Of a stretch of 64,000 nt of DNA, positions 1 through 64,000 are shown in pieces. The translations under genes and the position numbers were made by a program. Origin of the DNA: Gemmatimonadota bacterium (GTDB lineage: Bacteria > Gemmatimonadota > Gemmatimonadetes > Gemmatimonadales > Gemmatimonadaceae). Position 1 is the stretch's first letter, and each line of letters begins with the position of its first letter. The notes under the pieces were generated by a model, which searched no databases, was not told the origin of the DNA, and worked only from the letters and a program-made list of their open reading frames with translations. The stretch covers positions 248,001 through 312,000 of the forward strand of contig JAPLKS010000022.1 in assembly GCA_026387915.1 (NCBI GenBank), written 5' to 3'.

Positions 1-2
1 GC

Positions 3-1262
3 GGACTCGCGTGGGTGCTCGAACAAATCGCTGCCAACGGCGCTGACGGATTTTACAAAGGCGCCGTGGCGGACAAATGGGTGACCGACCTTCGCGCGCA
101 CGGCAACGTGATGACCGGCAACGATCTCTCGCGCTATTACGCCGTGGAACGCGCGCCGGTGGCCGGGCAATATCGCGGCTTCACCCTCTGGTCGAGCGCT
201 CCACCCGTGAGTGGTGGCGCCGAACTCTCGGCGCGGATGAACTTGATGGAACAGTTCGCCACGCCCAAACCATACCCCGACGACGCGGCTACACTCAACG
301 CCGCGCTCACCGCGTGGTATTTGGTGCCGAGTTCGCGCAATAAGATTGCGGACCCAGGAATGTGGCCCATAGATGTGGCGAGCATTATCAATCGTGACAC
401 GGCTGTTGCGCGCTGGAAGTGCTACGACGCCGAACGAGCGATTCGCCCGTCGGATTTCCGCGGCGACACGCTCGCCTGCTTGGCCCGCAACACAAAGACG
501 GACAGCGCGAAATCCGCACCGGAGCGCAACGATGCACCGGACGCGGCGCTCGCTGAATGCGCCGCGCCCGACCACGCGCGCGAAATCAGCGCGTGCCATT
601 CTGCTGGCACCACAGCATTCACCGTGGCAGACAACGACGGCAATGTCGTGGCCGTCACGCAAACGCTCGGCACGTGGGGCGGAAATTTTTACGTCACGCC
701 GGGGCTTGGCTTTCTCTCAAACGACAAACTCACGAGCTACGGCACCGACTCCACGCAATACGGACACCGTCTGCCATTCGCACGACACGGCAGCACACTC
801 GCACCGACCATCGTCTTCAAGGGAAAGAAGCCTGTGTTCGCCGTTGGTGCGGCGGGCAACTCGTGGATTACGTCGGCGGTGTTTCAGGCGCTGCTGGGTG
901 CGCTCGACTATGGCTACGATGCGCAACGTGCGCTCGAACTTCCGCGCTTTCTCCCCGGAGGGGCGGGCGGCGGAGCGGGTGGTGGTGGACGCGCGGGCGG
1001 AGCGGGAGGTGGTGGACGCGCAGGCGGAGCGGGCGGTCGTGCCGCGGCGGCGGCCACCGAGGCGCGCTACAATATTCAAATTGAAGATGGCTTCTCGCCG
1101 GACGTCATCAAACGTCTCCGCGAACTCGGCTACGACTTTACCGTGGTGTCGCTGCGTGGTGAACTGCGCGAGGGCTACGGCGCGGCCATCACGATTGACG
1201 GCAAGAAAGTGACGGCCGGTGCGGACCCGCGGCGCGCTGGCGCCGCGGGTGCCGTGCCGTGA
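3..1262 (+). CDS. ggt: Gamma-glutamyltransferase, C-terminal part (cut by window edge)
   Basis: The frame is open from the window edge, so the start lies upstream. The visible 419 residues cover the end of the large subunit and the whole small subunit of a gamma-glutamyltransferase, an exported Ntn hydrolase that moves gamma-glutamyl groups from glutathione-like peptides. The processing site is visible as GTTAFTVADNDGNVVAVTQT; by homology the Thr at nt 609-611 becomes the N-terminal nucleophile after self-cleavage. A downstream GxxLSND-type segment (LGFLSNDKLTS) also fits. Odd point: a Gly/Ala/Arg-only insert encoded by 27-bp repeats (nt about 957-1050) sits in the small subunit before the last conserved block. 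Family call is firm; substrate is not known. Confidence 0.9.
   Translation, partial: GLAWVLEQIAANGADGFYKGAVADKWVTDLRAHGNVMTGNDLSRYYAVERAPVAGQYRGFTLWSSAPPVSGGAELSARMNLMEQFATPKPYPDDAATLNAALTAWYLVPSSRNKIADPGMWPIDVASIINRDTAVARWKCYDAERAIRPSDFRGDTLACLARNTKTDSAKSAPERNDAPDAALAECAAPDHAREISACHSAGTTAFTVADNDGNVVAVTQTLGTWGGNFYVTPGLGFLSNDKLTSYGTDSTQYGHRLPFARHGSTLAPTIVFKGKKPVFAVGAAGNSWITSAVFQALLGALDYGYDAQRALELPRFLPGGAGGGAGGGGRAGGAGGGGRAGGAGGRAAAAATEARYNIQIEDGFSPDVIKRLRELGYDFTVVSLRGELREGYGAAITIDGKKVTAGADPRRAGAAGAVP
970..1040 (+). repeat. 27-bp tandem repeat encoding Gly-rich insert
   Basis: Units begin with gcggagcggg at 970, 997 and 1024, exactly 27 bp apart; the third is partial. They encode GGAGGGGRA-like 9-residue blocks inside the gamma-glutamyltransferase small subunit. 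The period keeps frame, so copy number could vary without breaking the gene. Confidence 0.85.
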
Positions 1263-1263
1263 A

Positions 1264-1767
1264 CTAGATAGCGGGCGAGGGCATACCGATCGCGCCCCAC
1301 TCTTCCTTGGCCGGACCATACACGCCGGGCACCGCGAGCCCGGCCTGACGCATCAGGACCGTCATCTGCCCGCGATGGTGGTTCTGGTGCATCACGAGCA
1401 CCTGGAGCGTGAGGCGACGCGGCCACTGCTGGCCGTACATGCTGTCCATCGTGTCGAGCGTGGCGTCAGTCCAGTTGGCCTGCAGTTCTTTCACGAGTGA
1501 GGCCGACGCGGCGGCGTAGCCGTCGGCAATCGTCTTCGCGCTCGACGGCACCGGTGCGTGGGCATCCACGCCAGCCACCGTGAGGCCGGTGTTGTGCATC
1601 ATCTCGGGCAATGTCTGCGCGATGTGCCACGCCATGCGGCCGAGGGTGCGGTGATCGTTCGACACACTTTGGGCGAGCGATGCGTCGGTCAGCGCGTTGA
1701 GAATTTTCTGCGTGGAAGCTGATTCGTGCGCCCACGTATCGAGAAAGCTTTGAATGGTCGTGAACAT
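1264..1767 (-). CDS. DinB-family protein
   Basis: A 167-residue protein starting at ATG 1767 (MFTTIQSFLDTW). A longer upstream extension would run through the C13/G13 tract and looks non-coding. It has the DinB/YfiT four-helix pattern with three candidate metal-binding histidines: one in MAWHIAQ (about residue 48) and the others in MHQNHHRGQM (about residues 132-140). DinB-like proteins are often metal-dependent thiol S-transferases or stress proteins; no specific substrate can be read here. It is tail-to-tail with the gamma-glutamyltransferase, with a one-base gap. Confidence 0.8.
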   Translation of the reverse strand: MFTTIQSFLDTWAHESASTQKILNALTDASLAQSVSNDHRTLGRMAWHIAQTLPEMMHNTGLTVAGVDAHAPVPSSAKTIADGYAAASASLVKELQANWTDATLDTMDSMYGQQWPRRLTLQVLVMHQNHHRGQMTVLMRQAGLAVPGVYGPAKEEWGAIGMPSPAI

Positions 1768-1791
1768 CGTCACTCCGGCGCCGGTGATGTT

Positions 1792-1804
1792 GGGGGGGGG
1801 GGGG
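1792..1804. repeat. 13-base G homopolymer
   Basis: Thirteen consecutive G on the plus strand, 25-37 bases upstream of the dinB-like ATG on the other strand. It is non-coding under the chosen start. Length may be variable or a sequencing artefact. Confidence 0.9.
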
Positions 1805-1976
1805 CGAGAACCGCCTAAAGCGGACAAACGGCGTGCGGCGGCGGTCCGTTCCAAGGGGCCTCGGTCCCACGGTCCGGTGGCCTAGACCGCTCGCCAGCCG
1901 CATATTCTAATGTGACGCGTTCAACACCCATCGCGCCAATGCGTAGCCTCGACGTACCCACTGGAGATTCCCAACG

Positions 1977-3641
1977 ATGTTTCGACCGAACTGGTTGCGC
2001 GGCGCCGCCGCCACCGTTGCCCTGATCCTCGCCCCCATCGCGCTGCACGCTCAAGGCCGTGGCGGCGGTGGTGTGAACTGGGCCGATTCCATCAAATACA
2101 AGTACGCCCAAACGCCGCAGCTCGAGAAGTACAAAGAAGATGTGGCCAAGGCCATCGACGGCAAGGCCAAGATGATCCAGGTCATGGTGGACCAGATCTT
2201 CAGCTACGGCGAACTCGGCATGCAGGAGTTCGAGACGTCCAAGTACCTCACGGGGATTCTCGAAGAAAATGGTTTCAAAGTGGAACGTGGCGTGGGCGGA
2301 ATGCCGACCGCGTTTCTTGCCCGCTGGAGCAATGGCACCGGCAAGCCGGTCATCTCCCTCGGCTCCGACATTGACGACATTCCGCAGGCGAGCAATCGGC
2401 CGGCGGTCGGGTATCACGAAGCCATCGTCGCTGGCGCGCCAGGGCACGGCGAAGGACACAACTCCGGAATGCCACTGAACGTGGCCGCCGCGCTCGCCGT
2501 GAAAGAGATCATGATTCGCGAAAAGATCTCTGGCACGCTCGAGCTCTGGCCGGGCGTTGCCGAAGAACAAATGGCGGGCAAGGCCTTCCTCGTGCGCGCG
2601 GGCGTCTTCAAGAATGCGGACGTCGTGCTCTTCTGCCACGTCGGCAACGACATGGGTGTGAGCTGGGGACAGAGCGGAAGCACCGCGTTGATTTCGGCGC
2701 TCTTCAAGTTCAAGGGTTCGAGCGCGCACGCCGCCGGTGCACCGTGGCGCGGCAAGAGCGCCCTCGACGCCGTGATGCTCATGGGGCAGTCGTGGGAGTT
2801 CCACCGCGAGCACATGGAACTGCAGCAGCGCTCGCACTACGTGATTCCAGACGGCGGCGATCAGCCGAACGTGGTGCCGAGCACGGCGAGCATCTGGTTC
2901 TACTTCCGTAACAATGATTACGAGAAGACCACCGCGATGTTCGAGGATGCCAAGAAGATGGCGCAGGGCGCCACGCTTATGACCGGCACGCAGCTCGACA
3001 CCGTGATGATGATCGGATCCGGCTGGAGCGGCCACTTCAGCCGTCCGGTGGCCGAAGCGATGTACGCCAACATCAAGCGCGTGGGCATGCCCAAGTGGGA
3101 TGAGAACGATCAGACACTCGCCAAGGGACTGCAGCGTGAACTCGGCCAGCGCGAGAGCGGGCTGCTGCTCGAAGGCGGCCGACTCGGCGGCCCCGTGCGC
3201 GACGATCAGCGCACCGGCGGTGGCTCGGACGACATCGGCGACGTGGCGTGGAACGTGCCGACCATCACGCTCAACTATCCGTCAAACATTCCTGGTACGC
3301 CTGGCCACAACTGGGCCAACGCGATTGCGATGGCCACGCCGATCGCCCACAAGGGCGTGGTCGCGGGCGCCAAGGTGCAGGCGATGACGATTCTCGACTT
3401 GCTGCTCACGCCGCAGGCGATTGCCGACGCCAAGGATTATTTTGAGAATATTCAGACCAAGACCGTGAAGTACAAGCCGTTCTTTGCGGCCACGGATCAG
3501 CCGCCCATCTGGCTGAATAAGGAAATCATGGCTAAGTACCGGCCGGAGATGATGAAGTTCTACTACGACTCCAAGAAGTTCCCGACGTATCTCGACCAGC
3601 TCGGCATCAAGTATCCGATCGTGAAAAAGGTGCTGCAGTAG
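1977..3641 (+). CDS. Exported M20/AbgB-like amidohydrolase, copy 1
   Basis: A 554-residue M20-type zinc amidohydrolase most like the AbgB branch (aminobenzoyl-glutamate utilisation B). An N-terminal signal peptide is visible (about residues 1-26, ending ALHAQG), so it probably acts in the periplasm. Metal-site motifs include GHGEGHNSG (residues 156-164), the acidic VAEEQ segment and the SSAHAAGAPWRGKSALDA dimerisation/active region, then SDDIGDV and GTPGHNW near the C-terminus. The likely reaction is hydrolysis of an amide or peptide bond of an acylated amino acid; the substrate is unknown. A close paralogue starts at 6590 and is interrupted by an insertion element. Confidence 0.88.
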   Translation: MFRPNWLRGAAATVALILAPIALHAQGRGGGGVNWADSIKYKYAQTPQLEKYKEDVAKAIDGKAKMIQVMVDQIFSYGELGMQEFETSKYLTGILEENGFKVERGVGGMPTAFLARWSNGTGKPVISLGSDIDDIPQASNRPAVGYHEAIVAGAPGHGEGHNSGMPLNVAAALAVKEIMIREKISGTLELWPGVAEEQMAGKAFLVRAGVFKNADVVLFCHVGNDMGVSWGQSGSTALISALFKFKGSSAHAAGAPWRGKSALDAVMLMGQSWEFHREHMELQQRSHYVIPDGGDQPNVVPSTASIWFYFRNNDYEKTTAMFEDAKKMAQGATLMTGTQLDTVMMIGSGWSGHFSRPVAEAMYANIKRVGMPKWDENDQTLAKGLQRELGQRESGLLLEGGRLGGPVRDDQRTGGGSDDIGDVAWNVPTITLNYPSNIPGTPGHNWANAIAMATPIAHKGVVAGAKVQAMTILDLLLTPQAIADAKDYFENIQTKTVKYKPFFAATDQPPIWLNKEIMAKYRPEMMKFYYDSKKFPTYLDQLGIKYPIVKKVLQ

Positions 3642-3660
3642 TCCGAAGCGCTCGATGCAC

Positions 3661-3693
3661 AAAGGGGACGCCGCGCATTGCGGCGTCCCCTTT
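3661..3693 (+). terminator. Intrinsic terminator after amidohydrolase copy 1
   Basis: A perfect 14-bp stem (AAAGGGGACGCCGC, 3661-3674, with GCGGCGTCCCCTTT, 3680-3693) and 5-base loop, 19 bases after the stop codon. The A-run/T-run flanks make it usable in both directions. Confidence 0.9.
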
Positions 3694-3748
3694 GTATGTT
3701 AAGTTCGATAGAGAGTGGTACCTGTCTCGTTGACCGAGGTAATGAACC

Positions 3749-4294
3749 ATGCAGATTCGATTTGCCGCACTTGTGGGAGCGCTCGCGCTGGCCGGAACGG
3801 TTCGCGTGGCTTCCGCGCAGGCGCCCGCCCCGGCTTTTCCGTGCCACGACAAAACGTGCTCGCTGGCGTTCGACTGGGGCACCGGCAAAACCTCCGGCGA
3901 CTACGGGGCCGATCGCAAGTACGGCTCCGCGGAAGATTTTGAAGCGACTATGCGCACCGGTCTCAAGGCGCACGGATACCGCACGCAGGATTCGCCGCAG
4001 GGTTCCGAAATCATGATCACCTTCCGGCCGCGGATGCGTCCCCGGTCGTTGTGCGACGCGATGCCCGGAACAAACTCCGATATGACGTGCACCGCCATGT
4101 CGGATTTGCAGGTGACCTTCTTGTCAAACGATCCAGCGGTCAAAGCGCCTTCGTCAGTCCGCATCAGCAATCGCTGCGGCAGTGGCGACATGTACCTCAC
4201 GATGCGGCAGTTTGGTCAGTTCGCGGCGGACATGATCTACTTCAGCAACGAAGGCTCGGCGAAAAAAGAATCCAAGCCCACGATGCCCTGCTAA
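3749..4294 (+). CDS. Small secreted protein of unknown function
   Basis: A 181-residue protein, ATG at 3749 with GAGG nine bases upstream. It begins with a clear signal peptide (MQIRFAALVGALALAGTVRVASAQ), so it is exported. The mature part has six cysteines (FPCHDKTC, RSLCDAM, DMTCTAM, SNRCGSG and the C-terminal PC), suggesting disulfides. I recognise no family. It lies between the terminator of amidohydrolase copy 1 and the convergent TonB receptor. Confidence 0.75.
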   Translation: MQIRFAALVGALALAGTVRVASAQAPAPAFPCHDKTCSLAFDWGTGKTSGDYGADRKYGSAEDFEATMRTGLKAHGYRTQDSPQGSEIMITFRPRMRPRSLCDAMPGTNSDMTCTAMSDLQVTFLSNDPAVKAPSSVRISNRCGSGDMYLTMRQFGQFAADMIYFSNEGSAKKESKPTMPC

Positions 4295-4302
4295 TCGCGG
4301 GC

Positions 4303-4332
4303 GCCGCGCGCCACCGTGTGCTGGCGCGCGGC
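4303..4332. terminator. Hairpin between convergent genes
   Basis: An 11-bp perfect stem (GCCGCGCGCCA, 4303-4313, with TGGCGCGCGGC, 4322-4332) and 8-base loop, between the stop of the secreted protein and the stop of the TonB receptor. It reaches the first base of the receptor stop codon. No T-run, so efficiency is uncertain. Confidence 0.65.
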
Positions 4333-6506
4333 TAGAACTCCCACGTAATCCCCGCACTGGGCAAGCGCCCAATCTGCGGGTCCGGGGTGCGGGTCACGAG
4401 AATGGAGTTCCCGCTCACCGACGTGCGATAGTTATACGCGGCTGGATTCTCCGCGTCGAACACGTTGAACAAATCCACAAAGAACGAGAGCTTCCCGTGA
4501 CGGAGTGCCACGTCACGGGTGAGCCGTGCGTCCACGCGGTGATACCAGGGCATGCGACGCGTTCCGAGGGCGTTTGCCGGGCCGTATTGCGTCAGCACCG
4601 TCACCGAGCGCACGCCCTTTGAGTTGTGCACCGTGTCAGCCACGAACTGCACCGGTGCTTCTGGCCATCCGCTGTGCGCTTGAAACGCGAGGCTCAATCG
4701 CCAGTCGGAATCCACCGGGCGCCAAGTGGCATCCACGTAGAATGTGTGCGGCTGATCCCATTTGCGCGGGACGTCCACCGTGCCCAGTCGATCGCTCACA
4801 TTGGCGTGCGTGTAGCTCGCTGCCCAATCCCATTCGCCGGCACCGAGGCCGCGCACGCTGAATTCCACACCCGTGGCGCGGCCGTGCGTCGCTGGAAAGA
4901 GCACGCGATCCTGTTCGAGTTCCGGAAACACTTGGAGGTCGCCGCGAAGATTGATGTAGCGCGGAGACTCGTACGTCACCTTGCGCTCATACGCTTCTAC
5001 CTTGGCAATCGCAAACAATCCGAATCGTTGCTCGAGTCCCATCACGCGATGCTCGGCGACATCTTCATTGCCAAACTGCGTCACTCCATCCTGTACTTGC
5101 AGCGCAAACGCCTGTTGCGGCTGTGTATAGCGGCCTGCGGCCACACGAAGCGTAGTGGTGGGCGAGAGAGTGAACATCACATTCGCTCGCGGACTGACGG
5201 ACTGATCATGCGACCAGGTGGCATCGTCAAATCGGGCGCCAATTTCCGCGACGAGCCAGCGCGTCGGTCTCCAACGCGGTGCTATGTACGCGCCGAGTTG
5301 CGCGCCATGCTTTGAGAAAGCTGCACTGACGGGGAACGCGAGATTCGCGATGGTGTCGGCAATCACGGCGCGTTTGGTACGGATGGCGGCGTAGTCGTAC
5401 GTCGCCCGCTCCGAGCGAAACTCTCCGCCGAACTTGATCAGAAACTGGTCACCAAGCGACCAGACCCAATCTTGGCGAACGCCGCCAAATCCGGCGCTGC
5501 GCTCATCGCGCATGGTGGAGCGGATCGCTGAGATGATTTGCGCGTCGCCGCCACGAGTCCAATCCAGTTGCCCGAGCGATGCCACGGTGCGCGCCGACAG
5601 GTGCGGGGTGAACTCCGCGTCCCACGTGAGCCACGTATAGTGGCTTCCGTAGCGGCTTGTGATGCCGCCGTCCTTGACTCGGTAGCGCAGATCGTCATCG
5701 GCCCAGAGTACATGTGCGGCGAGCTTGTGGCGCGCGTTGATGTCCCAGGTCGCGGTGGCCAATAGGTCGGCATAACGGGGCGACACAGAATCGCTGCGCC
5801 CGGCGAGCTTCAAGGCAAGATCGAGATAGCCGCGCCGAGCTGCGACGCTCCAGCCGCCGCGTCCATTTGCAAAACCGCCCTGCGCCTGCAATCGCACGTT
5901 GGTCACGCTCACGCCAACAGAGGCGCGAAGACTGTCGGTGCGCGGCGCACGTGAGTGAATGGAGAGTACGCTTCCCAGCCGGCCGCCGTATTCACTCGTG
6001 AAGCCCGACGTCACGAGGTCGATCCCTTCCACGCTCTGCACGTCGAGAATCGAGAGCGCGTTGTCGAAGTCCTTCATATGGAAGGGTTCGAACAGTTCGA
6101 GGCCGTCGAGCGACACATGCAACTGGTCGATCTCCGCACCGCGCACATGAAAGGCTGCACCGAACTCGTTGCTTGCCAGTCCCGGGAGACGTTGAATCGA
6201 CCGAAAGAGGTCTTCGCCCAGCTGTGGGCGCGAAATAATGGCGTCGCGGCCGAGCGATTGGGCGGTGCCGCGGATGGGGGAGAGGAGTCCGAATGTCCCC
6301 GGTGTGACCACGACCGCCGTCAGAGGCTGGGGCGATCGTGCGCGCGCAGAGTCGAGCGCGGCGCGTATGGAATCGGGGCGCGCCGCCGATCGTGTGCTGT
6401 CCGCCACCCACCGCGCGCGCGCGCTGTCAGAGGCGCTCTGCCCGGAGGCGCGCCCCGCAACCAGCATCAACACCCCCATCACGGCTCGTCGCACGGCGGG
6501 GGTCAC
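4332..6506 (-). CDS. TonB-dependent outer-membrane receptor
   Basis: About 724 residues from GTG 6506, which gives a well-formed signal peptide (VTPAVRRAVMGVLMLVAGRA then SGQ). The frame is open to 6551, so a longer start is possible; no strong ribosome site decides it. After a short variable linker comes the plug domain (QLGEDLFRSIQRLPGLA, then EFGAAFHVRGAEIDQLHVSL), then a long beta-barrel region ending in Phe (SAGITWEF), the usual outer-membrane C-terminus. It takes up a ligand with TonB energy. It lies divergently from amidohydrolase copy 2 and between the two amidohydrolases, so a link to peptide or N-acyl-amino acid uptake is possible, by position only. Confidence 0.9.
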   Translation of the reverse strand: MTPAVRRAVMGVLMLVAGRASGQSASDSARARWVADSTRSAARPDSIRAALDSARARSPQPLTAVVVTPGTFGLLSPIRGTAQSLGRDAIISRPQLGEDLFRSIQRLPGLASNEFGAAFHVRGAEIDQLHVSLDGLELFEPFHMKDFDNALSILDVQSVEGIDLVTSGFTSEYGGRLGSVLSIHSRAPRTDSLRASVGVSVTNVRLQAQGGFANGRGGWSVAARRGYLDLALKLAGRSDSVSPRYADLLATATWDINARHKLAAHVLWADDDLRYRVKDGGITSRYGSHYTWLTWDAEFTPHLSARTVASLGQLDWTRGGDAQIISAIRSTMRDERSAGFGGVRQDWVWSLGDQFLIKFGGEFRSERATYDYAAIRTKRAVIADTIANLAFPVSAAFSKHGAQLGAYIAPRWRPTRWLVAEIGARFDDATWSHDQSVSPRANVMFTLSPTTTLRVAAGRYTQPQQAFALQVQDGVTQFGNEDVAEHRVMGLEQRFGLFAIAKVEAYERKVTYESPRYINLRGDLQVFPELEQDRVLFPATHGRATGVEFSVRGLGAGEWDWAASYTHANVSDRLGTVDVPRKWDQPHTFYVDATWRPVDSDWRLSLAFQAHSGWPEAPVQFVADTVHNSKGVRSVTVLTQYGPANALGTRRMPWYHRVDARLTRDVALRHGKLSFFVDLFNVFDAENPAAYNYRTSVSGNSILVTRTPDPQIGRLPSAGITWEF

Positions 6507-6589
6507 GCAAACGGGTGGTTGTTTCGTACATTCTCCAGAGCAGACCACCAATACTACCCCGTGTTCCCTGAAATTTGACGGAGTCCACT

Positions 6590-8098
6590 GTGCGCATTAC
6601 CCGTCGCCTCGCTCTTGCCTGCTCGCTCCTCCCCGCCCTGCTCGGCGCCCAAGGCGCTGCCGACCCGCGTCTCGCTCGGCTCAAAGCCGAGATTCCTAAG
6701 GCCATCGACGCCAAGGCCAAGATGATCCAGCAGATGGTGGATCAGGTCTTTTCGTTTGGCGAATTGGGGATGCAGGAGTTCGAATCCTCAAAGTATTTGA
6801 GCGGCATCCTCGAGCAGAATGGCTTTACCGTAGAGCACGGCGTCGCCGGCATGCCCACGGCGTGGGTGGCCAAGTGGGGCTCGGGCAAACCCGTGATTTC
6901 GCTTGGTTCAGATATTGACGGCATTCCGCAGTCCACGCAAAAACCCGGCGAGGCGTTTCGCGATGGGATTGTCCCCGGCGCACCCGGGCACGGCGAAGGA
7001 CACAACAGCGGCGTGCCGCTCAACATCGCCGCCGCGCTCGTGGTGAAGGACATCATGACGCGCGAAAAGCTGCAGGGCACCATCGTGTTGTGGCCTGGTG
7101 TCGCCGAGGAACAGCTGGCGAGCAAGGCGTATTTGGTGCGCGCTGGCGTGTTCAAGGATGTGGACGCCACGCTCTTTGCCCATGTGAGCAGTGAGTTCGG
7201 TATTTCGTACGGCGACGAACCAGCGCTCACGCTCATCAGTGCGCTGTTCAAGTTCAAGGGCGCGAGCGCGCACGCGGCCGCCGCACCGTGGCGCGGCAAG
7301 AGTGCGCTCGATGCCGTGATGCTGATGGGGCAGAGTTGGGAGTACAAGCGCGAGCATATGGAAACGGCGCAGCGCTCGCACTACATCATCTCCGACGGCG
7401 GCGATCAACCAAACGTGGTGCCGAGCACCGCGAGCATCTGGTTCTTTTTCCGCGAGCGCGATTTTGACCGCGTGACCGCGATGTACGACGACGCCAAGAA
7501 GATGGCGCAGGCCGCCGCGACCATGACCGGCACGCAGGTGGACACCATTCAGGTGATCGGCTCGGCGTGGCGTCCGCACTTCAACAAGTCGCTCGCCGAG
7601 GCGATGCACGCCAACGCCGCCACCGTGGGGATGCCGGCGTGGGACGCGAAGGATCAGGCGATGGCCCGTGGCGTGCAACGTCTGCTCGGCGTCGCGGCCG
7701 AAGGGCTCAGCACCACAGTGCCGCCGCTCCGGAGTCCGCAGGCCGCGGCGGCCGCGAGCACCGGTACCGGCAGCGACGACATTGGCGACATCAGTTGGAC
7801 GGTGCCGACGATCACGCTGTACTATCCCGCGAACATCCCCGGCACGCCTGGCCACAACTGGAGCGACGGCATCGCGATGGCCACGCCGATTGCCCATAAG
7901 GGCGTGGTGGCCGGCGCCAAGGTGCAGGCGATGACATTGTTGGATTTGATGATGCAGCCGAAGGTCGTGGCCGACGCGTGGGACTATTTCACCAACGTCC
8001 AGACCAAGACCGTGAAGTACAAGCCGCTGATGGCGCCGAGCGATCAGCCGGCGATTTGGCTTCGTCAGCTTACCCCTGAAGTAGACCATCGAAGTTAG
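6590..8098 (+). pseudogene. M20/AbgB-like amidohydrolase copy 2, 5' part, disrupted by IS
   Basis: Start is GTG 6590, with GGAG at 6580-6583 and a proper signal peptide (VRITRRLALACSLLPALLGA). The protein tracks copy 1 (1977-3641) throughout, including GHGEGHNSG, VAEEQ, SDDIGDI and GTPGHNW. At 8061 an IS3-family element interrupts it. Native sequence stops after 490 residues at AIW, and the frame reads 12 element-encoded residues (LRQLTPEVDHRS) to a stop at 8098. The 40 native residues lost lie at 9259-9383. Rejoining them across one GGCT restores IWLNAEKMAKYREEM, parallel to copy 1 IWLNKEIMAKYRPEM, for a 530-residue ancestor. All visible metal motifs lie before the break, so residual function cannot be excluded. 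Confidence 0.9.
8064..8087 (+). repeat. IS left terminal inverted repeat
   Basis: Begins GTCAGCTTACCC and matches the reverse complement of 9235-9258 at 20 of 24 positions. Confidence 0.88.
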
Positions 8099-8124
8099 AT
8101 TTGAGCGGTGCCCATGGAGGAGAC

Positions 8125-8391
8125 ATGCGCCGTTCCAAGTTCACCGAATCGCAGATCGTCGGAGCGTTGAAGGAAGTCGAGGGTGGGGTGCCGATTGCGG
8201 AGGTCATCCGGAAACACGGGATCAGCCGGGCGACCTTCTTCACCTGGAAGTCGAAGTACGGCGGCGCGACGGTCGCGGAACTCCGCCGCTTGAAGGAGCT
8301 GGAAGCGGAGAACGCCAAGCTGAAGCGGATGTACGCCGAGTTGGCGCTCGAGAACACCGCCATCAAAGACGTCCTCTCGCGCAAGCTGTAA
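8125..8391 (+). CDS. IS3-family transposase OrfA
   Basis: 88 residues from ATG 8125 with ATGGAGGAGAC just upstream. Typical OrfA: a helix-turn-helix (SQIVGALKEVEGG then IAEVIRKHGISRATFFTWKS) followed by a leucine-zipper-like coil (RLKELEAENAKLKRMYAELA). It binds the element ends. Its frame is +1 relative to OrfB, so a -1 ribosomal shift near the A-rich CAAAG (about 8363-8367) would make the OrfAB transposase, as in other IS3 elements. Confidence 0.92.
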   Translation: MRRSKFTESQIVGALKEVEGGVPIAEVIRKHGISRATFFTWKSKYGGATVAELRRLKELEAENAKLKRMYAELALENTAIKDVLSRKL

Positions 8392-8411
8392 CGCCGCCCG
8401 CGAAGCGGCAG

Positions 8412-9257
8412 GTGATCGCGATCCTGGTGGCCGACCACGGGCTGTCCGTGCGCCGCGCGTGCCAGGTCGCGTCCCTCTCGCGGGCGGCATACTACCGACC
8501 GCCGCTGGATCGACTCGACCGCGATGCGCCCGTGATCGCGGCGCTGACCGCGCTCGTCGCCGAGATGCCCCAGTGGGGCTTCTGGCTCTGCTACGATGCG
8601 CTGCGCCTCGCGGGCCATCCGTGGAACTGGAAGCGCGTGTATCGCGTCTACTGCGCGCTCCGACTGAACTTGCCTCGCCGGACGAAGCGGCGGGTGCCGG
8701 CCCGCGTGCAGCAGCCGCTCGATGCGCCGGCGGTGCTCAACGGGATGTGGGCGCTCGATTTCATGTCGGACATGCTGTACAACGGCACACGCTTTCGCAC
8801 GCTGAACGTGATGGACGAGGGGAACCGCGAGGCACTGGCGGTGGAGATCGCGCTGTCGATGCCGGCGGTGCGCGTCACCGCAGTGCTCGATCAGCTCGTC
8901 GCGATCCACGGCGCACCGACGGCCATGCGCTGCGACAACGGCCCCGAACTGATTTCTGCGGAACTCGCGCAGTGGTGTACGCGGCACGCCGTCCGGCTCC
9001 GGCACATCCAGCCGGGCAAACCCAACCAGAACGCGTACATCGAACGCTTCAACGGGAGCTATCGGAAGGAAGTCCTGGACGCGTATCTTTTCGGCTCGCT
9101 CGACGATGTCCGCGTCGAGACGGAGCGATGGCTCACGATCTACAATACGCGGCGCCCGCATCTCAGCCTCGGCCGGGTCCCGCCGCTCACCTTTCTGCCG
9201 AGGTCAACCCGGGCCGCCGAGTCTAGCTACGAACGGTCTCATGCACGGGTAAGCTGA
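8412..9257 (+). CDS. IS3-family transposase OrfB (DDE integrase domain)
   Basis: 281 residues read from GTG 8412; the frame is open further upstream across the end of orfA, consistent with production as an OrfAB fusion by -1 frameshifting. The retroviral-integrase-type catalytic triad is present: D in MWALDFMSDM, D in MRCDNGPELIS and E in YIERFNGSYRKEVLD. The ORF ends inside the right inverted repeat (TGA 9255-9257). No stop or frame damage is visible. Confidence 0.93.
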   Translation: MIAILVADHGLSVRRACQVASLSRAAYYRPPLDRLDRDAPVIAALTALVAEMPQWGFWLCYDALRLAGHPWNWKRVYRVYCALRLNLPRRTKRRVPARVQQPLDAPAVLNGMWALDFMSDMLYNGTRFRTLNVMDEGNREALAVEIALSMPAVRVTAVLDQLVAIHGAPTAMRCDNGPELISAELAQWCTRHAVRLRHIQPGKPNQNAYIERFNGSYRKEVLDAYLFGSLDDVRVETERWLTIYNTRRPHLSLGRVPPLTFLPRSTRAAESSYERSHARVS

Positions 9258-9258
9258 C
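9235..9258 (-). repeat. IS right terminal inverted repeat
   Basis: Ends GGGTAAGCTGAC and is followed at once by GGCT, the copy of the target-site sequence. Confidence 0.88.
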
Positions 9259-9383
9259 GGCTGAACGCGGAGAAGATGGCGAAGTATCGGGAGGAGATGC
9301 GGAAGTTCTATTACGACCCCAAGAAGTACGGGTCGTATTTGGAGCAGCTGGGGATTCAGTATCCGAGCGTGAAGGTGCCATAG
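9259..9383 (+). pseudogene. Amidohydrolase copy 2, detached 3' end
   Basis: Reads LNAEKMAKYREEMRKFYYDP and continues to GIQYPSVKVP then TAG at 9381-9383. It matches the C-terminus of copy 1 (YRPEMMKFYYDSKK then LGIKYPIVKKVLQ). It has no start or ribosome site of its own and is separated from the body of the gene by the IS. Confidence 0.92.
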
Positions 9384-9411
9384 GCGCTATAGTGGCGCAT
9401 AACTGGCTTTA

Positions 9412-9996
9412 TTATGGCCTATAATCAGCGCCTGTTTCGTCAAATAGCGCCTTCCTGAACAGCGCTGGCAGGTCGATTGTCAGCGGCTCCTTGTCTTGGG
9501 AAGGTCGCCACGCAATCGACCCCGAACAGATTTCGGGCCGCTCGTCGCTGGGGAGCCACCGCTCCACCAACCGTGCCTCGGCATCGACGATCCAGAACTC
9601 ACCGACTGGAGCGGACTGGTAGTAGTGCCGCTTGAGTCCGCGATCATTGCGGGCGGTGCCCGGCGAGAGGATCTCAATGACGAGCAGCGGTGATCTCACG
9701 CCTTCCCATCCACAACCCGTCTGGTTGGCAGGCACGACGAAGATATCTGGCTGAACGAGCGCGCCTGTCGTCAGGCGCAAATCGGCCGGCGAGGTGTACA
9801 CATTGCCAAGACCGGCAGCGTCCACGTACGGGATCAACGCGGCCAAGAGGCGCGTGACCACCGACTGATGCGGTTCGCTCGGCGACGGCGTCAGGACATG
9901 CACCCCGTCGATGCACTCGTGCCGCTGCCCGTCCCAAGGCAATGCGAGCAGTTCTTCTGGCGTCCAATGATGCTCGGCAAGTAGCGGCATACCCAT
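9412..9996 (-). CDS. Uma2-family putative nuclease
   Basis: About 194 residues from ATG 9996 (MGMPLLAEHHWTPEEL); ATG 9990 is equally possible. The open frame extends upstream but that part overlaps the next gene's leader. Shows the Uma2/DUF820 pattern: LLALPWDGQRHECIDGVHVL, then PD-(D/E)xK-type residues in LVQPDIFVVP and LLVIEILSP and the following KRHYY. Such proteins have a restriction-endonuclease fold, but their biological role is mostly unknown and many are mobile or present in many copies. No partner toxin, methylase or repeat is visible nearby. Confidence 0.85.
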   Translation of the reverse strand: MGMPLLAEHHWTPEELLALPWDGQRHECIDGVHVLTPSPSEPHQSVVTRLLAALIPYVDAAGLGNVYTSPADLRLTTGALVQPDIFVVPANQTGCGWEGVRSPLLVIEILSPGTARNDRGLKRHYYQSAPVGEFWIVDAEARLVERWLPSDERPEICSGSIAWRPSQDKEPLTIDLPALFRKALFDETGADYRP

Positions 9997-10172
9997 ACGA
10001 TACGCTCGGCTGGTAGAAAAAAGAAAGTGGCCACGCGCCAATCTGCGGTGCCCATTTTTCCTTGCCGCAACCATCCGATTTCCACCCCCGTCCGATTCCC
10101 GCGCTCCGCCCTTGCCGGGACCCCACTCCCTTAGGCACTATCCCAATACACGACTATATAAGAGGCTCAAGC

Positions 10173-11996
10173 TTGGCCCCGACCAACGTCAACGATCCCC
10201 ACCACTACCACAAAGTGGTGGACTGCCAGTACGCGTGCCCGGCACATACCAACGTGCCAGGTTACCTCCGCCTCATCGCGCAGGGTCGGTACACCGACTC
10301 GTACCTGATGAACCGCGCGTCGAACGTGTTCCCGGGTATTCTCGGACGCACATGCGATCGCCCCTGCGAGCCGGCCTGCCGCCGCGGCCGCGTGGACGGC
10401 AAGCCGGTCGCCATCTGCCGCCTCAAGCGCGTGGCCGCCGATCTGCGGGACGACATCACCGATCAGCTCCCGACCGCGCCGGCCGTGAAGAACGGCAAGC
10501 GCGTGGCGCTTGTTGGCGCGGGGCCGAGCGCGCTCACCGTGGCCAACGACCTGCTGCCGCTTGGCTACGACGTCACTATCTACGAGAAGAACGCGCAGCC
10601 CGGCGGGCTGATGCGCGTGAACATTCCGAGTTTCCGTTTGCCGGCGAAAGTGCTCGACGACGAGTGCGGATACATCATCAACATGGGTGCCACCATGAAG
10701 TACGGCACCGAAGTCTCGTCGATGAAAGCGCTGCTCGCCGAGGGCTACGACGCCGTGTACGTCGGCAGCGGCGCGCCCAAGGGAAAGGAACTCGACATCG
10801 AAGGCCGCTGGGACGAGAGCGCCAAGCCGAACATCCATATCGGCATCGAGTGGCTGGCCAACGTGCACTTCGAACACGTGGAGAAGATTGGCAAGCGCGT
10901 GGTCATCATTGGCGTGGGCAACACCGCCATGGATTGCTGCCGCACCGCCAAGCGCGTCGGGGCCACCGATGTGAAGGTCATCGCGCGCCGCTCGCGCAAA
11001 TATTTCAAAGCCTCGCCGTGGGAACTCGAGGACGCCGAGGAGGAACAGGTGGCGATTCTCGAGAACCATGCGCCCAAGCGGTTCGTCATCGAAAACGGCA
11101 AGCTCGTGGGCATGGAGTTCGAGCAGCTCGAGTGGTCCGAGGCTGCCGGCAAGCAGGTGAGCAAAGTCACCGGAACCGTGATCATTCCCTGCGACGATGT
11201 GATTCTCGCCATCGGTCAGGACAACGCCTTCCCGTGGATTGAGCGCGACCTCGGCCTCGAGTTCGACAAGTGGGAGATGCCGGTCGTCGACAAGGTTACG
11301 CACCAGAGCACGCGGTCTGACGTGTTCTTTGGCGGCGATGCCGCATGGGGACCGCAGAACATCATTTGGGCGGTGGAGCACGGGCACCAAGCGGCCATCT
11401 CCATTCACAATCATTGCGCTGCCGCGCCGGTCACCGAACGGCTCGAGTACGGCATGAACCTCGTGAGCGCCAAGCTCGGTATGCAGAGCTGGAGCTACCA
11501 TAACGATTTCAATCCGAGTCCGCGGCAGAAGATGACGCACGAGGAGCTGGTGAAGCGCTTCTCGAGCGTGAACGTCGAAGTCGAACTCGGCTACACGCCG
11601 GAGCAAACGGCCCTCGAAGTGCAGCGCTGCCTCAACTGCGACGTCGAAACGCACTTTACCGACAAACTGTGCATTGAGTGCGATGCCTGCGTGGACGTCT
11701 GTCCGGTCAGCTGCCTGACGATTGCGGTTGTGGGCGACGAAGCCGACTTGCGCACGCGGCTCAGCGCGCCGGCGGCAAACATGACGCAGGACATCTTTGT
11801 GAGCGGTGCGTTGCCGCAAACCAAGCGCGTGATGGTGAAGGACGAAGACATCTGTCTGCACTGCGGGCTGTGCGCCGAACGCTGCCCGACGGCGGCGTGG
11901 GACATGCGCAAGTTCGAGCTGCTCGTGCCGTATGCGGGCGCAACTTTGGAATCGATCATTCCGGCGCATATTGCGGCGGCGGGAGCGGCACGATGA
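10173..11996 (+). CDS. GltD-like FAD/Fe-S oxidoreductase subunit of 2-oxoacid oxidoreductase operon
   Basis: 607 residues from TTG 10173 (AGAGG at 10161-10165, seven bases away). An upstream frame to 10062 lacks conservation features and overlaps the Uma2 gene. Order of domains: N-terminal Fe-S region (CQYACPAHTNVP, CDRPCEPACRRG), FAD-binding KRVALVGAGPSALTVANDLL (about residue 110), NADPH-binding KRVVIIGVGNTAMDCC (about 243), and a C-terminal 2[4Fe-4S] ferredoxin-like domain (CIECDACVDVCP and CLHCGLCAERCP). It resembles GltD/NfnB-type subunits that pass electrons between NAD(P)H and Fe-S clusters. It overlaps korA by 4 bp (ATGA), so it probably links the KorAB enzyme to NAD(P)H. Confidence 0.88.
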   Translation: MAPTNVNDPHHYHKVVDCQYACPAHTNVPGYLRLIAQGRYTDSYLMNRASNVFPGILGRTCDRPCEPACRRGRVDGKPVAICRLKRVAADLRDDITDQLPTAPAVKNGKRVALVGAGPSALTVANDLLPLGYDVTIYEKNAQPGGLMRVNIPSFRLPAKVLDDECGYIINMGATMKYGTEVSSMKALLAEGYDAVYVGSGAPKGKELDIEGRWDESAKPNIHIGIEWLANVHFEHVEKIGKRVVIIGVGNTAMDCCRTAKRVGATDVKVIARRSRKYFKASPWELEDAEEEQVAILENHAPKRFVIENGKLVGMEFEQLEWSEAAGKQVSKVTGTVIIPCDDVILAIGQDNAFPWIERDLGLEFDKWEMPVVDKVTHQSTRSDVFFGGDAAWGPQNIIWAVEHGHQAAISIHNHCAAAPVTERLEYGMNLVSAKLGMQSWSYHNDFNPSPRQKMTHEELVKRFSSVNVEVELGYTPEQTALEVQRCLNCDVETHFTDKLCIECDACVDVCPVSCLTIAVVGDEADLRTRLSAPAANMTQDIFVSGALPQTKRVMVKDEDICLHCGLCAERCPTAAWDMRKFELLVPYAGATLESIIPAHIAAAGAAR

Positions 11997-13792
11997 GCGG
12001 CATCAATGATTTTGCCTTCAAGATGGCGACCGTCAACGGCACGGGATCGGCCTCGGCCAACTCGCTGCTGATGCAGGCCATCTTCCGAATGGGGATTCCT
12101 GTTGCCGGCAAGAATATTTTTCCGTCGAACATTCAGGGGTTGCCCACATGGTATGAAGTGCGCGTGAGCGCCGCTGGCTACATGGCGCGCCCGCCAGAGG
12201 TAGACCTCATTGTCGCCCTGAACACGAACACGCTCGCCAAAGACATCAAGACGGTGCGCTCGGGCGGTTATGTGATGTACGACTCGTCGTGGCCAATCCC
12301 CGCCGAGCTCAAGCGCAGCGACATCACCTTCCTCGGCGTGCCGTTCGGCAACATGTGCGCCGAGGCGTTTGAGCGTGACCGCGACCGCACCCTGTTGCGC
12401 AACATTGTCTACACCGGCGCGCTGGGCGCGCTGCTCAATATTGATCGCGCGGTGATTTCGCAGATGCTCACCGAGAAGTTCGCCAAAAAGAAGAGCCTGC
12501 TCGACGCCAACGCCAAGGCCATCCAGATGGGATGGGATTACGCTACGGCGAACTTTGCCTGCCCGTTGCCCTTCCACCTTGAGGCGATGGACGAGACCAA
12601 GGACAAGGTCATCATCGACGGCAACACGGCCTGCGGCCTCGGTGCGGTGTTTGCGGGCGCGACCGTGGGTGCGTGGTATCCGATCACGCCGAGTACGTCG
12701 CTGATGGAGGCGTTCAAGGGATTCTGCGATAAGTATCGCATTGACAAAGCGACCGGCCTCAAAAAGTTCTGCATCGTACAGGCAGAAGATGAACTGTCGG
12801 CGGCCGGCATCACGATTGGTGCGGGTTGGGCGGGGGCGCGCGCATTTACGAACACGAGCGGCCCTGGTATTTCGTTGATGCAGGAATTCCTCGGACTCGC
12901 GTATTACACCGAGATTCCCGGTGTCTTCTTTGACGTGCAGCGCACGGGCCCGAGCACGGGCATGCCCACGCGCACGCAACAGGCCGACCTGATGATGCTC
13001 GCCTATGCGAGCCACGGTGACACGAAGCACCTGATTGTCTTTCCGGCAAACCCGTACGAATGCTTCACGCTCACCGTCGAAGCGTTTGATCTCGCCGAGC
13101 GGTTTCAGACTCCGGTGTTTGTGGCCAGCGATTTGGATATTGGCATGAATGACTGGATGGTGCCGCGTTTTCAGTGGGACGAAAATTATGTAGCCGACCG
13201 CGGCAAGGTGCTGACCGACGAGCAGCTCGCCGCGCTGCCGAAGTTTTCGCGCTACCTCGACGTGGATGGCGACGGCATCGCCGCACGCACGCTGCCGGGG
13301 AGCGACGCCAAGGGGGCGTACTTTGTGCGCGGCAGCGGGCACGACCGTCACGCCGCGTATACCGAAGACAGTGACGCCTACAAAGACGTTCTCGATCGCA
13401 TTCGTCGGAAAATCGACAATGCGGCGAAGGCGGTGCCCGCGCCGGTGGTCATTACGAATCCCGGTGCGGAGATTGGGTTGATTACGATTGGTAGCTGCGA
13501 CGCCGCCGTGCGCGAAGCGATGGATCGGCTCAAGGAGCAGGGCTTTCACGTGGACTTCATGCGCATTCGCGGCTTCCCCTTTGATACGCCGGTGCGTGAT
13601 TTCATTGCCGAACACGAGGTGAACTTCGTGATTGAGCAAAACCGTGATGCCCAGTTGCGCAGCTTGCTCACCATTGAACTCGGTGTGCCACGCGACGCGA
13701 TGGTGGCAGTGCTCGACTACGCCGGCATGCCGTTGACGGCCAAGATTGTGGTGGATGCGGTGACAGCCCACTTTGCAGGAGCGGAAGCATGA
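11993..13792 (+). CDS. korA: 2-oxoacid:acceptor oxidoreductase, fused gamma-alpha subunit
   Basis: 599 residues from ATG 11993, overlapping the upstream stop by 4 bp. The N-terminal ~190 residues are the gamma domain (GTGSASANSLLMQAIFRMGI); the rest is the alpha domain with the signature GNTACGLGAVFAGATVGAWY then PITPSTSLMEAF. This gamma-alpha order is that of KorA-type 2-oxoglutarate (or related 2-oxoacid) ferredoxin oxidoreductases, which decarboxylate a 2-oxoacid to acyl-CoA and pass two electrons to Fe-S clusters. The substrate cannot be fixed from sequence by eye: 2-oxoglutarate is most likely, pyruvate or branched-chain acids possible. Confidence 0.9.
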   Translation: MSGINDFAFKMATVNGTGSASANSLLMQAIFRMGIPVAGKNIFPSNIQGLPTWYEVRVSAAGYMARPPEVDLIVALNTNTLAKDIKTVRSGGYVMYDSSWPIPAELKRSDITFLGVPFGNMCAEAFERDRDRTLLRNIVYTGALGALLNIDRAVISQMLTEKFAKKKSLLDANAKAIQMGWDYATANFACPLPFHLEAMDETKDKVIIDGNTACGLGAVFAGATVGAWYPITPSTSLMEAFKGFCDKYRIDKATGLKKFCIVQAEDELSAAGITIGAGWAGARAFTNTSGPGISLMQEFLGLAYYTEIPGVFFDVQRTGPSTGMPTRTQQADLMMLAYASHGDTKHLIVFPANPYECFTLTVEAFDLAERFQTPVFVASDLDIGMNDWMVPRFQWDENYVADRGKVLTDEQLAALPKFSRYLDVDGDGIAARTLPGSDAKGAYFVRGSGHDRHAAYTEDSDAYKDVLDRIRRKIDNAAKAVPAPVVITNPGAEIGLITIGSCDAAVREAMDRLKEQGFHVDFMRIRGFPFDTPVRDFIAEHEVNFVIEQNRDAQLRSLLTIELGVPRDAMVAVLDYAGMPLTAKIVVDAVTAHFAGAEA

Positions 13793-14844
13793 CCAGCATC
13801 TCGAAGCCACAGGTTCGGCACCCCGGCCTGCCCAAGAACGCCCTCGGCTTTACACGGCGCGACTACGAAGGCGCGATGAGTACGCTGTGCGCTGGTTGCG
13901 GGCACGACTCGGTGACCGCCGCGCTCATTCAGGCGTTCTGGGAACTCGATCTGCCGCCCAACCGCGCCGCCAAGATGAGCGGCATCGGCTGTTCGTCCAA
14001 GACGACGGCGTACTTCATGAAGCAGTCGCATGGTTTCAACTCCGTTCACGGACGTATGCCGTCGGTGACGTCGGGAGCGTCGGCCGCGAATCGTGGGCTG
14101 ACGTACATCGGCATTTCCGGCGATGGCGATTCGCTGTCGATTGGCATGGGGCAGTTGTGCCACGCCATTCGTCGTAATGTGCGGATGTTGTATGTGATCG
14201 AGAACAATGGTGTGTATGGACTCACCAAGGGACAGTTCTCGGCGAGCGCCGACATTGGTTCCACGAGCAAAAAGGGTGAGGCAAACGTGCAGCCGCCGAT
14301 CGATCCGGCGCTCTTGGCGCTCTCGCTCGGCGCGACCTTTGTGGCGCGTTCGTTCAGTGGTGACAAGGCGCAACTCGTGCCGATTCTCAAGGCCGGGTTG
14401 ATGCACGACGGCTTTGCGCTCATTGACGTGATCTCGCCGTGCGTGAGCTTCAACGATCATGAAGGCTCCACCAAGAGTTATCGCTTTACGCGCGAGCACG
14501 AGGTGGAAATGACCGAGGTTGATTTCGTACCAATTCGACACGAAATCACGACCGCCGATTCCGATGCGGCCGTCACGGCCGTACAGATGCACGACGGCAC
14601 GGTCATGCGCTTCCGGAAGACGGAAGAGGGGTACGATCCCAACGACCGCGAGAAGGCGTACGCGCACGTGCGCGAATGTCAGCTGGCGGGCGAGGTGGCG
14701 ACGGGGCTGCTCTTCATTCAGCGCGGTGGTGCGGACATGCACGCGGTGGCACGCACCGTGGAGCGGCCACTGGTAGAGCTGCCGTACGCGGAGCTGTGCC
14801 CGGGTAAGGGCGCGCTCGATACCCTGATGGATTCGTATCGCTGA
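13789..14844 (+). CDS. korB: 2-oxoacid:acceptor oxidoreductase, beta (TPP) subunit
   Basis: 351 residues from ATG 13789, overlapping korA by 4 bp. It binds thiamine diphosphate and one [4Fe-4S] cluster. Cluster cysteines are in STLCAGCGHDS, SGIGCSSK and DVISPCVSF. The TPP/Mg motif is GISGDGDSLSIGMGQ with the later IENNGVYGLTKGQ. There is no separate ferredoxin gene; the FAD/Fe-S subunit encoded first in the operon carries the clusters that would normally be on KorD. Confidence 0.92.
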   Translation: MTSISKPQVRHPGLPKNALGFTRRDYEGAMSTLCAGCGHDSVTAALIQAFWELDLPPNRAAKMSGIGCSSKTTAYFMKQSHGFNSVHGRMPSVTSGASAANRGLTYIGISGDGDSLSIGMGQLCHAIRRNVRMLYVIENNGVYGLTKGQFSASADIGSTSKKGEANVQPPIDPALLALSLGATFVARSFSGDKAQLVPILKAGLMHDGFALIDVISPCVSFNDHEGSTKSYRFTREHEVEMTEVDFVPIRHEITTADSDAAVTAVQMHDGTVMRFRKTEEGYDPNDREKAYAHVRECQLAGEVATGLLFIQRGGADMHAVARTVERPLVELPYAELCPGKGALDTLMDSYR

Positions 14845-14866
14845 GCGCTGCGTGTTCCGTTGCGCG

Positions 14867-14899
14867 AACGCCGTCCGCTACGAGGTAGCGGACGGCGTT
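14867..14899. terminator. Bidirectional hairpin between korB and molybdopterin enzyme
   Basis: A 15-bp perfect stem (14867-14881 with 14885-14899) around a 3-base loop. It contains the stop codon of the leftward molybdopterin gene (14878-14880) and lies 22 bases after the korB stop, so one structure can serve both convergent transcripts. Confidence 0.85.
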
Positions 14900-17034
14900 T
14901 GTGTTCCCGGCCGGACCTCGACGGGCACCCCGCAGAACGCGGCGTTGCCGCTGAGCGTGTCCACGCGCTGATCGTCGGTGATGTCGTTGAGGCTCGCGCC
15001 GCCGTGAGCGACTGCCACGCGGAGTTGGACGCCCTCGCGCGCGTGCCCCCAGCCGTGCGGCAGACACACGACGCCTGGCATCATGGCGTCGGTGATTTCG
15101 AGTTCGACTTCGATCTCACCCGTCCTTGAGCGAACGGCAACGAAGGCGCCGTCAGTGAGGGCGCGCTGCGAGGCGTCTGCGGGGTGCATGAACAAAGTGC
15201 AACGGCGCTTACCGCGTACCAGCCGTTCACTGTTGTGCATCCATGAATTATTGGAGCGCAGTTCACGACGGCCGATCATCACAAGCCCGCGCTCAATCGG
15301 CGCGGCGGCAGCGATGGCAGCGTCGAGGCGGGGAAGATCCGCCGTCAACGCTGATGGCGTCAGGTTGATGCGGGCATTCGCCGAGCGCAGCCCCGCGGGG
15401 AACATGGGCACGAGCGGCCCGAGATCCACGCCATGTGGGTTTTGTTCCAGCATGCGCACCGAGAGTTTTTCCTCGGTGTAGGGTCCGCGCTTGAGTTCAC
15501 GGTTGAGCAGTCCGCGTACGCCGATGCGCGATACGATTGCATGTTCGATGCGCGCGCGCAGTTTCTTGCCAAACGATCCACCCGTCATGCGGGTGGCCAG
15601 TTCGGAGAGAATCTGCCAGTCGTGCTTCGTCCCACTGGGCTTCGGAAAGAGGGCAGCCGAGTATTTGGCGGTGTTGCGAATGGCAAAGGCGTGAAACACC
15701 ACATCGTACTGTTCGCGCTCCAGCGGGCCTACGGGCGGGAGAATCACGTGCGCGTGGCGCGTGGTCTCGTTGATGTAGAAGTCGATGGCCGCGTAAAACT
15801 GCAATCCTGCCATCGCGCGATCTAACCGAGCGCCGTTGGGCGTGGAGAGCACGGGATTGCCAGCGTGCGTGATGAGCGCGCGAATTTGACCAGAGCCTGC
15901 GGTGTCCATTTCCTCGGCCAATGCGGCCACGGGCAACTCGCCGGCGAACTCTGGCAATCCGCGCACGCGGCTTTTCCATCGACCAAAGCGGCCTGAGCCG
16001 CCGTACGTGCTCCCCGACTCCACCACGCGCACGGCTGGACGCGTGAACATGGCGCCGCCCGGAACGTCGAGGTGCCCCGTTACCATATTGAGTACGGTAA
16101 TCAGCCAACAACAGAGCGCACCGAACTCCTGCGTGGACACCCCAATCCGACCGTAGGCGACCGCTTGGTCGGTTGTGGCAAAGTCGCGCGCGATGGTACG
16201 AATGACCTCGGCGGACATTCCTGTGAATGTCGCCACATGCTCGGGCGAATACCGTGCGGCTATGGTTCGGACATCCGCGAGTCCATCGGTGAAATCGCCG
16301 GTCGAGCCCGGACGCTCGAGCCCTTCGGCGAAAATCACATGCAGCAGCGCCAGTGCCAGCGCGGCATCAGCGCCAGGACGAATAAAGTGATGCGCGCTGG
16401 CCAGCTCTGCCGTTTCGGTGCGCCGCGGGTCGATCACGACTACGCGACCGCCGCGTGCGTGAATGTCTTTTAGCCGCTTTGCCACGTCCGGAGCGGTCAT
16501 CAGACTGCCATTGGATGCGACCGGATTCGCGCCGATCACCAGCAGATACTGCGTGCGATCCAGATCGGGAATGGGTAGGAGTAGCGGATGACCGAACATC
16601 CACATCGCGGCGAGGTGATGCGGTAGTTGATCAACGGAGGTGGCGGAATACCGATTCTTGGTGCGCAGTGATTTCAAGAAACGTGGCACGAACATCGACG
16701 CGCCGAGGGAGTGCACTGTCGGATTGCCGACGTACGACGCGACCGCGTCGTGCCCATGATCGCGCTGCACTTTCTTGAGGCCGCGCTCCACCAACGCCAA
16801 TGCTTCGCGCCACGAAATGCGCTGCCATCCGTTGGCGGTTCGCTTGACAGGATAGCGCAGGCGGTCGGGATCGTCATGCAGGTCCTGCAGCGCCACGGCC
16901 TTCGGGCAAATGTGCCCGCGGCTGAACGCGTCGAGACTATCCCCACGAATGGCGGTGATGCGTCCCTGATTGGTTTCGATGGCGATACCGCACATCGCCT
17001 CGCAAAGATTGCAGGTACGAAAGTGTTCGGGCAC
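14878..17034 (-). CDS. Molybdopterin-dependent oxidoreductase with [4Fe-4S] cluster
   Basis: 718 residues of the DMSO-reductase/formate-dehydrogenase superfamily. The N-terminal [4Fe-4S] motif is complete: Cys 8, 11, 15 and 43 (CNLCEAMCGI, then HICPKA). Next come the bis-MGD core (LLVIGANPVASNGS, VVVIDPRRTETAELA, HFIRPGADAALAL) and a C-terminal cofactor-binding barrel (PHGWGHARE, then LNDITDDQRVDTLSGN). There is no Tat or Sec signal, so it is probably cytoplasmic. No electron-transfer partner or quinone anchor is adjacent. Formate, N- or S-oxides, or another substrate are all possible. The related MoaD/MoeB genes at 39.4 kb need not be part of its cofactor pathway. Confidence 0.88.
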   Translation of the reverse strand: MPEHFRTCNLCEAMCGIAIETNQGRITAIRGDSLDAFSRGHICPKAVALQDLHDDPDRLRYPVKRTANGWQRISWREALALVERGLKKVQRDHGHDAVASYVGNPTVHSLGASMFVPRFLKSLRTKNRYSATSVDQLPHHLAAMWMFGHPLLLPIPDLDRTQYLLVIGANPVASNGSLMTAPDVAKRLKDIHARGGRVVVIDPRRTETAELASAHHFIRPGADAALALALLHVIFAEGLERPGSTGDFTDGLADVRTIAARYSPEHVATFTGMSAEVIRTIARDFATTDQAVAYGRIGVSTQEFGALCCWLITVLNMVTGHLDVPGGAMFTRPAVRVVESGSTYGGSGRFGRWKSRVRGLPEFAGELPVAALAEEMDTAGSGQIRALITHAGNPVLSTPNGARLDRAMAGLQFYAAIDFYINETTRHAHVILPPVGPLEREQYDVVFHAFAIRNTAKYSAALFPKPSGTKHDWQILSELATRMTGGSFGKKLRARIEHAIVSRIGVRGLLNRELKRGPYTEEKLSVRMLEQNPHGVDLGPLVPMFPAGLRSANARINLTPSALTADLPRLDAAIAAAAPIERGLVMIGRRELRSNNSWMHNSERLVRGKRRCTLFMHPADASQRALTDGAFVAVRSRTGEIEVELEITDAMMPGVVCLPHGWGHAREGVQLRVAVAHGGASLNDITDDQRVDTLSGNAAFCGVPVEVRPGTQTPSATS

Positions 17035-17039
17035 GTTGG

Positions 17040-17573
17040 TCAGCTACCGGTCTGCTTACGAATGAAGTCCACCATCACCGCTTCGAGTCGGCCGGAACTG
17101 GCACATCCAATCGCTGGTTTCGATTGACCGATCGCGTCTTCTGCTGACGCGGCCATTCCTAATCGCAGTACCGTCCCTCCGGATTTCCCGGGATCGACGA
17201 TAGCGATGATGGCAATGGTCAACCGCATTTCGTCAGCGTTCTGCCCGGTCATACCGGCGCCACAGTTCAGCCACTTTGAGGCTGGGGCGTTGGCAAAGTT
17301 GCGCATTTTGCGGTAGGACGCATTGCCCGCGATGCCGCGCACGGAATCACGCACCGTCATCGGAATACTCACGCCCTTGAATGCGGCATCGAGCGCGGCG
17401 AAGACTTTTCCGGGCGGGGCGTTCAGTTCAAACGGAATCGCCAGTGTATCCATGGTGATCGGCCCAGCAAAGCCGAGCAACGCAACCTGTGCACGATACG
17501 CTTGTGCGTGCGCTACGCGGGCAGTTCCCATCACCACACACGCTGCGAGGATCGAACGAAGGACAAGGCGCAC
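17040..17573 (-). CDS. Secreted protein of unknown function, tandem paralogue A
   Basis: 177 residues with a signal peptide (MRLVLRSILAACVVMGTARV then AHAQ). Family unknown to me. It shares a clear pattern with the next gene to the right: APPGKVFAALDAAFKGVSIP then TVRDSVRGIAG here, against APSGKAFTAIAGALDDLKIP then DTRDSVAGLIG there; both also share a Cys-Gly motif (LNCGAGMTGQNADEMRLTI against LDCGQGPTGAPNAESYRLTV) and a C-terminal C-x-SSGR. It ends 5 bases before the molybdopterin gene starts, and the three genes run in the same direction. The two Cys may form a disulfide. Confidence 0.72.
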   Translation of the reverse strand: MRLVLRSILAACVVMGTARVAHAQAYRAQVALLGFAGPITMDTLAIPFELNAPPGKVFAALDAAFKGVSIPMTVRDSVRGIAGNASYRKMRNFANAPASKWLNCGAGMTGQNADEMRLTIAIIAIVDPGKSGGTVLRLGMAASAEDAIGQSKPAIGCASSGRLEAVMVDFIRKQTGS

Positions 17574-17585
17574 GCGATCTCCGGG

Positions 17586-18161
17586 TTATTTGGACAACCG
17601 CTTGGCGGCCGTCTGCTGAAGGACTTCTTCCATCCGGCCACTGCTGCCGCACTGGATACGATTGCTCCCGCCAGGTTCCTGACCGGATGCCACAAGTCCA
17701 ATGCGCACCTTGGTGTGCGAGGCATCGATTGGGTCGATCAGCACAAGTAGCACCACCGTCAGGCGATACGACTCTGCATTTGGTGCTCCGGTTGGCCCCT
17801 GACCGCAATCCAGAATGCGCGACAGGCGAAGTCCGCCAAGTGAGCCACTGGGCAAAATGCGCATACTGCCAATCAACCCAGCAACGGAGTCTCTGGTATC
17901 CACCGGAATCTTGAGGTCGTCGAGCGCGCCCGCGATGGCCGTAAAGGCTTTACCCGATGGGGCGTCTAGCGAGAGATCGATCACGACATCTTCGATAGGA
18001 AACGGTGCCCGCCAGCCTGGCAGCGAGATGCGGGCTCGTGTTTCTTGCGCCAGCGCGGCCGACGCCGCGAGGGTCAGCGCGGCGATGACCAACATGCTGC
18101 GCCACACGCGGCTTGGGGCGTGCGCACGGTATGAAGGCAGCTCGACGGCACGTTGTGTCAT
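17586..18161 (-). CDS. Secreted protein of unknown function, tandem paralogue B
   Basis: 191 residues from ATG 18161 (MTQRAVELPSYRAHAPSRVW), followed by a hydrophobic segment SMLVIAALTLAASAALAQ; a start at the inner ATG (MLVIAALTL) is an alternative. Paralogue of the 17040-17573 product (see shared motifs there), so a tandem duplication of an unrecognised exported family. The 12-base gap and shared strand suggest co-transcription with paralogue A and possibly the molybdopterin enzyme. Confidence 0.7.
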   Translation of the reverse strand: MTQRAVELPSYRAHAPSRVWRSMLVIAALTLAASAALAQETRARISLPGWRAPFPIEDVVIDLSLDAPSGKAFTAIAGALDDLKIPVDTRDSVAGLIGSMRILPSGSLGGLRLSRILDCGQGPTGAPNAESYRLTVVLLVLIDPIDASHTKVRIGLVASGQEPGGSNRIQCGSSGRMEEVLQQTAAKRLSK

Positions 18162-18297
18162 ACGGCGAATCCTGTTCGCTGGGTGAGGAAGCCGGGCCGG
18201 CCCTCGGCGCGAGTTCCTCATACAATGTGGTGCGTCACAGCGACGAATGCGAGATTCTCCTCAACTCGCAACGGTGGAGCGTCTCCGAGCTCCCGAA

Positions 18298-18840
18298 TCA
18301 GGCCTCGCCCCACACTCCAGGCGGCGTGAGCGGAATCTCTCGGCGCTGCACGTCCTGTTTGTACTCACAAAATCCGCGAGCTTCATAATTGGCCAGTGCG
18401 GCCGGGTGATCGAGATCGCAGGTGTTCAGGAGCACGCGTCGCGCGCCCATGGCCCACGCCCGTGCCACTGTCTCGCTGAGCATATGTGCGCCGAGACCCT
18501 GCCCAATGAAGGCATCGAGCAGCCCGAAGTACTGGATCTCGACACTTCCGTCGTCGTGCGGCGCGAGCTCGGCGTATCCGGCGGGGACACCGTCCACCGA
18601 GAGTACCCAAGTTTCCATCCCCGGCTGCTCGAGGTACGCCATCCACTGCGCGCGCGTCCACGGGAGCCGGTCCATCCAGAACCAGCGATGGCCGACCGTG
18701 GCATAAAAGAAGCGGTTCAGCTCCGGCATTGGCGCGCCCACGCGCGCAAAGGTCACACCCGCGCGGACGCTCGGTTTGGCCATAAAGTCGGCGGGTGAGT
18801 CGAGCGACAGGTAGCGGATGGTGACGTCGCGGAGCGGCAT
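18298..18840 (-). CDS. GNAT-family N-acetyltransferase
   Basis: 180 residues from ATG 18840 (MPLRDVTIRYLSL). The acetyl-CoA pattern of GNAT enzymes is visible: EIQYFGLLDAFIGQGLGAHM gives the beta4-beta5 region and a Q-x-x-G-x-G/A-like loop, followed by LLNTCDLDHPAALANYEARGF. Substrate unknown. It is divergent from the AlaX gene (64 bp between starts), so the two may share a promoter region. Confidence 0.82.
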   Translation of the reverse strand: MPLRDVTIRYLSLDSPADFMAKPSVRAGVTFARVGAPMPELNRFFYATVGHRWFWMDRLPWTRAQWMAYLEQPGMETWVLSVDGVPAGYAELAPHDDGSVEIQYFGLLDAFIGQGLGAHMLSETVARAWAMGARRVLLNTCDLDHPAALANYEARGFCEYKQDVQRREIPLTPPGVWGEA

Positions 18841-18903
18841 ATGGCGAAAAATAACGAATCGCGGGGCTTGCGAGCATCCTGCCGCGGATTCTTCGTACAC
18901 CAT

Positions 18904-20076
18904 ATGACATCACACCCCGATCGCCTCTATTACACCGACGCCTACCTCCGAGAGTTTGCTTCGGACGTGCTGGCGGTGGACGGTACCCGCGTCACGCTCG
19001 CCGCGACCGCCTTTTATCCGACCTCAGGCGGGCAGCCGTTCGATACGGGCACCCTCAACGGCGCGCGCGTGGTCGATGTGATCGACGAAGACGACCGCAT
19101 TGTGCACGTGCTCGACCGTGCGCCCAGCTTCGCGGTTGGGGACACCGTAAAAGGCACTATCGACTGGCCACGGCGTTGGGATCACATGCAGCAGCACACC
19201 GGACAACATTTGCTCTCGGCGGTATTCGCCGATCTGTTTGGGCACAAAACACTCAGTGTGCATTTCGGCGACGAATCGGCGACCCTCGACCTCGACACCG
19301 ACATGCTGAGCGCCGACGCGGCGCGGCGCGCGGAACGACGCGCAAACGAAATCGTACTTGAAGGGCGATTGGTAACTGTGTCGTTCGAGGATGCCCGTAC
19401 GGCCATTGGGCTGCGCAAACCAAGTGACCGCGACGGTGACCTGCGGGTGGTTGGCATTGATGGCGTGGATCGGAGCGCGTGCGGCGGAACGCACGTGCGT
19501 TCAACGGCGGAGATTGGACCCATCACGTTGCGGCGGATTGAGAAGACCAAAAAGGCTGTGCGCGTAGAGTTCCGCTGCGGGTGGCGTGCACTCGATCGTG
19601 CGCGCGCCGACTTCGCTGTGTTGCAGGAGATGGCAGCGCAGCTGACGGCGGGGATTGATGAACTGCCGGCGCTCGTGACCATGCGCATTGAATCAGAGCG
19701 GTCGGCGGATGCTGAGCGTCGGAAACTCGCGGAGCAACTCGCGGTCTTTCAGTTGCGTGAACTGCGTGCCGCGACCGCACCGTCGGCAGACGGAACCGTG
19801 CGCATCGTAGAGACGGCCGCGACGATGGACGCGCTCCGCCTGCGGGCGCAGGCGGCGTCGCTCGAATCGCGTACGTTGTATTTCGGCTCCGCCGGTGCTC
19901 CGCCCGCTGTGGTGTTTGCGGCGAGCGAAGACAGCGGCGTGAATGCTGGCGCCGTACTCAAGTCGGCGTTGACGGCCGCTGGCGGCCGCGGCGGTGGCTC
20001 GCCGCGAGTGGCGCAGGGCACGGTCGCGGATCCCGCAGCACTCGAAGCAGTGCGACGTGATGTGATCGGCGGCTGA
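18904..20076 (+). CDS. Alanyl-tRNA editing protein (AlaX, long form)
   Basis: 390 residues from ATG 18904 (MTSHPDRLYYTDAYL); the open frame upstream overlaps the divergent gene and is not used. A stand-alone editing domain related to AlaRS that hydrolyses Ser-tRNA(Ala) or Gly-tRNA(Ala). The zinc site is intact: HTGQH (His98, His102) and SACGGTH (Cys193, His197). The last ~100 residues carry a DHHA1-like domain ending GGRGGGSPRVAQG, which marks the long AlaX type. Confidence 0.9.
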   Translation: MTSHPDRLYYTDAYLREFASDVLAVDGTRVTLAATAFYPTSGGQPFDTGTLNGARVVDVIDEDDRIVHVLDRAPSFAVGDTVKGTIDWPRRWDHMQQHTGQHLLSAVFADLFGHKTLSVHFGDESATLDLDTDMLSADAARRAERRANEIVLEGRLVTVSFEDARTAIGLRKPSDRDGDLRVVGIDGVDRSACGGTHVRSTAEIGPITLRRIEKTKKAVRVEFRCGWRALDRARADFAVLQEMAAQLTAGIDELPALVTMRIESERSADAERRKLAEQLAVFQLRELRAATAPSADGTVRIVETAATMDALRLRAQAASLESRTLYFGSAGAPPAVVFAASEDSGVNAGAVLKSALTAAGGRGGGSPRVAQGTVADPAALEAVRRDVIGG

Positions 20077-20110
20077 TACACACTCGGCCTAAGCGCGTTA
20101 GCTTTTGCAG

Positions 20111-20785
20111 ATGCCATCCAAACGCCAACTTCTCACGGCCATCGTCGTGGCGCTGGTCGGGGCCGGACTGATCGCCGTAGAGAGCGCCGGCCTCCGCACC
20201 GCGGTGTATGTGCTCAAGCCCCTCGCGACCTTGCTGGTGCTTGGCATGGTCCTTACCTCACGGCCTCTCCCGTCACGGCAGTATCAGCTGCTCATCGCGG
20301 GCGGTATGGTGTGGTCGATCGCGGGCGACGTATTCCTGATGTGGCCTGCGTCGCTCTTTGCGCAGGGACTCGGCTGCTTTTTGGTCGCGCACTTCTTCTA
20401 CATTGGCGCCTTTGCCACGCACGGCGCAGGACGCACCGCGGGGATCAAACCGCTTCTCCCGTTTGCGCTCATTGCCGGCACGATGCTCGCCATTCTCTGG
20501 CCCGGCCTTGGCGCGTTGCGCATTCCCGTGGCGGCGTACGTTGGCGTGATATCCACGATGGCTTGGCAGGCGTGGGGGCGTGCGCTCAACCTGCGTTCCG
20601 CCGCCGCGTGGCGTGGGGCGATTGGTGCGTTCTGTTTTCTCGTGTCGGATTCGGCCATCGCGCTCAATCGTTTTCACGCGCCGATTGGCGACGCGTTTAC
20701 CTCGCGGCTCATTATCACGAGCACCTATCTCGTGGCGCAGTGGATGATTGCGAGCACGGTTGGCGAGGACGAATCCGCCGGGTAG
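20111..20785 (+). CDS. YhhN/lysoplasmalogenase-family membrane protein
   Basis: 224 residues from ATG 20111. Almost entirely hydrophobic, with about seven or eight membrane segments, and a YhhN-like central motif (SIAGDVFLMWPASLFAQGL then FLVAHFFYIGAF). Related enzymes cleave the vinyl-ether bond of lysoplasmalogens; many bacterial members are uncharacterised. It follows AlaX by 34 bases and may be co-transcribed. Confidence 0.82.
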   Translation: MPSKRQLLTAIVVALVGAGLIAVESAGLRTAVYVLKPLATLLVLGMVLTSRPLPSRQYQLLIAGGMVWSIAGDVFLMWPASLFAQGLGCFLVAHFFYIGAFATHGAGRTAGIKPLLPFALIAGTMLAILWPGLGALRIPVAAYVGVISTMAWQAWGRALNLRSAAAWRGAIGAFCFLVSDSAIALNRFHAPIGDAFTSRLIITSTYLVAQWMIASTVGEDESAG

Positions 20786-20846
20786 TTCGCGGGTAGTTCG
20801 CAATACGGCTGGCTTCAGTTTCGCACGGCTGTCACGCCGCCGCGTG

Positions 20847-20873
20847 CGCGCCGCTCACTTTGTGGGCGGCGCG
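20847..20873 (-). terminator. Hairpin at the end of the CDF gene
   Basis: CGCGCCGC (20847-20854) pairs with GCGGCGCG (20866-20873), with an inner CAC/GTG. It includes the CDF stop codon (20855-20857), as in several other gene ends here. Confidence 0.6.
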
Positions 20874-21760
20874 TGCTGCTCGTAGGGCTCAAGGTGCACC
20901 AACACCGATTCGACTTGCGGAACCGCCTTGCGGATGGCGCTCTTCACTTTTCCGCCCACCACGTGCGCGTCACGTATCGGAAGCGTGGGGTCGGTCTGCA
21001 CGTGCAGAATGACGCGATATGTCAGTCCGGTTTTCCGTACCGCGAGCTTTTCCGTGGCGAGCACCCCTTCCACACTCTCGGCTGCCTTGCGCACGGGTTC
21101 CACCACGTCCTGCCCCGGCATGCGATCCATCAGATCGTTGAGCGCCGGACGTAGCATCGACGCGCCGTTGAAGGCAATGATGGCCGAGGCGAGCAACGCC
21201 GCCCAGTCATCGGCCGACTCCCATCCCTTGCCACCAACCAGCGCAATGCTGATGCCAATGAACGCCGCCGCCGAAGTGAGGACGTCGCTCATATGATGCC
21301 ACGCATCCGCCTGCACGGCGGCGCTGCCAATTTCCGATCCCACCGTCTTCACGCGACGTGACAGGATCCATTTGATGATCATGACCGCCACCAGCACGCC
21401 GAGGGTCCAAGCGGCCGGCGTGTGATGTGGTGTGCGAATTTCAAGAATCGACTCAATTCCAATACCGAGGGCCGCGCCTAACAGCATCAGCGCAACCACA
21501 GCCGCGGCAAGTGCTTCGGCTTTGCCGTACCCAAACGGAAACTCTTCGTCGGGGGCTTTTCCCGCCATTCGCAGCCCGCCCCACACAATGAGCGACGAAA
21601 AAATGTCGGCGGTGGATTCCACTGCATCTGCCACGAGCGCATACGCATTGCCGACGAGTCCAGCGACCAACTTTGTGACCGCCAGCACCACATTGATCAA
21701 CATGCCGATCTGCGCCGAGCGAATGCCGCGCTGCACATCGGTGTGGAGAGAATCGCTCAT
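20855..21760 (-). CDS. Cation diffusion facilitator (CDF) metal transporter
   Basis: 301 residues from ATG 21760, whose ATGA overlaps the stop of the upstream ligase gene, giving translational coupling. CDF proton/metal antiporter with six membrane segments. Metal-site residues are visible in TM2 (YALVADAVESTADIFSS) and TM5 (VQADAWHHMSDVLTS), and there is a C-terminal cytoplasmic dimer domain (LHVQTDPTLPIRDAHVVGGK). The TM2 pair reads D-x-x-x-S/D; metal specificity (Zn, Fe or Mn) is not assigned. Confidence 0.9.
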   Translation of the reverse strand: MSDSLHTDVQRGIRSAQIGMLINVVLAVTKLVAGLVGNAYALVADAVESTADIFSSLIVWGGLRMAGKAPDEEFPFGYGKAEALAAAVVALMLLGAALGIGIESILEIRTPHHTPAAWTLGVLVAVMIIKWILSRRVKTVGSEIGSAAVQADAWHHMSDVLTSAAAFIGISIALVGGKGWESADDWAALLASAIIAFNGASMLRPALNDLMDRMPGQDVVEPVRKAAESVEGVLATEKLAVRKTGLTYRVILHVQTDPTLPIRDAHVVGGKVKSAIRKAVPQVESVLVHLEPYEQHAPPTK

Positions 21761-23379
21761 GGTTTTCCTGGACATGCCGCAAGAACGCGCTTTGGCGCCG
21801 GCGCCTGAGGGAACAACGCGCGCGCCGCGAGCGCCTGTGCGCGGGCGTCGGCGCACTTGCCACGCGCCAGTTGAGTTTCGGCCGCGCGCACACGAATGCG
21901 AAAGTTGCCCGGGTCTCGTGCGGTGGCGCTTTCAAGCGCTGTCACCGTACCGAGGCCGTACAGTCGCATCGCTTCGACGCGGCCCGCCGAGGTGATAATG
22001 GCAACAGACTGCGCCGCGAGCAGTAAGAGCGGCAACATCACCCGCGAGGGAGGGGCGAAGGTGAACGTGCCTTCGTCCTTGCCGGCCGGCAACAAGGCGC
22101 CCGTTGCCGCCATTACGAGAATCAGTGGCATCGGCAACAAGAGGACGGCGTCGAATGCCCCCTCGACCACCGCCACAAACACCGTCACCACGCCAGCGAG
22201 TGCCGCGAGCCGCGCCGCGCTGGAACGCGTGGCGTCGTAGCGCGCGCGTACGCCGGCACTGAGGACCGTAAAAAAGAATGCGATGAGCGCCAACGCTGCA
22301 ATCGGACCTCGCTCGGAGACCGCCGCCACCCAATCGCTGCTCGGCCACGGATTGGCCGCCATGCCGGTGGCTTCCGCAATCGAGGGATCATCGCTTGGCG
22401 CATACGCCGGATACTGCACCGCCCAGTTGCCGGGCCCCACGCCGAACGCCGCGTGCGACGCGGTCATCTTGAGCGAGTTCACATACTGTTTGAGTCGCCC
22501 GCGACCACTTCCCTCTTTGTAGTTGACGACCCCTTTGACCGACTCGAGATACGGGTTGTCGCTTTTCCAGTCGAGGGCATTCGGAATGGTGAGCGCAAGG
22601 ACGACACCCGCGAAGAGCGACGCGAGGACCACCAGCACACGACGTCGCTGCGCGGGTTCGAGCAGTGCGGGCCCTCGCACCACGAGGGCGAGCGCCATCA
22701 CACCACCGATCATCAGGGCAAGCCACGCCGCGCGTGTGCGGGACAGCACCAACGCCGCAGCACACGCGAGCAGGCCGATGGTCGTCAACACGGTTCCGGT
22801 GCGTCGTCGTGCCGCGAGTGCACCCCACACAAGGAGTGGCACGCCGGCGGCGGCGAGATGCGCCATAAAGTTGCGATTGCCGAAGGTGCCGCCCGGCGCT
22901 CGCGACAACGTGGCAAAATCAAAGCGCGCGCCGTATGCCTGTGCCAGCGCCGTGCCCGCGCCAATGACAACGACCGCTGCCAAGCCCGCGCTGAGAATTC
23001 CCGCGAGCCCGGCCACTGCCAAGCGGCGCGCACTCCAATAGATGATGGCGCCACTCACACTCAGGGTGATGGCGCGAAAGGCCGCCCAGTGGTTGGTGGC
23101 GAACAACCCCGACGCCAGCGACAGCACGAGCCAGGCCCCAAGCAGGAAGTCCGCACGACCCAACCGCACGCCGCGAGCGTGTGCGAGAGTCGCCGTACCA
23201 GTGACCGCGGCCGCGACGTGCACCGCGAGCTCCTTGGGCGCGAGAAAGCGGTCGAGGTCGAAGCTCCGGTACGGTAGCACCAAGAGCACGGCGGCCAGCG
23301 CCCCCACGACGATTGCCACAAGGGCAATCCAGTCGGTGATGGAGCGATCGGTGGGGGGCGCGGCGCTAGTGGGGGTCAC
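21757..23379 (-). CDS. O-antigen ligase/polymerase-family membrane protein
   Basis: 540 residues from GTG 23379. About 10-12 membrane segments and a large external loop with the Wzy_C pattern (GNRNFMAHLAAAGVPLLV, LSRTRAAWLALMIGG, then FGVGPGNWAVQYP). This family ligates or polymerises glycans on the outer face of the inner membrane. The last ~60 residues are soluble and TPR-like (ALESATARDPGNFRIRVRAA). No other glycan genes are adjacent, so the substrate is unknown; a GT39-like enzyme lies 25 kb away. Confidence 0.85.
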   Translation of the reverse strand: MTPTSAAPPTDRSITDWIALVAIVVGALAAVLLVLPYRSFDLDRFLAPKELAVHVAAAVTGTATLAHARGVRLGRADFLLGAWLVLSLASGLFATNHWAAFRAITLSVSGAIIYWSARRLAVAGLAGILSAGLAAVVVIGAGTALAQAYGARFDFATLSRAPGGTFGNRNFMAHLAAAGVPLLVWGALAARRRTGTVLTTIGLLACAAALVLSRTRAAWLALMIGGVMALALVVRGPALLEPAQRRRVLVVLASLFAGVVLALTIPNALDWKSDNPYLESVKGVVNYKEGSGRGRLKQYVNSLKMTASHAAFGVGPGNWAVQYPAYAPSDDPSIAEATGMAANPWPSSDWVAAVSERGPIAALALIAFFFTVLSAGVRARYDATRSSAARLAALAGVVTVFVAVVEGAFDAVLLLPMPLILVMAATGALLPAGKDEGTFTFAPPSRVMLPLLLLAAQSVAIITSAGRVEAMRLYGLGTVTALESATARDPGNFRIRVRAAETQLARGKCADARAQALAARALFPQAPAPKRVLAACPGKP

Positions 23380-23426
23380 GGGACTGAAAGGTCGCCCGTC
23401 GCGTTGCCGCTGGCAATCAGAGAGCG

Positions 23427-23455
23427 GCCGTTACATAGGCTGCGGCTGTAACGGC
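23427..23455 (-). terminator. Hairpin after the cbb3-like gene
   Basis: A 9-bp perfect stem (GCCGTTACA 23427-23435 with TGTAACGGC 23447-23455), loop 11. It overlaps the stop codon of the 23431-23886 gene. No T-run. Confidence 0.5.
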
Positions 23456-23886
23456 ACCGTGCGCCCGCCGCGGCCAATAACCGCCCGCATGGGGCTGGCG
23501 TTGATCGTGCGCCACACGTTCACAATGAAGCAATAGGCGGCGAGCCCCGATCCCACGGCTCCGGCAATGATCACCCCCTGAGAGGCGGGCAATCCGGCGG
23601 CGCGCAATGCAAAACCACCGGCGAGCAGTGCCAAACCACCCTGCGCCAGCCAGAACTGCGCCTCGGCCATGCGCCGATACACCAGCGGCTGACCAAAGAA
23701 ACGCGGAATGATGTGCAGTGCCACGCCGTAGATGATCTGCGCCACAAACCCGAGGAGATTGATATGCAGATGGGCGGTGCGATACACCACCAGCCCCGGC
23801 CACACCGTCATGGCGAGCCCGAGGGTCACACCGACGCCAAGCCAAAAGAGGCTCGATTTCATAAACGCGCGCACGAACCAATCCAC
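23431..23886 (-). CDS. Small membrane protein related to cbb3-type oxidase subunit I
   Basis: 151 residues. Start taken as GTG 23886 because GGGAGG lies just upstream (spacing 4) and all conserved sequence lies downstream; the open frame continues to 24219 without coding features. Four membrane segments with TAHLHINLLGFVAQIIYGVA and HIIPRFFGQPL, which recall the heme-ligand histidine region of heme-copper oxidase subunit I, but it is far too short to be an oxidase. Such short proteins occur in several phyla as 'cbb3-like'; function unknown. Confidence 0.7.
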   Translation of the reverse strand: MDWFVRAFMKSSLFWLGVGVTLGLAMTVWPGLVVYRTAHLHINLLGFVAQIIYGVALHIIPRFFGQPLVYRRMAEAQFWLAQGGLALLAGGFALRAAGLPASQGVIIAGAVGSGLAAYCFIVNVWRTINASPMRAVIGRGGRTVPLQPQPM

Positions 23887-24021
23887 GGGTCCTCCCGATT
23901 GTGGGGTAGGGTGTCTGGGGGGACTCTGACATAGTAACCACCGCGATGGGTGAAAGCCGTCGGGAATGGTGATATCTTCCGTCAGGCGCTCCCCGACCCC
24001 ACGCGCCCTACGGAGGCATTC

Positions 24022-24198
24022 GTGACGCAGTACGATGACAAAAAAATTCAGGCGCTCGTCAAGAAGCTGAGCAAAACGGCGAAGCCCAAGACAGATGGCC
24101 TGAAGACCTACGACAAAACGGCGCCGCAGCGCACTGCGGACGATACGGCGATTGAACGTGATCGGTTCTTCAAAGAAATGAAGCGCCGCGAGTTCTGA
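24022..24198 (+). CDS. Small charged protein of unknown function
   Basis: 58 residues from GTG 24022, with GGAGG five bases upstream (24012-24016). Very rich in Lys (KKIQALVKKLSKTAKPKTDG) and ends FFKEMKRREF. No membrane segment and no family recognised; possibly a nucleic-acid-binding or ribosome-associated small protein by composition only. It is divergent from the cbb3-like gene. Confidence 0.6.
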   Translation: MTQYDDKKIQALVKKLSKTAKPKTDGLKTYDKTAPQRTADDTAIERDRFFKEMKRREF

Positions 24199-24251
24199 AA
24201 CCCGTGCCCTACCCCGCACCGTAGGGCAACTATCGGACGCCGGAGGGCACG

Positions 24252-24491
24252 ATGTTGGCCTTGTTGCGGGTAATTGTCTTTGAGTGGATCCTGGCGCGCC
24301 TTGGGCTGCGCTGGTTGATCCTGCTCCTCGTCGGCGTGCCAGCCGCGCTGTTGTTCTTTATCGGTATTCCGACACTGCTCGTATTCGGAATCGCCGCCGC
24401 GCTGGTGTGGCGCATGTTGCGCCGGCCAGCGCCTGCAGCGCCTGCAGCGCCTGCCGCGCCTGCCGCACCCGCCGCACCTTCAGCGCCGTAG
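24252..24491 (+). CDS. Small membrane protein with Ala-Pro tail
   Basis: 79 residues from ATG 24252 with GGAGG upstream. A hydrophobic region (LGLRWLILLLVGVPAALLFF then LLVFGIAAALVW) gives one or two membrane segments, followed by RMLRRP and an AAP-repeat tail. Function unknown. It ends 12 bases inside the 3' end of the convergent phosphodiesterase gene. Confidence 0.6.
   Translation: MLALLRVIVFEWILARLGLRWLILLLVGVPAALLFFIGIPTLLVFGIAAALVWRMLRRPAPAAPAAPAAPAAPAAPSAP
24428..24487 (+). repeat. 9-bp tandem repeats encoding the AAP tail
   Basis: Three identical agcgcctgc units (24428-24454), then degenerate units to 24487. Each codes for Ala-Pro-Ala in phase, so copy number can drift without frameshift. 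Confidence 0.8.
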
Positions 24492-25763
24492 GATTGCGCG
24501 AACGGAATCTACGCTACCGTCCGTTTTTGCCGGCTTTACTCCCAGCAACTCGGCGAGCAACGAGTACACGTGCACATTCTGGAACGCGGGCACGGTGATG
24601 CCGCCGGTTTTGATTCCCGGTCCGGCCGCAACAAATGTGGCGCTCATCGACTGCAACTGATTGTCGTAGCCGTGCGCGCCGCCTTTCGGTTTGCCGCCAG
24701 GGAGTGCGAACCGTGCATGCGAACTGACGCTCCATCCCTCATCTGATATTCCGATGATCGCCGGCACGCGCGCGCCGTCGGCATAGTGCAGTCGTGCGGG
24801 AAGCTCCGCCTTGCGGTACACGGCGAGATGCGGATGCGCACCGTGCAGCTGGCGATACACATACGCCTCTTTGCCTGCTTTCGGCGCGAGTGCGGCGATG
24901 GGCGTCCAGTCAATGACTTCGAGACTATCGAGCGATACGAAGTCGTCAAGAAAGATGGTTCGCTCTGGCGCGATCGGCGTCATGCCATGATCTGACACCA
25001 CGATGACATTCGTGAAATCGGTCAGCCCGAGTCGCGCGATGCCGGCGACCAGCGCGCCAACGCAGCTATCCACCCGTGCAATTGCCGCGTCTGCCTCGGG
25101 CGTGAACGGCCCGTAGCGGTGCGAGGCATCGTCTACGTCACTGAAGTAGATCGTCGCAAAACGCGGAGCGCGCTCTTTGGGTAATCCCAACCATTCGAGC
25201 ACGGTGTTGATGCGCGCGGCGTGGCCAACGCGATCCGAATACTTGGCGTAAAATGTCGGACGTACGCCCCCGATCTCCGCCTCGGCGCCGGGCCAGAAGT
25301 ACGGCGCCGCGCGCACACCGTGTCGTTCCGCTGTTACCCAAATGGGTTCGCCGCCCCACCAGCGACCGTCGCGCACCTGTGGGTTGTCTCCCACTGCAAA
25401 CCGCCCAAGCACAGAATCGGAGACCACGTTCGCCACGATGCCGTGGTGCGCAGGATAGAGCCCCGTAACCAACGTATAGTGGTTGGGAAATGTCTTGCTC
25501 GGAAAACTCGGCACCATGCGTTCGGCGTGCACGCCGCGCGCGGCGAGTGCCCGCAGATTGACGGCGGCGGGGCGCTGTAAATATTCGGAGCGAAAGGCGT
25601 CGAGCGAAATAAGTAGCGTGATCGGTTCGCGTGGCTGCTGCACCGCCTGCTGCACCGCCTGCGGCACCGTCGACTGCGCGATCGCCGCACGAGATAACAG
25701 CCATGCGCCAAAGAGAATCGCGCGCCCGACGGCACGCGGACGTCCGGCACTAGCTCGCGGCAT
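24480..25763 (-). CDS. Exported nucleotide pyrophosphatase/phosphodiesterase (NPP/ENPP family)
   Basis: 427 residues from ATG 25763, overlapping the acyl-CoA ligase end by 14 bp. A signal peptide is visible (AVGRAILFGAWLLSRAAIAQ). Alkaline-phosphatase-superfamily metal and catalytic residues are in place: Asp55 (ISLDAFRSEYL), the nucleophile Thr91 in FPSKTFPNHYTLVTGLYPAH, DVDDASHRYGP, VVSDHGMT and HGYDN. It hydrolyses phosphodiester or pyrophosphate bonds of nucleotides or related esters in the periplasm. Length and motif order match bacterial NPPs. Confidence 0.92.
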   Translation of the reverse strand: MPRASAGRPRAVGRAILFGAWLLSRAAIAQSTVPQAVQQAVQQPREPITLLISLDAFRSEYLQRPAAVNLRALAARGVHAERMVPSFPSKTFPNHYTLVTGLYPAHHGIVANVVSDSVLGRFAVGDNPQVRDGRWWGGEPIWVTAERHGVRAAPYFWPGAEAEIGGVRPTFYAKYSDRVGHAARINTVLEWLGLPKERAPRFATIYFSDVDDASHRYGPFTPEADAAIARVDSCVGALVAGIARLGLTDFTNVIVVSDHGMTPIAPERTIFLDDFVSLDSLEVIDWTPIAALAPKAGKEAYVYRQLHGAHPHLAVYRKAELPARLHYADGARVPAIIGISDEGWSVSSHARFALPGGKPKGGAHGYDNQLQSMSATFVAAGPGIKTGGITVPAFQNVHVYSLLAELLGVKPAKTDGSVDSVRAILRR

Positions 25764-27453
25764 TGGGTTCGTCGAGGGTGAGCATGCGGCGGAGAACTTT
25801 ACCAACGAGCGATTTGGGCAACTCACGACGAAACACAACGCGCCCCGGCACTTTATACGGCGCGAGATGCTGACGGCAGAACGCACGTAAATCGTCAGCG
25901 GTGACGTCCATGCCCTCCCGCAACACGACAAACGCCACGGCGATTTCTCCTCTGGCCTCATCGGGGAATCCGCGCACCCCCACTTCGGCAACCGACGGAT
26001 GCTTGGCGATCGCCTCCTCCAGCTCGCGCGGCCACACCTGCAATCCGCTCGGCTTGATCAGATCCTTCTTCCGATCGACGATGTACAGATAACTGTCGGC
26101 ATCGAGATACCCGAGGTCGCCCGTGTGCATCCACGTTTCGCCGGCGGCATTGGTCTGTAACATGACCGCCGTTTCACTCGCATTGCGCCAATAGCTGCGC
26201 ATGAGTTGCGGCGCGCGCATAAGAATCTCACCGGTCTCGCCGGTGGCCATTAATTTGGTTGGGTCATCGACGTCCACAATCTTTAGTTGCACATCGGGCA
26301 GGGGGACGCCCACGGAACCGAGGCGCGCGGGCGCACGCATCGGCGTGGCGGTGGCCGCCACCAAGGACTCGGAGAGCGCGTACGCTTCGAGGATGCGCAC
26401 ACCGGAGATCGCTTCCCAGCGTCGGCGCGTTTCTTCCATCAATGGCGCGGCGCCGCTCACACACACACGCAGTGAGGAAAGGTCGATTCGCTTGTCCTGC
26501 ACATCTTTGCGGGCGAGCATGGCCGTGTAGAGCGTCGGCACTCCCATAAAGTAGGTCGGACGAACTTTATGCAGCGTCGCCACGAGATCGTCGAGGTCGC
26601 GGGGGTTCGGAATGATCGCAATGGGATGGTGCCCGATCAACGCCGCGCTTTGCACGGCACAGGCCCCATACGAATGAAACATCGGCAATGGCATAAAGAG
26701 TACGGACTCCCAACTCCGGAGTTCCGACTTGCTCCACGTCTGCAGCTGCAGTCCGGTGATCACCAATCCGCCGTGGTGCGCCACGACGCACTTGGGTGTG
26801 CCGGTCGTTCCGCCACTCAGCAGGAGCATAGCGGTGTCGTCAGGTCCAGGGCGGGCCGAGGTCGGTTTTTGACCGGCATACTGGCGCATAAGATCGGCGA
26901 ACGCCACGTCCTCACCTCGGCGCGTGACGCGATGCCCCAACTTCTTTTCCATCAACAGTGTGAACGCCAGCCGTGTGAGTGTCGGAAAGTATTCCTTGAT
27001 ACTCGTGGTGATCACGCGGGTGGTGGGTGTCCGTGCCTGAATGTTCTTGAGCCGTTCGTAGAACGGCGTCAACACCAGAATCACCGTTGCGTCAATCGTG
27101 GTGAGCGGTCCGACTAGTTCTTCTTCGGTGTAAATGGGATTGAGCGGCGCGATAGAGGCGCCGAGTTTCCAGGCCGCGAGCTCCGCCACAAAGAACTGCG
27201 GGCAGTTCGGGAGCATCACGGCCAGCCGATCGCCACGCCCGACGCCCATGGCGGCGAGTGCCACGGCAAAGGTATCGCTATCTCGGTCGATCTCGCGGTA
27301 CGACACGGCGCGCCCCTTGAACAGGAGGAGCGGCGCGTCCGGCCGTTCACGAGCGCCTTCGTCGAAATAGTCGAGGAGGGTGCGCTGCGGATACGGTTCC
27401 AGGGTTGCGGGAACGTCGGAGTCGTACTGTGAGAGCCAGGGAAAGGCGGTCAT
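25750..27453 (-). CDS. Long-chain fatty acid-CoA ligase (AMP-forming)
   Basis: 567 residues of the acyl-adenylate-forming superfamily. Core motifs: LLLSGGTTGTPKCVVAHHGG (P-loop A3), EAYALSESLVAAT (A5), HTGDLGYLDADSYLYIVDRK (A7/A8), and the catalytic Lys near the end in PKSLVGKVLRRML. It activates a fatty acid to acyl-AMP and then acyl-CoA for degradation or lipid synthesis. Chain length is not predictable. Its 3' end overlaps the phosphodiesterase start, so they probably share a transcript, though a functional link is not obvious. Confidence 0.9.
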   Translation of the reverse strand: MTAFPWLSQYDSDVPATLEPYPQRTLLDYFDEGARERPDAPLLLFKGRAVSYREIDRDSDTFAVALAAMGVGRGDRLAVMLPNCPQFFVAELAAWKLGASIAPLNPIYTEEELVGPLTTIDATVILVLTPFYERLKNIQARTPTTRVITTSIKEYFPTLTRLAFTLLMEKKLGHRVTRRGEDVAFADLMRQYAGQKPTSARPGPDDTAMLLLSGGTTGTPKCVVAHHGGLVITGLQLQTWSKSELRSWESVLFMPLPMFHSYGACAVQSAALIGHHPIAIIPNPRDLDDLVATLHKVRPTYFMGVPTLYTAMLARKDVQDKRIDLSSLRVCVSGAAPLMEETRRRWEAISGVRILEAYALSESLVAATATPMRAPARLGSVGVPLPDVQLKIVDVDDPTKLMATGETGEILMRAPQLMRSYWRNASETAVMLQTNAAGETWMHTGDLGYLDADSYLYIVDRKKDLIKPSGLQVWPRELEEAIAKHPSVAEVGVRGFPDEARGEIAVAFVVLREGMDVTADDLRAFCRQHLAPYKVPGRVVFRRELPKSLVGKVLRRMLTLDEPNAAS

Positions 27454-27543
27454 CGGTGCAATTCGGAGGTCGCGAGGATAGGTTCACTCGGAAGCGGGAG
27501 GCCCGCCGGGCTACCCAAATTCGGAACTGACTGAGGCTCGAAT

Positions 27544-28830
27544 ATGCATCGTCTCACGATTCAGCACACCCCCTTGGCAATCATTGGATTGCTCCTCCCT
27601 ATTGCGCTGTCCGCGCAAATCGCGCTGGTCGCGCCGGACAACCCAGCGGTGAGGCGCTCGCTCGAGGGAATAAAGACGAACAACAGTTGGACTCTCGATC
27701 AGCAGGTGCAGCTCTGCGAGATCCCCGCCCCGCCGTTCAAAGAGAAGGCGCGTGCTGAGGAGTTCCGTCGCCGCATGGTCGCGCTAGGCTACCCGGGCGC
27801 GCGCATCGACTCCATTGGGAACGTCGTGGCGGAGCATGCGGGCACCGGCAACGGGCCAACCGTCCTGCTCGCCGGCCACCTCGACACGGTGTTTCCGGAA
27901 GGCACCAACGTAAAGGTGAAGAAGCGCGGCGATCGCTTTGACGCCCCCGGGATTGGCGACGACTGCCGTGGACTTGCCGTGCTCCTCACGGTGGCGAAGG
28001 CGCTCAAGGAAGGGGCGATTCAGACCGTCGGGAAGATTGTGCTGGTGGCCAATGTCGGGGAGGAAGGGCCGGGGAACCTCCGCGGCGTGCGCTACCTCTT
28101 CAACTCAAGCTACAAGGGAAAGATCGACTACTTCATTTCCGTCGATGGCCTGGGGATGCGCGTGTCGAGTCGCGCGGTGGGGAGTAAGCGGTACAGTGTG
28201 CAGTTCACCGGCCCAGGCGGTCACAGCTATGGCGCCTTCGGTATGCCGAGTGCGATCCACGCGATGGGGCGCGCTATCACGAACATCGGCGATCTCCAGG
28301 TGCCCGGCGGCGCCAAGACCACATACAACGTGGGCGTTGTGAAGGGTGGGACGTCCGTGAACACCATTTCGCCTGACGGCGCGATGGATGTGGACATGCG
28401 TTCCGAAAGCGTGGACAACCTCGAAAAAATGGACGCGCTCATCAAGGACGCTGTGGCCCGTGGCCTCGCCGCGGAAAATGCGCGCTGGCCCAAGTCGCCG
28501 GCAAAAATCGCCGTGCATTACGACACCATCGGCATTCGCCCAGTTGGCAAAGTGCCGCAGACCGAGGACACGCCCATCGTGCGTGCCGCGACGGATTTAG
28601 TGAAGGCCCTTGGCGAAGAGTCGCGCACGCCGGACGCCGGCAGCACCGACGCCAACATCCCGATGAGCCTCGGCATTCCCGCCATCACCATTGGCGGCGG
28701 CGGACGTGGCGGCGACGCGCACGCCGTCACCGAGTGGTACCAGGACACACCGGTGGGGTATAAGGGGCCACAGTGGGCGCTCCTACTTGTGACCTCACTC
28801 GCCGGACTTCCGCGCAGCATCACGCCGTGA
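27544..28830 (+). CDS. Exported M20-family metallopeptidase
   Basis: 428 residues from ATG 27544 with GAGG seven bases upstream. Signal peptide MHRLTIQHTPLAIIGLLLPI then ALSAQ. Zinc-site motifs of the peptidase T/carboxypeptidase branch: LLAGHLDTVFPEGT, APGIGDDCRGLAVLL, and VGEEGPGNLRGVRY with the catalytic Glu pair. Likely a periplasmic di- or tripeptidase or carboxypeptidase. It overlaps the next gene by one base (TGATG), so the pair forms a peptidase operon. Confidence 0.88.
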   Translation: MHRLTIQHTPLAIIGLLLPIALSAQIALVAPDNPAVRRSLEGIKTNNSWTLDQQVQLCEIPAPPFKEKARAEEFRRRMVALGYPGARIDSIGNVVAEHAGTGNGPTVLLAGHLDTVFPEGTNVKVKKRGDRFDAPGIGDDCRGLAVLLTVAKALKEGAIQTVGKIVLVANVGEEGPGNLRGVRYLFNSSYKGKIDYFISVDGLGMRVSSRAVGSKRYSVQFTGPGGHSYGAFGMPSAIHAMGRAITNIGDLQVPGGAKTTYNVGVVKGGTSVNTISPDGAMDVDMRSESVDNLEKMDALIKDAVARGLAAENARWPKSPAKIAVHYDTIGIRPVGKVPQTEDTPIVRAATDLVKALGEESRTPDAGSTDANIPMSLGIPAITIGGGGRGGDAHAVTEWYQDTPVGYKGPQWALLLVTSLAGLPRSITP

Positions 28831-30851
28831 TGCCGCGCGCCAACACCCTCGTGGATAGGAGTTTTCGTCTCGTGCGTCGACTTGCTCTCTTCGCTCTCAT
28901 CGCCTTGGCCGCGCCGCTCTCGGCGCAGCAGGCCACCCCCGTTGCGCCGCCGAAGTTCGACAAAACCGGCGTCAACGATTCGTCCATCTTTGCGCCGTTC
29001 TCGTATGGCGCGCCGAGCGCGACGCACGCGGCAAGTGGCGCACCGGGTTCGCGCTACTGGCAGAACCGTGCCGACTACGATCTCAAAGCGACGCTCGACA
29101 CGGCTAGCAAGACCGTGAGCGGCGAGATAACACTTCGCTACACCAACAACTCGCCCGACACGCTGACCTATCTCTGGTTGCAGACTGAGCAGAATGCGTT
29201 CCGTGCCAACTCGCTCAACTCGTACATCTTTCCGCAGAACTCACGCTTTGGCGCGCGTGACTTTGCCGGCGGCTATACGATCTCGCGTGTGGAGCAGGCA
29301 CTGGCAGCCGGCGCTGGCAAGGCGCCGCGGAAGAGCGCGCTGACGGTGCGCGAGAACGAAACCATGCTGAAGGTGAATCTCGCCGAGCCGCTCGCACCAG
29401 GGAAAACGGCGACGGTGGAGATGACCTACAAGTTTCCGGTACCAGAGCACGGCGCCGACCGCATGGGACGCGATGGCGCGTTGTATGAAATCGCGCAGTG
29501 GTATCCGCGGACCGCGGTCTATGATGATGTGCACGGCTGGAACATTGAGCCGTACCTCGGCCAGGGCGAGTTCTATCTCGAATACGGCGATTTCTCGCTC
29601 GCGGTGACTGTTCCGGCCGGCTACATCGTGGCGGCAACTGGCGCGCTCGAGAATGCAAAGGAAGTGCTGCCGGCCGCGCAGGTCGCTCGCCTCGCGGAAG
29701 CCGCCAAGACCGATCAGGTGGTGCGCATCATTACCGCCGACGAACTCACGAGCGGTGCCGCTCGCCCCAAAAAGGACGGCATGCTCACGTGGAAGTTCCG
29801 CGCCAAGAATGTGCGCGACGCCGTGTGGGCCGCGTCACCGGAGTATCAGTGGGACGCGTCGAGCTACAAGGGGAGCTACGCCTTTGCGTACTACCGCCCC
29901 AAGGCTGCCGCGCTCTGGTCCGATGCCGCCGACATGAGCCGGATGAGCATTCAGGAGTACTCCGAACGGTGGTTTGCGTATCCGTGGCCGCATGTCAGCG
30001 CGATTGAAGGACCGATCAGCGGGATGGAATATCCGATGATCGCGATGGAAGATCAGAGCCGCACCAAGCAAGAGCTGTACAACGTGGTGACGCACGAGAT
30101 TGGGCACATGTGGTTCCCGATGATCGTCGGCTCCAACGAGCGCGTGCACATGTGGCAGGATGAAGGGTTCAACACCTTCATTAATACGTTCAGCGAAGCG
30201 CGTCGCTTTCCGACGGATGGCGACCAGATGAAGCGCGCCTCGCAGGAACGGCAGTTCATTGAGAACTTGATGCGCGCCAGTCGCGACGAACCGATTGTCG
30301 TGGGGCCAGACCGTATCAACCCGCAGTTCCTTGGCTTTCAGGCCTATGTGAAGCCGAGCGTCGGGCTACAGTTGCTGCGTCAGGAGATTCTTGGCCCCGA
30401 GGCGTTTGACGACGCCTTCCGCACGTACACGGCGCGCTGGGCATTCAAGCATCCGACGCCGGGCGATTTCTTCCGCACCATGGAAGACGCGGGTGGCCGC
30501 CGACTCGACTGGTTCTGGCGTGAGTGGTTCACGGAGAACCCGCATTTCGATCAGGCCATGGACGATGTGAAAATCAACGCCAAGGGCGATACGTCGATGG
30601 TGAACGTCGTGTACGCCAACCGCGCGCGCGGTGTGCTTCCCATTCGGGCCCGCTTCACCTTCAGCGACGGGAGCACTACAGATTATCAGTACCCCGCCGA
30701 GGTCTGGAGCACGAACACGGTGCGCTATGCTCGGCAGTACAAGTTCACCGGTAAGAAGGTGACCAAGATTGAGCTCGACCCCGACCACCGACTGGTGGAT
30801 ACGGATCGCACGAACAATGTTTGGAATGCGCCGGTGGCGATTGTTCCCTGA
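28830..30851 (+). CDS. Exported M1-family metallopeptidase
   Basis: 673 residues from ATG 28830 (TGATG overlap with the M20 gene). GTG 28872, with AGGAG ten bases upstream and a compact signal peptide (VRRLALFALIALAAPLSAQ), is an equally good start. Gluzincin motif HEIGHMWFPMIVGSNERVHM then WQDEGFN: HExxH at about residues 422-426 and the third ligand Glu 19 residues later. A GMEYPMIAMED segment replaces the usual GAMEN exopeptidase motif. Probably a periplasmic aminopeptidase working with the M20 enzyme on peptides. Confidence 0.9.
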   Translation: MPRANTLVDRSFRLVRRLALFALIALAAPLSAQQATPVAPPKFDKTGVNDSSIFAPFSYGAPSATHAASGAPGSRYWQNRADYDLKATLDTASKTVSGEITLRYTNNSPDTLTYLWLQTEQNAFRANSLNSYIFPQNSRFGARDFAGGYTISRVEQALAAGAGKAPRKSALTVRENETMLKVNLAEPLAPGKTATVEMTYKFPVPEHGADRMGRDGALYEIAQWYPRTAVYDDVHGWNIEPYLGQGEFYLEYGDFSLAVTVPAGYIVAATGALENAKEVLPAAQVARLAEAAKTDQVVRIITADELTSGAARPKKDGMLTWKFRAKNVRDAVWAASPEYQWDASSYKGSYAFAYYRPKAAALWSDAADMSRMSIQEYSERWFAYPWPHVSAIEGPISGMEYPMIAMEDQSRTKQELYNVVTHEIGHMWFPMIVGSNERVHMWQDEGFNTFINTFSEARRFPTDGDQMKRASQERQFIENLMRASRDEPIVVGPDRINPQFLGFQAYVKPSVGLQLLRQEILGPEAFDDAFRTYTARWAFKHPTPGDFFRTMEDAGGRRLDWFWREWFTENPHFDQAMDDVKINAKGDTSMVNVVYANRARGVLPIRARFTFSDGSTTDYQYPAEVWSTNTVRYARQYKFTGKKVTKIELDPDHRLVDTDRTNNVWNAPVAIVP

Positions 30852-30871
30852 ACCGGAATGGGAGAATGAAT

Positions 30872-31339
30872 ATGAAACGTCGTGATTTTCTGAAACTGTC
30901 GTGCGGTGCCGGTGCGTTGATGGCCGCTGTGCCGGCGTTGGCGCATGCGATGACCGATGCGGGCGCCGCACCGATTCCGATTACCGTGTACAAGAGCCCC
31001 ACCTGCGGTTGTTGTGGCGAGTGGGTGAAGTACATGGACAAGAATGGATTCGCCACGAAGGTCATCCTGATGGATGATCCGACTCCGATGCGTCGCGAGG
31101 CGGGGGTGCCGGACAAACTCGGCAGTTGCCACACCGCACTTGTTGGCGGCTACGTGGTGGAAGGGCATGTGCCGGCGGATCTCATCAAGAAAATGCTGGC
31201 GGAGAAGCCGAAAATTGTGGGCCTGACGGTGCCCGGCATGATTCAGGGGCCGCCAGGGATGGATGAAGGAACGAAGCGCCCGTATGAGGTGCTGGCATTT
31301 GACCGGGCCGGCAAGACGAGCGTGTACGCGAAGCGGTAG
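30872..31339 (+). CDS. DUF411 metal-binding protein, Tat-type signal
   Basis: 155 residues from ATG 30872, preferred over ATG 30866 because GGGAG lies seven bases upstream. N-terminus MKRRDFLKLSCGAGALMAAV then PALAHA carries a twin-arginine motif, so it may be exported folded. The DUF411 signature follows: YKSPTCGCCGEWVKYMDKNG, then a CHTALVGGYVVEGHVPAD segment. The CGCC cysteines and the CHT motif are thought to bind copper or another soft metal, but no copper genes are adjacent. It lies 20 bases after the M1 peptidase and is closed by a strong terminator. Confidence 0.85.
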   Translation: MKRRDFLKLSCGAGALMAAVPALAHAMTDAGAAPIPITVYKSPTCGCCGEWVKYMDKNGFATKVILMDDPTPMRREAGVPDKLGSCHTALVGGYVVEGHVPADLIKKMLAEKPKIVGLTVPGMIQGPPGMDEGTKRPYEVLAFDRAGKTSVYAKR

Positions 31340-31380
31340 TGGATTGGCAACAGGTGAATCGCTTCGATGACGGCCAATGA

Positions 31381-31416
31381 AAATGCGGCGCGCACCAGTT
31401 GGTGCGCGCCGCATTT
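31381..31416 (+). terminator. Strong intrinsic terminator after the peptidase-DUF411 operon
   Basis: AAATGCGGCGCGCACCA (31381-31397) pairs perfectly with TGGTGCGCGCCGCATTT (31400-31416). Flanked by GAAAA and CTTTC. Because it is symmetric it can also end the leftward tRNA transcript, which finishes at 31427. Confidence 0.9.
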
Positions 31417-31426
31417 CTTTCGTTTA

Positions 31427-31499
31427 CTGGGGCGGGTGGACTCGAACCACCAACCGTCGCATTAACAGTGCGATGCTCTGCCAATTGAGCTACACCCCA
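31427..31499 (-). tRNA. tRNA-Asn (GTT)
   Basis: A 73-base cloverleaf on the minus strand. Acceptor stem TGGGGTG/CGCCCCA with discriminator G, D arm GCTC/GAGC, anticodon arm TCGCA CTGTTAA TGCGA with anticodon GTT, T arm GGTGG TTCGAGT CCACC. CCA is not encoded. GTT and the G discriminator both fit tRNA-Asn. Confidence 0.96.
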
Positions 31500-31506
31500 T
31501 CATAAC

Positions 31507-31535
31507 AATCCCGGCCCAACTCGCGGACCGGGATT
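31507..31535 (-). other. Hairpin upstream of tRNA-Asn; little else in 31536-31814
   Basis: AATCCCGG (31507-31514) pairs with CCGGGATT (31528-31535), 8 bp, just upstream of the tRNA 5' end; it may be a processing signal. A TACTAT-like -10 for the tRNA lies near 31555. The rest up to 31814 is the leader of the lipoprotein gene. An open frame there lacks coding features, and I see nothing else. Confidence 0.45.
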
Positions 31536-31814
31536 CGCATGTTCCACACACGTATAGTATCGGCATCTCACTGAAAAACAAAATTCAGCCTCTGAGCGGT
31601 TACCTCTGGTGAGTCGGGGTTCCGGTTCAGAAATGCGCATCCGATCCGAGTGTTTTGCCTGCACACACGACCACTTATGGCCTCCTCTACCGCAGAACCG
31701 GAAAGCGCCGCCGCCTGTTACTTTCCGGATATCGCGCCAATCAGGATCTCGGCCGCGCGTGACGTCACTCTTGCTGCACCGATAAGTAGCCGCCCCCTCA
31801 CTGAGCTCCCCGCC

Positions 31815-32342
31815 ATGCGCGCCACCACCCGACCGCAGCTGTTGATCGCCGCCCTGCTCCTCTTGGTGACTGCCGTCGCCTGTGGCAGCAGCGAAAAAGC
31901 GCGGACCGGCGAGGTGACTCCAGCCGACGTCATTGCCGGCGCCGCGCAGGCGTTCGATCACTTCCAGAGTACCGGCAGCCAGTTCTCCATCGACTTCCCA
32001 CCGGAGTGGCGCGGCAATTATACCGTCGCCGAGCACGCCGATTCCACAGCGGGCGCACGTCAGGCGGTGGAGTTCACCTATCGCCCGGGCAAGGGCTCTA
32101 CGGTGATGCCGAAGACGCTGCTCGTGGTGCGTACCTTCAGCGTGGCCGCGTGGCGCAAGATCGAGGCGCGCCCGGGAACGCCGATCGCCGCGAGAGTCGC
32201 GGAGAAAGGAGACGTTGTGTTTGCCTTTTCGGTGCCCGCCGCCAATCCGTATCCCGCCGGGAGCGCCGACGCCAAGACCTTCGACCAGATGATCCTCGCG
32301 GTGGTCAACGATCCCGCGGGTCTCCGCCTTACCCCGCGCTAA
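31815..32342 (+). CDS. Lipoprotein of unknown function
   Basis: 175 residues from ATG 31815. Signal peptide with lipobox LLLLVTAVACGSS, so the protein is probably anchored by Cys23. The mature part (TGSQFSIDFPPEWRGNYTVA, then PKTLLVVRTFSVAAWRKI) has no recognisable enzyme motif. It overlaps the convergent ArsR gene by 14 bases. Confidence 0.7.
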   Translation: MRATTRPQLLIAALLLLVTAVACGSSEKARTGEVTPADVIAGAAQAFDHFQSTGSQFSIDFPPEWRGNYTVAEHADSTAGARQAVEFTYRPGKGSTVMPKTLLVVRTFSVAAWRKIEARPGTPIAARVAEKGDVVFAFSVPAANPYPAGSADAKTFDQMILAVVNDPAGLRLTPR

Positions 32343-32661
32343 GCGCCTTGCGTCGCGCGGAGGTTTCGCGATCGAGGCGGCCGCACATCAGGTCGCACAT
32401 CTTCAGCACGTCTTTATCGGCCAGCGCATAGTACGTGAACAACCCTTCCTTGCGCCGCGACACAACGCCGGCGGCATACAGCTGCTGCAGATGCTTCGAG
32501 AGATTCGCCTGGCCAAGGCCAGTGGCCGCCACCAACTCGGTGACCGTGCGCTCTCCGCTCTTCAATTCATAGAGCACCTGCAGACGCGCCGGTTCCGCGA
32601 ACGCTTTGAAGCGTTCGGCAATCACCGACAAGAGTTCCGGTGTCATCTTCATCAGCGACAT
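32329..32661 (-). CDS. ArsR/SmtB-family transcriptional regulator
   Basis: 110 residues from ATG 32661; ATG 32652 and 32646 are in frame and possible. Winged helix-turn-helix with the ArsR pattern: AERFKAFAEPARLQVLYELK, ELVAATGLGQANLSKHLQQL, GVVSRRKEGLFTYYALAD. A C-terminal Cys pair (KMCDLMCGRL) could sense metal or thiol state; the typical ELCVC alpha3 metal motif is absent. It is the last gene of the leftward efflux operon and probably controls it. Confidence 0.88.
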   Translation of the reverse strand: MSLMKMTPELLSVIAERFKAFAEPARLQVLYELKSGERTVTELVAATGLGQANLSKHLQQLYAAGVVSRRKEGLFTYYALADKDVLKMCDLMCGRLDRETSARRKALSAG

Positions 32662-32694
32662 CCACACCGATCCCGTAAAGGGTTGTTTTACCGA

Positions 32695-32710
32695 ATCGGA
32701 ATATACCGAT
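32695..32710 (-). promoter_or_regulatory. Inverted repeat before ArsR gene
   Basis: ATCGG-AATATA-CCGAT, a 5-6-5 inverted repeat 34 bases upstream of the arsR-like ATG. A candidate autoregulatory operator, with the central TATA-like bases in a -10-like position. The assignment is an inference. Confidence 0.45.
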
Positions 32711-32741
32711 GAAGCGACGCGCCGTCCACGCCCGCGCATGA

Positions 32742-32945
32742 CTAGCGCGCCGGTCGGCATCCGAACCACCCCATCCGGCCGAGGATCCGCTCCAGCGGAC
32801 AGAAGTTGGTGAAACTCGACTGTAACAGGTTGAGTCCCACAAACGCCGTAAACACAAACCACCACGGCGACATCCAGGCGCCGAGCGCCACGGACACCAT
32901 CACAAACACGCCGGCGAACCGACGGATAATCAGGTCATTGCACAT
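32742..32945 (-). CDS. DUF2892 (YgaP-type) small membrane protein
   Basis: 67 residues. Pattern of DUF2892, the membrane part of YgaP-like rhodaneses without the rhodanese domain: RRFAGVFVMVSVALGAW, FTAFVGLNLLQSSFTNFCPL, ERILGRMGW. Two membrane segments; the Cys in TNFCPL is conserved in the family. Role unknown. Its place after an RND pump and before an ArsR regulator is a recurrent context for this family. Confidence 0.85.
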   Translation of the reverse strand: MCNDLIIRRFAGVFVMVSVALGAWMSPWWFVFTAFVGLNLLQSSFTNFCPLERILGRMGWFGCRPAR

Positions 32946-32957
32946 GATGGGCTCCTG

Positions 32958-33248
32958 TTAGATAAAGAGATCGGTCGGAAGAACTGCAGCGTGCAGGCGT
33001 TCGCCACTCACTAGCTCAGCGCGAGCCGCGACAATGGCGTCGGTGAGCGACGCGACCTGTTCGCTTGGCACCACCGTCAAAAAGACGGTCGTATTGCCTG
33101 GCCAGGCGCGGGTGCCTTCGTGTCGCCCGCTCATTCCCGCGCCGCGCGCGTGCGTCAGTTCTGTCCAGCCAGCCGCGCCCTGCGTGTCGAGCAGACGCTC
33201 CACAAAACGCGGGTCCGCGCCGGCATACATAATCAGTAGTGTCTTCAT
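32958..33248 (-). CDS. PII-like small protein of an efflux operon
   Basis: 96 residues from ATG 33248, overlapping the RND stop by 4 bp (ATGA). Pattern of a PII/CutA-like ferredoxin fold: KTLLIMYAGADPRFVERLLD, a loop TELTHARGAGMSGRHEGT, and TTVFLTVVPSEQVASLTDAI. Similar small proteins are encoded next to heavy-metal-type RND pumps and may sense a ligand or metal. The classical PII T-loop tyrosine is not evident, so nitrogen control is unlikely. Confidence 0.65.
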   Translation of the reverse strand: MKTLLIMYAGADPRFVERLLDTQGAAGWTELTHARGAGMSGRHEGTRAWPGNTTVFLTVVPSEQVASLTDAIVAARAELVSGERLHAAVLPTDLFI

Positions 33249-36200
33249 TGTGTCTTCTCCTCGCCGCCGCGACGCTGCAACTCCCAGTACAACAGCGGCA
33301 CGACGACCATCGTGAGCCCCGTGGCCACCACCGCACCGCTCATCAGCGCCACGGCGAGCCCCTGAAAAATCGGATCCAGCACCATCACCAGTCCGCCCAC
33401 TACCACCGCGGCGGCGGTCAGCGCAATCGGACGGAATCGCACCGCACCGGCCTCAAGCACGGCCTCGCGCAACAGCCGACCGCGCGCCTCGGCGAGTTGA
33501 ATGAAGTCCACCAAAAGGATTGAGTTGCGCACAATAATTCCCGCGAGCGCAATCATGCCTATCATAGAGGTAGCCGTGAAGAACGCACCGGAGATCGCGT
33601 GCCCCGGCAGAATGCCGATGAGGGTCAGCGGAATCGGTGCCATGATCACTAGCGGTACCGTGAACGACTGGAACCAGCCGACCACGAGCACATAGATCAG
33701 CACGAGCACAATCGCAAAGGCGATGCCGAGGTCGCGAAACACTTCGATCGTCACCTGCCACTCGCCGTCCCACTTGATGGCCGTTTCATCAGACCGCGAC
33801 GGCTGAACCGAGTTATAGCGAGCGATCGAAGCGCCGTGAATCCGGATCGCGTCAATGGCCTTATTCATTTCGAGAATCGCATACACCGGCGATTCCACGC
33901 TGCCGGCCACGTCGCCGGTGACAATGATCATCGCCCGCTGGTTGCGGCGCATGCGAATGTCATCGCGCGGGCGTGTCTCGAGATGTACAAATCGTGCGAG
34001 CGGCTGCGGTCCGGTCATCGTGGCAATAGGCACGGAAAGCAAGGCCTCGCGCGTCGACCGCTGGCCGAGCGCAAAGCGCGGGCGAATCAATACGGCGTCA
34101 CGCGCCTCGGGCTGACTGGCCACACCAGCCGGCGCACCACTGAGTGCAATCGCGAGCGTTTGCGCAATCTGCTCCACGCTCGCACCGGCGGCGGCGGCGC
34201 GCACACGATCGACGCGGTACACCTCCGTGGCCTGCGGCGCGACTACCGACCAATCGACATCCACCACACCGGCGGTCTTTTCAAACACCTGCTTCACGGC
34301 CTTCGCCGCTTCGAGGCGCGTGCTATCATCCGCCGCATACACTTCGGCGACCAACGTACTGAGCACCGGTGGGCCAGGCGGAATCTCCGCAACTTTCGCC
34401 GAAGCGCCGTAGCGCGCGGCAATCGAGTCCACCGCCGGACGCACGGCCACAGCAATCTGATGGCTCTGCCGCGAACGCTTGCCCTTGGGCTTGAGATTCA
34501 CCTGCACGTCCGCCACGTTCGCGCCGCGCCGCATGAAATAGTGACGTACGAGCCCGTTGAAGTTGAACGGCGCCGACGTACCGGCGTAGGTCTCGGTGCT
34601 GACGACCTCAGGCACCAAGCGCAAGCGCGTCGCCACTTCCTGAGCCAGCGCATTGCTGGATTCGAGGGTCGCGCCTTCCGGCAGGTCGAGCACTACCTGG
34701 AACTCACTCTTGTTGTCGAACGGCAACATCTTCACCTGGACCGCCTTCACTCCTAACAACGCGACCGAGCCGAGGAGAAGCGCGACCACCGCTCCATAGA
34801 ACGCACGGCGGCGGCCGGGGTTGTCCATGAGTCCGCTCATCAAGCGGGCATAGAACACACCAAAGCGTCCCTGCTCTTCTTCCTCGTGCGCCCGGTCATG
34901 CGCGGTGGCGAGCTTGGCGACGTGCCCCTTGAGCAAGCGATAGGCGAGCCAGGGTGTCACCACGAACGCGACGCCGAGTGATGCGAGCATCGCCACCGAC
35001 GCGCCGACCGGGATGGGGCGCATGTACGGACCCATCATGCCAGACACGAACGCCATTGGCAGAATGGCGGCAATCACCGTGAAGGTTGCGAGAATCGTGG
35101 GATTGCCAACTTCATCTACGGCTTCAACAGCAGCCACTTCACTCGGCCGATCGCCCATCCGGAGATGGCGATAAATGTTCTCTACCACGACAATGGCGTC
35201 GTCCACGAGAATGCCGATCGAGAATATCAAGGCAAAGAGCGTGATGCGGTTGAGCGTGTAGCCGAGTGCGTAGTACGCAAAGAGTGTCAGTGCGAGCGTG
35301 ACCGGCACGGCCACGAGCACCACGAGCGCCTCGCGCCAACCGAGGAACAACCAGATGAGAAGCGTGACCGAAAGGGTAGCGATAAGCAGGTGCAGCATCA
35401 GTTCGCGCGCTTTTTCGCCGGCGGTTTCGCCGTAGTCGCGCGTAACGGTGAACTCCACGCCGGCGGGAAGGATCTTTGAGCGCGTGGCTTCAATCCGGTC
35501 CAGCACGGCGCGGGTCACGTCGGTTGCGTTGGCGCCCTTCCGTTTTGCCACCGAAATTGTCACGGCCGCTTCAGCGGATCCGCCGCTTACAGCGTGCGAT
35601 ACATACTGCGTCGGTTCGCCAAAGCCTTCGGTAATCGTTGCGATGTCGCGTACGGCCACTGGCGTTCCACCGCGGACTGTCACAATCACCGCACCCGCAT
35701 CGGATGCGGTCGCAATCGGCGCACCGACGTCAACGCGCACGGTGGTGTTCGCATTTGTAACTTCGCCCGCCTGTAGTCGCGCATTGGCGCCGCGCAGGGC
35801 CATCATCACTTCGCCCGGCGTTACGCCCGCAGCAGCGAGTCGCGCCGGATCCATGGTCACACGCAGTTCACGTGGTTCCCCACCAGTGACATGCGTCTCT
35901 GACACCTCGGCGACGGTGCGGATGTCGTCTTCAAGACGGAGCGCCGCCAAACGCAACGCGTTCGCCCCTTCGGTTTTTGAATGCAGTGTGAGAGCGAGCA
36001 CCGGCACGTCGTCAATCGCGTGCGGCTTTACGATGGGCGTCATCATACCCGGCGGCGCCTGATCCATATCGGAGAGAATGCGCGCGTGTACTTTCACCAC
36101 GCTGGCCTGCTGATTCTCACCGACCTTAAAGCGCACCGTCACCATCGCGTATCCGTCGCCCGACATCGCGTACACGTGGTCCACGCCGTCGAGTTCCTGC

Positions 36201-36421
36201 ATCCGCCGTTCCAACGGACGGACCAATAGATTTTCAATCTCAAGCGGCGATGCCCCTGGCATCACCGCAATCACGTCGATCATCGGCACACTGATCTGCG
36301 GCTCTTCTTCGCGAGGCGTGGCCATCAGGCCAAGCGCGCCAAGGGCGAGCGAGGCAATGGCGAGGAGTGGCGTCAGGCGCGAGCGAAGAAACGCCGCCGC
36401 AATACGGCCAGAGATTCCCAT
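33245..36421 (-). CDS. RND-family efflux pump, inner-membrane subunit
   Basis: 1058 residues from ATG 36421. Full-length RND permease: N-terminal TM1 (LTPLLAIASLALGALGLMAT), porter domain with EIENLLVRPLERRMQELDGV, TM4 region IFSIGILVDDAIVVVENIYR with the proton-relay Asp pair, and TM10-12 repeats (MIALAGIIVRNSILLVDFIQ). The closing segment reads MSGAVVATGLTMVVVPLLYW. It exports its substrate by proton antiport in a tripartite complex with the two upstream products. Substrate is not clear; neither a CzcA nor an AcrB assignment is secure. Confidence 0.93.
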   Translation of the reverse strand: MGISGRIAAAFLRSRLTPLLAIASLALGALGLMATPREEEPQISVPMIDVIAVMPGASPLEIENLLVRPLERRMQELDGVDHVYAMSGDGYAMVTVRFKVGENQQASVVKVHARILSDMDQAPPGMMTPIVKPHAIDDVPVLALTLHSKTEGANALRLAALRLEDDIRTVAEVSETHVTGGEPRELRVTMDPARLAAAGVTPGEVMMALRGANARLQAGEVTNANTTVRVDVGAPIATASDAGAVIVTVRGGTPVAVRDIATITEGFGEPTQYVSHAVSGGSAEAAVTISVAKRKGANATDVTRAVLDRIEATRSKILPAGVEFTVTRDYGETAGEKARELMLHLLIATLSVTLLIWLFLGWREALVVLVAVPVTLALTLFAYYALGYTLNRITLFALIFSIGILVDDAIVVVENIYRHLRMGDRPSEVAAVEAVDEVGNPTILATFTVIAAILPMAFVSGMMGPYMRPIPVGASVAMLASLGVAFVVTPWLAYRLLKGHVAKLATAHDRAHEEEEQGRFGVFYARLMSGLMDNPGRRRAFYGAVVALLLGSVALLGVKAVQVKMLPFDNKSEFQVVLDLPEGATLESSNALAQEVATRLRLVPEVVSTETYAGTSAPFNFNGLVRHYFMRRGANVADVQVNLKPKGKRSRQSHQIAVAVRPAVDSIAARYGASAKVAEIPPGPPVLSTLVAEVYAADDSTRLEAAKAVKQVFEKTAGVVDVDWSVVAPQATEVYRVDRVRAAAAGASVEQIAQTLAIALSGAPAGVASQPEARDAVLIRPRFALGQRSTREALLSVPIATMTGPQPLARFVHLETRPRDDIRMRRNQRAMIIVTGDVAGSVESPVYAILEMNKAIDAIRIHGASIARYNSVQPSRSDETAIKWDGEWQVTIEVFRDLGIAFAIVLVLIYVLVVGWFQSFTVPLVIMAPIPLTLIGILPGHAISGAFFTATSMIGMIALAGIIVRNSILLVDFIQLAEARGRLLREAVLEAGAVRFRPIALTAAAVVVGGLVMVLDPIFQGLAVALMSGAVVATGLTMVVVPLLYWELQRRGGEEKTQ

Positions 36422-36423
36422 GA

Positions 36424-37440
36424 TTAGGCTCCAGCCGCGCTACGCACCAGCACCTGTTCGCCTGCCGCTACCCCAGACAGAATCTCGGCGAGCGTGCCAC
36501 GCACCGTGCCCACTTTCACCCAGCGGAGCTCGGCCGCGCCGTTGCGACTCACGCGAACCGCTGTCATATCGCCATCGTGCACGAGCGCTCCTTCCGGTAC
36601 CAGCAGTGCGCGCCGATGTCCTGCGGGAATCAGCACCGTGGCAGACGCGCCGGACGGAAGCGAGCCACTCGGATTGTCGGCAATCGCATTGATCACATAC
36701 ACACCGCCGGTCGGTGACGGCACCACACCTTCGACGCTTGCCGACACGGCGTGTCCGTCAATGGTGACACTCACACGAGCGCCACGGGCGAGCGCACGGG
36801 CGGCGGCCGGTGTGGTGGTGACGGTCACGCGAAGACGTGACACATCCTGCACCTGCACGAGCGGCATTCCCGGAGCGGCGAAGGCACCGGGATCAACAAA
36901 GCGCTTGGTCACCACACCGTCGAACGGTGCGCGCACCAGTGCGTAGTCGCGCACCGCATCTACTTCAGCGGTCATCGCGCGTGCGGCGCGCACGGAGGCA
37001 TCGGCCTGCTGGAGCGCGGATTCGGCGGCATCCACCGCGGCCTTTGGGGCTGCGCTGTCAGCCAGAAGTGCGCGCATACGGCGCGCCTGCGCCGACGCGA
37101 GCCCTTGCCCGGCTTCTGCAGCGGCCACGGCGGCACTGGCCTGTGCGTGTTTGGCGTCGATGTCGCGCGCGTCAATGCGCGCGAGTGGTTGGCCTTTCGT
37201 AACACGATCGCCTTCACGCACGAGCACTTCAACCACCGTGCCCATCAGTTTGGTTGAGACCGTGGCTTGTGCAATCGGGGCCGCAATACCGTCAGCGTCG
37301 ATCGTGGCGTCGATGCTCGTGTCGCGCACCGCGACGAGCGTACCCTCGGCGGGAACCGCCGATTGCGCGCGTGGTGTCTCGGCGGGCGCGCCGCAGGCAG
37401 CGACATAGAGCGGAAGGGCGAGCAGGAAGGAGGCCTTCAT
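36424..37440 (-). CDS. Membrane fusion (periplasmic adaptor) lipoprotein
   Basis: 338 residues from ATG 37440, TAATG overlap with the TolC-like gene. Lipobox LPLYVAACGA. Adaptor layout: barrel/lipoyl half (STKLMGTVVEVLVREGDRVT then KGQPLARID), an Ala-rich hairpin, second lipoyl half (ALVRAPFDGVVTKRFVDPGA) and the C-terminal barrel (LLVPEGALVHDG). Links the RND pump to the outer-membrane channel. Confidence 0.92.
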   Translation of the reverse strand: MKASFLLALPLYVAACGAPAETPRAQSAVPAEGTLVAVRDTSIDATIDADGIAAPIAQATVSTKLMGTVVEVLVREGDRVTKGQPLARIDARDIDAKHAQASAAVAAAEAGQGLASAQARRMRALLADSAAPKAAVDAAESALQQADASVRAARAMTAEVDAVRDYALVRAPFDGVVTKRFVDPGAFAAPGMPLVQVQDVSRLRVTVTTTPAAARALARGARVSVTIDGHAVSASVEGVVPSPTGGVYVINAIADNPSGSLPSGASATVLIPAGHRRALLVPEGALVHDGDMTAVRVSRNGAAELRWVKVGTVRGTLAEILSGVAAGEQVLVRSAAGA

Positions 37441-38810
37441 TAGTACGATTCCTCAGAGGAACGAGACGGAGTTTCGCTGTTGAGTGAGGCGAGCTGGCCA
37501 GGGTCGGCGCCGATCGCGAGGCGGCGCGCGGTCAGCGCGACGATCACATCGAAGCGCGCTTTGTCGAGCGCCACCTGGGTTTGTGTGTTTGCAGCCGAGG
37601 CGTCGAGCAACTCGACCACCGTGGCAAGTCCACCGTCGTAGCGACGGCTGACGATGCGGTGCGCATCGGTCGCTTGGACGACGGATCGTTCGGCAATTGC
37701 TAAGCGTTCGAGTGCGACGCGTAGGTCGGTCAGCGCTCGTGCCGCATCAAGGCCGGCAGCGGCAACTGCGCCATCTTGCATGGCCTGCGCAGCCGCCGCG
37801 CGCGCGGTGGTGGCGCGGGATTCTGCGATTTCACTGGCGCCACTAAAGGGCGACCAACTTGCCATCACGCCAACCGTCCAGTTGCGATCGTTGGCAAAGA
37901 TGCGAGCGCGATCGTTCCAGTCATATCGCGCAAATGAATTCACTCGCGGCAGATACAGGGCACGGGCGCGCAATGCGTCGGCTTTCGCGGCCGCGGTACC
38001 CGCCTGTGAAGCTTGCACGTCGGCGCGCGGTGCGGTGGCTATTGTAGTGTCCACCGCGGCGAATGCGCGAAGGGCTGCCGCACTCGGCAACGCGTCAGAT
38101 GGGTCCAGCAATCGCCCATCGGTGTAGCCGAGGAGGACGGCGAGACCGCGACGCGCGGTTGAGGCGTCACCGCGCGCGCTAGCGAGTTCGGCTTCGAACT
38201 CTGCTGCTTTTACGGAGGCGAGCATTGCATCGCTTGCCGTGACGAACCCCGCTGCGAGTGCGGACTGCGCTTGCTTGACGTGGCCCGCTGCCGCACGCGT
38301 GGCCGCTTCGAGTACGCGCACGCGGGCGTCGGCGAGCGCTGTTCCATAGAACGCGCGCACAACATCCGCGCGGGTGCTTTGATGCGTCCATTGACCAGCG
38401 GCGGTGACGGCATCTGCCGCACGACTGGCGGCGGTGCGTCCCATCCAGGCGTCCGCGTTGACGATCGGCACTTCGAGCACCAGCGCGCCGGTGTAGTTTG
38501 AAGCGACATCCGGGTAGTTGAGCCGATCGGGGGCGAAGTCGGCCGGTGAGACGCGGCGTTGGCGTAGTGCGGTTCCGAACGCACCAATAGGATCGGTGGT
38601 GCGCACGTAGCCCGCTTCGGCTCGCACAGAGGGAAGAATGCCGCGCAGGGGCACGAGGCGCTGAGCGCGCGCCACATCGCCTTGTGCGTCGGCAGCTCGG
38701 TTGGCGATGGCGGCGGCATCGGCGCGCGCGAGCGCGTCGGAGAGCCGAAGTTGGGCGCCCACGGGTGTGACCCAGCAGGCGGTCAGGAGCAGGAAGATCG
38801 AGGATCGCAT
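37440..38810 (-). CDS. TolC-family outer-membrane efflux channel
   Basis: 456 residues from ATG 38810, first gene of the operon, with a signal peptide ending VTPVGAQ. Two repeats typical of outer-membrane efflux proteins, rich in Ala coiled coil (SRAADAVTAAGQWTHQSTRA; YDGGLATVVELLDASAANTQ). Forms the outer duct of the pump. The leftward promoter lies 38-66 bases upstream. Confidence 0.92.
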   Translation of the reverse strand: MRSSIFLLLTACWVTPVGAQLRLSDALARADAAAIANRAADAQGDVARAQRLVPLRGILPSVRAEAGYVRTTDPIGAFGTALRQRRVSPADFAPDRLNYPDVASNYTGALVLEVPIVNADAWMGRTAASRAADAVTAAGQWTHQSTRADVVRAFYGTALADARVRVLEAATRAAAGHVKQAQSALAAGFVTASDAMLASVKAAEFEAELASARGDASTARRGLAVLLGYTDGRLLDPSDALPSAAALRAFAAVDTTIATAPRADVQASQAGTAAAKADALRARALYLPRVNSFARYDWNDRARIFANDRNWTVGVMASWSPFSGASEIAESRATTARAAAAQAMQDGAVAAAGLDAARALTDLRVALERLAIAERSVVQATDAHRIVSRRYDGGLATVVELLDASAANTQTQVALDKARFDVIVALTARRLAIGADPGQLASLNSETPSRSSEESY

Positions 38811-38847
38811 GAGCGGCGACTGGAGTGAGGTGCTGAATGACTATATT

Positions 38848-38876
38848 ACTATATAATCATATACAGCGCGTGTCAA
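38848..38876 (-). promoter_or_regulatory. Promoter of the RND efflux operon with overlapping inverted repeat
   Basis: On the minus strand TTGACA (38876-38871), a 17-base spacer, then TATAGT (38853-38848): near-consensus sigma-70 type. The -10 region sits in an A/T inverted repeat (minus strand TATATgATTA-tatag-TAATATA, about 38843-38864). Such a site overlapping the -10 suits the ArsR-family repressor encoded at the operon end. Confidence 0.7.
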
Positions 38877-38944
38877 CCTGCTCCACCATCGGTTACGCGT
38901 CTCATGCAGACCGGGGACAATGGCGCTGCGCCAAACCACCCCTC

Positions 38945-38973
38945 TTGACTTTGCCCCCGTGCGCGCCGATACT
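38945..38973 (+). promoter_or_regulatory. Promoter for the SAM-II leader and sulfur-carrier operon
   Basis: TTGACT (38945-38950), 17-base spacer, GATACT (38968-38973). Transcription would begin near 38980, about 14 bases before the first helix of the aptamer, giving a ~410-base leader ahead of the MoaD/ThiS gene. Confidence 0.65.
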
Positions 38974-38993
38974 ACTACTCACAACTGAAGACT

Positions 38994-39045
38994 CGTGGTC
39001 ATTTGCCGCCTATTGCAGCCACGTTAAATAAATGCTAAAACGCAA
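38994..39045 (+). promoter_or_regulatory. SAM-II-type riboswitch aptamer
   Basis: Seen: helix CGTGG (38994-38998) with CCACG (39019-39023); loop bases CATTT (39000-39004) can pair with AAATG (39030-39034), forming an H-type pseudoknot; a further TTGC (39013-39016) with GCAA (39042-39045). Strings such as GCCACGTTAAA and TGCTAAAA, and the loop ATTTG-CC-TTGCAG, are those I remember as the conserved SAM-II (metA/SAM_alpha) core. SAM-II binds S-adenosylmethionine and lowers expression of methionine-pathway genes. The operon downstream handles sulfur. The match is from memory, not a covariance search; SAM-V is the close alternative. Confidence 0.78.
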
Positions 39046-39048
39046 CCC

Positions 39049-39077
39049 GCCCGGTGGCCCTGCCCCCGGGCTTTTTG
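39049..39077 (+). terminator. Intrinsic terminator joined to the riboswitch
   Basis: GCCCGG (39049-39054) pairs with CCGGGC (39066-39071), followed by TTTTTG. It starts 4 bases after the aptamer. A competing pairing is possible: aptamer loop GCCGCC (39005-39010) with GGTGGC (39053-39058), which would take bases from the terminator stem. This suggests transcriptional control: ligand bound means termination. Confidence 0.7.
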
Positions 39078-39100
39078 TTGTCCCTATCGCCGTTTTCGCC

Positions 39101-39130
39101 GCACTCCTCCTTCGCACTCCTCCTTCGCAC
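39101..39130 (+). repeat. 13-bp tandem duplication in the leader
   Basis: gcactcctccttc occurs twice without gap (39101-39113, 39114-39126), followed by gcac. As 13 is not a multiple of 3 it shifts reading frame. Removing one copy would join the frame of ATG 39032 to the Met-rich frame. Confidence 0.85.
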
Positions 39131-39137
39131 GCCGCTG

Positions 39138-39251
39138 ATGACCCTGCCCTTTCCAAAACACATGATGATGCGCCGCCACGACGGCATGCCCATGTGCGGC
39201 ATGTCGATGTGTAGCGGCCCGGAGCGCGGCGGCAGAACAGGACTCAAGTAG
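39138..39251 (+). CDS. Met/Cys-rich leader peptide (putative)
   Basis: 37 residues from ATG 39138 (29 residues from ATG 39162). The centre is MMMRRHDGMPMCGMSMC: seven Met and two Cys in 17 codons (39162-39212). It lies between two terminators in the leader of a sulfur-amino-acid-type operon, so ribosome stalling at Met codons could act as an attenuator. No good ribosome site is visible at either ATG, which weakens the call. An alternative reading is a small metal-binding peptide, since Met, Cys and His bind copper. An alternative frame from ATG 39032 (inside the aptamer) reaches this peptide only if one copy of the 13-bp repeat is removed. Confidence 0.45.
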   Translation: MTLPFPKHMMMRRHDGMPMCGMSMCSGPERGGRTGLK

Positions 39252-39277
39252 TCCGACTCTCCCTCAACGTCGCCTCC

Positions 39278-39305
39278 GGCCGCTCAAACGAGCGGCCTTT
39301 TTCTT
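39278..39305 (+). terminator. Second leader terminator (attenuator candidate)
   Basis: GGCCGCTC (39278-39285), loop AAAC, GAGCGGCC (39290-39297), then TTTTTCTTT. It lies 84 bases before the MoaD/ThiS gene. AGCGGCC at 39213-39219, directly after the Met/Cys codons, is fully complementary to GGCCGCT (39278-39284) and could form an antiterminator. Confidence 0.85.
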
Positions 39306-39388
39306 TCTCGATCGTTGCGCTCTTCTCTACTGCCCATCGCTCGCATTCTCTGCACGACGTACGAATCACCCAACCGGATCACCATACC

Positions 39389-39661
39389 ATGTCCGCCACA
39401 CTGTTTCTCCCGGCCATCCTCGCCAAGCTCGCCGACAGCAAAGAGCTCGCTGTTGAAGGCGATACGGTCGGCGCCATCATTGCGAACGCGGCCGAACGCT
39501 TTCCCCAGCTCGCGCCCCGGTTGCGCGATGAACAGGGAAATCCTTATGCCTACGTCACGTTCTATCTGAACGACGAAGACATTCGGTTCATCGGCGGATT
39601 CGCCGCGCCAGTGAGCGACGGAGACGAACTCACGGTGGTTCCCGCCATCGCAGGGGGCTGA
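39389..39661 (+). CDS. MoaD/ThiS-family sulfur-carrier protein
   Basis: 90 residues from ATG 39389. Ubiquitin-like beta-grasp protein ending in Gly-Gly (VVPAIAGG), the tail that is adenylated and then converted to a thiocarboxylate. Visible pattern: FLPAILAKLADSKELAVEG, NAAERFPQLAPRL, GDELTVVPA. It is the first gene behind the riboswitch leader, four bases before its activating enzyme. Sulfur carriers of this type serve molybdopterin, thiamine, cysteine (CysO) or homocysteine (HcyS) synthesis. The leader argues for a sulfur amino acid; molybdopterin use cannot be excluded. Confidence 0.88.
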   Translation: MSATLFLPAILAKLADSKELAVEGDTVGAIIANAAERFPQLAPRLRDEQGNPYAYVTFYLNDEDIRFIGGFAAPVSDGDELTVVPAIAGG

Positions 39662-39665
39662 GGCC

Positions 39666-40844
39666 ATGGCATCGACTGGATCGCTCAACACGACTGACGC
39701 TGCCGAGCTGCCGGAACTCACCAACGACGAGATCCAGCGCTACTCGCGCCACCTCATCCTGCCGGATGTGGGCCTGCTCGGTCAGCGCAAACTCAAGGCC
39801 GCGAAAGTGCTGCTCGTGGGCGCCGGCGGACTGGGCTCACCGCTCGCCCTGTACCTCGCTGCGGCTGGCGTGGGCCACATCGGCCTGGTGGACTTCGACG
39901 TCGTCGACGTCACCAACCTGCAGCGCCAAGTGCTGCACGGCACCAAGGACATCGGACGCCCCAAGCTCGACTCCGCGCGTGATCGCATTCATGACATCAA
40001 TCCGCACGTCGAACTCACCACGTACAACACCGCACTCACCGCGGCCAACGCGCTCGACATTTTTCGCGGCTATGATCTCGTGGTCGATGGCACCGACAAC
40101 TTTCCCACGCGCTATCTCGTCAACGACGCGTGCGTGTTGCTCGGCATCCCCAACGTGTACGGCAGCATCTTTCGCTTCGAAGGGCAAGCCTCGGTGTTTG
40201 CGACGGCAGACGGCCCGTGCTACCGCTGCCTCTTTCCGGAACCGCCCCCTCCAGGACTTGTGCCGAGTTGCGCCGAAGGCGGCGTGCTTGGCGTGTTGCC
40301 GGGACTCGTCGGCACCATTCAGGCGACAGAAGCCATCAAGCTCATCTGCGGCATCGGCGAATCGCTCGTGGGACGTCTCCTCCTCGTGGACGCGCTCAAC
40401 GCCACCTTCCGCACCGTCAAGCTTCGCAAGAATCCAAAATGCCCGGCGTGTGGCACGCGCGAAATCACCAAGCTGATTGACTACGAAGCGTTCTGTGGCA
40501 TTCTACCGCCGGCACCGGTTTCCGACGAACTAGCGGAAATCACGCCAATTGAACTCGCCGATCGCCTGCGCGCTGGCACGGTGACGTTGATCGACGTCCG
40601 TGAGCCGTTTGAATGGGACATCGCACATATCAATGACGCGACGCTCATTCCGCTGGGACAGTTCCCCGCCGCCATTCCGACACTGGATCGGCACGCGTCG
40701 TACGTCATTCAGTGTAAGAGTGGCATGCGGAGCGCCAAGGCCGCTCGCCAGTTGCGTGAAGCGGGATTTGTGAACGTGGCAAATCTTACCGGCGGCATTC
40801 TGCGCTGGAGCGCAGACGTGGATCCGACCGTCGCGAAGTACTAG
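39666..40844 (+). CDS. MoeB/ThiF-type adenylyltransferase fused to rhodanese
   Basis: 392 residues from ATG 39666 with GAGG just upstream. The E1-like domain has the ATP loop GAGGLGSPLALYLAAAGVGH and DFDVVDVTNLQRQ, the active-site Cys region VPSCAEGGVLG, and zinc ligands CYRCLFP and NPKCPACG. The C-terminal ~110 residues are a rhodanese domain (LIDVREPFEWDIAHI) with persulfide Cys in VIQCKSGMRSAK. It would adenylate the Gly-Gly tail of the preceding protein and transfer sulfur from the rhodanese persulfide, as in MoeZ/MoeBR. Both activities are on one chain, so a cysteine desulfurase or thiosulfate is enough as donor. Confidence 0.92.
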   Translation: MASTGSLNTTDAAELPELTNDEIQRYSRHLILPDVGLLGQRKLKAAKVLLVGAGGLGSPLALYLAAAGVGHIGLVDFDVVDVTNLQRQVLHGTKDIGRPKLDSARDRIHDINPHVELTTYNTALTAANALDIFRGYDLVVDGTDNFPTRYLVNDACVLLGIPNVYGSIFRFEGQASVFATADGPCYRCLFPEPPPPGLVPSCAEGGVLGVLPGLVGTIQATEAIKLICGIGESLVGRLLLVDALNATFRTVKLRKNPKCPACGTREITKLIDYEAFCGILPPAPVSDELAEITPIELADRLRAGTVTLIDVREPFEWDIAHINDATLIPLGQFPAAIPTLDRHASYVIQCKSGMRSAKAARQLREAGFVNVANLTGGILRWSADVDPTVAKY

Positions 40845-40920
40845 CCCCTTCTCTGCCCTGATCCGTTTACAAACGTCAGTTCCCTACGACCGAACGCTTA
40901 CGCTCTCAACGCGCAAACAG

Positions 40921-42174
40921 ATGACCGCAACCGCCACTCCATCCACGCTCCGCATTCTTCCGCAACGTTGCCGCTTGTGCGGCACGGAATTCGAAGCCGC
41001 TCCCATCGCGATTTGCGAGCAATGCCTCGGCCCGCTCGAGCCGCTCTACTCCAAGCATCGCGTGCTGCCGGATCGCGAAACCATCGAGCGTCGCGCCGCC
41101 AACCTCTGGCGGTATCGTGAGTGGTTGCCCTTCGAAGGTGAACCGGTGCACTCCCGGAACACCGGCTTCACGCCGCTGGTGGAAGTCCCGCGCCTCGCCG
41201 CCAAACTCGGCGTAGCTCGTGTATGGATCAAGAACGACTCGGTGTGTCAGCCCACACTCTCGTTCAAGGACCGTGTCGTTACGACGGCGATCAACGCCGC
41301 TCACGCGCTCGGCCTGAGTGCCGTTGGGTGTGCTAGCACGGGGAACCTCGCCAACGCTGTCGCCGCGCACGCGGCGCTCGCGGGGCTCGACGCGTGGATC
41401 TTTGTGCCGGAAGATCTTGAGCGCGAAAAGATTATCGCGACCTCCGTCTACAATCCGCATCTCGTGCGCGTGAAGGGACACTACGACGATGTCAATCGTC
41501 TGTGCGCGCAACTCGCCGACCGATTTGGCTGGGGCATGGTGAACGTGAACCTTCGCGGCTACTACGGCGAAGGTTCCAAGACTATGGGCTTTGAGATCGC
41601 CGAACAGCTGGGCTGGCGCTTGCCAACGGCCATTATTGCGCCGATGGCAGGTGGATCGCTCCTCACCAAACTCAAGAAAGCGTTCGGTGAATTTCAGAAC
41701 GCTGAGCTCGTGCACGGCCCGTCGCCGCGGCTCTACGGTGCGCAGGCCAGTGGCTGCGCCCCGATCGTTCGCATGGTTGAGAGTGGGAGCACGCAGATTA
41801 CGCCAGAGCTTCCGAACACCATCGCCCGTTCTATCGCGATCGGTAATCCGGCCGACGGCCCGTACGCCGCTAAGTCGATGATTGAATCTGGTGGATGGGG
41901 CGCCAAGGTCACCGACGAAGAACTCGTTGCCGGAATTCGCTTGCTCGCTGAGACGGCGGGCATCTTCACTGAGACTGCTGGCGGCGCCACAGTGGCCGGC
42001 GCCGTGCAGCTCGCACGCGAAGGCAAGCTCACGGCCGACGACGAACTCGTCATCTGCATCACAGGCAACGGACTCAAGACACCGGATGCCGTCGCGGGTT
42101 CCCTGCCGGAATCGCCGGTGGTGGAAGCCAAGGTGCGGGAGGTGGCTGCACTCGTGAAGTCACTCGGCGGCTGA
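40921..42174 (+). CDS. thrC: Threonine synthase or threonine-synthase-like PLP enzyme
   Basis: 417 residues from ATG 40921. Fold-type II PLP enzyme with an N-terminal zinc ribbon (CRLCGTEFEAAPIAICEQCL), PLP lysine in PTLSFKDRVV and phosphate-binding loop GCASTGNLANAVAAHAAL. The sequence is that of the ThrC family, which makes threonine from O-phosphohomoserine. Odd context: it follows a sulfur-carrier pair behind a SAM-II-type leader, 76 bases downstream. It may be an ordinary threonine synthase at the Thr/Met branch point, or a relative that accepts sulfur from the carrier to give homocysteine or cysteine. Sequence alone does not decide. Confidence 0.85.
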   Translation: MTATATPSTLRILPQRCRLCGTEFEAAPIAICEQCLGPLEPLYSKHRVLPDRETIERRAANLWRYREWLPFEGEPVHSRNTGFTPLVEVPRLAAKLGVARVWIKNDSVCQPTLSFKDRVVTTAINAAHALGLSAVGCASTGNLANAVAAHAALAGLDAWIFVPEDLEREKIIATSVYNPHLVRVKGHYDDVNRLCAQLADRFGWGMVNVNLRGYYGEGSKTMGFEIAEQLGWRLPTAIIAPMAGGSLLTKLKKAFGEFQNAELVHGPSPRLYGAQASGCAPIVRMVESGSTQITPELPNTIARSIAIGNPADGPYAAKSMIESGGWGAKVTDEELVAGIRLLAETAGIFTETAGGATVAGAVQLAREGKLTADDELVICITGNGLKTPDAVAGSLPESPVVEAKVREVAALVKSLGG

Positions 42175-42193
42175 GGACTCCGAGCATCACTTA

Positions 42194-42226
42194 ACGCCAG
42201 ATGAGGACAGCACGCTCATCTGGCGT
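42194..42226. terminator. Hairpin between thrC and YeiH-type gene
   Basis: A 12-bp perfect stem (ACGCCAGATGAG 42194-42205 with CTCATCTGGCGT 42215-42226), loop 9. It lies between convergent genes. No T-run. Confidence 0.65.
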
Positions 42227-42238
42227 GGTGCGTTCCGG

Positions 42239-43261
42239 TTATTGAATCCCGAGTACTCGGATCATCGTGACGGCGAGCACGATTAACACCACAAGCGAAC
42301 CGCTCACCGCCATCACGACGGGGCGCCCCACGCGTCCGAGCACGCGGATGTCGACGCCGAGTCCGAGTCCGGCCATCGCCGCGACGGTGAGCCAGCCGGA
42401 CAGCGTGCGGGTAGGATCCACCCACGTCGGCGGAATCATTCCCGCTGAGCGCACACCCGCCAGCACCAGGAATCCCACAATGAACCAGGGAAGCATTCGT
42501 GCGAGCTGCACGTGCGGCGCGGCGGTTGCCGCTCCGCGTTCACGGTGTGTCACGGCAAAGAACAGCACCACAGGCCCGAGCATCAGCACGCGCACGAGTT
42601 TTACGAGCGTTCCCACTTGCCCCGAGAGCAAACTCACAGGAAACGCCGCTGCCAACACCTGAGGCACCGCATACACGGTAAGCCCGGCCAGCACGCCGTA
42701 CTGGTAGTGACTCAGGTCGAGCGGTCTAATCAACAATGGCAGGCCGAGTACCACCGCCACGCCGAGAATGGCCGTGAAGGCAATTGCAGACGCCACATGT
42801 TCGCGATTCGCGCGAATGACTGGCGCCACCGCGGCGATCGCCGAGTTGCCGCAGATGGAGTTGCCGCAGGCTACGAGAATCGCGAGTGGCTTCGGCAGTC
42901 CGAGTGCGCGGCAAATCGCGTAACTCGCCGCGAGCCCAAGCACCACAAGCAGTACGATGCCAATCGCCAGCGATGGCCCCGCGCGCAATAACAGGGGCAG
43001 GTCAACCGAAGCGCCGAGTAAGAACACAGCCACCTCAAGCACTTCGCGCGCGGTGAACTGAATGCCAGTTTCGAACCGCGCTCCGGGCGTCCACATCGTG
43101 CGTACGATTAAGCCGAGGAGAATCGCGACGACGAGCCCTTCGATGACCGGATGCCCGAGCCATCGCGTTTCGAGTGTGGCGACGCCGATGGACGCAATCG
43201 CCACCATCACACAGAGCAATACGCCGGGGCCGACCGCGCTGGCGCGGCGCACAATATTCAT
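42239..43261 (-). CDS. YeiH/UPF0324-family putative sulfate exporter
   Basis: 340 residues from ATG 43261 (MNIVRRASAVGPGVLLCVMV); the upstream frame overlaps the previous gene's end. About ten membrane segments. Family motifs: FTAREVLEVAVFLLGASVDL, ACGNSICGNSAIAAVAPVIR, FPVSLLSGQVGTLVKLVRVL. Families of this type are annotated as sulfate or sulfonate-metabolism exporters with little direct evidence. Its neighbour is the sulfur-carrier operon, on the opposite strand. Confidence 0.85.
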   Translation of the reverse strand: MNIVRRASAVGPGVLLCVMVAIASIGVATLETRWLGHPVIEGLVVAILLGLIVRTMWTPGARFETGIQFTAREVLEVAVFLLGASVDLPLLLRAGPSLAIGIVLLVVLGLAASYAICRALGLPKPLAILVACGNSICGNSAIAAVAPVIRANREHVASAIAFTAILGVAVVLGLPLLIRPLDLSHYQYGVLAGLTVYAVPQVLAAAFPVSLLSGQVGTLVKLVRVLMLGPVVLFFAVTHRERGAATAAPHVQLARMLPWFIVGFLVLAGVRSAGMIPPTWVDPTRTLSGWLTVAAMAGLGLGVDIRVLGRVGRPVVMAVSGSLVVLIVLAVTMIRVLGIQ

Positions 43262-43271
43262 ACTGATGCGC

Positions 43272-43769
43272 CTAGCGATCTGTCGGTGGACCGAGCGGAC
43301 TCGGCGCACAGCCGGTGCGCTGGACCGTGTACGCAATGTGCGACACGCGCCATCCCTGCGGCGCGAGCTCGAGCGTAAAGGTATCTACGCCGCAGTGCGA
43401 GAACGTTCCGTCGATGTAAAAATCATACGGCGCGTAGACCAGTGCGATGGTGCCATTCACGTACGCCGTGGGTGCCCACATCCGTTCGAGGAGGCGATTC
43501 GGACGTGTCATGAGTCCGTTGAGAAACGCGGTGTCCGACTGAATCCGCGGCACGGCCGTGGGCGAAGCAGGGTCAGGAATGGAGGCCAGCGTGGCGCCCG
43601 GCACCATCACGCGCCGCGCGAGCGCGGTGTCGCGTGTCGAGATCGCCTGCAGCAACGCCTGTGCGGCGGCGATTGCGGCCGCGCCGGCTTTTGGTGAGTC
43701 CGGTGTCTGTGATGCAGCGCTCGTCGCCGTGAACAGGAGCAGCATGCAACAGGTGATCAGGGAACGCAT
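43272..43769 (-). CDS. Secreted NTF2/SnoaL-like protein
   Basis: 165 residues with a signal peptide (MRSLITCCMLLLFTATSAAS). The rest follows a cone-shaped NTF2-like pattern (LLQAISTRDTALARRVMVPG, YVNGTIALVYAPYDFYIDG, TFTLELAPQGWRVSHIAYTV) as in lumazine-binding-like/DUF4440-type proteins. No catalytic residue can be named. It ends 10 bases before the YeiH start, so the two are probably co-transcribed. Confidence 0.72.
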   Translation of the reverse strand: MRSLITCCMLLLFTATSAASQTPDSPKAGAAAIAAAQALLQAISTRDTALARRVMVPGATLASIPDPASPTAVPRIQSDTAFLNGLMTRPNRLLERMWAPTAYVNGTIALVYAPYDFYIDGTFSHCGVDTFTLELAPQGWRVSHIAYTVQRTGCAPSPLGPPTDR

Positions 43770-43829
43770 GCGGCCTCGGTGGTTCTGGAGTGCGTCGCGT
43801 GTGCGACGAGCGCTTCGATTGAGCGTGGC

Positions 43830-45506
43830 TTACCCGCGCACCAACTTTTTGTACTTGATCCGATGCGGCTGATCCGCATCCGGTCCCTTCCGACGCTTCA
43901 AGTCCTCGATGTACGCCTGGAAGTTCCCCTCAAACCACACCACATCCGAATCACCCTCAAACGCCAGAATGTGCGTCGCCACGCGATCAAGGAACCAACG
44001 ATCGTGCGAAATAATCACCGCACATCCGCCAAAATCGAGCACCGCTTCTTCCAGCGCGCGCAACGTATCGACGTCGAGATCGTTGGTCGGTTCGTCGAGC
44101 ATCAACAGATTGCCACCCGTCAGCAACGTCTTGGCCAAGTGCAACCGATTCCGTTCGCCACCCGACAAGTTCGCGACCAGTTTTTGCTGATCGGGACCCT
44201 TGAAGCCGAACGACGACGCATACGCACGGGAGTTCATCTCTTTCTTCCCCACCGGCAGCAACTCGCGGCCGCCGGAGATCTCCTCCCATAACGTGCGCTT
44301 CCCTTCCAACGTTCGGTTCTGATCCTGATACGAGATGATGACCGTCTCGCCGACCTTGAGCGTGCCTTCATCCGCGGTTTCGTGCCCGTTGATCATGCGG
44401 AACAGCGTCGTCTTACCGGCGCCGTTCGGCCCGATAATCCCGACAATCCCCGCGCGCGGCAGGGAGAAGGTGAGGTTCTCAAAGAGCAGCTTGTCGCCGA
44501 ACCCCTTCTTGAGCTTGTTCGCGACCACCACATCGTTGCCGAGTCGCGGCGCCGGCGGGATGACGATTTCATTCTGCACCACCTTTTCCTGCTGCGCCTC
44601 GCTCACCAGTTCTTCGTAGTTCTGCAAACGCGCCTTGTTCTTGGCCTGTCGCGCACGCGGCGCCAAGCGCACCCACTCGAGCTCACGGTCGAGTGTCTTT
44701 TGGCGCGTGCTCGCGACTTTTTCTTCCTGCGCCATACGCGCCGCCTTCTGCTCGAGCCAACCACTGTAGTTGCCTTCGTACGGCACACCACGTCCGCGAT
44801 CGAGTTCAAGAATCCACTTGGCCACATTATCGAGGAAGTATCGATCGTGTGTGATCGCTACGACCGTGCCGGCAAAACTCTCGAGATGATGCTCAAGCCA
44901 CGCCACCGACTCCGCGTCGAGGTGGTTGGTGGGTTCGTCGAGGAGCAACATGTCGGGCTCTTCGAGCAACACGCGACAGAGCGCCACGCGACGCTTCTCA
45001 CCACCAGAGAGCGTGGTCACATCCGCATCCGGCGGCGGCAGGCGAAGCGCGTCCATTGCCACGTCGATCTTGTTGTCGAGATTCCACAGATCGTGGTGGT
45101 CAATGTACTCCTGCAGCTTCCCCTGCTTCACAAGCAAGGCGTCCATTGCCGCATCGTCCATTGGCTCGGCGAACTGCATCGCAATCGCATTGAACTCATT
45201 GAGCGCAGCACGCTGCTCTTGGAGCGCGAGTTCCACATTGCCGCGCACGTCGAGCGTGGGATCGAGTTCTGGCTCCTGCGAGAGGTAGCCGATCTTCGTT
45301 CCCTTATGCGCCCAGGCTTCGCCCTGAAATTCCTGGTCGATGCCGGCCATGATTTTGAGCAGCGACGACTTGCCCGACCCGTTTGGTCCGAGCACGCCGA
45401 TCTTGGCGCCAGGGTAAAACGACAGCCAGATGTCGTCGAGAATGATGCGCGCGGGCGGAATCACCTTGCGCAGGCCCTTCATTACATAAATAAGCTGCGG
45501 CGCCAT
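43830..45506 (-). CDS. ettA: Energy-dependent translational throttle protein EttA (ABC-F)
   Basis: 558 residues, the usual EttA length. Two ATPase cassettes without membrane domains: Walker A GVLGPNGSGKSSLLKIMAG and IIGPNGAGKTTLFRMING, signatures LSGGEKRRVALCR and LSGGERNRLHLAK, Walker B LLLDEPTNHLDAESV and LMLDEPTNDLDVD. The EttA arm lies in cassette 1, and the linker region reads EWVRLAPRARQAKNKARL. It binds the ribosomal E site and adjusts translation to the ATP/ADP ratio. Confidence 0.96.
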   Translation of the reverse strand: MAPQLIYVMKGLRKVIPPARIILDDIWLSFYPGAKIGVLGPNGSGKSSLLKIMAGIDQEFQGEAWAHKGTKIGYLSQEPELDPTLDVRGNVELALQEQRAALNEFNAIAMQFAEPMDDAAMDALLVKQGKLQEYIDHHDLWNLDNKIDVAMDALRLPPPDADVTTLSGGEKRRVALCRVLLEEPDMLLLDEPTNHLDAESVAWLEHHLESFAGTVVAITHDRYFLDNVAKWILELDRGRGVPYEGNYSGWLEQKAARMAQEEKVASTRQKTLDRELEWVRLAPRARQAKNKARLQNYEELVSEAQQEKVVQNEIVIPPAPRLGNDVVVANKLKKGFGDKLLFENLTFSLPRAGIVGIIGPNGAGKTTLFRMINGHETADEGTLKVGETVIISYQDQNRTLEGKRTLWEEISGGRELLPVGKKEMNSRAYASSFGFKGPDQQKLVANLSGGERNRLHLAKTLLTGGNLLMLDEPTNDLDVDTLRALEEAVLDFGGCAVIISHDRWFLDRVATHILAFEGDSDVVWFEGNFQAYIEDLKRRKGPDADQPHRIKYKKLVRG

Positions 45507-45742
45507 GCCCGATCAGTCCTTACACGTTGATGAATAATGACTTGCGGTGCGGATGGCCTAGCCGTATCGAGGGCTCCATCAGTACTTGGAGGACTCCATA
45601 CTGCCGAGACCTTACGCTTCGCTATTTCCGAATGAAAGTTACCACACTGCGGAAGAATTGAGGATATTTGGGGTCTCTGAGGTTCCTCGGCTGGTAAGTG
45701 CCGGAATTCCCATCGCGTCGACGTCGTTCACGGAGTTTGCCA

Positions 45743-48103
45743 ATGCCGTTCCGCCCGCTTCTTCGTGCCGCCGTGCGCAGTGCTCGGTTGGTGAGCTCCG
45801 TCGCATTGCTATTGTCTATCGCCGTCCCCGATCGGGCCGCCGCGCAGGGCACGCTCGCCGACTACAAACGCTCCGACGGGCTGCGCGCCGCCGTGACGGG
45901 GCTGGTGGTCGCGGCGCCGGAGCCAGCCAACTGGATCGAGCACACCAACACGTTTTGGTACCGCCGAGCCGTCCGTGGTGGCAGCGATTTTGTTCTCTAC
46001 GACGTGGCGTCAGCGAAAAAACGGCCGGCGTTTGACCACGACAAACTGGCCGCGTCGCTCTCCCGCGTCATGAGTAAGCCGTACACGGGGCTCACACTTC
46101 CCTTTACCGCCTTTGCGTTTGCTGACAGCGGCCGCCGCATCGCCGTCCGGTTCGACAGCACAGCGTGGCTCTGCTCACTCGCCGATTACGCCTGTGCCAA
46201 AGATTCCACGGCTGCAGCAGGGCGCGGTGGCGGGGCAGCGCCAGGCTCCGGGACCGGCCCGAATGACCGGCCACGCCTCTCCCCGGACGGTCGGCTGGAA
46301 GCATTCGTCAGGAACTTCAACGTGGCGGTGCGCACGGTTGGATCTACCAAGGATTCGCTGCTCAGCACCGATGGCTCTGAGGGCAACGCGTATCGGATTC
46401 AAAGCATCGTGTGGGCTCCCGATTCCAAAAAACTCGCCGCCTTCCGCGTCAAGCCCGGCTACCAGCGCATGGTGCGCTACGTGGAATCGTCGCCAGCCGA
46501 TCAGCTACAGCCCAAGACGTTTGAGCGATTCTATGCCAAGCCGGGCGACGTGCTCGACGTGCAACAGCCCGTCCTCTTCAATCTCTCCACCCACACCGAA
46601 TCGGTCGTCGACGCGACACTGTTTCCGAATCCCTACAACCTCGCACGCCTCGCGTGGCGCAAGGACGGCCGCGCCGTGACGTTCGAGTACAACGAACGCG
46701 GTCATCAACTTTTCCGCGTGCTCGAAGCCGACGCCTCCACTGGGCGCGTGCGTGCCGTTATCGAAGAACGGATGCCCACGTTCTTTGAGTACTCGGCTAA
46801 GCTGTTCCGGTTCGACGTAGACGACGGAAAAGAAGTTGTTTGGATGTCGGAGCGAGACGGTTGGAATCACCTCTACCTGTACGACGGCATCTCGGGCCGC
46901 GTGAAACAACAAATCACCAAAGGCCGATGGGTGGTGCGTGGTGTGGATAGTGTGGACGTCACGCAACGGCAAATCTGGTTTCGCGCGAGTGGCATGGACG
47001 CCAAGCAGGATCCGTATTTCGTCCAGTACTATCGGATCAACTTCGACGGCACCGCACTCACCGCGCTGACGCAGGCCGATGGCAACCATGTGGTGCACTT
47101 CTCGGCCGATCACAGCATGTACGTCGACACCTGGTCGCGCGTGGACGTGCCGCCCGTCTCGCAGCTCCGTCGGACAAGCGATCAGGCGGTGCTACAAGAA
47201 CTCGAGCGCGGCGACGCGAGCGCATTGCGCGCCACTGGATGGCAACCGCCGGAGCCCTTCGTCGCAAAAGCACGCGATGGTGTCACCGATATTTGGGGCG
47301 TCATCATCCGGCCCACGAACTTCGATGCGAGTCGACACTATCCGGTGGTTGAGAACATCTACGCCGGACCACAAGACTCATTCGTCCCCAAAACATTCGC
47401 GGCGTTCAATGCGATGCAAACGATCGCGGAGCTCGGATTCATTGTTGTGCAAATCGATGGTATGGGGACGTCGAATCGCTCCAAGGCGTTTCATGACGTC
47501 GCCTGGAAGAACCTCGGCGACGCGGGCTTTGCCGATCGTATTCTCTGGCACAAAGCGGTGGCGGCAAAGTACCCGTGGTACGACATCTCGCGCGTTGGAA
47601 TTTACGGCACCTCAGCCGGCGGGCAGAACTCGCTCGGTGCCCTCCTGTTCCATCCGGAGTTCTATAAAGTCGCGTTCAGTGCCGCCGGTTGTCATGACAA
47701 TCGGATGGACAAGATCTGGTGGAATGAACAGTGGATGGGATGGCCGCTTGGCCCGGAGTATGCAGCCTCATCCAATGTCGACCATGCGAAACAGTTGGAG
47801 GGAAAACTGTTACTGCTGGTCGGAGAACTCGACACGAACGTCGATCCCTCCAGCACGATGCAGGTCGTCAACGCCCTCATCAAGGCGGACAAGTTCTTTG
47901 ACCTGTTGGTCATCCCGGGCGCGAATCACACGTCGGGCGGCCCGTACGGTGATCGCAAGCGCAATGACTTCTTCGTCCATCACCTACTCGGCGTCGAACC
48001 GCCGGACCGCAACGCGTTACCACTCAAGGCATCAGGTGATAACGATGATGCGGCGGCATCGTGGGATGCCATTTGGGCCGCCTGGGGGAAGGCGCGCGAC
48101 TGA
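45743..48103 (+). CDS. Exported S9-family prolyl oligopeptidase (DPP-IV type)
   Basis: 786 residues from ATG 45743 with CGGAG seven bases upstream; a signal peptide ends VPDRAAAQ. N-terminal beta-propeller, C-terminal alpha/beta hydrolase with the triad: Ser624 ([10 protein letters not shown]), Asp697 ([12 protein letters not shown]), His729 (PGANHTSGG). A Glu pair before the hydrolase domain is not obvious, so exact dipeptidyl specificity is open. With the M1 and M20 enzymes at 27.5-30.9 kb it fits growth on peptides. The 236 bases upstream (45507-45742) hold no gene and no clear structure. Confidence 0.9.
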
Positions 48104-48115
48104 TCGTCGCGCGCC
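48091..48115. terminator. Hairpin spanning the S9 peptidase stop codon
   Basis: GGCGCGCGAC (48091-48100), loop TGATC holding the stop TGA, GTCGCGCGCC (48106-48115), then TTGG. It serves the convergent pair S9 peptidase and GT39-like gene. Confidence 0.7.
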
Positions 48116-48125
48116 TTGGTATGGC

Positions 48126-49697
48126 TTACGGCTTGGGCACTTTGTACAACGAGGCGATTGTCGCCGAGCCAAGCCGGAGCGAGAAGAGTTCACCTCGATC
48201 CGGCTTGGGGTCGTCCGCATACCGAAAATTCGTGATGAAGTAATCCGCTTCCTCGAGCGATTTTACGTATTGCAACCGTCGACGATCGCTCGGCACGAGC
48301 ATCAGTGAGTTCGCCACGCCCGGATAGTTCTCGACGCGCACCTTGATGACCGCGGATGAGTCCATGCGCACCAACCGCTCCAACATCGGCCGGTACGACA
48401 GTCCCCAGTAGTCGAAGTCAAACCGACCGCGCGCGGTCGCAAGATCAGCGCCGGCCATCTGATTGAAATACAGATGCTCAAAGGGGTGACTCGTCGCCAT
48501 GAAGTTCACCGAGGGCGCGAGACAAAGCGCCGCGCCGATCGCAGCGACTGCGGCGCGCCGACGCGCCGGCCATTCCGCAGTCCAGCGACGGCTCCACGCC
48601 CATATCGCGTCTGCACCGCACACGCTCAGATACAACAGCGCTGGATAGACGAAGTACAAATGCCGCCATCCGTCGTACAGAATCGGATGCAGGACAATCG
48701 TCATCAACAACGGCGCGGCAAACCAGCACACCACCACCAGATCCTGACTCGGTGCCTGCAGCACCTCACGCCACTCCGTGATGGCGCGACGCGCGACGAC
48801 CGCCGCGCCAGCCACAAACAGCACGAGGTATGGAATCGGAATCGTGACCAGCATCCACGACGGGATGTAGTACCACGGCAACTGCTTCGGCGAGACAGAC
48901 GCGCCCCACAACATCACCGACCGCGGGCTCAACGTGTTGCTACTCGCGTTCAGGACCGCCTGCGAAAACACGCCCCAGTAGTCAATCCGCAGCACAGGCC
49001 AGAACAGCGGCAGGAGCAGCGCGATCAACACGGCGTATGCGGCAAGGCGAATGAGCGCGGCGCGGTCACGGTGCCGAAGCAGTGTCAGTACGATCGTGAA
49101 GCCAACGGCCAGCAAGCCGAGGATGCGCGTACTCACCAACATCGACGTGAGCACCGCGTGACCGATCACGATCGGCCAGGAGGGTCGCTCCAACCACACG
49201 CACAACGTGAGCATCGTCGCCACGAACAGCGTGAGGAACGGGACGTCTTTCGTGTTGTAAAACGCGTGCGCAAAGAACAGCGGCGTCAACACGAGCATTC
49301 CAGAGGCAAAGAGCGAGAGTCCTGTTCCGAACCGGCGCCGGCAGAACGCATAGAACAGTGCAACGCCCAGCACGAACACGAGGAAGGTCGCGAAATGTCG
49401 CGCAAAGAATGCCGAGCGAATGTCGGAAAAGGCCGCGACGCGCTCCATAGTCGCCAGCCCGATTTCGAACACTGGGCCATGGCGCTCCCACGCAAATCCT
49501 TTTTCGGCGCGCAACGCTTCAAGCGCGTAGATGTCGGGAATCTGTTGCGCGACATACATCTGCCCAAACTCGCGTGTCGGTATCTCGTCCCACGAGATGC
49601 CGTAATCGCGGAACACGGACAACCCAATAATGAGTAGCGCGGAAAAGAACAGCGCGACCCACGGATTGACGCGAAATCGAGTAGAAGGAGCGGGCAT
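48126..49697 (-). CDS. Membrane glycosyltransferase (GT39/ArnT-like)
   Basis: 523 residues with about 11-12 membrane segments. The first external loop has the catalytic acidic motif of polyprenyl-phosphate-sugar transferases (FRDYGISWDEIPTREFG), and a later loop has YNTKDVPFLTLFVATML. The C-terminal part is soluble and periplasmic. It would move a sugar from a polyprenyl carrier to lipid or protein; acceptor unknown. No neighbouring glycan genes. Confidence 0.8.
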   Translation of the reverse strand: MPAPSTRFRVNPWVALFFSALLIIGLSVFRDYGISWDEIPTREFGQMYVAQQIPDIYALEALRAEKGFAWERHGPVFEIGLATMERVAAFSDIRSAFFARHFATFLVFVLGVALFYAFCRRRFGTGLSLFASGMLVLTPLFFAHAFYNTKDVPFLTLFVATMLTLCVWLERPSWPIVIGHAVLTSMLVSTRILGLLAVGFTIVLTLLRHRDRAALIRLAAYAVLIALLLPLFWPVLRIDYWGVFSQAVLNASSNTLSPRSVMLWGASVSPKQLPWYYIPSWMLVTIPIPYLVLFVAGAAVVARRAITEWREVLQAPSQDLVVVCWFAAPLLMTIVLHPILYDGWRHLYFVYPALLYLSVCGADAIWAWSRRWTAEWPARRRAAVAAIGAALCLAPSVNFMATSHPFEHLYFNQMAGADLATARGRFDFDYWGLSYRPMLERLVRMDSSAVIKVRVENYPGVANSLMLVPSDRRRLQYVKSLEEADYFITNFRYADDPKPDRGELFSLRLGSATIASLYKVPKP

Positions 49698-49784
49698 TGA
49701 GCGCTAGGGAATCAGCCAGCCAGCGCGCACCAAGGCGCGCACGGATATTACGCTATTCCCAACGCCCGTGAAGGGGCGCGCCCC

Positions 49785-50390
49785 TCACCCCTTCTGAAAA
49801 ACTGAGTCCGCCTGCCCCTGCCGACGCTCACGATCCCCATACGTCGCTTCGGGATCGAAGTGCTGCTCGTTCGTCGCGAGCTTGGCCGTCAGCTGGTTAA
49901 TCGTCTCCGGATCGAGCGCCCGTACGAGCGAGTTGAACCGATCTTCCATGTCCGTCAACAGGCTCGCCGCATGCTTGATCTGCTGCGACGTGATGTCCTG
50001 AAACTGCACCTGATTGATCGCCGACATTAGCTCGTCCTTTATTCGTTCGCGCTTCTCCGCTTCCGCGGGGTTTGCGCCCCCGTCCATCTTCTCGAGTTCG
50101 TCTACCATCCCCAACGAACGATCGATGCCGTCCAGAATCCCGTGCGCGGCCTGTTCCGTTGCATGTGAGACTTTCTTGAGCTGTTGCATCGTCATGCGCA
50201 GTGTACTCACCGATTCCGCCTCCAGCTCACCACTCGTATCGCGCAACTGAGCAATGACCGAACTCACCTGCGCTTGCATCAGGCTCAAAATCGCCGGAAG
50301 CGATTCAATCCCCCGTACGCCATTTTGGAAAATGGCCTCTGGATCAGGGGGTGCTTGTGGCGCGTGGGGCGGAGCGGGCTGCGTCATCAT
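49785..50390 (-). CDS. cheZ: CheZ-like protein phosphatase
   Basis: 201 residues from ATG 50390 with AAGGAG eight bases upstream. Long helical protein with the CheZ core: LKKVSHATEQAAHGILDGID and the catalytic Gln/Asp helix INQVQFQDITSQQIKHAASL (Gln inserted into the CheY active site). A Pro-rich N-terminus precedes it. The CheY-binding tail found in enteric CheZ (DLLDSLGF-like) is only weakly suggested at the end (GQADSVFQKG). It removes phosphate from CheY. No chemotaxis or flagellar genes are in this window, so it is an orphan here. Confidence 0.85.
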   Translation of the reverse strand: MMTQPAPPHAPQAPPDPEAIFQNGVRGIESLPAILSLMQAQVSSVIAQLRDTSGELEAESVSTLRMTMQQLKKVSHATEQAAHGILDGIDRSLGMVDELEKMDGGANPAEAEKRERIKDELMSAINQVQFQDITSQQIKHAASLLTDMEDRFNSLVRALDPETINQLTAKLATNEQHFDPEATYGDRERRQGQADSVFQKG

Positions 50391-50507
50391 GGTGGGTCTC
50401 CTTGCCTATCAGCTTCGGCCTGAGCCGGAACCGACTTGAACTATTGATCGTTCTGTCGTTGGTTAGCATATGAAAGCAGGACAACACCTTGTCTCAACCG
50501 GGGCTCC

Positions 50508-51218
50508 GTGGATATCACAAATATTGCTTCCAGACTCTCCGGCAACCCGCTAACGGCCATCCCCGTACTTTTCCTTGCCGGGGTCCTGACCAGCTTCACC
50601 CCGTGCGTCTATCCGATGATCCCCATCACCGCGGCGATCGTCGGCGGCACCTCCGTTGGGCGGCCAGGAAAGGCTCGAGCGCTGGCGCTCTCCCTCACGT
50701 ATGTCGTTGGCCTGTCAGTAGTTTACGCCACGCTTGGACTGTTCGCAGGACTCAGCGGTTCGCTCTTTGGGTCGGTTAGCAGCAACCCTTGGCTCCTCTT
50801 TGTGATGGCCAATGTCCTCGTCTTGGCCGCCCTTTCGATGCTCGATGTGATCCCCGTTCGAGTCCCATCCGCCCTTCTCACCCGCGCCGCATCGGCAGGC
50901 GAGGGGGGGAGGTTCGCCGGCGCCCTCGTGATGGGAGCCATGAGCGGACTCGTCGCGGCCCCCTGCTCCGCCCCAGTTATGGCGGCGGTGCTCACCTGGG
51001 TCACCTCGACCAAGTCGGCCGCCCTCGGATTTGCCTATCTTTTTGCCTTCTCGCTGGGCATGTGCACGCTCCTCGTCGCGGTCGGGGTATCCAGCGGTAG
51101 CCTAGCTCGCCTCCCGCGCGCCGGCGCGTGGATGCTCTGGATCAAACGGGTGTTCGCCATCGTCATGCTCGGCGTTGCCGAGTACTACCTATTGAAGGCA
51201 GGCCAGCTGTGGATCTGA
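50508..51218 (+). CDS. CcdA/DsbD-type transmembrane thiol-disulfide protein
   Basis: 236 residues from GTG 50508. Six or so membrane segments with the two redox cysteines of the DsbD transmembrane domain: LTSFTPCVYPMIPITAAIVG (first Cys) and MSGLVAAPCSAPVMAAVLTW (second). It carries reducing power from cytoplasmic thioredoxin to the periplasm. Upstream, the 117 bases to the cheZ gene hold only promoter-type sequence. The next gene is its probable partner. Confidence 0.9.
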   Translation: MDITNIASRLSGNPLTAIPVLFLAGVLTSFTPCVYPMIPITAAIVGGTSVGRPGKARALALSLTYVVGLSVVYATLGLFAGLSGSLFGSVSSNPWLLFVMANVLVLAALSMLDVIPVRVPSALLTRAASAGEGGRFAGALVMGAMSGLVAAPCSAPVMAAVLTWVTSTKSAALGFAYLFAFSLGMCTLLVAVGVSSGSLARLPRAGAWMLWIKRVFAIVMLGVAEYYLLKAGQLWI

Positions 51219-51739
51219 TTCTCACGCACGGCGCTCGCACGCATCGCCTCGGACGTCTCTTGGGTTCCGCGCTCTTCGCGATGTTGCTCGCCGCGCTTCC
51301 GCTCGCCGCGCAGGAAAGTGGAATCGCCGTCGGCTCGGCCGCGCCATCTGCCACGGTCGAAACCCTCGACGGCAAGGCGAGCGACTTGTCGCAGTTGATC
51401 GGCAAGTCGCCAGTCGTCATTGAGTTCTGGGCCACCTGGTGCGAGAACTGCAAAGAACTCGAGCCAGTGTGGCTCGCGATGCAAAAGAAATACGTGGGCA
51501 AGGTGCAGTTCGCGAGCGTCGCTGTTGGCGTCAACCAAAGCGCAGAACTCGTGCGACGTTACGTTGACCGCCACAAACTCGGCGGCACGCAGTTCTACGA
51601 TCGCACTGGCAAGGCAGTCGATGCGTACGACGTTCCCGCCACGAGCTACGTCGTGGTCATCAACAAGAATGGCAAAGTGGTCTACGGTGGCGTGGGTGGA
51701 CGACAGGATCTCGACGCTGCCATCCGGAAGGCCTTCTAA
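51209..51739 (+). CDS. Exported thioredoxin-like (TlpA/DsbE-type) protein
   Basis: 176 residues from GTG 51209, overlapping the CcdA-like gene by 10 bases. N-terminal hydrophobic segment (LLGSALFAMLLAALPLAAQ) for export. Thioredoxin fold with a WCENC active site (FWATWCENCKELEPVWLAMQ) and cis-Pro (DVPATSYVVV). It probably receives electrons from the CcdA-like protein and reduces periplasmic disulfides or cytochrome c apoproteins. Confidence 0.9.
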   Translation: MDLILTHGARTHRLGRLLGSALFAMLLAALPLAAQESGIAVGSAAPSATVETLDGKASDLSQLIGKSPVVIEFWATWCENCKELEPVWLAMQKKYVGKVQFASVAVGVNQSAELVRRYVDRHKLGGTQFYDRTGKAVDAYDVPATSYVVVINKNGKVVYGGVGGRQDLDAAIRKAF

Positions 51740-52635
51740 TGCATCCCGCACTGCGACGCGGTGGCATGTACGTGGGCGCCAGCGCGGTGCTGCTGTACAT
51801 CGGCGCGATGGGGTACCTCAAGGTCAACGAAACAGACTTCGTGTATCACCCGAGCATTGAGCAGTACGAAAACGGCCGCATCAATCCGCCAGCGGACACA
51901 CTCCAAGCGCGCCCCGTCACCTTTTCCAGTACGGATGGTGCCAAGCTCGCAGCATGGGTGATGCCTCCCATGCAAAATGATTCCACCGCGCTCTGGGTAC
52001 TCATCAGTCACGGCAACGCCGGCAACATCACGCTCACCAAGCGACAGGACTTCTACACGCGTCTGCGTGCACTCGGCGTGGGCTTGTTCGCGTATGAGTA
52101 CCGCGGTTTTGGCGCGAGCGAAAAACGTCCAATCACCGAAGCTGGTCTGTATAACGACGCGCAGGGTGCCTACGACTACTTGCGCAAAACACTCGGCGTT
52201 CCGTCGAACCGCATCATCATTTTCGGCCACTCGCTCGGTTCTGGCGTAGCGATCGAGCTCGCCACACACGCCGAAGCGGCCGGGTTGATTGTTGAGGGAG
52301 CGTACACCGGCGTGGATCGCGTGGCCGCCGAACGCTATCCGATTTTTCCGATCCGCGCGCTGATGGCAAATCATTTTCCATCGCTCGAACGCATCGATCG
52401 CGTGTCCATGCCCAAGCTCTTCCTCCACGCCAACAACGACGCGGTCATTCCTTTTGCGCACGGCCGCGCGCTCTACAACCGTGCGCGGGAACCGCGCGAG
52501 TTTGTGGAGACCGGCGGCGGACACGAAGATGCATATCGGTTGGACCCGCGCTACCTCGAATCCTTTGGCGCGTTTGTCCGTCGCGTCGCGCCGTCGCAGG
52601 GGCCGCAGGGCGAGTCACCACTGCGCCCACGCTAG
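51739..52635 (+). CDS. Alpha/beta hydrolase, membrane-anchored
   Basis: 298 residues; TAATG overlap with the thioredoxin gene. N-terminal membrane segment (GGMYVGASAVLLYIGAMGYL), then an alpha/beta hydrolase core: oxyanion loop SHGNAGNI, nucleophile elbow FGHSLGSG, Asp in NNDAVIPF and His in GGGHEDAY. Resembles ABHD13/17-type serine hydrolases (lipid or thioester substrates); exact substrate unknown. Co-transcription with the redox pair is likely from the overlaps. Confidence 0.85.
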   Translation: MHPALRRGGMYVGASAVLLYIGAMGYLKVNETDFVYHPSIEQYENGRINPPADTLQARPVTFSSTDGAKLAAWVMPPMQNDSTALWVLISHGNAGNITLTKRQDFYTRLRALGVGLFAYEYRGFGASEKRPITEAGLYNDAQGAYDYLRKTLGVPSNRIIIFGHSLGSGVAIELATHAEAAGLIVEGAYTGVDRVAAERYPIFPIRALMANHFPSLERIDRVSMPKLFLHANNDAVIPFAHGRALYNRAREPREFVETGGGHEDAYRLDPRYLESFGAFVRRVAPSQGPQGESPLRPR

Positions 52636-52644
52636 CGCCGCACG

Positions 52645-53166
52645 TCAGCCTGTGAGCGTCACGTCAAAGAGATGTTTCGACGGCTGCGGGTCGCGGGTAT
52701 GAAACACCCGCAAGGTGCGGAGCGTCCACGGTTCGCTCTCGCGCACCCGTAGCATCGCACGCAATGACTCGGGCGTGATGGTCGGGTAAAAACTGAGCGT
52801 GCAGTGCGGAGTGAATGGGTACCGCGCGGCCGAGTATCGAAGTCCGCTCTGCTTGAGTGCTTCGTGCAGTGCGCGCACTGGGCCGTGTGGATCGAGCGGC
52901 AGCGACACTATCTCGCGCTGCAGAAAACGCATGGGTGCGCCAAAGGTCAGCGTGAGTGGCGCTGTTGCCGCGGCAATGGGCTCGATCACGGCACGCAGTT
53001 CCGCTACGGTCGTATCGGGCGCGATCGGTCCTGCGCCACTCGATCCGAGAATCGTCACGTGCGGCGGCAGCTCAGCCGCGAGCTTTGGATCGAACCGTTC
53101 CTGCAGCGCGTGCACACGTTCGGCAATCGCGCCATCGAGTTCCGCAATAATAAAGATGCCGTTCAT
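52645..53166 (-). CDS. 2'-5' RNA ligase/cyclic phosphodiesterase-family protein
   Basis: 173 residues from ATG 53166, ATGA overlap with the upstream PAP2 gene. Two HxT motifs of the 2H phosphoesterase family: PPHVTILG (His36, Thr38) and TPHCTLSF (His121, Thr123). Such enzymes cleave 2',3'-cyclic phosphates or join RNA. Last gene of a five-gene coupled operon whose first gene is a D-aminoacylase-like enzyme; the link is unclear. Confidence 0.85.
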   Translation of the reverse strand: MNGIFIIAELDGAIAERVHALQERFDPKLAAELPPHVTILGSSGAGPIAPDTTVAELRAVIEPIAAATAPLTLTFGAPMRFLQREIVSLPLDPHGPVRALHEALKQSGLRYSAARYPFTPHCTLSFYPTITPESLRAMLRVRESEPWTLRTLRVFHTRDPQPSKHLFDVTLTG

Positions 53167-53888
53167 CGTGCGTGATCGAGGTGACGCGAGAGCAGCAACC
53201 CGCTGACGGTACCGATTCCCGCGCCAAAGAGCACGTCGCTCGCCCAATGCTTGTTGTCATACATCCGCGAAAATCCGGTGAGCGCCGCCGCCGAGTAGAG
53301 TACGGGGCCGAGCCACCGCGCGCGCGCTTCATCGCGACTCGCCACGCGCGCCGTGATGGCCGAGGCGAACGCGAACGCCGCGGACGTGTGGCCGGACGGA
53401 AAGGACTGATAGTCACTCCCGTCACGAAAGCCGCGTCCAAACGCGGTGTTGTGCGCATCAGCCGGACTCGCGTAGGGACGAGCGCGGCCCACGGCGCCTT
53501 TGATGAGATAGGTGATCGTGCCGCTCAACGCCACCGCTTCAAGGGCGCGCACTCCGTCGGTGCTCATGGTGGCATCACCACGGACTTGCCCTGCGGCCCA
53601 GAGCCCAGCGCTGAGCACAAGCGAGCCTGGATCACCAAAGAGTCGCGCGCCCGTGAGGACGTGGCCGGCGAGCGCACTTCGGTGCGCCGGCGCCTGTGTC
53701 CACTGCGCCATGCGCACATCCGAAGAAAGCAATGCCGCCGCCGCGGCGAGGCTTGCGCCAAAAATTATTGATTCACGCGCGGTGACCGCAGGTTCCGGTG
53801 GAGCGACGGCCGTCGTCGACTGTGCGCGCACGGAAGGCGACACTACCGCAAGCAACAGCAGTACGCGACGCAGCGTTCGTGCGATCAT
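53163..53888 (-). CDS. PAP2-family phosphatase, exported
   Basis: 241 residues from ATG 53888 (MIARTLRRVLLLLAVVSPSV, a signal-like start). Phosphatase motifs: KGAVGRARPY, FPSGHTSAAF and SRMYDNKHWASDVLFG. Overlaps the second PAP2 gene by 4 bp (ATGA). Hydrolyses lipid phosphates or related monoesters in the envelope. Confidence 0.88.
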   Translation of the reverse strand: MIARTLRRVLLLLAVVSPSVRAQSTTAVAPPEPAVTARESIIFGASLAAAAALLSSDVRMAQWTQAPAHRSALAGHVLTGARLFGDPGSLVLSAGLWAAGQVRGDATMSTDGVRALEAVALSGTITYLIKGAVGRARPYASPADAHNTAFGRGFRDGSDYQSFPSGHTSAAFAFASAITARVASRDEARARWLGPVLYSAAALTGFSRMYDNKHWASDVLFGAGIGTVSGLLLSRHLDHAR

Positions 53889-54529
53889 ACTGTGGCGCTC
53901 CGCCCAGCAAGCGCACGGTCGAACGCCGAGTCGCCGTGCCGGAGGTGCCAACGCGTCAGCCACCAACTCACCGTCCCGCCAAGGAGGGCACCAAAGAGAA
54001 CGTCCGTGGCCCAGTGTTGATCGGTGTACATCCGCGCGCATGCCACGAGCAGAGCGGACACCACCAAGAGGCCGCCGCTGATTGCCCGCGACCACCGTGA
54101 GGCACCTAGGGTCACCATGCAGACGGCAATCGCAAACGCGGTGGTGGCTGTGGTATGACCCGACGGTAAAGAGAAATAGTGGGCATCGGTCCAGCCGTTC
54201 AGCACACTGAACTGCCACGGCTCACCCGGCGCAACAAAGGGCCGCGCGCGGCCGGCCACACCTTTGATGATGCCGCTGATCGCACTCGCCACCGCGAGTG
54301 CTTCGAGCCCGCGCACGCCCACGAGTGCGAGTGCGCGTCGATTGGCCACGCGTGCCCCGATCCAGAGCAACACACCACAATAGATGACACCGTCCCCACC
54401 CCACCAGTTCAGGAGGCCGGCCATCCCTTGTAGCAATGCATCGTGCTGCAACGCCGGCGACTGCATCCAGGCCTGTACCGCACGGTCAAGGTCGCAGACG
54501 ACGCCGACGACGTACGCACTCACCCCCAC
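53885..54529 (-). CDS. PAP2-family phosphatase, membrane type
   Basis: 214 residues from GTG 54529, overlapping the GntR stop by 10 bases. Five or six membrane segments and full PAP2 motifs: KGVAGRARPF, LPSGHTTATT and ARMYTDQHWATDVLFG. Similar to undecaprenyl-diphosphate or phosphatidate phosphatases. The next gene is a second PAP2 protein, so a tandem pair. Confidence 0.88.
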   Translation of the reverse strand: MGVSAYVVGVVCDLDRAVQAWMQSPALQHDALLQGMAGLLNWWGGDGVIYCGVLLWIGARVANRRALALVGVRGLEALAVASAISGIIKGVAGRARPFVAPGEPWQFSVLNGWTDAHYFSLPSGHTTATTAFAIAVCMVTLGASRWSRAISGGLLVVSALLVACARMYTDQHWATDVLFGALLGGTVSWWLTRWHLRHGDSAFDRALAGRSATV

Positions 54530-55269
54530 GCCCCGCGTTCTCCGCTGCGAGCGATCACACCGGCAAGGCGTTCGGCCGCGTTCTGCCAGTTCGCCTGCGC
54601 GGCGCGCTGGGCTTCGCTGGCATTGCCATCCCGAATCGCGCGGGCAATGCGATCGTGCTCCGTCACCGATGTGCTGAGCTCATTGGTCAAGAAACTCACA
54701 TAGAGCCGCTCATAACGCTCTGCCTGCGGCTTCACGGCATCGTACAACAAGCGCAGTCGCGGGCCAGCCGCCGCGTGCACGTACGTGCGGTGAAAACTTT
54801 CGTCGAGCGCCACCAACGTGTGATGGTCTGGGCGGCGCGCTTTCGATGCGCTGCCCAGCGCGGTGTTGATGTCGCGCAGTTTGCGAAAGAGCGTGGCGCG
54901 TGCCTTGGTCGACAGTCCCGCCGCATCCCGTGCGCCCAGTCCGTCGAGCGCCGCCACAACGTGAAACAACTCGCGTGCATCTTCCCGCGTCATCGGCGAC
55001 ACCACCAGACGCGTCTGACGCGCCGTCGGTGTGCGAGTGACGTTGCCTTCTTGTTCCAATCGACGCAGCACTTCCCGCAGTGGTGTACGACTCACGCCAA
55101 AGTGTGCCGCAAGCTCTGCTTCTACCAACCGCGCGCCCGGAGCCAGTCGCCCCGACACAATCATATCCCGTATCTCGGCGTACACGGCATCGTTCTGACG
55201 CTCAACGGCAACGATCGGCGCAGCTTTGGGACGTGCGTTCGCCCGAGGTTTCCGAATAGCCGCGGTCAC
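54520..55269 (-). CDS. GntR-family regulator (FCD type)
   Basis: 249 residues from GTG 55269, whose GTGA overlaps the upstream stop; an ATG at 55293 is a longer alternative. N-terminal winged helix (AEIRDMIVSGRLAPGARLVE, AELAAHFGVSRTPLREVLRR) and an all-helical FCD ligand domain with a candidate metal site (LDESFHRTYVHAA, TEHDRIARAIRDGN). It probably controls this divergent locus, since a TTGTATACAA palindrome of GntR type lies between the two operons. Confidence 0.9.
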   Translation of the reverse strand: MTAAIRKPRANARPKAAPIVAVERQNDAVYAEIRDMIVSGRLAPGARLVEAELAAHFGVSRTPLREVLRRLEQEGNVTRTPTARQTRLVVSPMTREDARELFHVVAALDGLGARDAAGLSTKARATLFRKLRDINTALGSASKARRPDHHTLVALDESFHRTYVHAAAGPRLRLLYDAVKPQAERYERLYVSFLTNELSTSVTEHDRIARAIRDGNASEAQRAAQANWQNAAERLAGVIARSGERGAWG

Positions 55270-56999
55270 TTGGGGCTGCTCCAGCCGGTCCACGCGGCGC
55301 CACGCACCACTTGGCCAGGTTTGGCGCCGGTGTGTGCACCGTCGCGGATCACTTCAATACCGTTGACGAGCACGTATTGCATCCCCACGGAGAGTTGGTG
55401 CGGTTTTTCGAATGTGGCAATATCGCGAATCGTCGCGGCGTCAAAGACCACCACATCCGCGCGCATCCCTTCCTTCAACACGCCACGATCATGCAGTTGC
55501 AACCGCGTGGCCACCGCGGCCGACGCCTTGCGCACGGCATCTTCTAGCGGCACGACCTTCTCGTCGCGCACATACTTGCCGAACAGGCGCGGGTAGTTGC
55601 CGTACCCGCGCGGATGCGTCATCCCCTGCGCCGTGGCCGGATCTTCCGATCCCGCATCGGTGCCGAACTTCATCCAGGGCTGTGCAATCTGCATGCGGAG
55701 ATTGTCTTCGCTCATTAAAAAGAGAATTTCGCCGAGGTTCGCCTTTTCGGCGATGTTGAGATCGATGATCACGTCGGCCCAATCCTTGTGCATGGCCGCC
55801 GAGATTTCCGATAGCCGCTTCCCTTCATACTGCTTGAGTTCGGGGCGCGTGAAGCCCGTCACCATGACGTTCTCTGGTCCGCCGGTGATGCAGAGGTTAT
55901 CAAACCCCGGCATCTTGCGATGGAGATCGGCCTTGATCAGTTCGCGCGTGGCGGGATTGGCGAGGTTCTCGAGCAGCTTGCCATCTGCCGCGTACTTCGG
56001 TGCAATGCAGGCGTTGAAGCCATTACCACCGGCCACATAAAGATACATATCGGCCTGCACATCCTGACCCGCGCGGCGCGCGGAATCGATTTTCGCGATC
56101 GCCAGCGCCATCTTGGGCCAGTTGCCCGGACCGGCAGCCTTCAGGTGGTACACCTCCACCGGAACGCCGCCTTCCTTGCCAACGCGAATGGCTTCGTCGA
56201 GCGCTTCGAGAAACTCGTCGCCCTCGTTCCGCATGTGGGTGATATACAAACCGCCGTACGGCGCCATCGCCTTGGCGGTCTCAATGAGTTCGCGCGTGCT
56301 AGAGTAACTGTTGGGCGGGTATATCAGCGCACTGGCAATCCCAAAGGCACCGTCTTGCATGGCGTGGCGCACCATCGCGCGCATGGAGTCGAGTTCCGTG
56401 GCCGTGGCTTCGCCGGTCGCGAAGCCTTTTCCCCATTGCCGGACGGTACCGCTCCCCACAAACGACCCGACGTTTTGTGAGAGCCCGCGGTTGCCCATAA
56501 AGTCGAGCCAGCGACCAAAGCCGTGGTCGCCCGTGAACTGGGAGACCAGTTTGCGCTGCGTCGTGTCCGTCATACTGGCCAGCATCTTCGCATTGACCGG
56601 AGCCGGCGTATCCCCCTCACCGAGGATGGCCGTGGTAATCCCTTGGGTCACCATCGAGATGGCCTTGCCGTCCCCGACCATGAAGTTCTCGTAGGACTGC
56701 GCCTGGATGTCGATAAACCCCGGCGCCACCACCATCCCCTTGGCGTCGATGCGCCGGGTGGCTGGCACTGCCGCCAGGAGGCCGCGCGGTGCGATCCGGA
56801 CAATGCGGCCGTTGGAGATGGCGAGATCCCCCCAGAACCACGACGCCCCGGTTCCGTCCACGATTTTGCCGTTCGCAATCACCACATCGTAGGGGGCACC
56901 CGCGGTCGCCAACGACGACCCGCGCACGAGGTTCGCCGTGCACCCTCCGAGCGGGGTGAGTGCGGCGGCGGCAAGAAACAAAGGGAGGAACTTGCGCAT
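55266..56999 (-). CDS. N-acyl-D-amino-acid deacylase-like lipoprotein
   Basis: 577 residues from ATG 56999 with GGAG nine bases upstream. Lipobox TPLGGCTA, so it is an envelope lipoprotein. Amidohydrolase fold of the D-aminoacylase family: PYDVVIANGKIVDGTG, then ITHMRNEGDEFLEALDEAIR, VEVYHLKAAGPGNW and MKFGTDAGSEDP, which hold the family's tight metal site and catalytic Asp. Odd point: the usual HxH after beta-strand 1 is QxQ (FIDIQAQSYENF), and the usual Cys region reads GEGD. The divergent racemase and L-deacylase operon supports an N-acyl amino acid substrate. Confidence 0.85.
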   Translation of the reverse strand: MRKFLPLFLAAAALTPLGGCTANLVRGSSLATAGAPYDVVIANGKIVDGTGASWFWGDLAISNGRIVRIAPRGLLAAVPATRRIDAKGMVVAPGFIDIQAQSYENFMVGDGKAISMVTQGITTAILGEGDTPAPVNAKMLASMTDTTQRKLVSQFTGDHGFGRWLDFMGNRGLSQNVGSFVGSGTVRQWGKGFATGEATATELDSMRAMVRHAMQDGAFGIASALIYPPNSYSSTRELIETAKAMAPYGGLYITHMRNEGDEFLEALDEAIRVGKEGGVPVEVYHLKAAGPGNWPKMALAIAKIDSARRAGQDVQADMYLYVAGGNGFNACIAPKYAADGKLLENLANPATRELIKADLHRKMPGFDNLCITGGPENVMVTGFTRPELKQYEGKRLSEISAAMHKDWADVIIDLNIAEKANLGEILFLMSEDNLRMQIAQPWMKFGTDAGSEDPATAQGMTHPRGYGNYPRLFGKYVRDEKVVPLEDAVRKASAAVATRLQLHDRGVLKEGMRADVVVFDAATIRDIATFEKPHQLSVGMQYVLVNGIEVIRDGAHTGAKPGQVVRGAAWTGWSSPK

Positions 57000-57021
57000 T
57001 TTGGGGCTCCGGAGACAATAT

Positions 57022-57043
57022 TTGTATACAATCTTGTACATAA
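57022..57043. promoter_or_regulatory. GntR-type operator between divergent operons
   Basis: A perfect 10-bp palindrome TTGTATACAA (57022-57031), followed by a second half-like TTGTACATAA (57034-57043). It sits in the 55-bp gap between the deacylase and GNAT starts. The TNGTATACNA core is typical of FCD-type GntR regulators. Confidence 0.65.
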
Positions 57044-57054
57044 ATTGTTCTCCT

Positions 57055-57852
57055 GTGACCATACCTGCAAGCCTTTCCGACGGTACGACCATCCGCGTTC
57101 TCTCCTCGCACGAGGACCGCGCGGCCGCTGTGCGCCTCCAAACGGAGACGTGGGGCGCCGACAATACAGAACGCGTGGCGGCAACTGTCCTGATGATCGC
57201 CGAGAAAATCGGCGGCGTGGCCAGTGGCGCTTTTGCGCCAGACGGCACCCTCTCCGGCTTCATCTTCGGCCTCACCGGCATCAAGGACGGCCATCTCGTC
57301 CATTGGTCCGATATGCTCGCCGTGCGACCTGAAGCGCGCGGCAATCGCCTCGGTGAAGCCCTAAAACAATACCAGCGCGAACGTTGCCGCGCCCTCGGTG
57401 TCGAAACCATGTTCTGGACATTCGACCCCCTCGTCGCCCGCAACGCGCATCTCAATCTCAACAAACTTGGTGCCGGTATCGCCGAGTTTGTCCCAGATAT
57501 GTATGGCCACACCGGTAGTCATATCCACTCACTCGGCACCGACCGCTTTGTTGCGGCCTGGCCACTGCAACGAAATCCGGTCATGCTGTCGGATAACCCG
57601 CGCTTGCTCCAGGGTTCGCCGATCGTCGCCGACGGCAGTGGCACCCAGCTGCCGCTCCTAGATTCGCCAAATGTCGTCGTGGCGGTGCCGTACGACCTGC
57701 CCACGCTCGTCGCAGCCGACCGACCGCGCGCCCAGCAGTGGCAACTCGCGGTGCGCCGCGCCCTCTCGCACTACTTCACCGCGCGATACACCGTGACCGC
57801 GTTTGTTCCGGGCGCCGGTGGCGACGCCCATTATCTGTTCTCCAAACCCTGA
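57055..57852 (+). CDS. GNAT-family acyltransferase of N-acyl amino acid operon
   Basis: 265 residues from GTG 57055, with no clear ribosome site. GNAT core: HWSDMLAVRPEARGNRLGEA with the acyl-CoA loop, then CRALGVETMFWTFDPLVARN and NLNKLGAGIAEF. In Geobacillus kaustophilus a GNAT succinyltransferase next to an N-succinylamino acid racemase and an M20 hydrolase turns D- into L-amino acids. This gene is first in the same three-gene order, so it may N-acylate (succinylate) D-amino acids. Confidence 0.82.
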   Translation: MTIPASLSDGTTIRVLSSHEDRAAAVRLQTETWGADNTERVAATVLMIAEKIGGVASGAFAPDGTLSGFIFGLTGIKDGHLVHWSDMLAVRPEARGNRLGEALKQYQRERCRALGVETMFWTFDPLVARNAHLNLNKLGAGIAEFVPDMYGHTGSHIHSLGTDRFVAAWPLQRNPVMLSDNPRLLQGSPIVADGSGTQLPLLDSPNVVVAVPYDLPTLVAADRPRAQQWQLAVRRALSHYFTARYTVTAFVPGAGGDAHYLFSKP

Positions 57853-57864
57853 GTTCAACCTCAC

Positions 57865-59040
57865 GTGACTGACAACACTGCAAAAATGAGCCCGCGCGTC
57901 GGATCGACCGCGTCGGCACCCCTCTGCGTGGATCGCATCACGCTGCGGCAAATTGAGCTGCCGCTCAAGGAGCCCTTTCGAATTTCCTCCGGCGTCGTAC
58001 ACAATCGCCGCATCATGCTCCTCGAGCTGCATGACAGCTCCGGTGCCGTGGAATGGAGCGAGTGTGTGGCCGGGGAGTCGCCCAACTATTCGAGCGAGGC
58101 CATCGACACCGCGTGGCTCGCCGTCACTAAATGGGTCGCGCCGCGCGTCCTTGGGCGCACCTTCTCGCACCCGAGCGAAGTGCATCCGCTCCTTGAGCGA
58201 GACTTCCGCGGCCATGAAATGGCCAAGGCCGGCGTCGAAATGGGGATGTGGGGCCTCGCCGCCAAAATGGCGAACATGCCGCTCGCGCGATTCATCGGTG
58301 GCGTGCGTACAGAAATTGCCACTGGTATTTCACTCGGCATTCAAAAAGACCCTGCCACGCTCGTCGCGCGCGCCAGTGAGGCCCTCGCGGCGGGATATCG
58401 CAAGGTGAAAATCAAGATCGAACCTGGGAACGACATCGAATGGGTGCGCGCCGTGCGGAACGCCGTCGGGCCCGACGCCCACCTCATGGCCGACGCGAAC
58501 AACGCCTATTCGCTCGAAGACGCCGACCATCTCGCCAAGCTCGACGACCTCGGCTTGATGATGATCGAGCAACCGCTCTCGCACAACGATTTGGTGCGGC
58601 ATGCGGCGCTGCAACGCAAACTCCGCACGCCCATCTGCCTCGACGAAAGCATCACGTCGCTCGAACGTGCGCAAGACATGGTCACGCTCGGCAGCGGCCG
58701 CATCATCAACATCAAGGCCGGGCGCGTGGGTGGCTTCGCCAGTTCGCTCGCCATTCACGATTACTGCCTCGAACAGGGCGTGCCAGTCTGGTGCGGCGGT
58801 ATGCTCGAGAGTGGCATTGGGCGTGCGTACAATGTGGCGCTCGCGTCGCTCCCGAACTTCGTCTTGCCCGGCGATCTGAGTCCGAGTGCGCGCTACTGGG
58901 CACAAGATGTGGTCACCCCAGAGTGGACGATGACCGACGGCATGGTGCGCGTCCCACTCGACGTGCCGGGCATCGGCGTGACGGTGGATCGTGCCCGCGT
59001 TGAGTCGATCACCACGCGAACCGAAGTGCTCTCCGCGTGA
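57865..59040 (+). CDS. N-acylamino acid racemase / o-succinylbenzoate synthase-like (enolase superfamily)
   Basis: 391 residues, 12 bases after the GNAT gene. MenC/NSAR-type enolase superfamily member: the catalytic pair Lys in YRKVKIKIEPG and Lys in INIKAGRVGG, metal ligands in LMADANNAY, MIEQPL and ICLDESITS. Family members make o-succinylbenzoate or racemise N-acylamino acids, often both. No other menaquinone genes are in the window, so the racemase role is favoured by the operon context. Confidence 0.9.
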   Translation: MTDNTAKMSPRVGSTASAPLCVDRITLRQIELPLKEPFRISSGVVHNRRIMLLELHDSSGAVEWSECVAGESPNYSSEAIDTAWLAVTKWVAPRVLGRTFSHPSEVHPLLERDFRGHEMAKAGVEMGMWGLAAKMANMPLARFIGGVRTEIATGISLGIQKDPATLVARASEALAAGYRKVKIKIEPGNDIEWVRAVRNAVGPDAHLMADANNAYSLEDADHLAKLDDLGLMMIEQPLSHNDLVRHAALQRKLRTPICLDESITSLERAQDMVTLGSGRIINIKAGRVGGFASSLAIHDYCLEQGVPVWCGGMLESGIGRAYNVALASLPNFVLPGDLSPSARYWAQDVVTPEWTMTDGMVRVPLDVPGIGVTVDRARVESITTRTEVLSA

Positions 59041-60227
59041 GCAACGCACTGCCGTTCACGGATGCCGAGATCGCGGCGCTCCGCGCGCTGCGTCGCGATC
59101 TGCACCAGCATCCGGAACTGTCGTGGCAAGAAACACGCACGCAAGACACGCTAGAGCGTTTCTTGCGTGCACACGGGGTGTCGCAGGTGGAGCGTATTGC
59201 GCGCACCGGTCTCGTGGCGCGCATTCCGGGGCTCAATCCCACCGCAGCGCCCATCGCGCTGCGCGGCGACATCGACGCACTCCCCATTCAGGAAGCCACC
59301 GGCTTGCCCTTTGCGTCCGAGCACGCCGGTGTGATGCACGCCTGCGGTCACGACGTGCACGCCTCGTGGGCGGCCGGCGCCGCAATTCTTCTAGCGCGGA
59401 ATCCGGCGACGGCAGAAGTGCGCGTGATCTTTCAGCCTGCTGAAGAAGTGGGAGAGGGAGCGCGTGCCGTCATCGAAAGCGGCGCGCTTACCGGCGTCAG
59501 CGTCATCTACGGCGCGCATGTGGATCGGCGCTTTCCGGTTGGCGAAGTCGTGGCGCAAGCCGGACCACTCGCCGCCAGTACCGACTCCTTTTCCATTACA
59601 CTGCATGGCTCTGGCGCGCACGGCGCGCGGCCGCAGGAATCCGCGGATCCCATCATTGGCGTGGGTGCATTGATTCTTGCGATACAGACGATTGTGTCGC
59701 GCCGTCTCGACCCTGCACTCCCGGGGGTCGTCACCGTCGGGTCGGTACAGGCCGGGCGCGCCGGGAATGTGATTCCGGAATCTGCGGAGCTCACCGGTAC
59801 GATTCGCGCCACCACGCCAGCCTCGCGTCAGCTCCTCAACAGCGAGCTCGAGCGTATCGCGCACGCCGTGGCCGCGACGCACCGTCTGCGCGCCACCGTC
59901 ACACTCACCGATGGTACGCCGCCTGTGGTCAACGACCCGCGCGCGGCTGACATCGCGGCCAACGCGGTGCGCGCAGTGCTCGGCGCGCAGGCGCTCATCC
60001 CGCTCGGCACCACCAATATGGGCGGCGAAGACTTCGCCTTCTATCAGGAACAGATTCCGGGGTGCTTTATGCGCGTTGGTGCGCGTGAGGCCGGCGGCGA
60101 GATGACGGCGGCACATTCGTCACGCTTTGTGGCCGACGAAGAATGTCTGTTCATCGGCGCAGCGGTGCTCAGTGAATGCGCACGCCTCAGCTGCGTCAGC
60201 GCCGCCGGATCTGCCGCGACCGCCTGA
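59037..60227 (+). CDS. M20-family N-acyl-L-amino acid deacylase
   Basis: 396 residues from GTG 59037, GTGA overlap with the racemase gene. Cytoplasmic (no signal). Metal residues of the AmaA/hippurate hydrolase branch: LRRDLHQHPELSWQE, LRGDIDALPIQE, VMHACGHDVHASW, FQPAEEVGEGA, and GGEDFAFYQE near the end. It would release the L-amino acid from the N-acyl-L intermediate, making the D-to-L conversion irreversible. Its last 32 bases overlap the convergent phospholipase D gene. Confidence 0.9.
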   Translation: MSNALPFTDAEIAALRALRRDLHQHPELSWQETRTQDTLERFLRAHGVSQVERIARTGLVARIPGLNPTAAPIALRGDIDALPIQEATGLPFASEHAGVMHACGHDVHASWAAGAAILLARNPATAEVRVIFQPAEEVGEGARAVIESGALTGVSVIYGAHVDRRFPVGEVVAQAGPLAASTDSFSITLHGSGAHGARPQESADPIIGVGALILAIQTIVSRRLDPALPGVVTVGSVQAGRAGNVIPESAELTGTIRATTPASRQLLNSELERIAHAVAATHRLRATVTLTDGTPPVVNDPRAADIAANAVRAVLGAQALIPLGTTNMGGEDFAFYQEQIPGCFMRVGAREAGGEMTAAHSSRFVADEECLFIGAAVLSECARLSCVSAAGSAATA

Positions 60228-61353
60228 GATCGTCCTCGAACATCTGTTCGGCAGCAGCACCGACGACCGGGTCTTCGATCATCGCATCTAACTCATAGTT
60301 GATGGCCACGCCGAGTGGATTGAAGTCGGTGGAGCCCACGCGCGTCCAGCGACCATCAATCACGGCGGTTTTGGCGTGCATCATCTCGCCGCCCCATTCC
60401 CAGATGCGCACCTTGTTGCGCAACAACCGATCATAGTACCGGCGCGTCATGCCGTGAATCCACGGATGGTCATAGCGGCTCGGCACCAAGAGTCGCACGT
60501 CCACGCCATCGCGCGCCGCGCCGGCCAGCGCTTCGACCTCCGCAAACGACGGTACGAAATACGCGCTCGCAATCCAAATGGATCGCTGCGCCGCAGCCGC
60601 CTGCAGGTGCAACGCCCGCGCGACCCGCAACCGCCAGGGCTCCCCTTCAATTATTCCGACGAGTGAGGGAATCGCCGTCGCAGGATCGAGGTCTCCGCCG
60701 AACGCGCCGCGCACCAGCTTGCGCAGCTTCCGGCGCGGCTTTTTTTCACCACCGGCAATGGCCCATGTCCGGCGAAAAGCCGATTCGAGGTCGCGCGCAG
60801 CTGGGCCTTTGATGCGCACACAGGTGTCGCGCCACGGCTGCCGGTGGCGGCGGAGCAATCCGTACTGCCACTCTTCACCAATCCCGATGCCGCCCGTAAG
60901 CCCCACATGCCCATCGGCGACGAGCAGCTTCCGGTGATCCCGCGGCAGCAACCCAAACCACGACTTCCAGCCAGGGCGATTGAACACCCGTATGTCCACA
61001 CCGCCACGGCGGAGCTCGTCAAAGAACTTGGCCGGTGTGCCGCGTCGTCCAAGCCAGTCCACCAGTAAGCGAACGTGCACCCCGCGTCGCGCCGCATCGA
61101 GCATCGCGCCGCTGAACCGTTTGCCCACCAGGTCGGCTTTGAAGATGTAGCTCTCCAGACTCACCGATTGCTGCGCGTGCTCAATGATGGCGATCATCGC
61201 GTCAAAGGTCCGCGTGCCATCAGAGTAGAGTTCCACGCGATTGCCCGGGGTCACCCGCGCCGACGCCAACCGCCAGAGGGCGCGCGCAAACGAAGGGCCG
61301 CCGCCCGCCGGTAACGCCGGTGGTGGCGGCGGCGGAACCGTGGGTTCCACCAT
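60196..61353 (-). CDS. Phospholipase D-family protein, cardiolipin synthase-like
   Basis: 385 residues from ATG 61353 (GGAG four bases upstream); ATG 61386 is an alternative. Two HKD motifs: DHRKLLVADGHVGLTGGIGI and MHAKTAVIDGRWTRVGSTDF. The N-terminal Pro-rich stretch replaces the usual membrane segments, so it is a soluble or peripheral form. It probably makes cardiolipin or a related phospholipid from phosphatidylglycerol. Confidence 0.9.
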   Translation of the reverse strand: MVEPTVPPPPPPALPAGGGPSFARALWRLASARVTPGNRVELYSDGTRTFDAMIAIIEHAQQSVSLESYIFKADLVGKRFSGAMLDAARRGVHVRLLVDWLGRRGTPAKFFDELRRGGVDIRVFNRPGWKSWFGLLPRDHRKLLVADGHVGLTGGIGIGEEWQYGLLRRHRQPWRDTCVRIKGPAARDLESAFRRTWAIAGGEKKPRRKLRKLVRGAFGGDLDPATAIPSLVGIIEGEPWRLRVARALHLQAAAAQRSIWIASAYFVPSFAEVEALAGAARDGVDVRLLVPSRYDHPWIHGMTRRYYDRLLRNKVRIWEWGGEMMHAKTAVIDGRWTRVGSTDFNPLGVAINYELDAMIEDPVVGAAAEQMFEDDLRRSRQIRRR

Positions 61354-61468
61354 CCGTCTCCGGCCAGGCCTCAAGGATCCGCTCATATGTGGAGATTGCC
61401 CATTCCCGCACCTGCGCGGAAGCCCCGTACCCACTTGCCTGCGCCACGCGCCTAGGTCATATCATTGT

Positions 61469-62377
61469 ATGCTCAACATTGACCTTACGGGAAAGCGGGC
61501 GCTCGTTGCCGGAGTCGCCGATGATGGCGGGTTCGGATTCGCCATCGCCAAGAGCCTCGCCGAAGCGGGGGCCACCGTCTGTGTGGCCACCTGGCCGCCG
61601 GCGCTCAACATCTTTCTGAACCTCCTCGAGCGCGGCAAAATGGACGAGTCGCGTAAGCTCTCGGACGGCTCGCTCCTGCAGTTCGAACGCATTTATCCGC
61701 TCGACGCCGTCTTCGACACCCTTGCTGACGCGCCAGAGGATGTGCGCACGAACAAGCGGTATAAAGACATTGGCGACTTCTCCATTGACGGCCTGCGCCA
61801 GCGTCTGGTGGACGATTTTGGCGAACAGCCGCTGGATATTGTCGTGCACTCGCTCGCCAATGGGCCCGAAGTCAAAAAATCGCTCTTCGAAGTGAGCCGA
61901 GCCGGGTATCTGGCCGCGGTCAGCGCCAGCGCCTATTCGATGGTCTCACTCGTGCAACGACTTGGACCGATAACGCGGCGCGGCGGGGCCTTTGTATCGC
62001 TCTCGTACCTCGCCAGCCAGCGGGCGGTCCCGGGCTATGGCGGCGGCATGTCGTCCGCAAAGGCAGCGCTCGAAAGCGACACGCACCTCCTCTCGTACGA
62101 GGCTGGGCGTCGCTTTGGCGTGCGGGTGAACACGATCAGCGCGGGACCGCTGGCCTCGCGCGCGGCCAGCGCCATTGGGATCGTTGAGATTTTGGTGAAC
62201 TACTACACCGCCAACTCGCCGCTCACCGATCCGCTCACCGCCGAAGAAGTGGCGTGGGCCGCCACCTTCCTCTGTTCACCGCTCGCAAACGGTATCACAG
62301 GTTCCACCGTCTACGTGGACAAGGGATTCCATGTGATGGGGATTGCCGTGGATCGCGGAACGCCAGGCACGCTGTAA
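61469..62377 (+). CDS. fabI: Enoyl-[acyl-carrier-protein] reductase (NADH) FabI
   Basis: 302 residues from ATG 61469. Rossmann N-terminus GKRALVAGVADDGGFGFAIA, then HSLANGPEVKKSLFEVSRAG and the catalytic region SYLASQRAVPGYGGGMSSAK with the Lys in SSAKAALESD. Length and inserts (LNLLERGKMDESRKL) match the longer, plant-like FabI of Bacteroidetes-type bacteria. Last step of each fatty acid elongation round. Confidence 0.92.
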   Translation: MLNIDLTGKRALVAGVADDGGFGFAIAKSLAEAGATVCVATWPPALNIFLNLLERGKMDESRKLSDGSLLQFERIYPLDAVFDTLADAPEDVRTNKRYKDIGDFSIDGLRQRLVDDFGEQPLDIVVHSLANGPEVKKSLFEVSRAGYLAAVSASAYSMVSLVQRLGPITRRGGAFVSLSYLASQRAVPGYGGGMSSAKAALESDTHLLSYEAGRRFGVRVNTISAGPLASRAASAIGIVEILVNYYTANSPLTDPLTAEEVAWAATFLCSPLANGITGSTVYVDKGFHVMGIAVDRGTPGTL

Positions 62378-62403
62378 GCACAGCGCGACCACGCTCGGTC
62401 GTA

Positions 62404-62432
62404 GGTCGCGCTTGGTCGCGCTAGGTCGCGCG
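62404..62432. repeat. 10-bp tandem repeats in convergent gap
   Basis: ggtcgcgct/g repeats at 62404, 62414 and 62424. Together with GCGCGACC at 62383-62390 they can form an 8-bp hairpin between the fabI and GNAT stops. Confidence 0.7.
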
Positions 62433-62909
62433 CTCCATCATCGTCACGGCCTCGTGGCTGTCCGCGCTTTCGCGGATACCCACCTGCCGAAAGCCAACTT
62501 GTTCGTGAAACGCCGCCGACGCAGGGTTCGCTGGACGAAGGTTGACTTCGAGCACAATGCGTGGCCACTGCGCGCCGACCAGCGTCTGGAGGTCGTGGTA
62601 GATCGCCTGACCAACGCCCTGACCGCGAATCCGATCGGCAACGACCACCCGATCGAGATACAGAAAATCGTCGTACCGAGCGGAGAACCAGTGATAGTTC
62701 TCGCTCCAGTATTTTAGCCCACTTCGCAACGTGAGGACGAAGCCGGCAAGCCCGGCCTCGTCCTCACACACGCGAAAGTGTTCGGCGTGCTCCACCAGCC
62801 ACGCAAACTTTACCGCAGACAGCGCATTCACGTGCGGTGTGGCGCTGTTGTTCAGCGCCAGCACCGCATCGTGATCGGCAGCGACAGCGTCGCGAATATG
62901 CCGCGTCAC
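62421..62909 (-). CDS. GNAT-family N-acetyltransferase
   Basis: 162 residues from GTG 62909, GTGA overlap with the upstream BNR gene. Acetyl-CoA loop DRIRGQGVGQAIYHDLQTLV after YLDRVVVA, then LEVNLRPANPASAAFHEQVG. Substrate unknown. Confidence 0.85.
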   Translation of the reverse strand: MTRHIRDAVAADHDAVLALNNSATPHVNALSAVKFAWLVEHAEHFRVCEDEAGLAGFVLTLRSGLKYWSENYHWFSARYDDFLYLDRVVVADRIRGQGVGQAIYHDLQTLVGAQWPRIVLEVNLRPANPASAAFHEQVGFRQVGIRESADSHEAVTMMERAT

Positions 62910-64000
62910 GCCGCCGTTTTGGGTTTCGGCTTCGTGTCGATCGCCGGCAACCCGTGCTTCTTCAACAACTCGTTGTACCGCGCGAGATCTTCGGCGTAGA
63001 TCTTTCTCATCTTCTTCACCTGCACGTCAAGCTTCCCGTTGAGCTCGCCGAACACCGCTTGCGCCTGCGCCGTGGGACGCCCTGGTGCCGACGACACACT
63101 GCCCGTCAGCGCGGCGAGCTTGTTGTTCAGCTTGATTGGGAAGTTGAGCGGGTCCTGATTGCTCTGATTCTTGATCTGGTACACCTCGGCTTCAACGCCC
63201 GTGATGTTCCCCTTGAGCGGGTCGCCATTGGACGTCAGTTCGCTCTTCGCGGTGGCGTTCGGTGCCTGCTTGATGCGGGCTTCGACCTCACTCTTCACAT
63301 GGCGCATCGAGAGCACGGCTTCGTTCGCTTCCGACACGCGATCACGCACCTTGAGCAAGAACTCGAACTGCGCCAACTGGTCTTCGGCACTCGCCGAGCT
63401 GCGCGGGTCGTTGACCAACTTGAACGTCTGGGTCTGCGCCTTGCCGCCAGCGATCAAGCGCACACTGAACGTGCCCGCCGGGGCGATCGGGCCACGCGTG
63501 TCGCCGGCCCACATAATCAGCCCTGGGAACGTGACGGCATCCGGAAAGCGAAGATTCCACGCAAAAACATTGAGTCCCACCTTATTGCCCGGACGGGGCG
63601 CCGGCGGAGTTGGACGACCACCGTCTTCCTCGTCACCGGTGATCGGCGCCGGCGCGGCCGCACTATCAGGCTTCGACGAGAACGACTTGATGAGCTTCCC
63701 TTTGGCGTCGAGGAAGTCGAGCGTCACATCCTGATTCGGCTGCGACAGCGTGTAGTACACGTTCACGCCACTCGGCGGATTTCCCGCCGCACCGCCACGT
63801 GCACCGCCGCCGCCACGACCGCCCCAGTCCACGCGGTACGTGTCGCGCGGCTTGTAGAGATGCGCTTCCTTGGCCACGGAGGCCGGCGTCACCTGACGGA
63901 GCGGCGAGAGGTCATCGAGCACCCAGAACGACCGACCGTGCGTCGCCGCAATCAAGTCCCCTTCCTTGATCGTCAGATCGTGCACGGGCACCATCGGCAT
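62906..64000 (-). CDS. VPS10/sortilin-like BNR 'glycosyl hydrolase', C-terminal part (cut by window edge)
   Basis: The frame is open to the window edge; the N-terminus lies beyond 64000. The visible 364 residues match the C-terminal region of large exported BNR/sortilin-type proteins often annotated as glycosyl hydrolases: DLIAATHGRSFWVLDDLSPL, then a Gly-rich stretch, LNVFAWNLRFPDAVTFPGLI and MWAGDTRGPIAPAGTFSVRL. The beta-propeller itself is outside the window. Ends KPKPKTAA. Function unproven; families with this layout are common in Gemmatimonadota and Acidobacteriota. Confidence 0.85.
   Translation of the reverse strand: MPMVPVHDLTIKEGDLIAATHGRSFWVLDDLSPLRQVTPASVAKEAHLYKPRDTYRVDWGGRGGGGARGGAAGNPPSGVNVYYTLSQPNQDVTLDFLDAKGKLIKSFSSKPDSAAAPAPITGDEEDGGRPTPPAPRPGNKVGLNVFAWNLRFPDAVTFPGLIMWAGDTRGPIAPAGTFSVRLIAGGKAQTQTFKLVNDPRSSASAEDQLAQFEFLLKVRDRVSEANEAVLSMRHVKSEVEARIKQAPNATAKSELTSNGDPLKGNITGVEAEVYQIKNQSNQDPLNFPIKLNNKLAALTGSVSSAPGRPTAQAQAVFGELNGKLDVQVKKMRKIYAEDLARYNELLKKHGLPAIDTKPKPKTAA

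Follow-up and report, generated by a model that had tools for sequence, protein, structure and literature searches.

Known routes for D-amino acid use

A pathway made up of a D-amino acid N-succinyltransferase, an N-succinylamino acid racemase (NSAR) and an N-succinyl-L-amino acid hydrolase was reportedly described in Geobacillus kaustophilus by Sakai et al. in 2006. The E. coli ddp operon encodes the D-Ala-D-Ala dipeptidase DdpX together with a peptide transporter, and D-Ala is handled by a racemase or dehydrogenase. The NSAR and L-succinylase of G. kaustophilus have been named (PMC7431475). In the present work, we analysed a window of 64,000 nucleotides from a Gemmatimonadota bacterium in which, as in related genomes, the same three enzyme classes are encoded together. 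The likeness to Geobacillus is one of enzyme class, with the same expected one-way D-to-L logic. The locus differs by its divergent lipoprotein arm, its GntR/FCD regulator and operator, and its linkage to genes for D-Ala-D-Ala peptidases, SusCD and a permease. A likeness to ddp is that a VanX-like dipeptidase would serve to scavenge D-Ala-D-Ala; the predicted N-acyl route is a difference.

A two-armed locus

The locus consists of a three-gene operon encoding a GNAT acyltransferase, an NSAR/OSBS-family enolase and an M20 deacylase, placed back-to-back with a lipoprotein gene that is followed by a GntR/FCD regulator gene. Its features are:

54520–55293, minus strand: GntR-family (FCD subfamily) regulator, from Pfam GntR and FCD matches and its neighbours in relatives
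55266–56999, minus strand: D-aminoacylase-like amidohydrolase lipoprotein, 577 aa, from its start, lipobox LGGC, PDB match, residues and model
57022–57031, no strand: perfect palindrome TTGTATACAA, predicted GntR operator, in the 55-bp divergent promoter and conserved in relatives
57034–57043, no strand: weak, imperfect operator-like site TTGTACATAA, beside the palindrome and partly kept in relatives
57055–57852, plus strand: GNAT N-acyltransferase, 265 aa, proposed D-amino acid N-succinyltransferase, from Pfam, AlphaFold2 model and fold match
57865–59040, plus strand: NSAR/OSBS-subfamily enolase-superfamily enzyme, proposed N-succinylamino acid racemase, from TIGR01928, PDB match and residues
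59037–60227, plus strand: M20-family amidohydrolase, proposed N-acyl-L-amino acid deacylase, from TIGR01891, PDB match and M20 motifs

Every part of the gene content proposed in an earlier, sequence-only reading of this DNA was found at or near where it had been placed, and the regulator gene lies mostly outside the interval given there. The GNAT and NSAR genes are 12 bp apart, the NSAR and M20 genes overlap by 4 bp, and the regulator gene overlaps the lipoprotein gene by 28 bp. The divergent promoter between the lipoprotein and GNAT genes spans 55 bp; scanning it for sigma-70 promoters gave nothing usable, with counts close to those of shuffled sequences. Two mechanically called starts were rejected. 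The lipoprotein ORF beginning at 57512 (55266–57512) is over-extended, and its start is likely the ATG at 56999, which fits both the homologues and the lipobox. Likewise, the GTG at 57055 rather than position 56938 fits the homologues of the GNAT protein.

Of the 80 loci from relatives, 77 had a GNAT gene near NSAR. Over a dozen loci in Gemmatimonadota also repeat the two-armed layout, lipoprotein included, so the arrangement is not a product of chance. A GNAT-NSAR locus is likewise carried by plasmid NZ_CP007130 of the culturable Gemmatirosa kalamazoonensis. No text describing such a locus type was found in the open literature. We consider the locus to be probably a GntR-controlled module for one-way D-to-L salvage that is fed by peptidoglycan-derived D-amino acids. 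The core of this pathway has been described in other bacteria, and what is new is the outer lipoprotein arm, the regulator and the link to cell-wall-cutting enzymes.

Enzymes of the operon

The NSAR/OSBS protein matched TIGR01928 at 322 bits (cut-off 200.65), and its best PDB match was the N-acylamino acid racemase of Amycolatopsis (1sja, E 2.8e-89). Residues K182, K184, D210, E235, D260, K284 and R287 were invariant among 81 homologues. These include the Lys pair K184/K284, the metal ligands D210/E235/D260 and R287 expected of the NSAR/OSBS subfamily, equivalent to K163 and K263, D189/E214/D239 and R266 in Amycolatopsis numbering. Every catalytic residue of the Amycolatopsis enzyme, as well as R266, is kept.

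The GNAT protein scored 20.7 bits against Pfam GNAT, at the cut-off, and a PDB sequence search gave no convincing match. Its AlphaFold2 model (pLDDT 96.2) matched GNAT N-acetyltransferases with a best Z of 16.6 across residues 9-174, and this structure comparison confirmed the GNAT fold in the predicted structure. The protein comprises this domain (residues ~9-174) and a conserved C-terminal part. Homologues adjoin NSAR in relatives, Deinococcus and Sulfitobacter, those in Deinococcus having about 34% identity. We propose that it may act as a D-amino acid N-succinyltransferase. The M20 protein, a putative N-acyl-L-amino acid deacylase, matched TIGR01891 at 340 bits (cut-off 153.75), had YxeP as its best PDB match (1ysj, E 1.4e-80), and carries all of the M20 motifs ACGHD, PAEE, GAHV and AAHSS. 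The GNAT-NSAR pair is kept across Gemmatimonadota, Acidobacteriota and Deinococcus, where RefSeq names the NSAR gene 'menC'; no clear L-deacylase adjoined the pair in the four Acidobacteriota loci inspected.

We infer the following scheme for the substrates, acyl donor, stereospecificity, effector and regulator-operator binding. In the cytoplasm, the GNAT protein would acylate a D-amino acid, with succinyl-CoA as the probable donor. The NSAR-type racemase would equilibrate the N-acyl-D and N-acyl-L forms, and since the M20 enzyme would deacylate the L form, material would flow in one direction, D to L. The lipoprotein would work outside as a single-metal deacylase whose probable products are D-amino acids, freed from N-acyl-D-amino acids or from D-terminal fragments of a related kind. 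The GntR protein would sit on TTGTATACAA in the divergent promoter common to both arms until a D-amino acid, or an acyl-D-amino acid, released it. The sequence-only reading had assigned irreversible D-to-L conversion to the GNAT, racemase and L-deacylase set, which is supported by the intact NSAR/OSBS catalytic residues and by the making of menaquinone elsewhere (see below); the word 'interconversion' in its title is corrected to one-way conversion.

A proposed shared regulator and operator

The regulator contains both a GntR helix-turn-helix (70 bits, 1.3e-19) and an FCD domain (55 bits, 1.2e-14), and in relatives GntR genes adjoin GNAT-NSAR, the lipoprotein gene or both. We propose that it may repress both arms, with TTGTATACAA as their predicted shared operator. 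The palindrome occurred exactly upstream of GNAT in 10 of the 13 relatives with GntR and GNAT on the contig, leaving three GntR-bearing relatives without an exact copy. It was also exact in L013, whose contig stops before the GntR position. Among the remaining relatives, which have no GntR gene, it was absent, with only one single-mismatch match. The 10-bp core is kept while the flanks of the relatives' promoters diverge, and the second site, TTGTACATAA, is partly kept in five (L011, L012, L013, L015 and L018).

Across 59 genomes of the family, palindrome and GntR co-occurred (Fisher p 1.7e-5), and 16 of 63 palindrome sites were ≤ 3 kb from a GntR gene, where about 0.07 would be expected. The shared regulator that had been suggested from the sequence thereby gains support. 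The palindrome is not strictly specific to this regulator, as it also adjoins paralogous GntR genes unlinked to NSAR, which makes regulon membership of other sites uncertain. This genome has nine sites, six without evident link, most of these inside predicted genes.

The lipoprotein arm

The lipoprotein matched Pfam Amidohydro_3 (57 bits) and the Alcaligenes D-aminoacylase in the PDB (1rjp, E 1.3e-71). Its model (pLDDT 76) has the D-aminoacylase fold, with D-aminoacylases as top Foldseek matches (best E 3.5e-33). The Alcaligenes enzyme (1m7j/1rjp, a subtype V amidohydrolase) is closest in fold and sequence, and the equivalents of its H220, H250 and catalytic D366 are kept. The lipoprotein differs from it in its lipoprotein nature, in having QxQ or QxH across its subfamily instead of HxH, and in having Glu instead of Cys96 at the beta site (Cys96/His220/His250 + Asp366). 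The metal-site residues are Q99-x-Q101, E128, H255, H285 and D448, with E128, at the Cys position, invariant in 17 of 17 sequences. The Cys is essential in the related enzyme OngB, and enzymes of this fold can be beta-mononuclear (PMC12017989). Because two His, the Asp and the Glu remain and a beta-mononuclear site is possible in this fold, we do not accept loss of HxH as the mark of a dead enzyme. Metal-dependent bile salt hydrolases (preprint PMC13081902) were set aside, as these belong to a different, binuclear amidohydrolase group. The left-arm protein is not a standard D-aminoacylase, because its metal ligands differ. It is an uncharacterised metal-site variant, of interest for enantiopure amino acid production.

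It is unlikely that D-to-L conversion involves the right arm alone and that the adjacent lipoprotein and regulator serve some other purpose. Many relatives do have GNAT-NSAR-M20 without the lipoprotein, several lipoprotein paralogues exist in the genome and the metal site is altered, yet relatives repeat the layout together with a shared operator, and a D-aminoacylase of the same Glu type lies inside an operon of Deinococcus sp. QL22 (NSAR-GNAT-ABC transporter-serine hydrolase-D-aminoacylase) that parallels this locus.

Linkage to peptidoglycan-cutting and uptake genes

Another copy of TTGTATACAA in the genome lies between genes for an AmpH-like/VanX-like fusion and PBP4, which are D-Ala-D-Ala peptidase genes, and genes for SusC, SusD and an amino-acid permease. 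In relatives, these peptidase and SusC-SusD-permease genes form one cluster with the operon. A GntR gene was within about 7 kb of a VanX gene in six genomes (G131, G031, G172, G158, G161 and G077), and in G131 and G158 NSAR belongs to the same cluster. Because the phylum abounds in APC, SusC/D and PF00144 proteins, some neighbours may be there by chance. The position of TTGTATACAA before genes for D-Ala-D-Ala-cutting enzymes, SusC/SusD and an amino-acid permease makes peptidoglycan-derived D-Ala and other D-amino acids the likely main source. The idea of D-amino acid salvage from peptidoglycan is accordingly favored by both the operator palindrome and this clustering.

An improbable alternative is that N-acyl amino acids are imported as such, with the lipoprotein and M20 enzyme as general deacylases, NSAR rescuing the wrong enantiomer and GNAT serving detoxification. 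NSAR enzymes take many N-acyl groups (PMC7431475), the best M20 matches are broad aminoacylases, and the sugar-acid deacetylase OngB is among the lipoprotein's relatives, but linkage to D-Ala-D-Ala peptidases and an amino-acid permease would be left unexplained.

One-way salvage of cell-wall D-amino acids would give the NSAR pathway, whose natural role is little studied, a concrete setting and a candidate operator. Deinococcus plasmid operons (D. ficus, D. psychrotolerans and QL22) resemble the locus in that NSAR adjoins GNAT, and that of D. ficus includes M20. They differ in having peptide ABC transporters where the locus has SusCD/permease, and in having regulators other than GntR/FCD (MurR/RpiR in D. 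ficus). More tentatively, and with a little less than even confidence, we suggest that Gemmatimonadota, and in parallel Deinococcus, possess dedicated foraging for peptidoglycan D-amino acids. Their release would fall to secreted D,D-peptidases together with a lipoprotein, a new Glu-type N-acyl-D-amino acid deacylase with a single metal, and their uptake to SusCD/permease or ABC systems. Conversion to L-amino acids would follow an N-acyl racemase route in place of a PLP racemase or oxidase, and in Gemmatimonadota the system would be under one GntR operator. Many 'menC' genes there would then be misnamed.

Menaquinone synthesis and the 'menC' label

The sequence-only reading had called for a check of whether menaquinone genes lie elsewhere, and we found that menaquinone is made by a futalosine route encoded elsewhere. 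In the futalosine (Mqn) cluster, MqnC exceeds its cut-off at 457 bits and an MqnE-like protein falls slightly short of its own at 424 bits, with an MqnA-like ORF between the two. Neither MenB nor MenD was above cut-off in this genome, which is estimated to be 100% complete and has a single NSAR/OSBS-family gene. With an alternative quinone route and MenB/MenD below cut-off, the genome has no need of o-succinylbenzoate synthase (OSBS), and these observations contradict the suggestion that the enolase-family protein is only an OSBS.

Among 150 genomes sampled across the phylum, MenB and MqnC never co-occurred, and 53 had a TIGR01928 enzyme and MqnC without MenB. GNAT adjoined the TIGR01928 gene in 12/12 futalosine versus 7/12 MenB genomes, and M20 was nearby in 11/12 versus 1/12. 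Relatives from MenB genomes carry R266 too, so this marker of NSAR capability does not separate racemase from OSBS. That the gene is a true menC for menaquinone with incidental neighbours is highly improbable, even though its 322-bit family is named o-succinylbenzoate synthase by NCBIfam and same-subfamily genes in MenB genomes are presumably OSBS (e.g., ~3.6 kb from menB in G014), as the role is contradicted by the futalosine cluster without MenB or MenD above cut-off, and almost all futalosine genomes have the GNAT and M20 neighbours, which fewer MenB genomes do. These results indicate that the label 'o-succinylbenzoate synthase' is wrong for NSAR-family genes of futalosine genomes, where it distorts menaquinone pathway predictions.

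Organization of the locus

Three genes encoding a GNAT protein, a member of the N-succinylamino acid racemase (NSAR)/o-succinylbenzoate synthase (OSBS) subfamily and an M20 amidohydrolase form a tight operon divergent from a left arm whose start codon lies 55 bp from that of the operon. The long ORF starts in the mechanical ORF list proved unnecessary.

Features of the locus
54520-55293, minus: GntR/FCD regulator, following the lipoprotein gene with a 28-bp overlap
55266-56999, minus: D-aminoacylase-like lipoprotein (lipobox LGGC)
57022-57031: palindrome TTGTATACAA in the 55-bp promoter
57055-57852, plus: GNAT, first gene of the right arm
57865-59040, plus: NSAR/OSBS-subfamily protein of the enolase superfamily, 12 bp after the GNAT gene
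59037-60227, plus: M20 amidohydrolase, overlapping the NSAR/OSBS gene by 4 bp

Relatives with 61-98% identity were mainly Gemmatimonadota metagenome-assembled genomes, with Acidobacteriota toward the low end. GNAT-NSAR pairs persist in Acidobacteriota (loci L071-L087) without an M20 gene alongside, and their deacylase must be different or encoded elsewhere. Directly downstream of the GntR gene, two overlapping ORFs (53163-54529, minus) resemble tandem PAP2-type phosphatases by eye. A cardiolipin-synthase-like (PLD) ORF (60196-61434, minus) converges on the M20 gene with a 32-bp overlap, a position retained in several relatives.

The enolase-family protein and menaquinone synthesis

The enolase-family protein carries the NCBIfam label o-succinylbenzoate synthase, but such a role in menaquinone synthesis is contradicted by the gene content of its genome (3.58 Mb, estimated completeness 100%). 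The sequence-only reading, which favored a racemase, had asked whether menaquinone genes lie elsewhere, and a futalosine cluster (MqnE-MqnA-like-MqnC) was indeed found. MqnC exceeded its cut-off, the MqnE model (424) stayed just below its own of 434.6, and MqnA was assigned from N-terminal sequence and position, with no NCBIfam match. Neither MenD (top match 63 bits versus 244) nor MenB (178 versus 343) reached its cut-off in this genome, and these top matches presumably represent other members of the thiamine-diphosphate and enoyl-CoA-hydratase families. Only one protein matched TIGR01928, the NSAR/OSBS model.

In a phylum-wide sample of 150 genomes, MenB was present in 48, MqnC in 90 and neither above cut-off in 12; the two never occurred together, and 53 genomes had a TIGR01928 protein with MqnC and without MenB. 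GNAT was adjacent in 12/12 futalosine genomes and M20 nearby in 11/12, compared with 7/12 and 1/12 MenB genomes. These neighborhoods, like the gene content, argue against a menaquinone OSBS. In G014, which has MenB and lacks MqnC, the TIGR01928 gene lies near menB without GNAT; this is the sole MenB genome within a futalosine family. A second, more divergent TIGR01928 group (about 204-227 bits) occurs in order-level genomes (e.g., G002, G012, G020, G073), many of its members in futalosine genomes of family f2.

All catalytic residues of Amycolatopsis NSAR (K161, K163, D189, E214, D239, K263), as well as R266, are kept and invariant in 81 homologues. R266 was dropped as a discriminator of racemase from OSBS because relatives from MenB genomes also carry it.

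The GNAT protein

The GNAT sequence match was weak, at exactly the Pfam cut-off (20.7 bits). An AlphaFold2 model from 56 sequences had a mean pLDDT of 96.2, and its residues 9-174 matched N-acetyltransferases at Z 16; the last 90 residues form a conserved extension. Plasmids of Gemmatirosa, Deinococcus, Sulfitobacter, Streptomyces and Bacillales carry homologues (26-47% identity). In those records that were inspected, from Deinococcus and Sulfitobacter, the GNAT operon includes a menC-annotated gene, which RefSeq labels o-succinylbenzoate synthase and tags with a GO term for menaquinone.

NSAR-like genes annotated as menC beside GNAT
L204, 4868-6004
L205, 3951-5168
L206, 3909-5096
L207, 5868-7004
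L208, 3829-4977

The label is odd in Sulfitobacter, since its group uses ubiquinone, and in both genera menC is probably a systematic misannotation of NSAR-like genes beside GNAT. A second GNAT type, 36-39% identical (L187 13305-15469; L188 3671-5844), adjoins an amino-acid permease and GntR in a cluster with no NSAR.

An altered metal site in the lipoprotein

The nearest solved relatives of the lipoprotein are D-aminoacylases, as are the best Foldseek matches of its moderate-confidence model (pLDDT 76, 17 sequences). Both metal-binding His (equivalents of H220 and H250) and the catalytic Asp are retained, while the HxH position reads QxQ or QxH. In all left-arm homologues, Glu replaces the Cys that in subtype V enzymes coordinates the essential metal (PMC12017989). 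The D-aminoacylase of the Deinococcus sp. QL22 NSAR operon has the same GEG Glu motif. Inactivity does not follow from HxH loss, because a similar loss together with a Glu ligand is seen in E. coli N-acetylglucosamine-6-phosphate deacetylase, a single-metal amidohydrolase that is active. The proposed D-aminoacylase-like character thus holds for fold and nearest relatives but not for classical membership, to which we do not assign the protein given its replaced HxH and Cys; that it works like a D-aminoacylase is plausible. Several D-aminoacylase-like paralogues with differing metal-ligand motifs (L092-L096; L109 11170-12792) occur in this 3.6-Mb genome.

A predicted GntR operator

The palindrome is a predicted GntR operator. 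Its core is conserved among relatives and its flanks diverge. Among relatives with GNAT, the exact word lies upstream of that gene in L011, L012, L013, L015, L018, L028, L042, L043, L049, L051 and L055, all with a GntR gene except L013, whose contig stops before the GntR position. Loci without GntR had no exact word and a single-mismatch match in L037 only; the exact word was also absent from L038, L058 and L069, whose GntR is more distant. Since L042 has the word and GntR with no lipoprotein match on its contig, the word tracks the regulator rather than the lipoprotein. In 59 family genomes, word and GntR co-occurred (Fisher p 1.7e-5, ignoring relatedness), and 16 of 63 word sites had a GntR gene no more than 3 kb away versus about 0.07 expected. 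Paralogous GntR genes share the word, which limits inference of a regulon. The suggestion of a shared regulator is favored by the word upstream of GNAT, but the word is not particular to this regulator.

The genome contains nine copies of the word versus one of the reversed control. One copy occupies a divergent promoter between genes for an AmpH-like/VanX-like fusion and PBP4 and a series encoding SusC, SusD and an amino-acid permease, which ends beside another D-aminoacylase-like gene. Another marks the start of a further PF00144 (AmpH-like) gene, and the other six are within or near genes without evident link. The 829-aa fusion (L109 2472-4958, i.e., C22:197171-199657) combines an AmpH-like PF00144 domain with a D-Ala-D-Ala dipeptidase of VanX/DdpX type. 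Of 59 family genomes, 18 have it, the match in some being confined to the C-terminal part.

A putative D- to L-amino acid salvage route

D-amino acids released outside would enter the cell, be N-acylated by GNAT and racemized by NSAR as N-acyl amino acids, after which M20 would deacylate the L form. Directionality would arise from the expenditure of acyl-CoA and from L-specific hydrolysis. Neither a PLP racemase nor a flavin oxidase would be required. The observations are genomic, and each catalytic step is assigned from family membership. The three-enzyme core has reportedly been described in Geobacillus (Sakai et al., 2006). Enzymes related to that pathway are named in PMC7431475. Within the literature searched, the additions at the Gemmatimonadota locus appear new: the divergent lipoprotein arm, in which the metal site is altered, the operator, and the coupling, both physical and regulatory, to genes for D-Ala-D-Ala peptidases and uptake.

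Related clusters
G131: M20-NSAR-GNAT divergent from lipoprotein-GntR-AmpH-VanX
G158: AmpH-VanX-lipoprotein, M20-NSAR-GNAT, GntR
G023: GntR divergent from GNAT-NSAR-M20-permease-D-aminoacylase-SusC
G161, G172, G031, G077: GntR joined with VanX, AmpH-like genes and permease
Deinococcus sp. QL22: NSAR-GNAT-ABC permeases-substrate-binding protein-serine hydrolase-D-aminoacylase
D. psychrotolerans: NSAR-GNAT-ABC-PF00144 hydrolases, near glucosamine-6-phosphate deaminase

Of the 18 family genomes with the VanX gene, 6 have GntR no more than about 7 kb from it (chance estimate well under 1). The earlier proposal of D-amino acid salvage is strengthened by these links to D-Ala-D-Ala peptidases, permease and SusCD. 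Deinococcus has the same functional set with different transporters and regulators, and its recurrence in another phylum supports a real salvage role.
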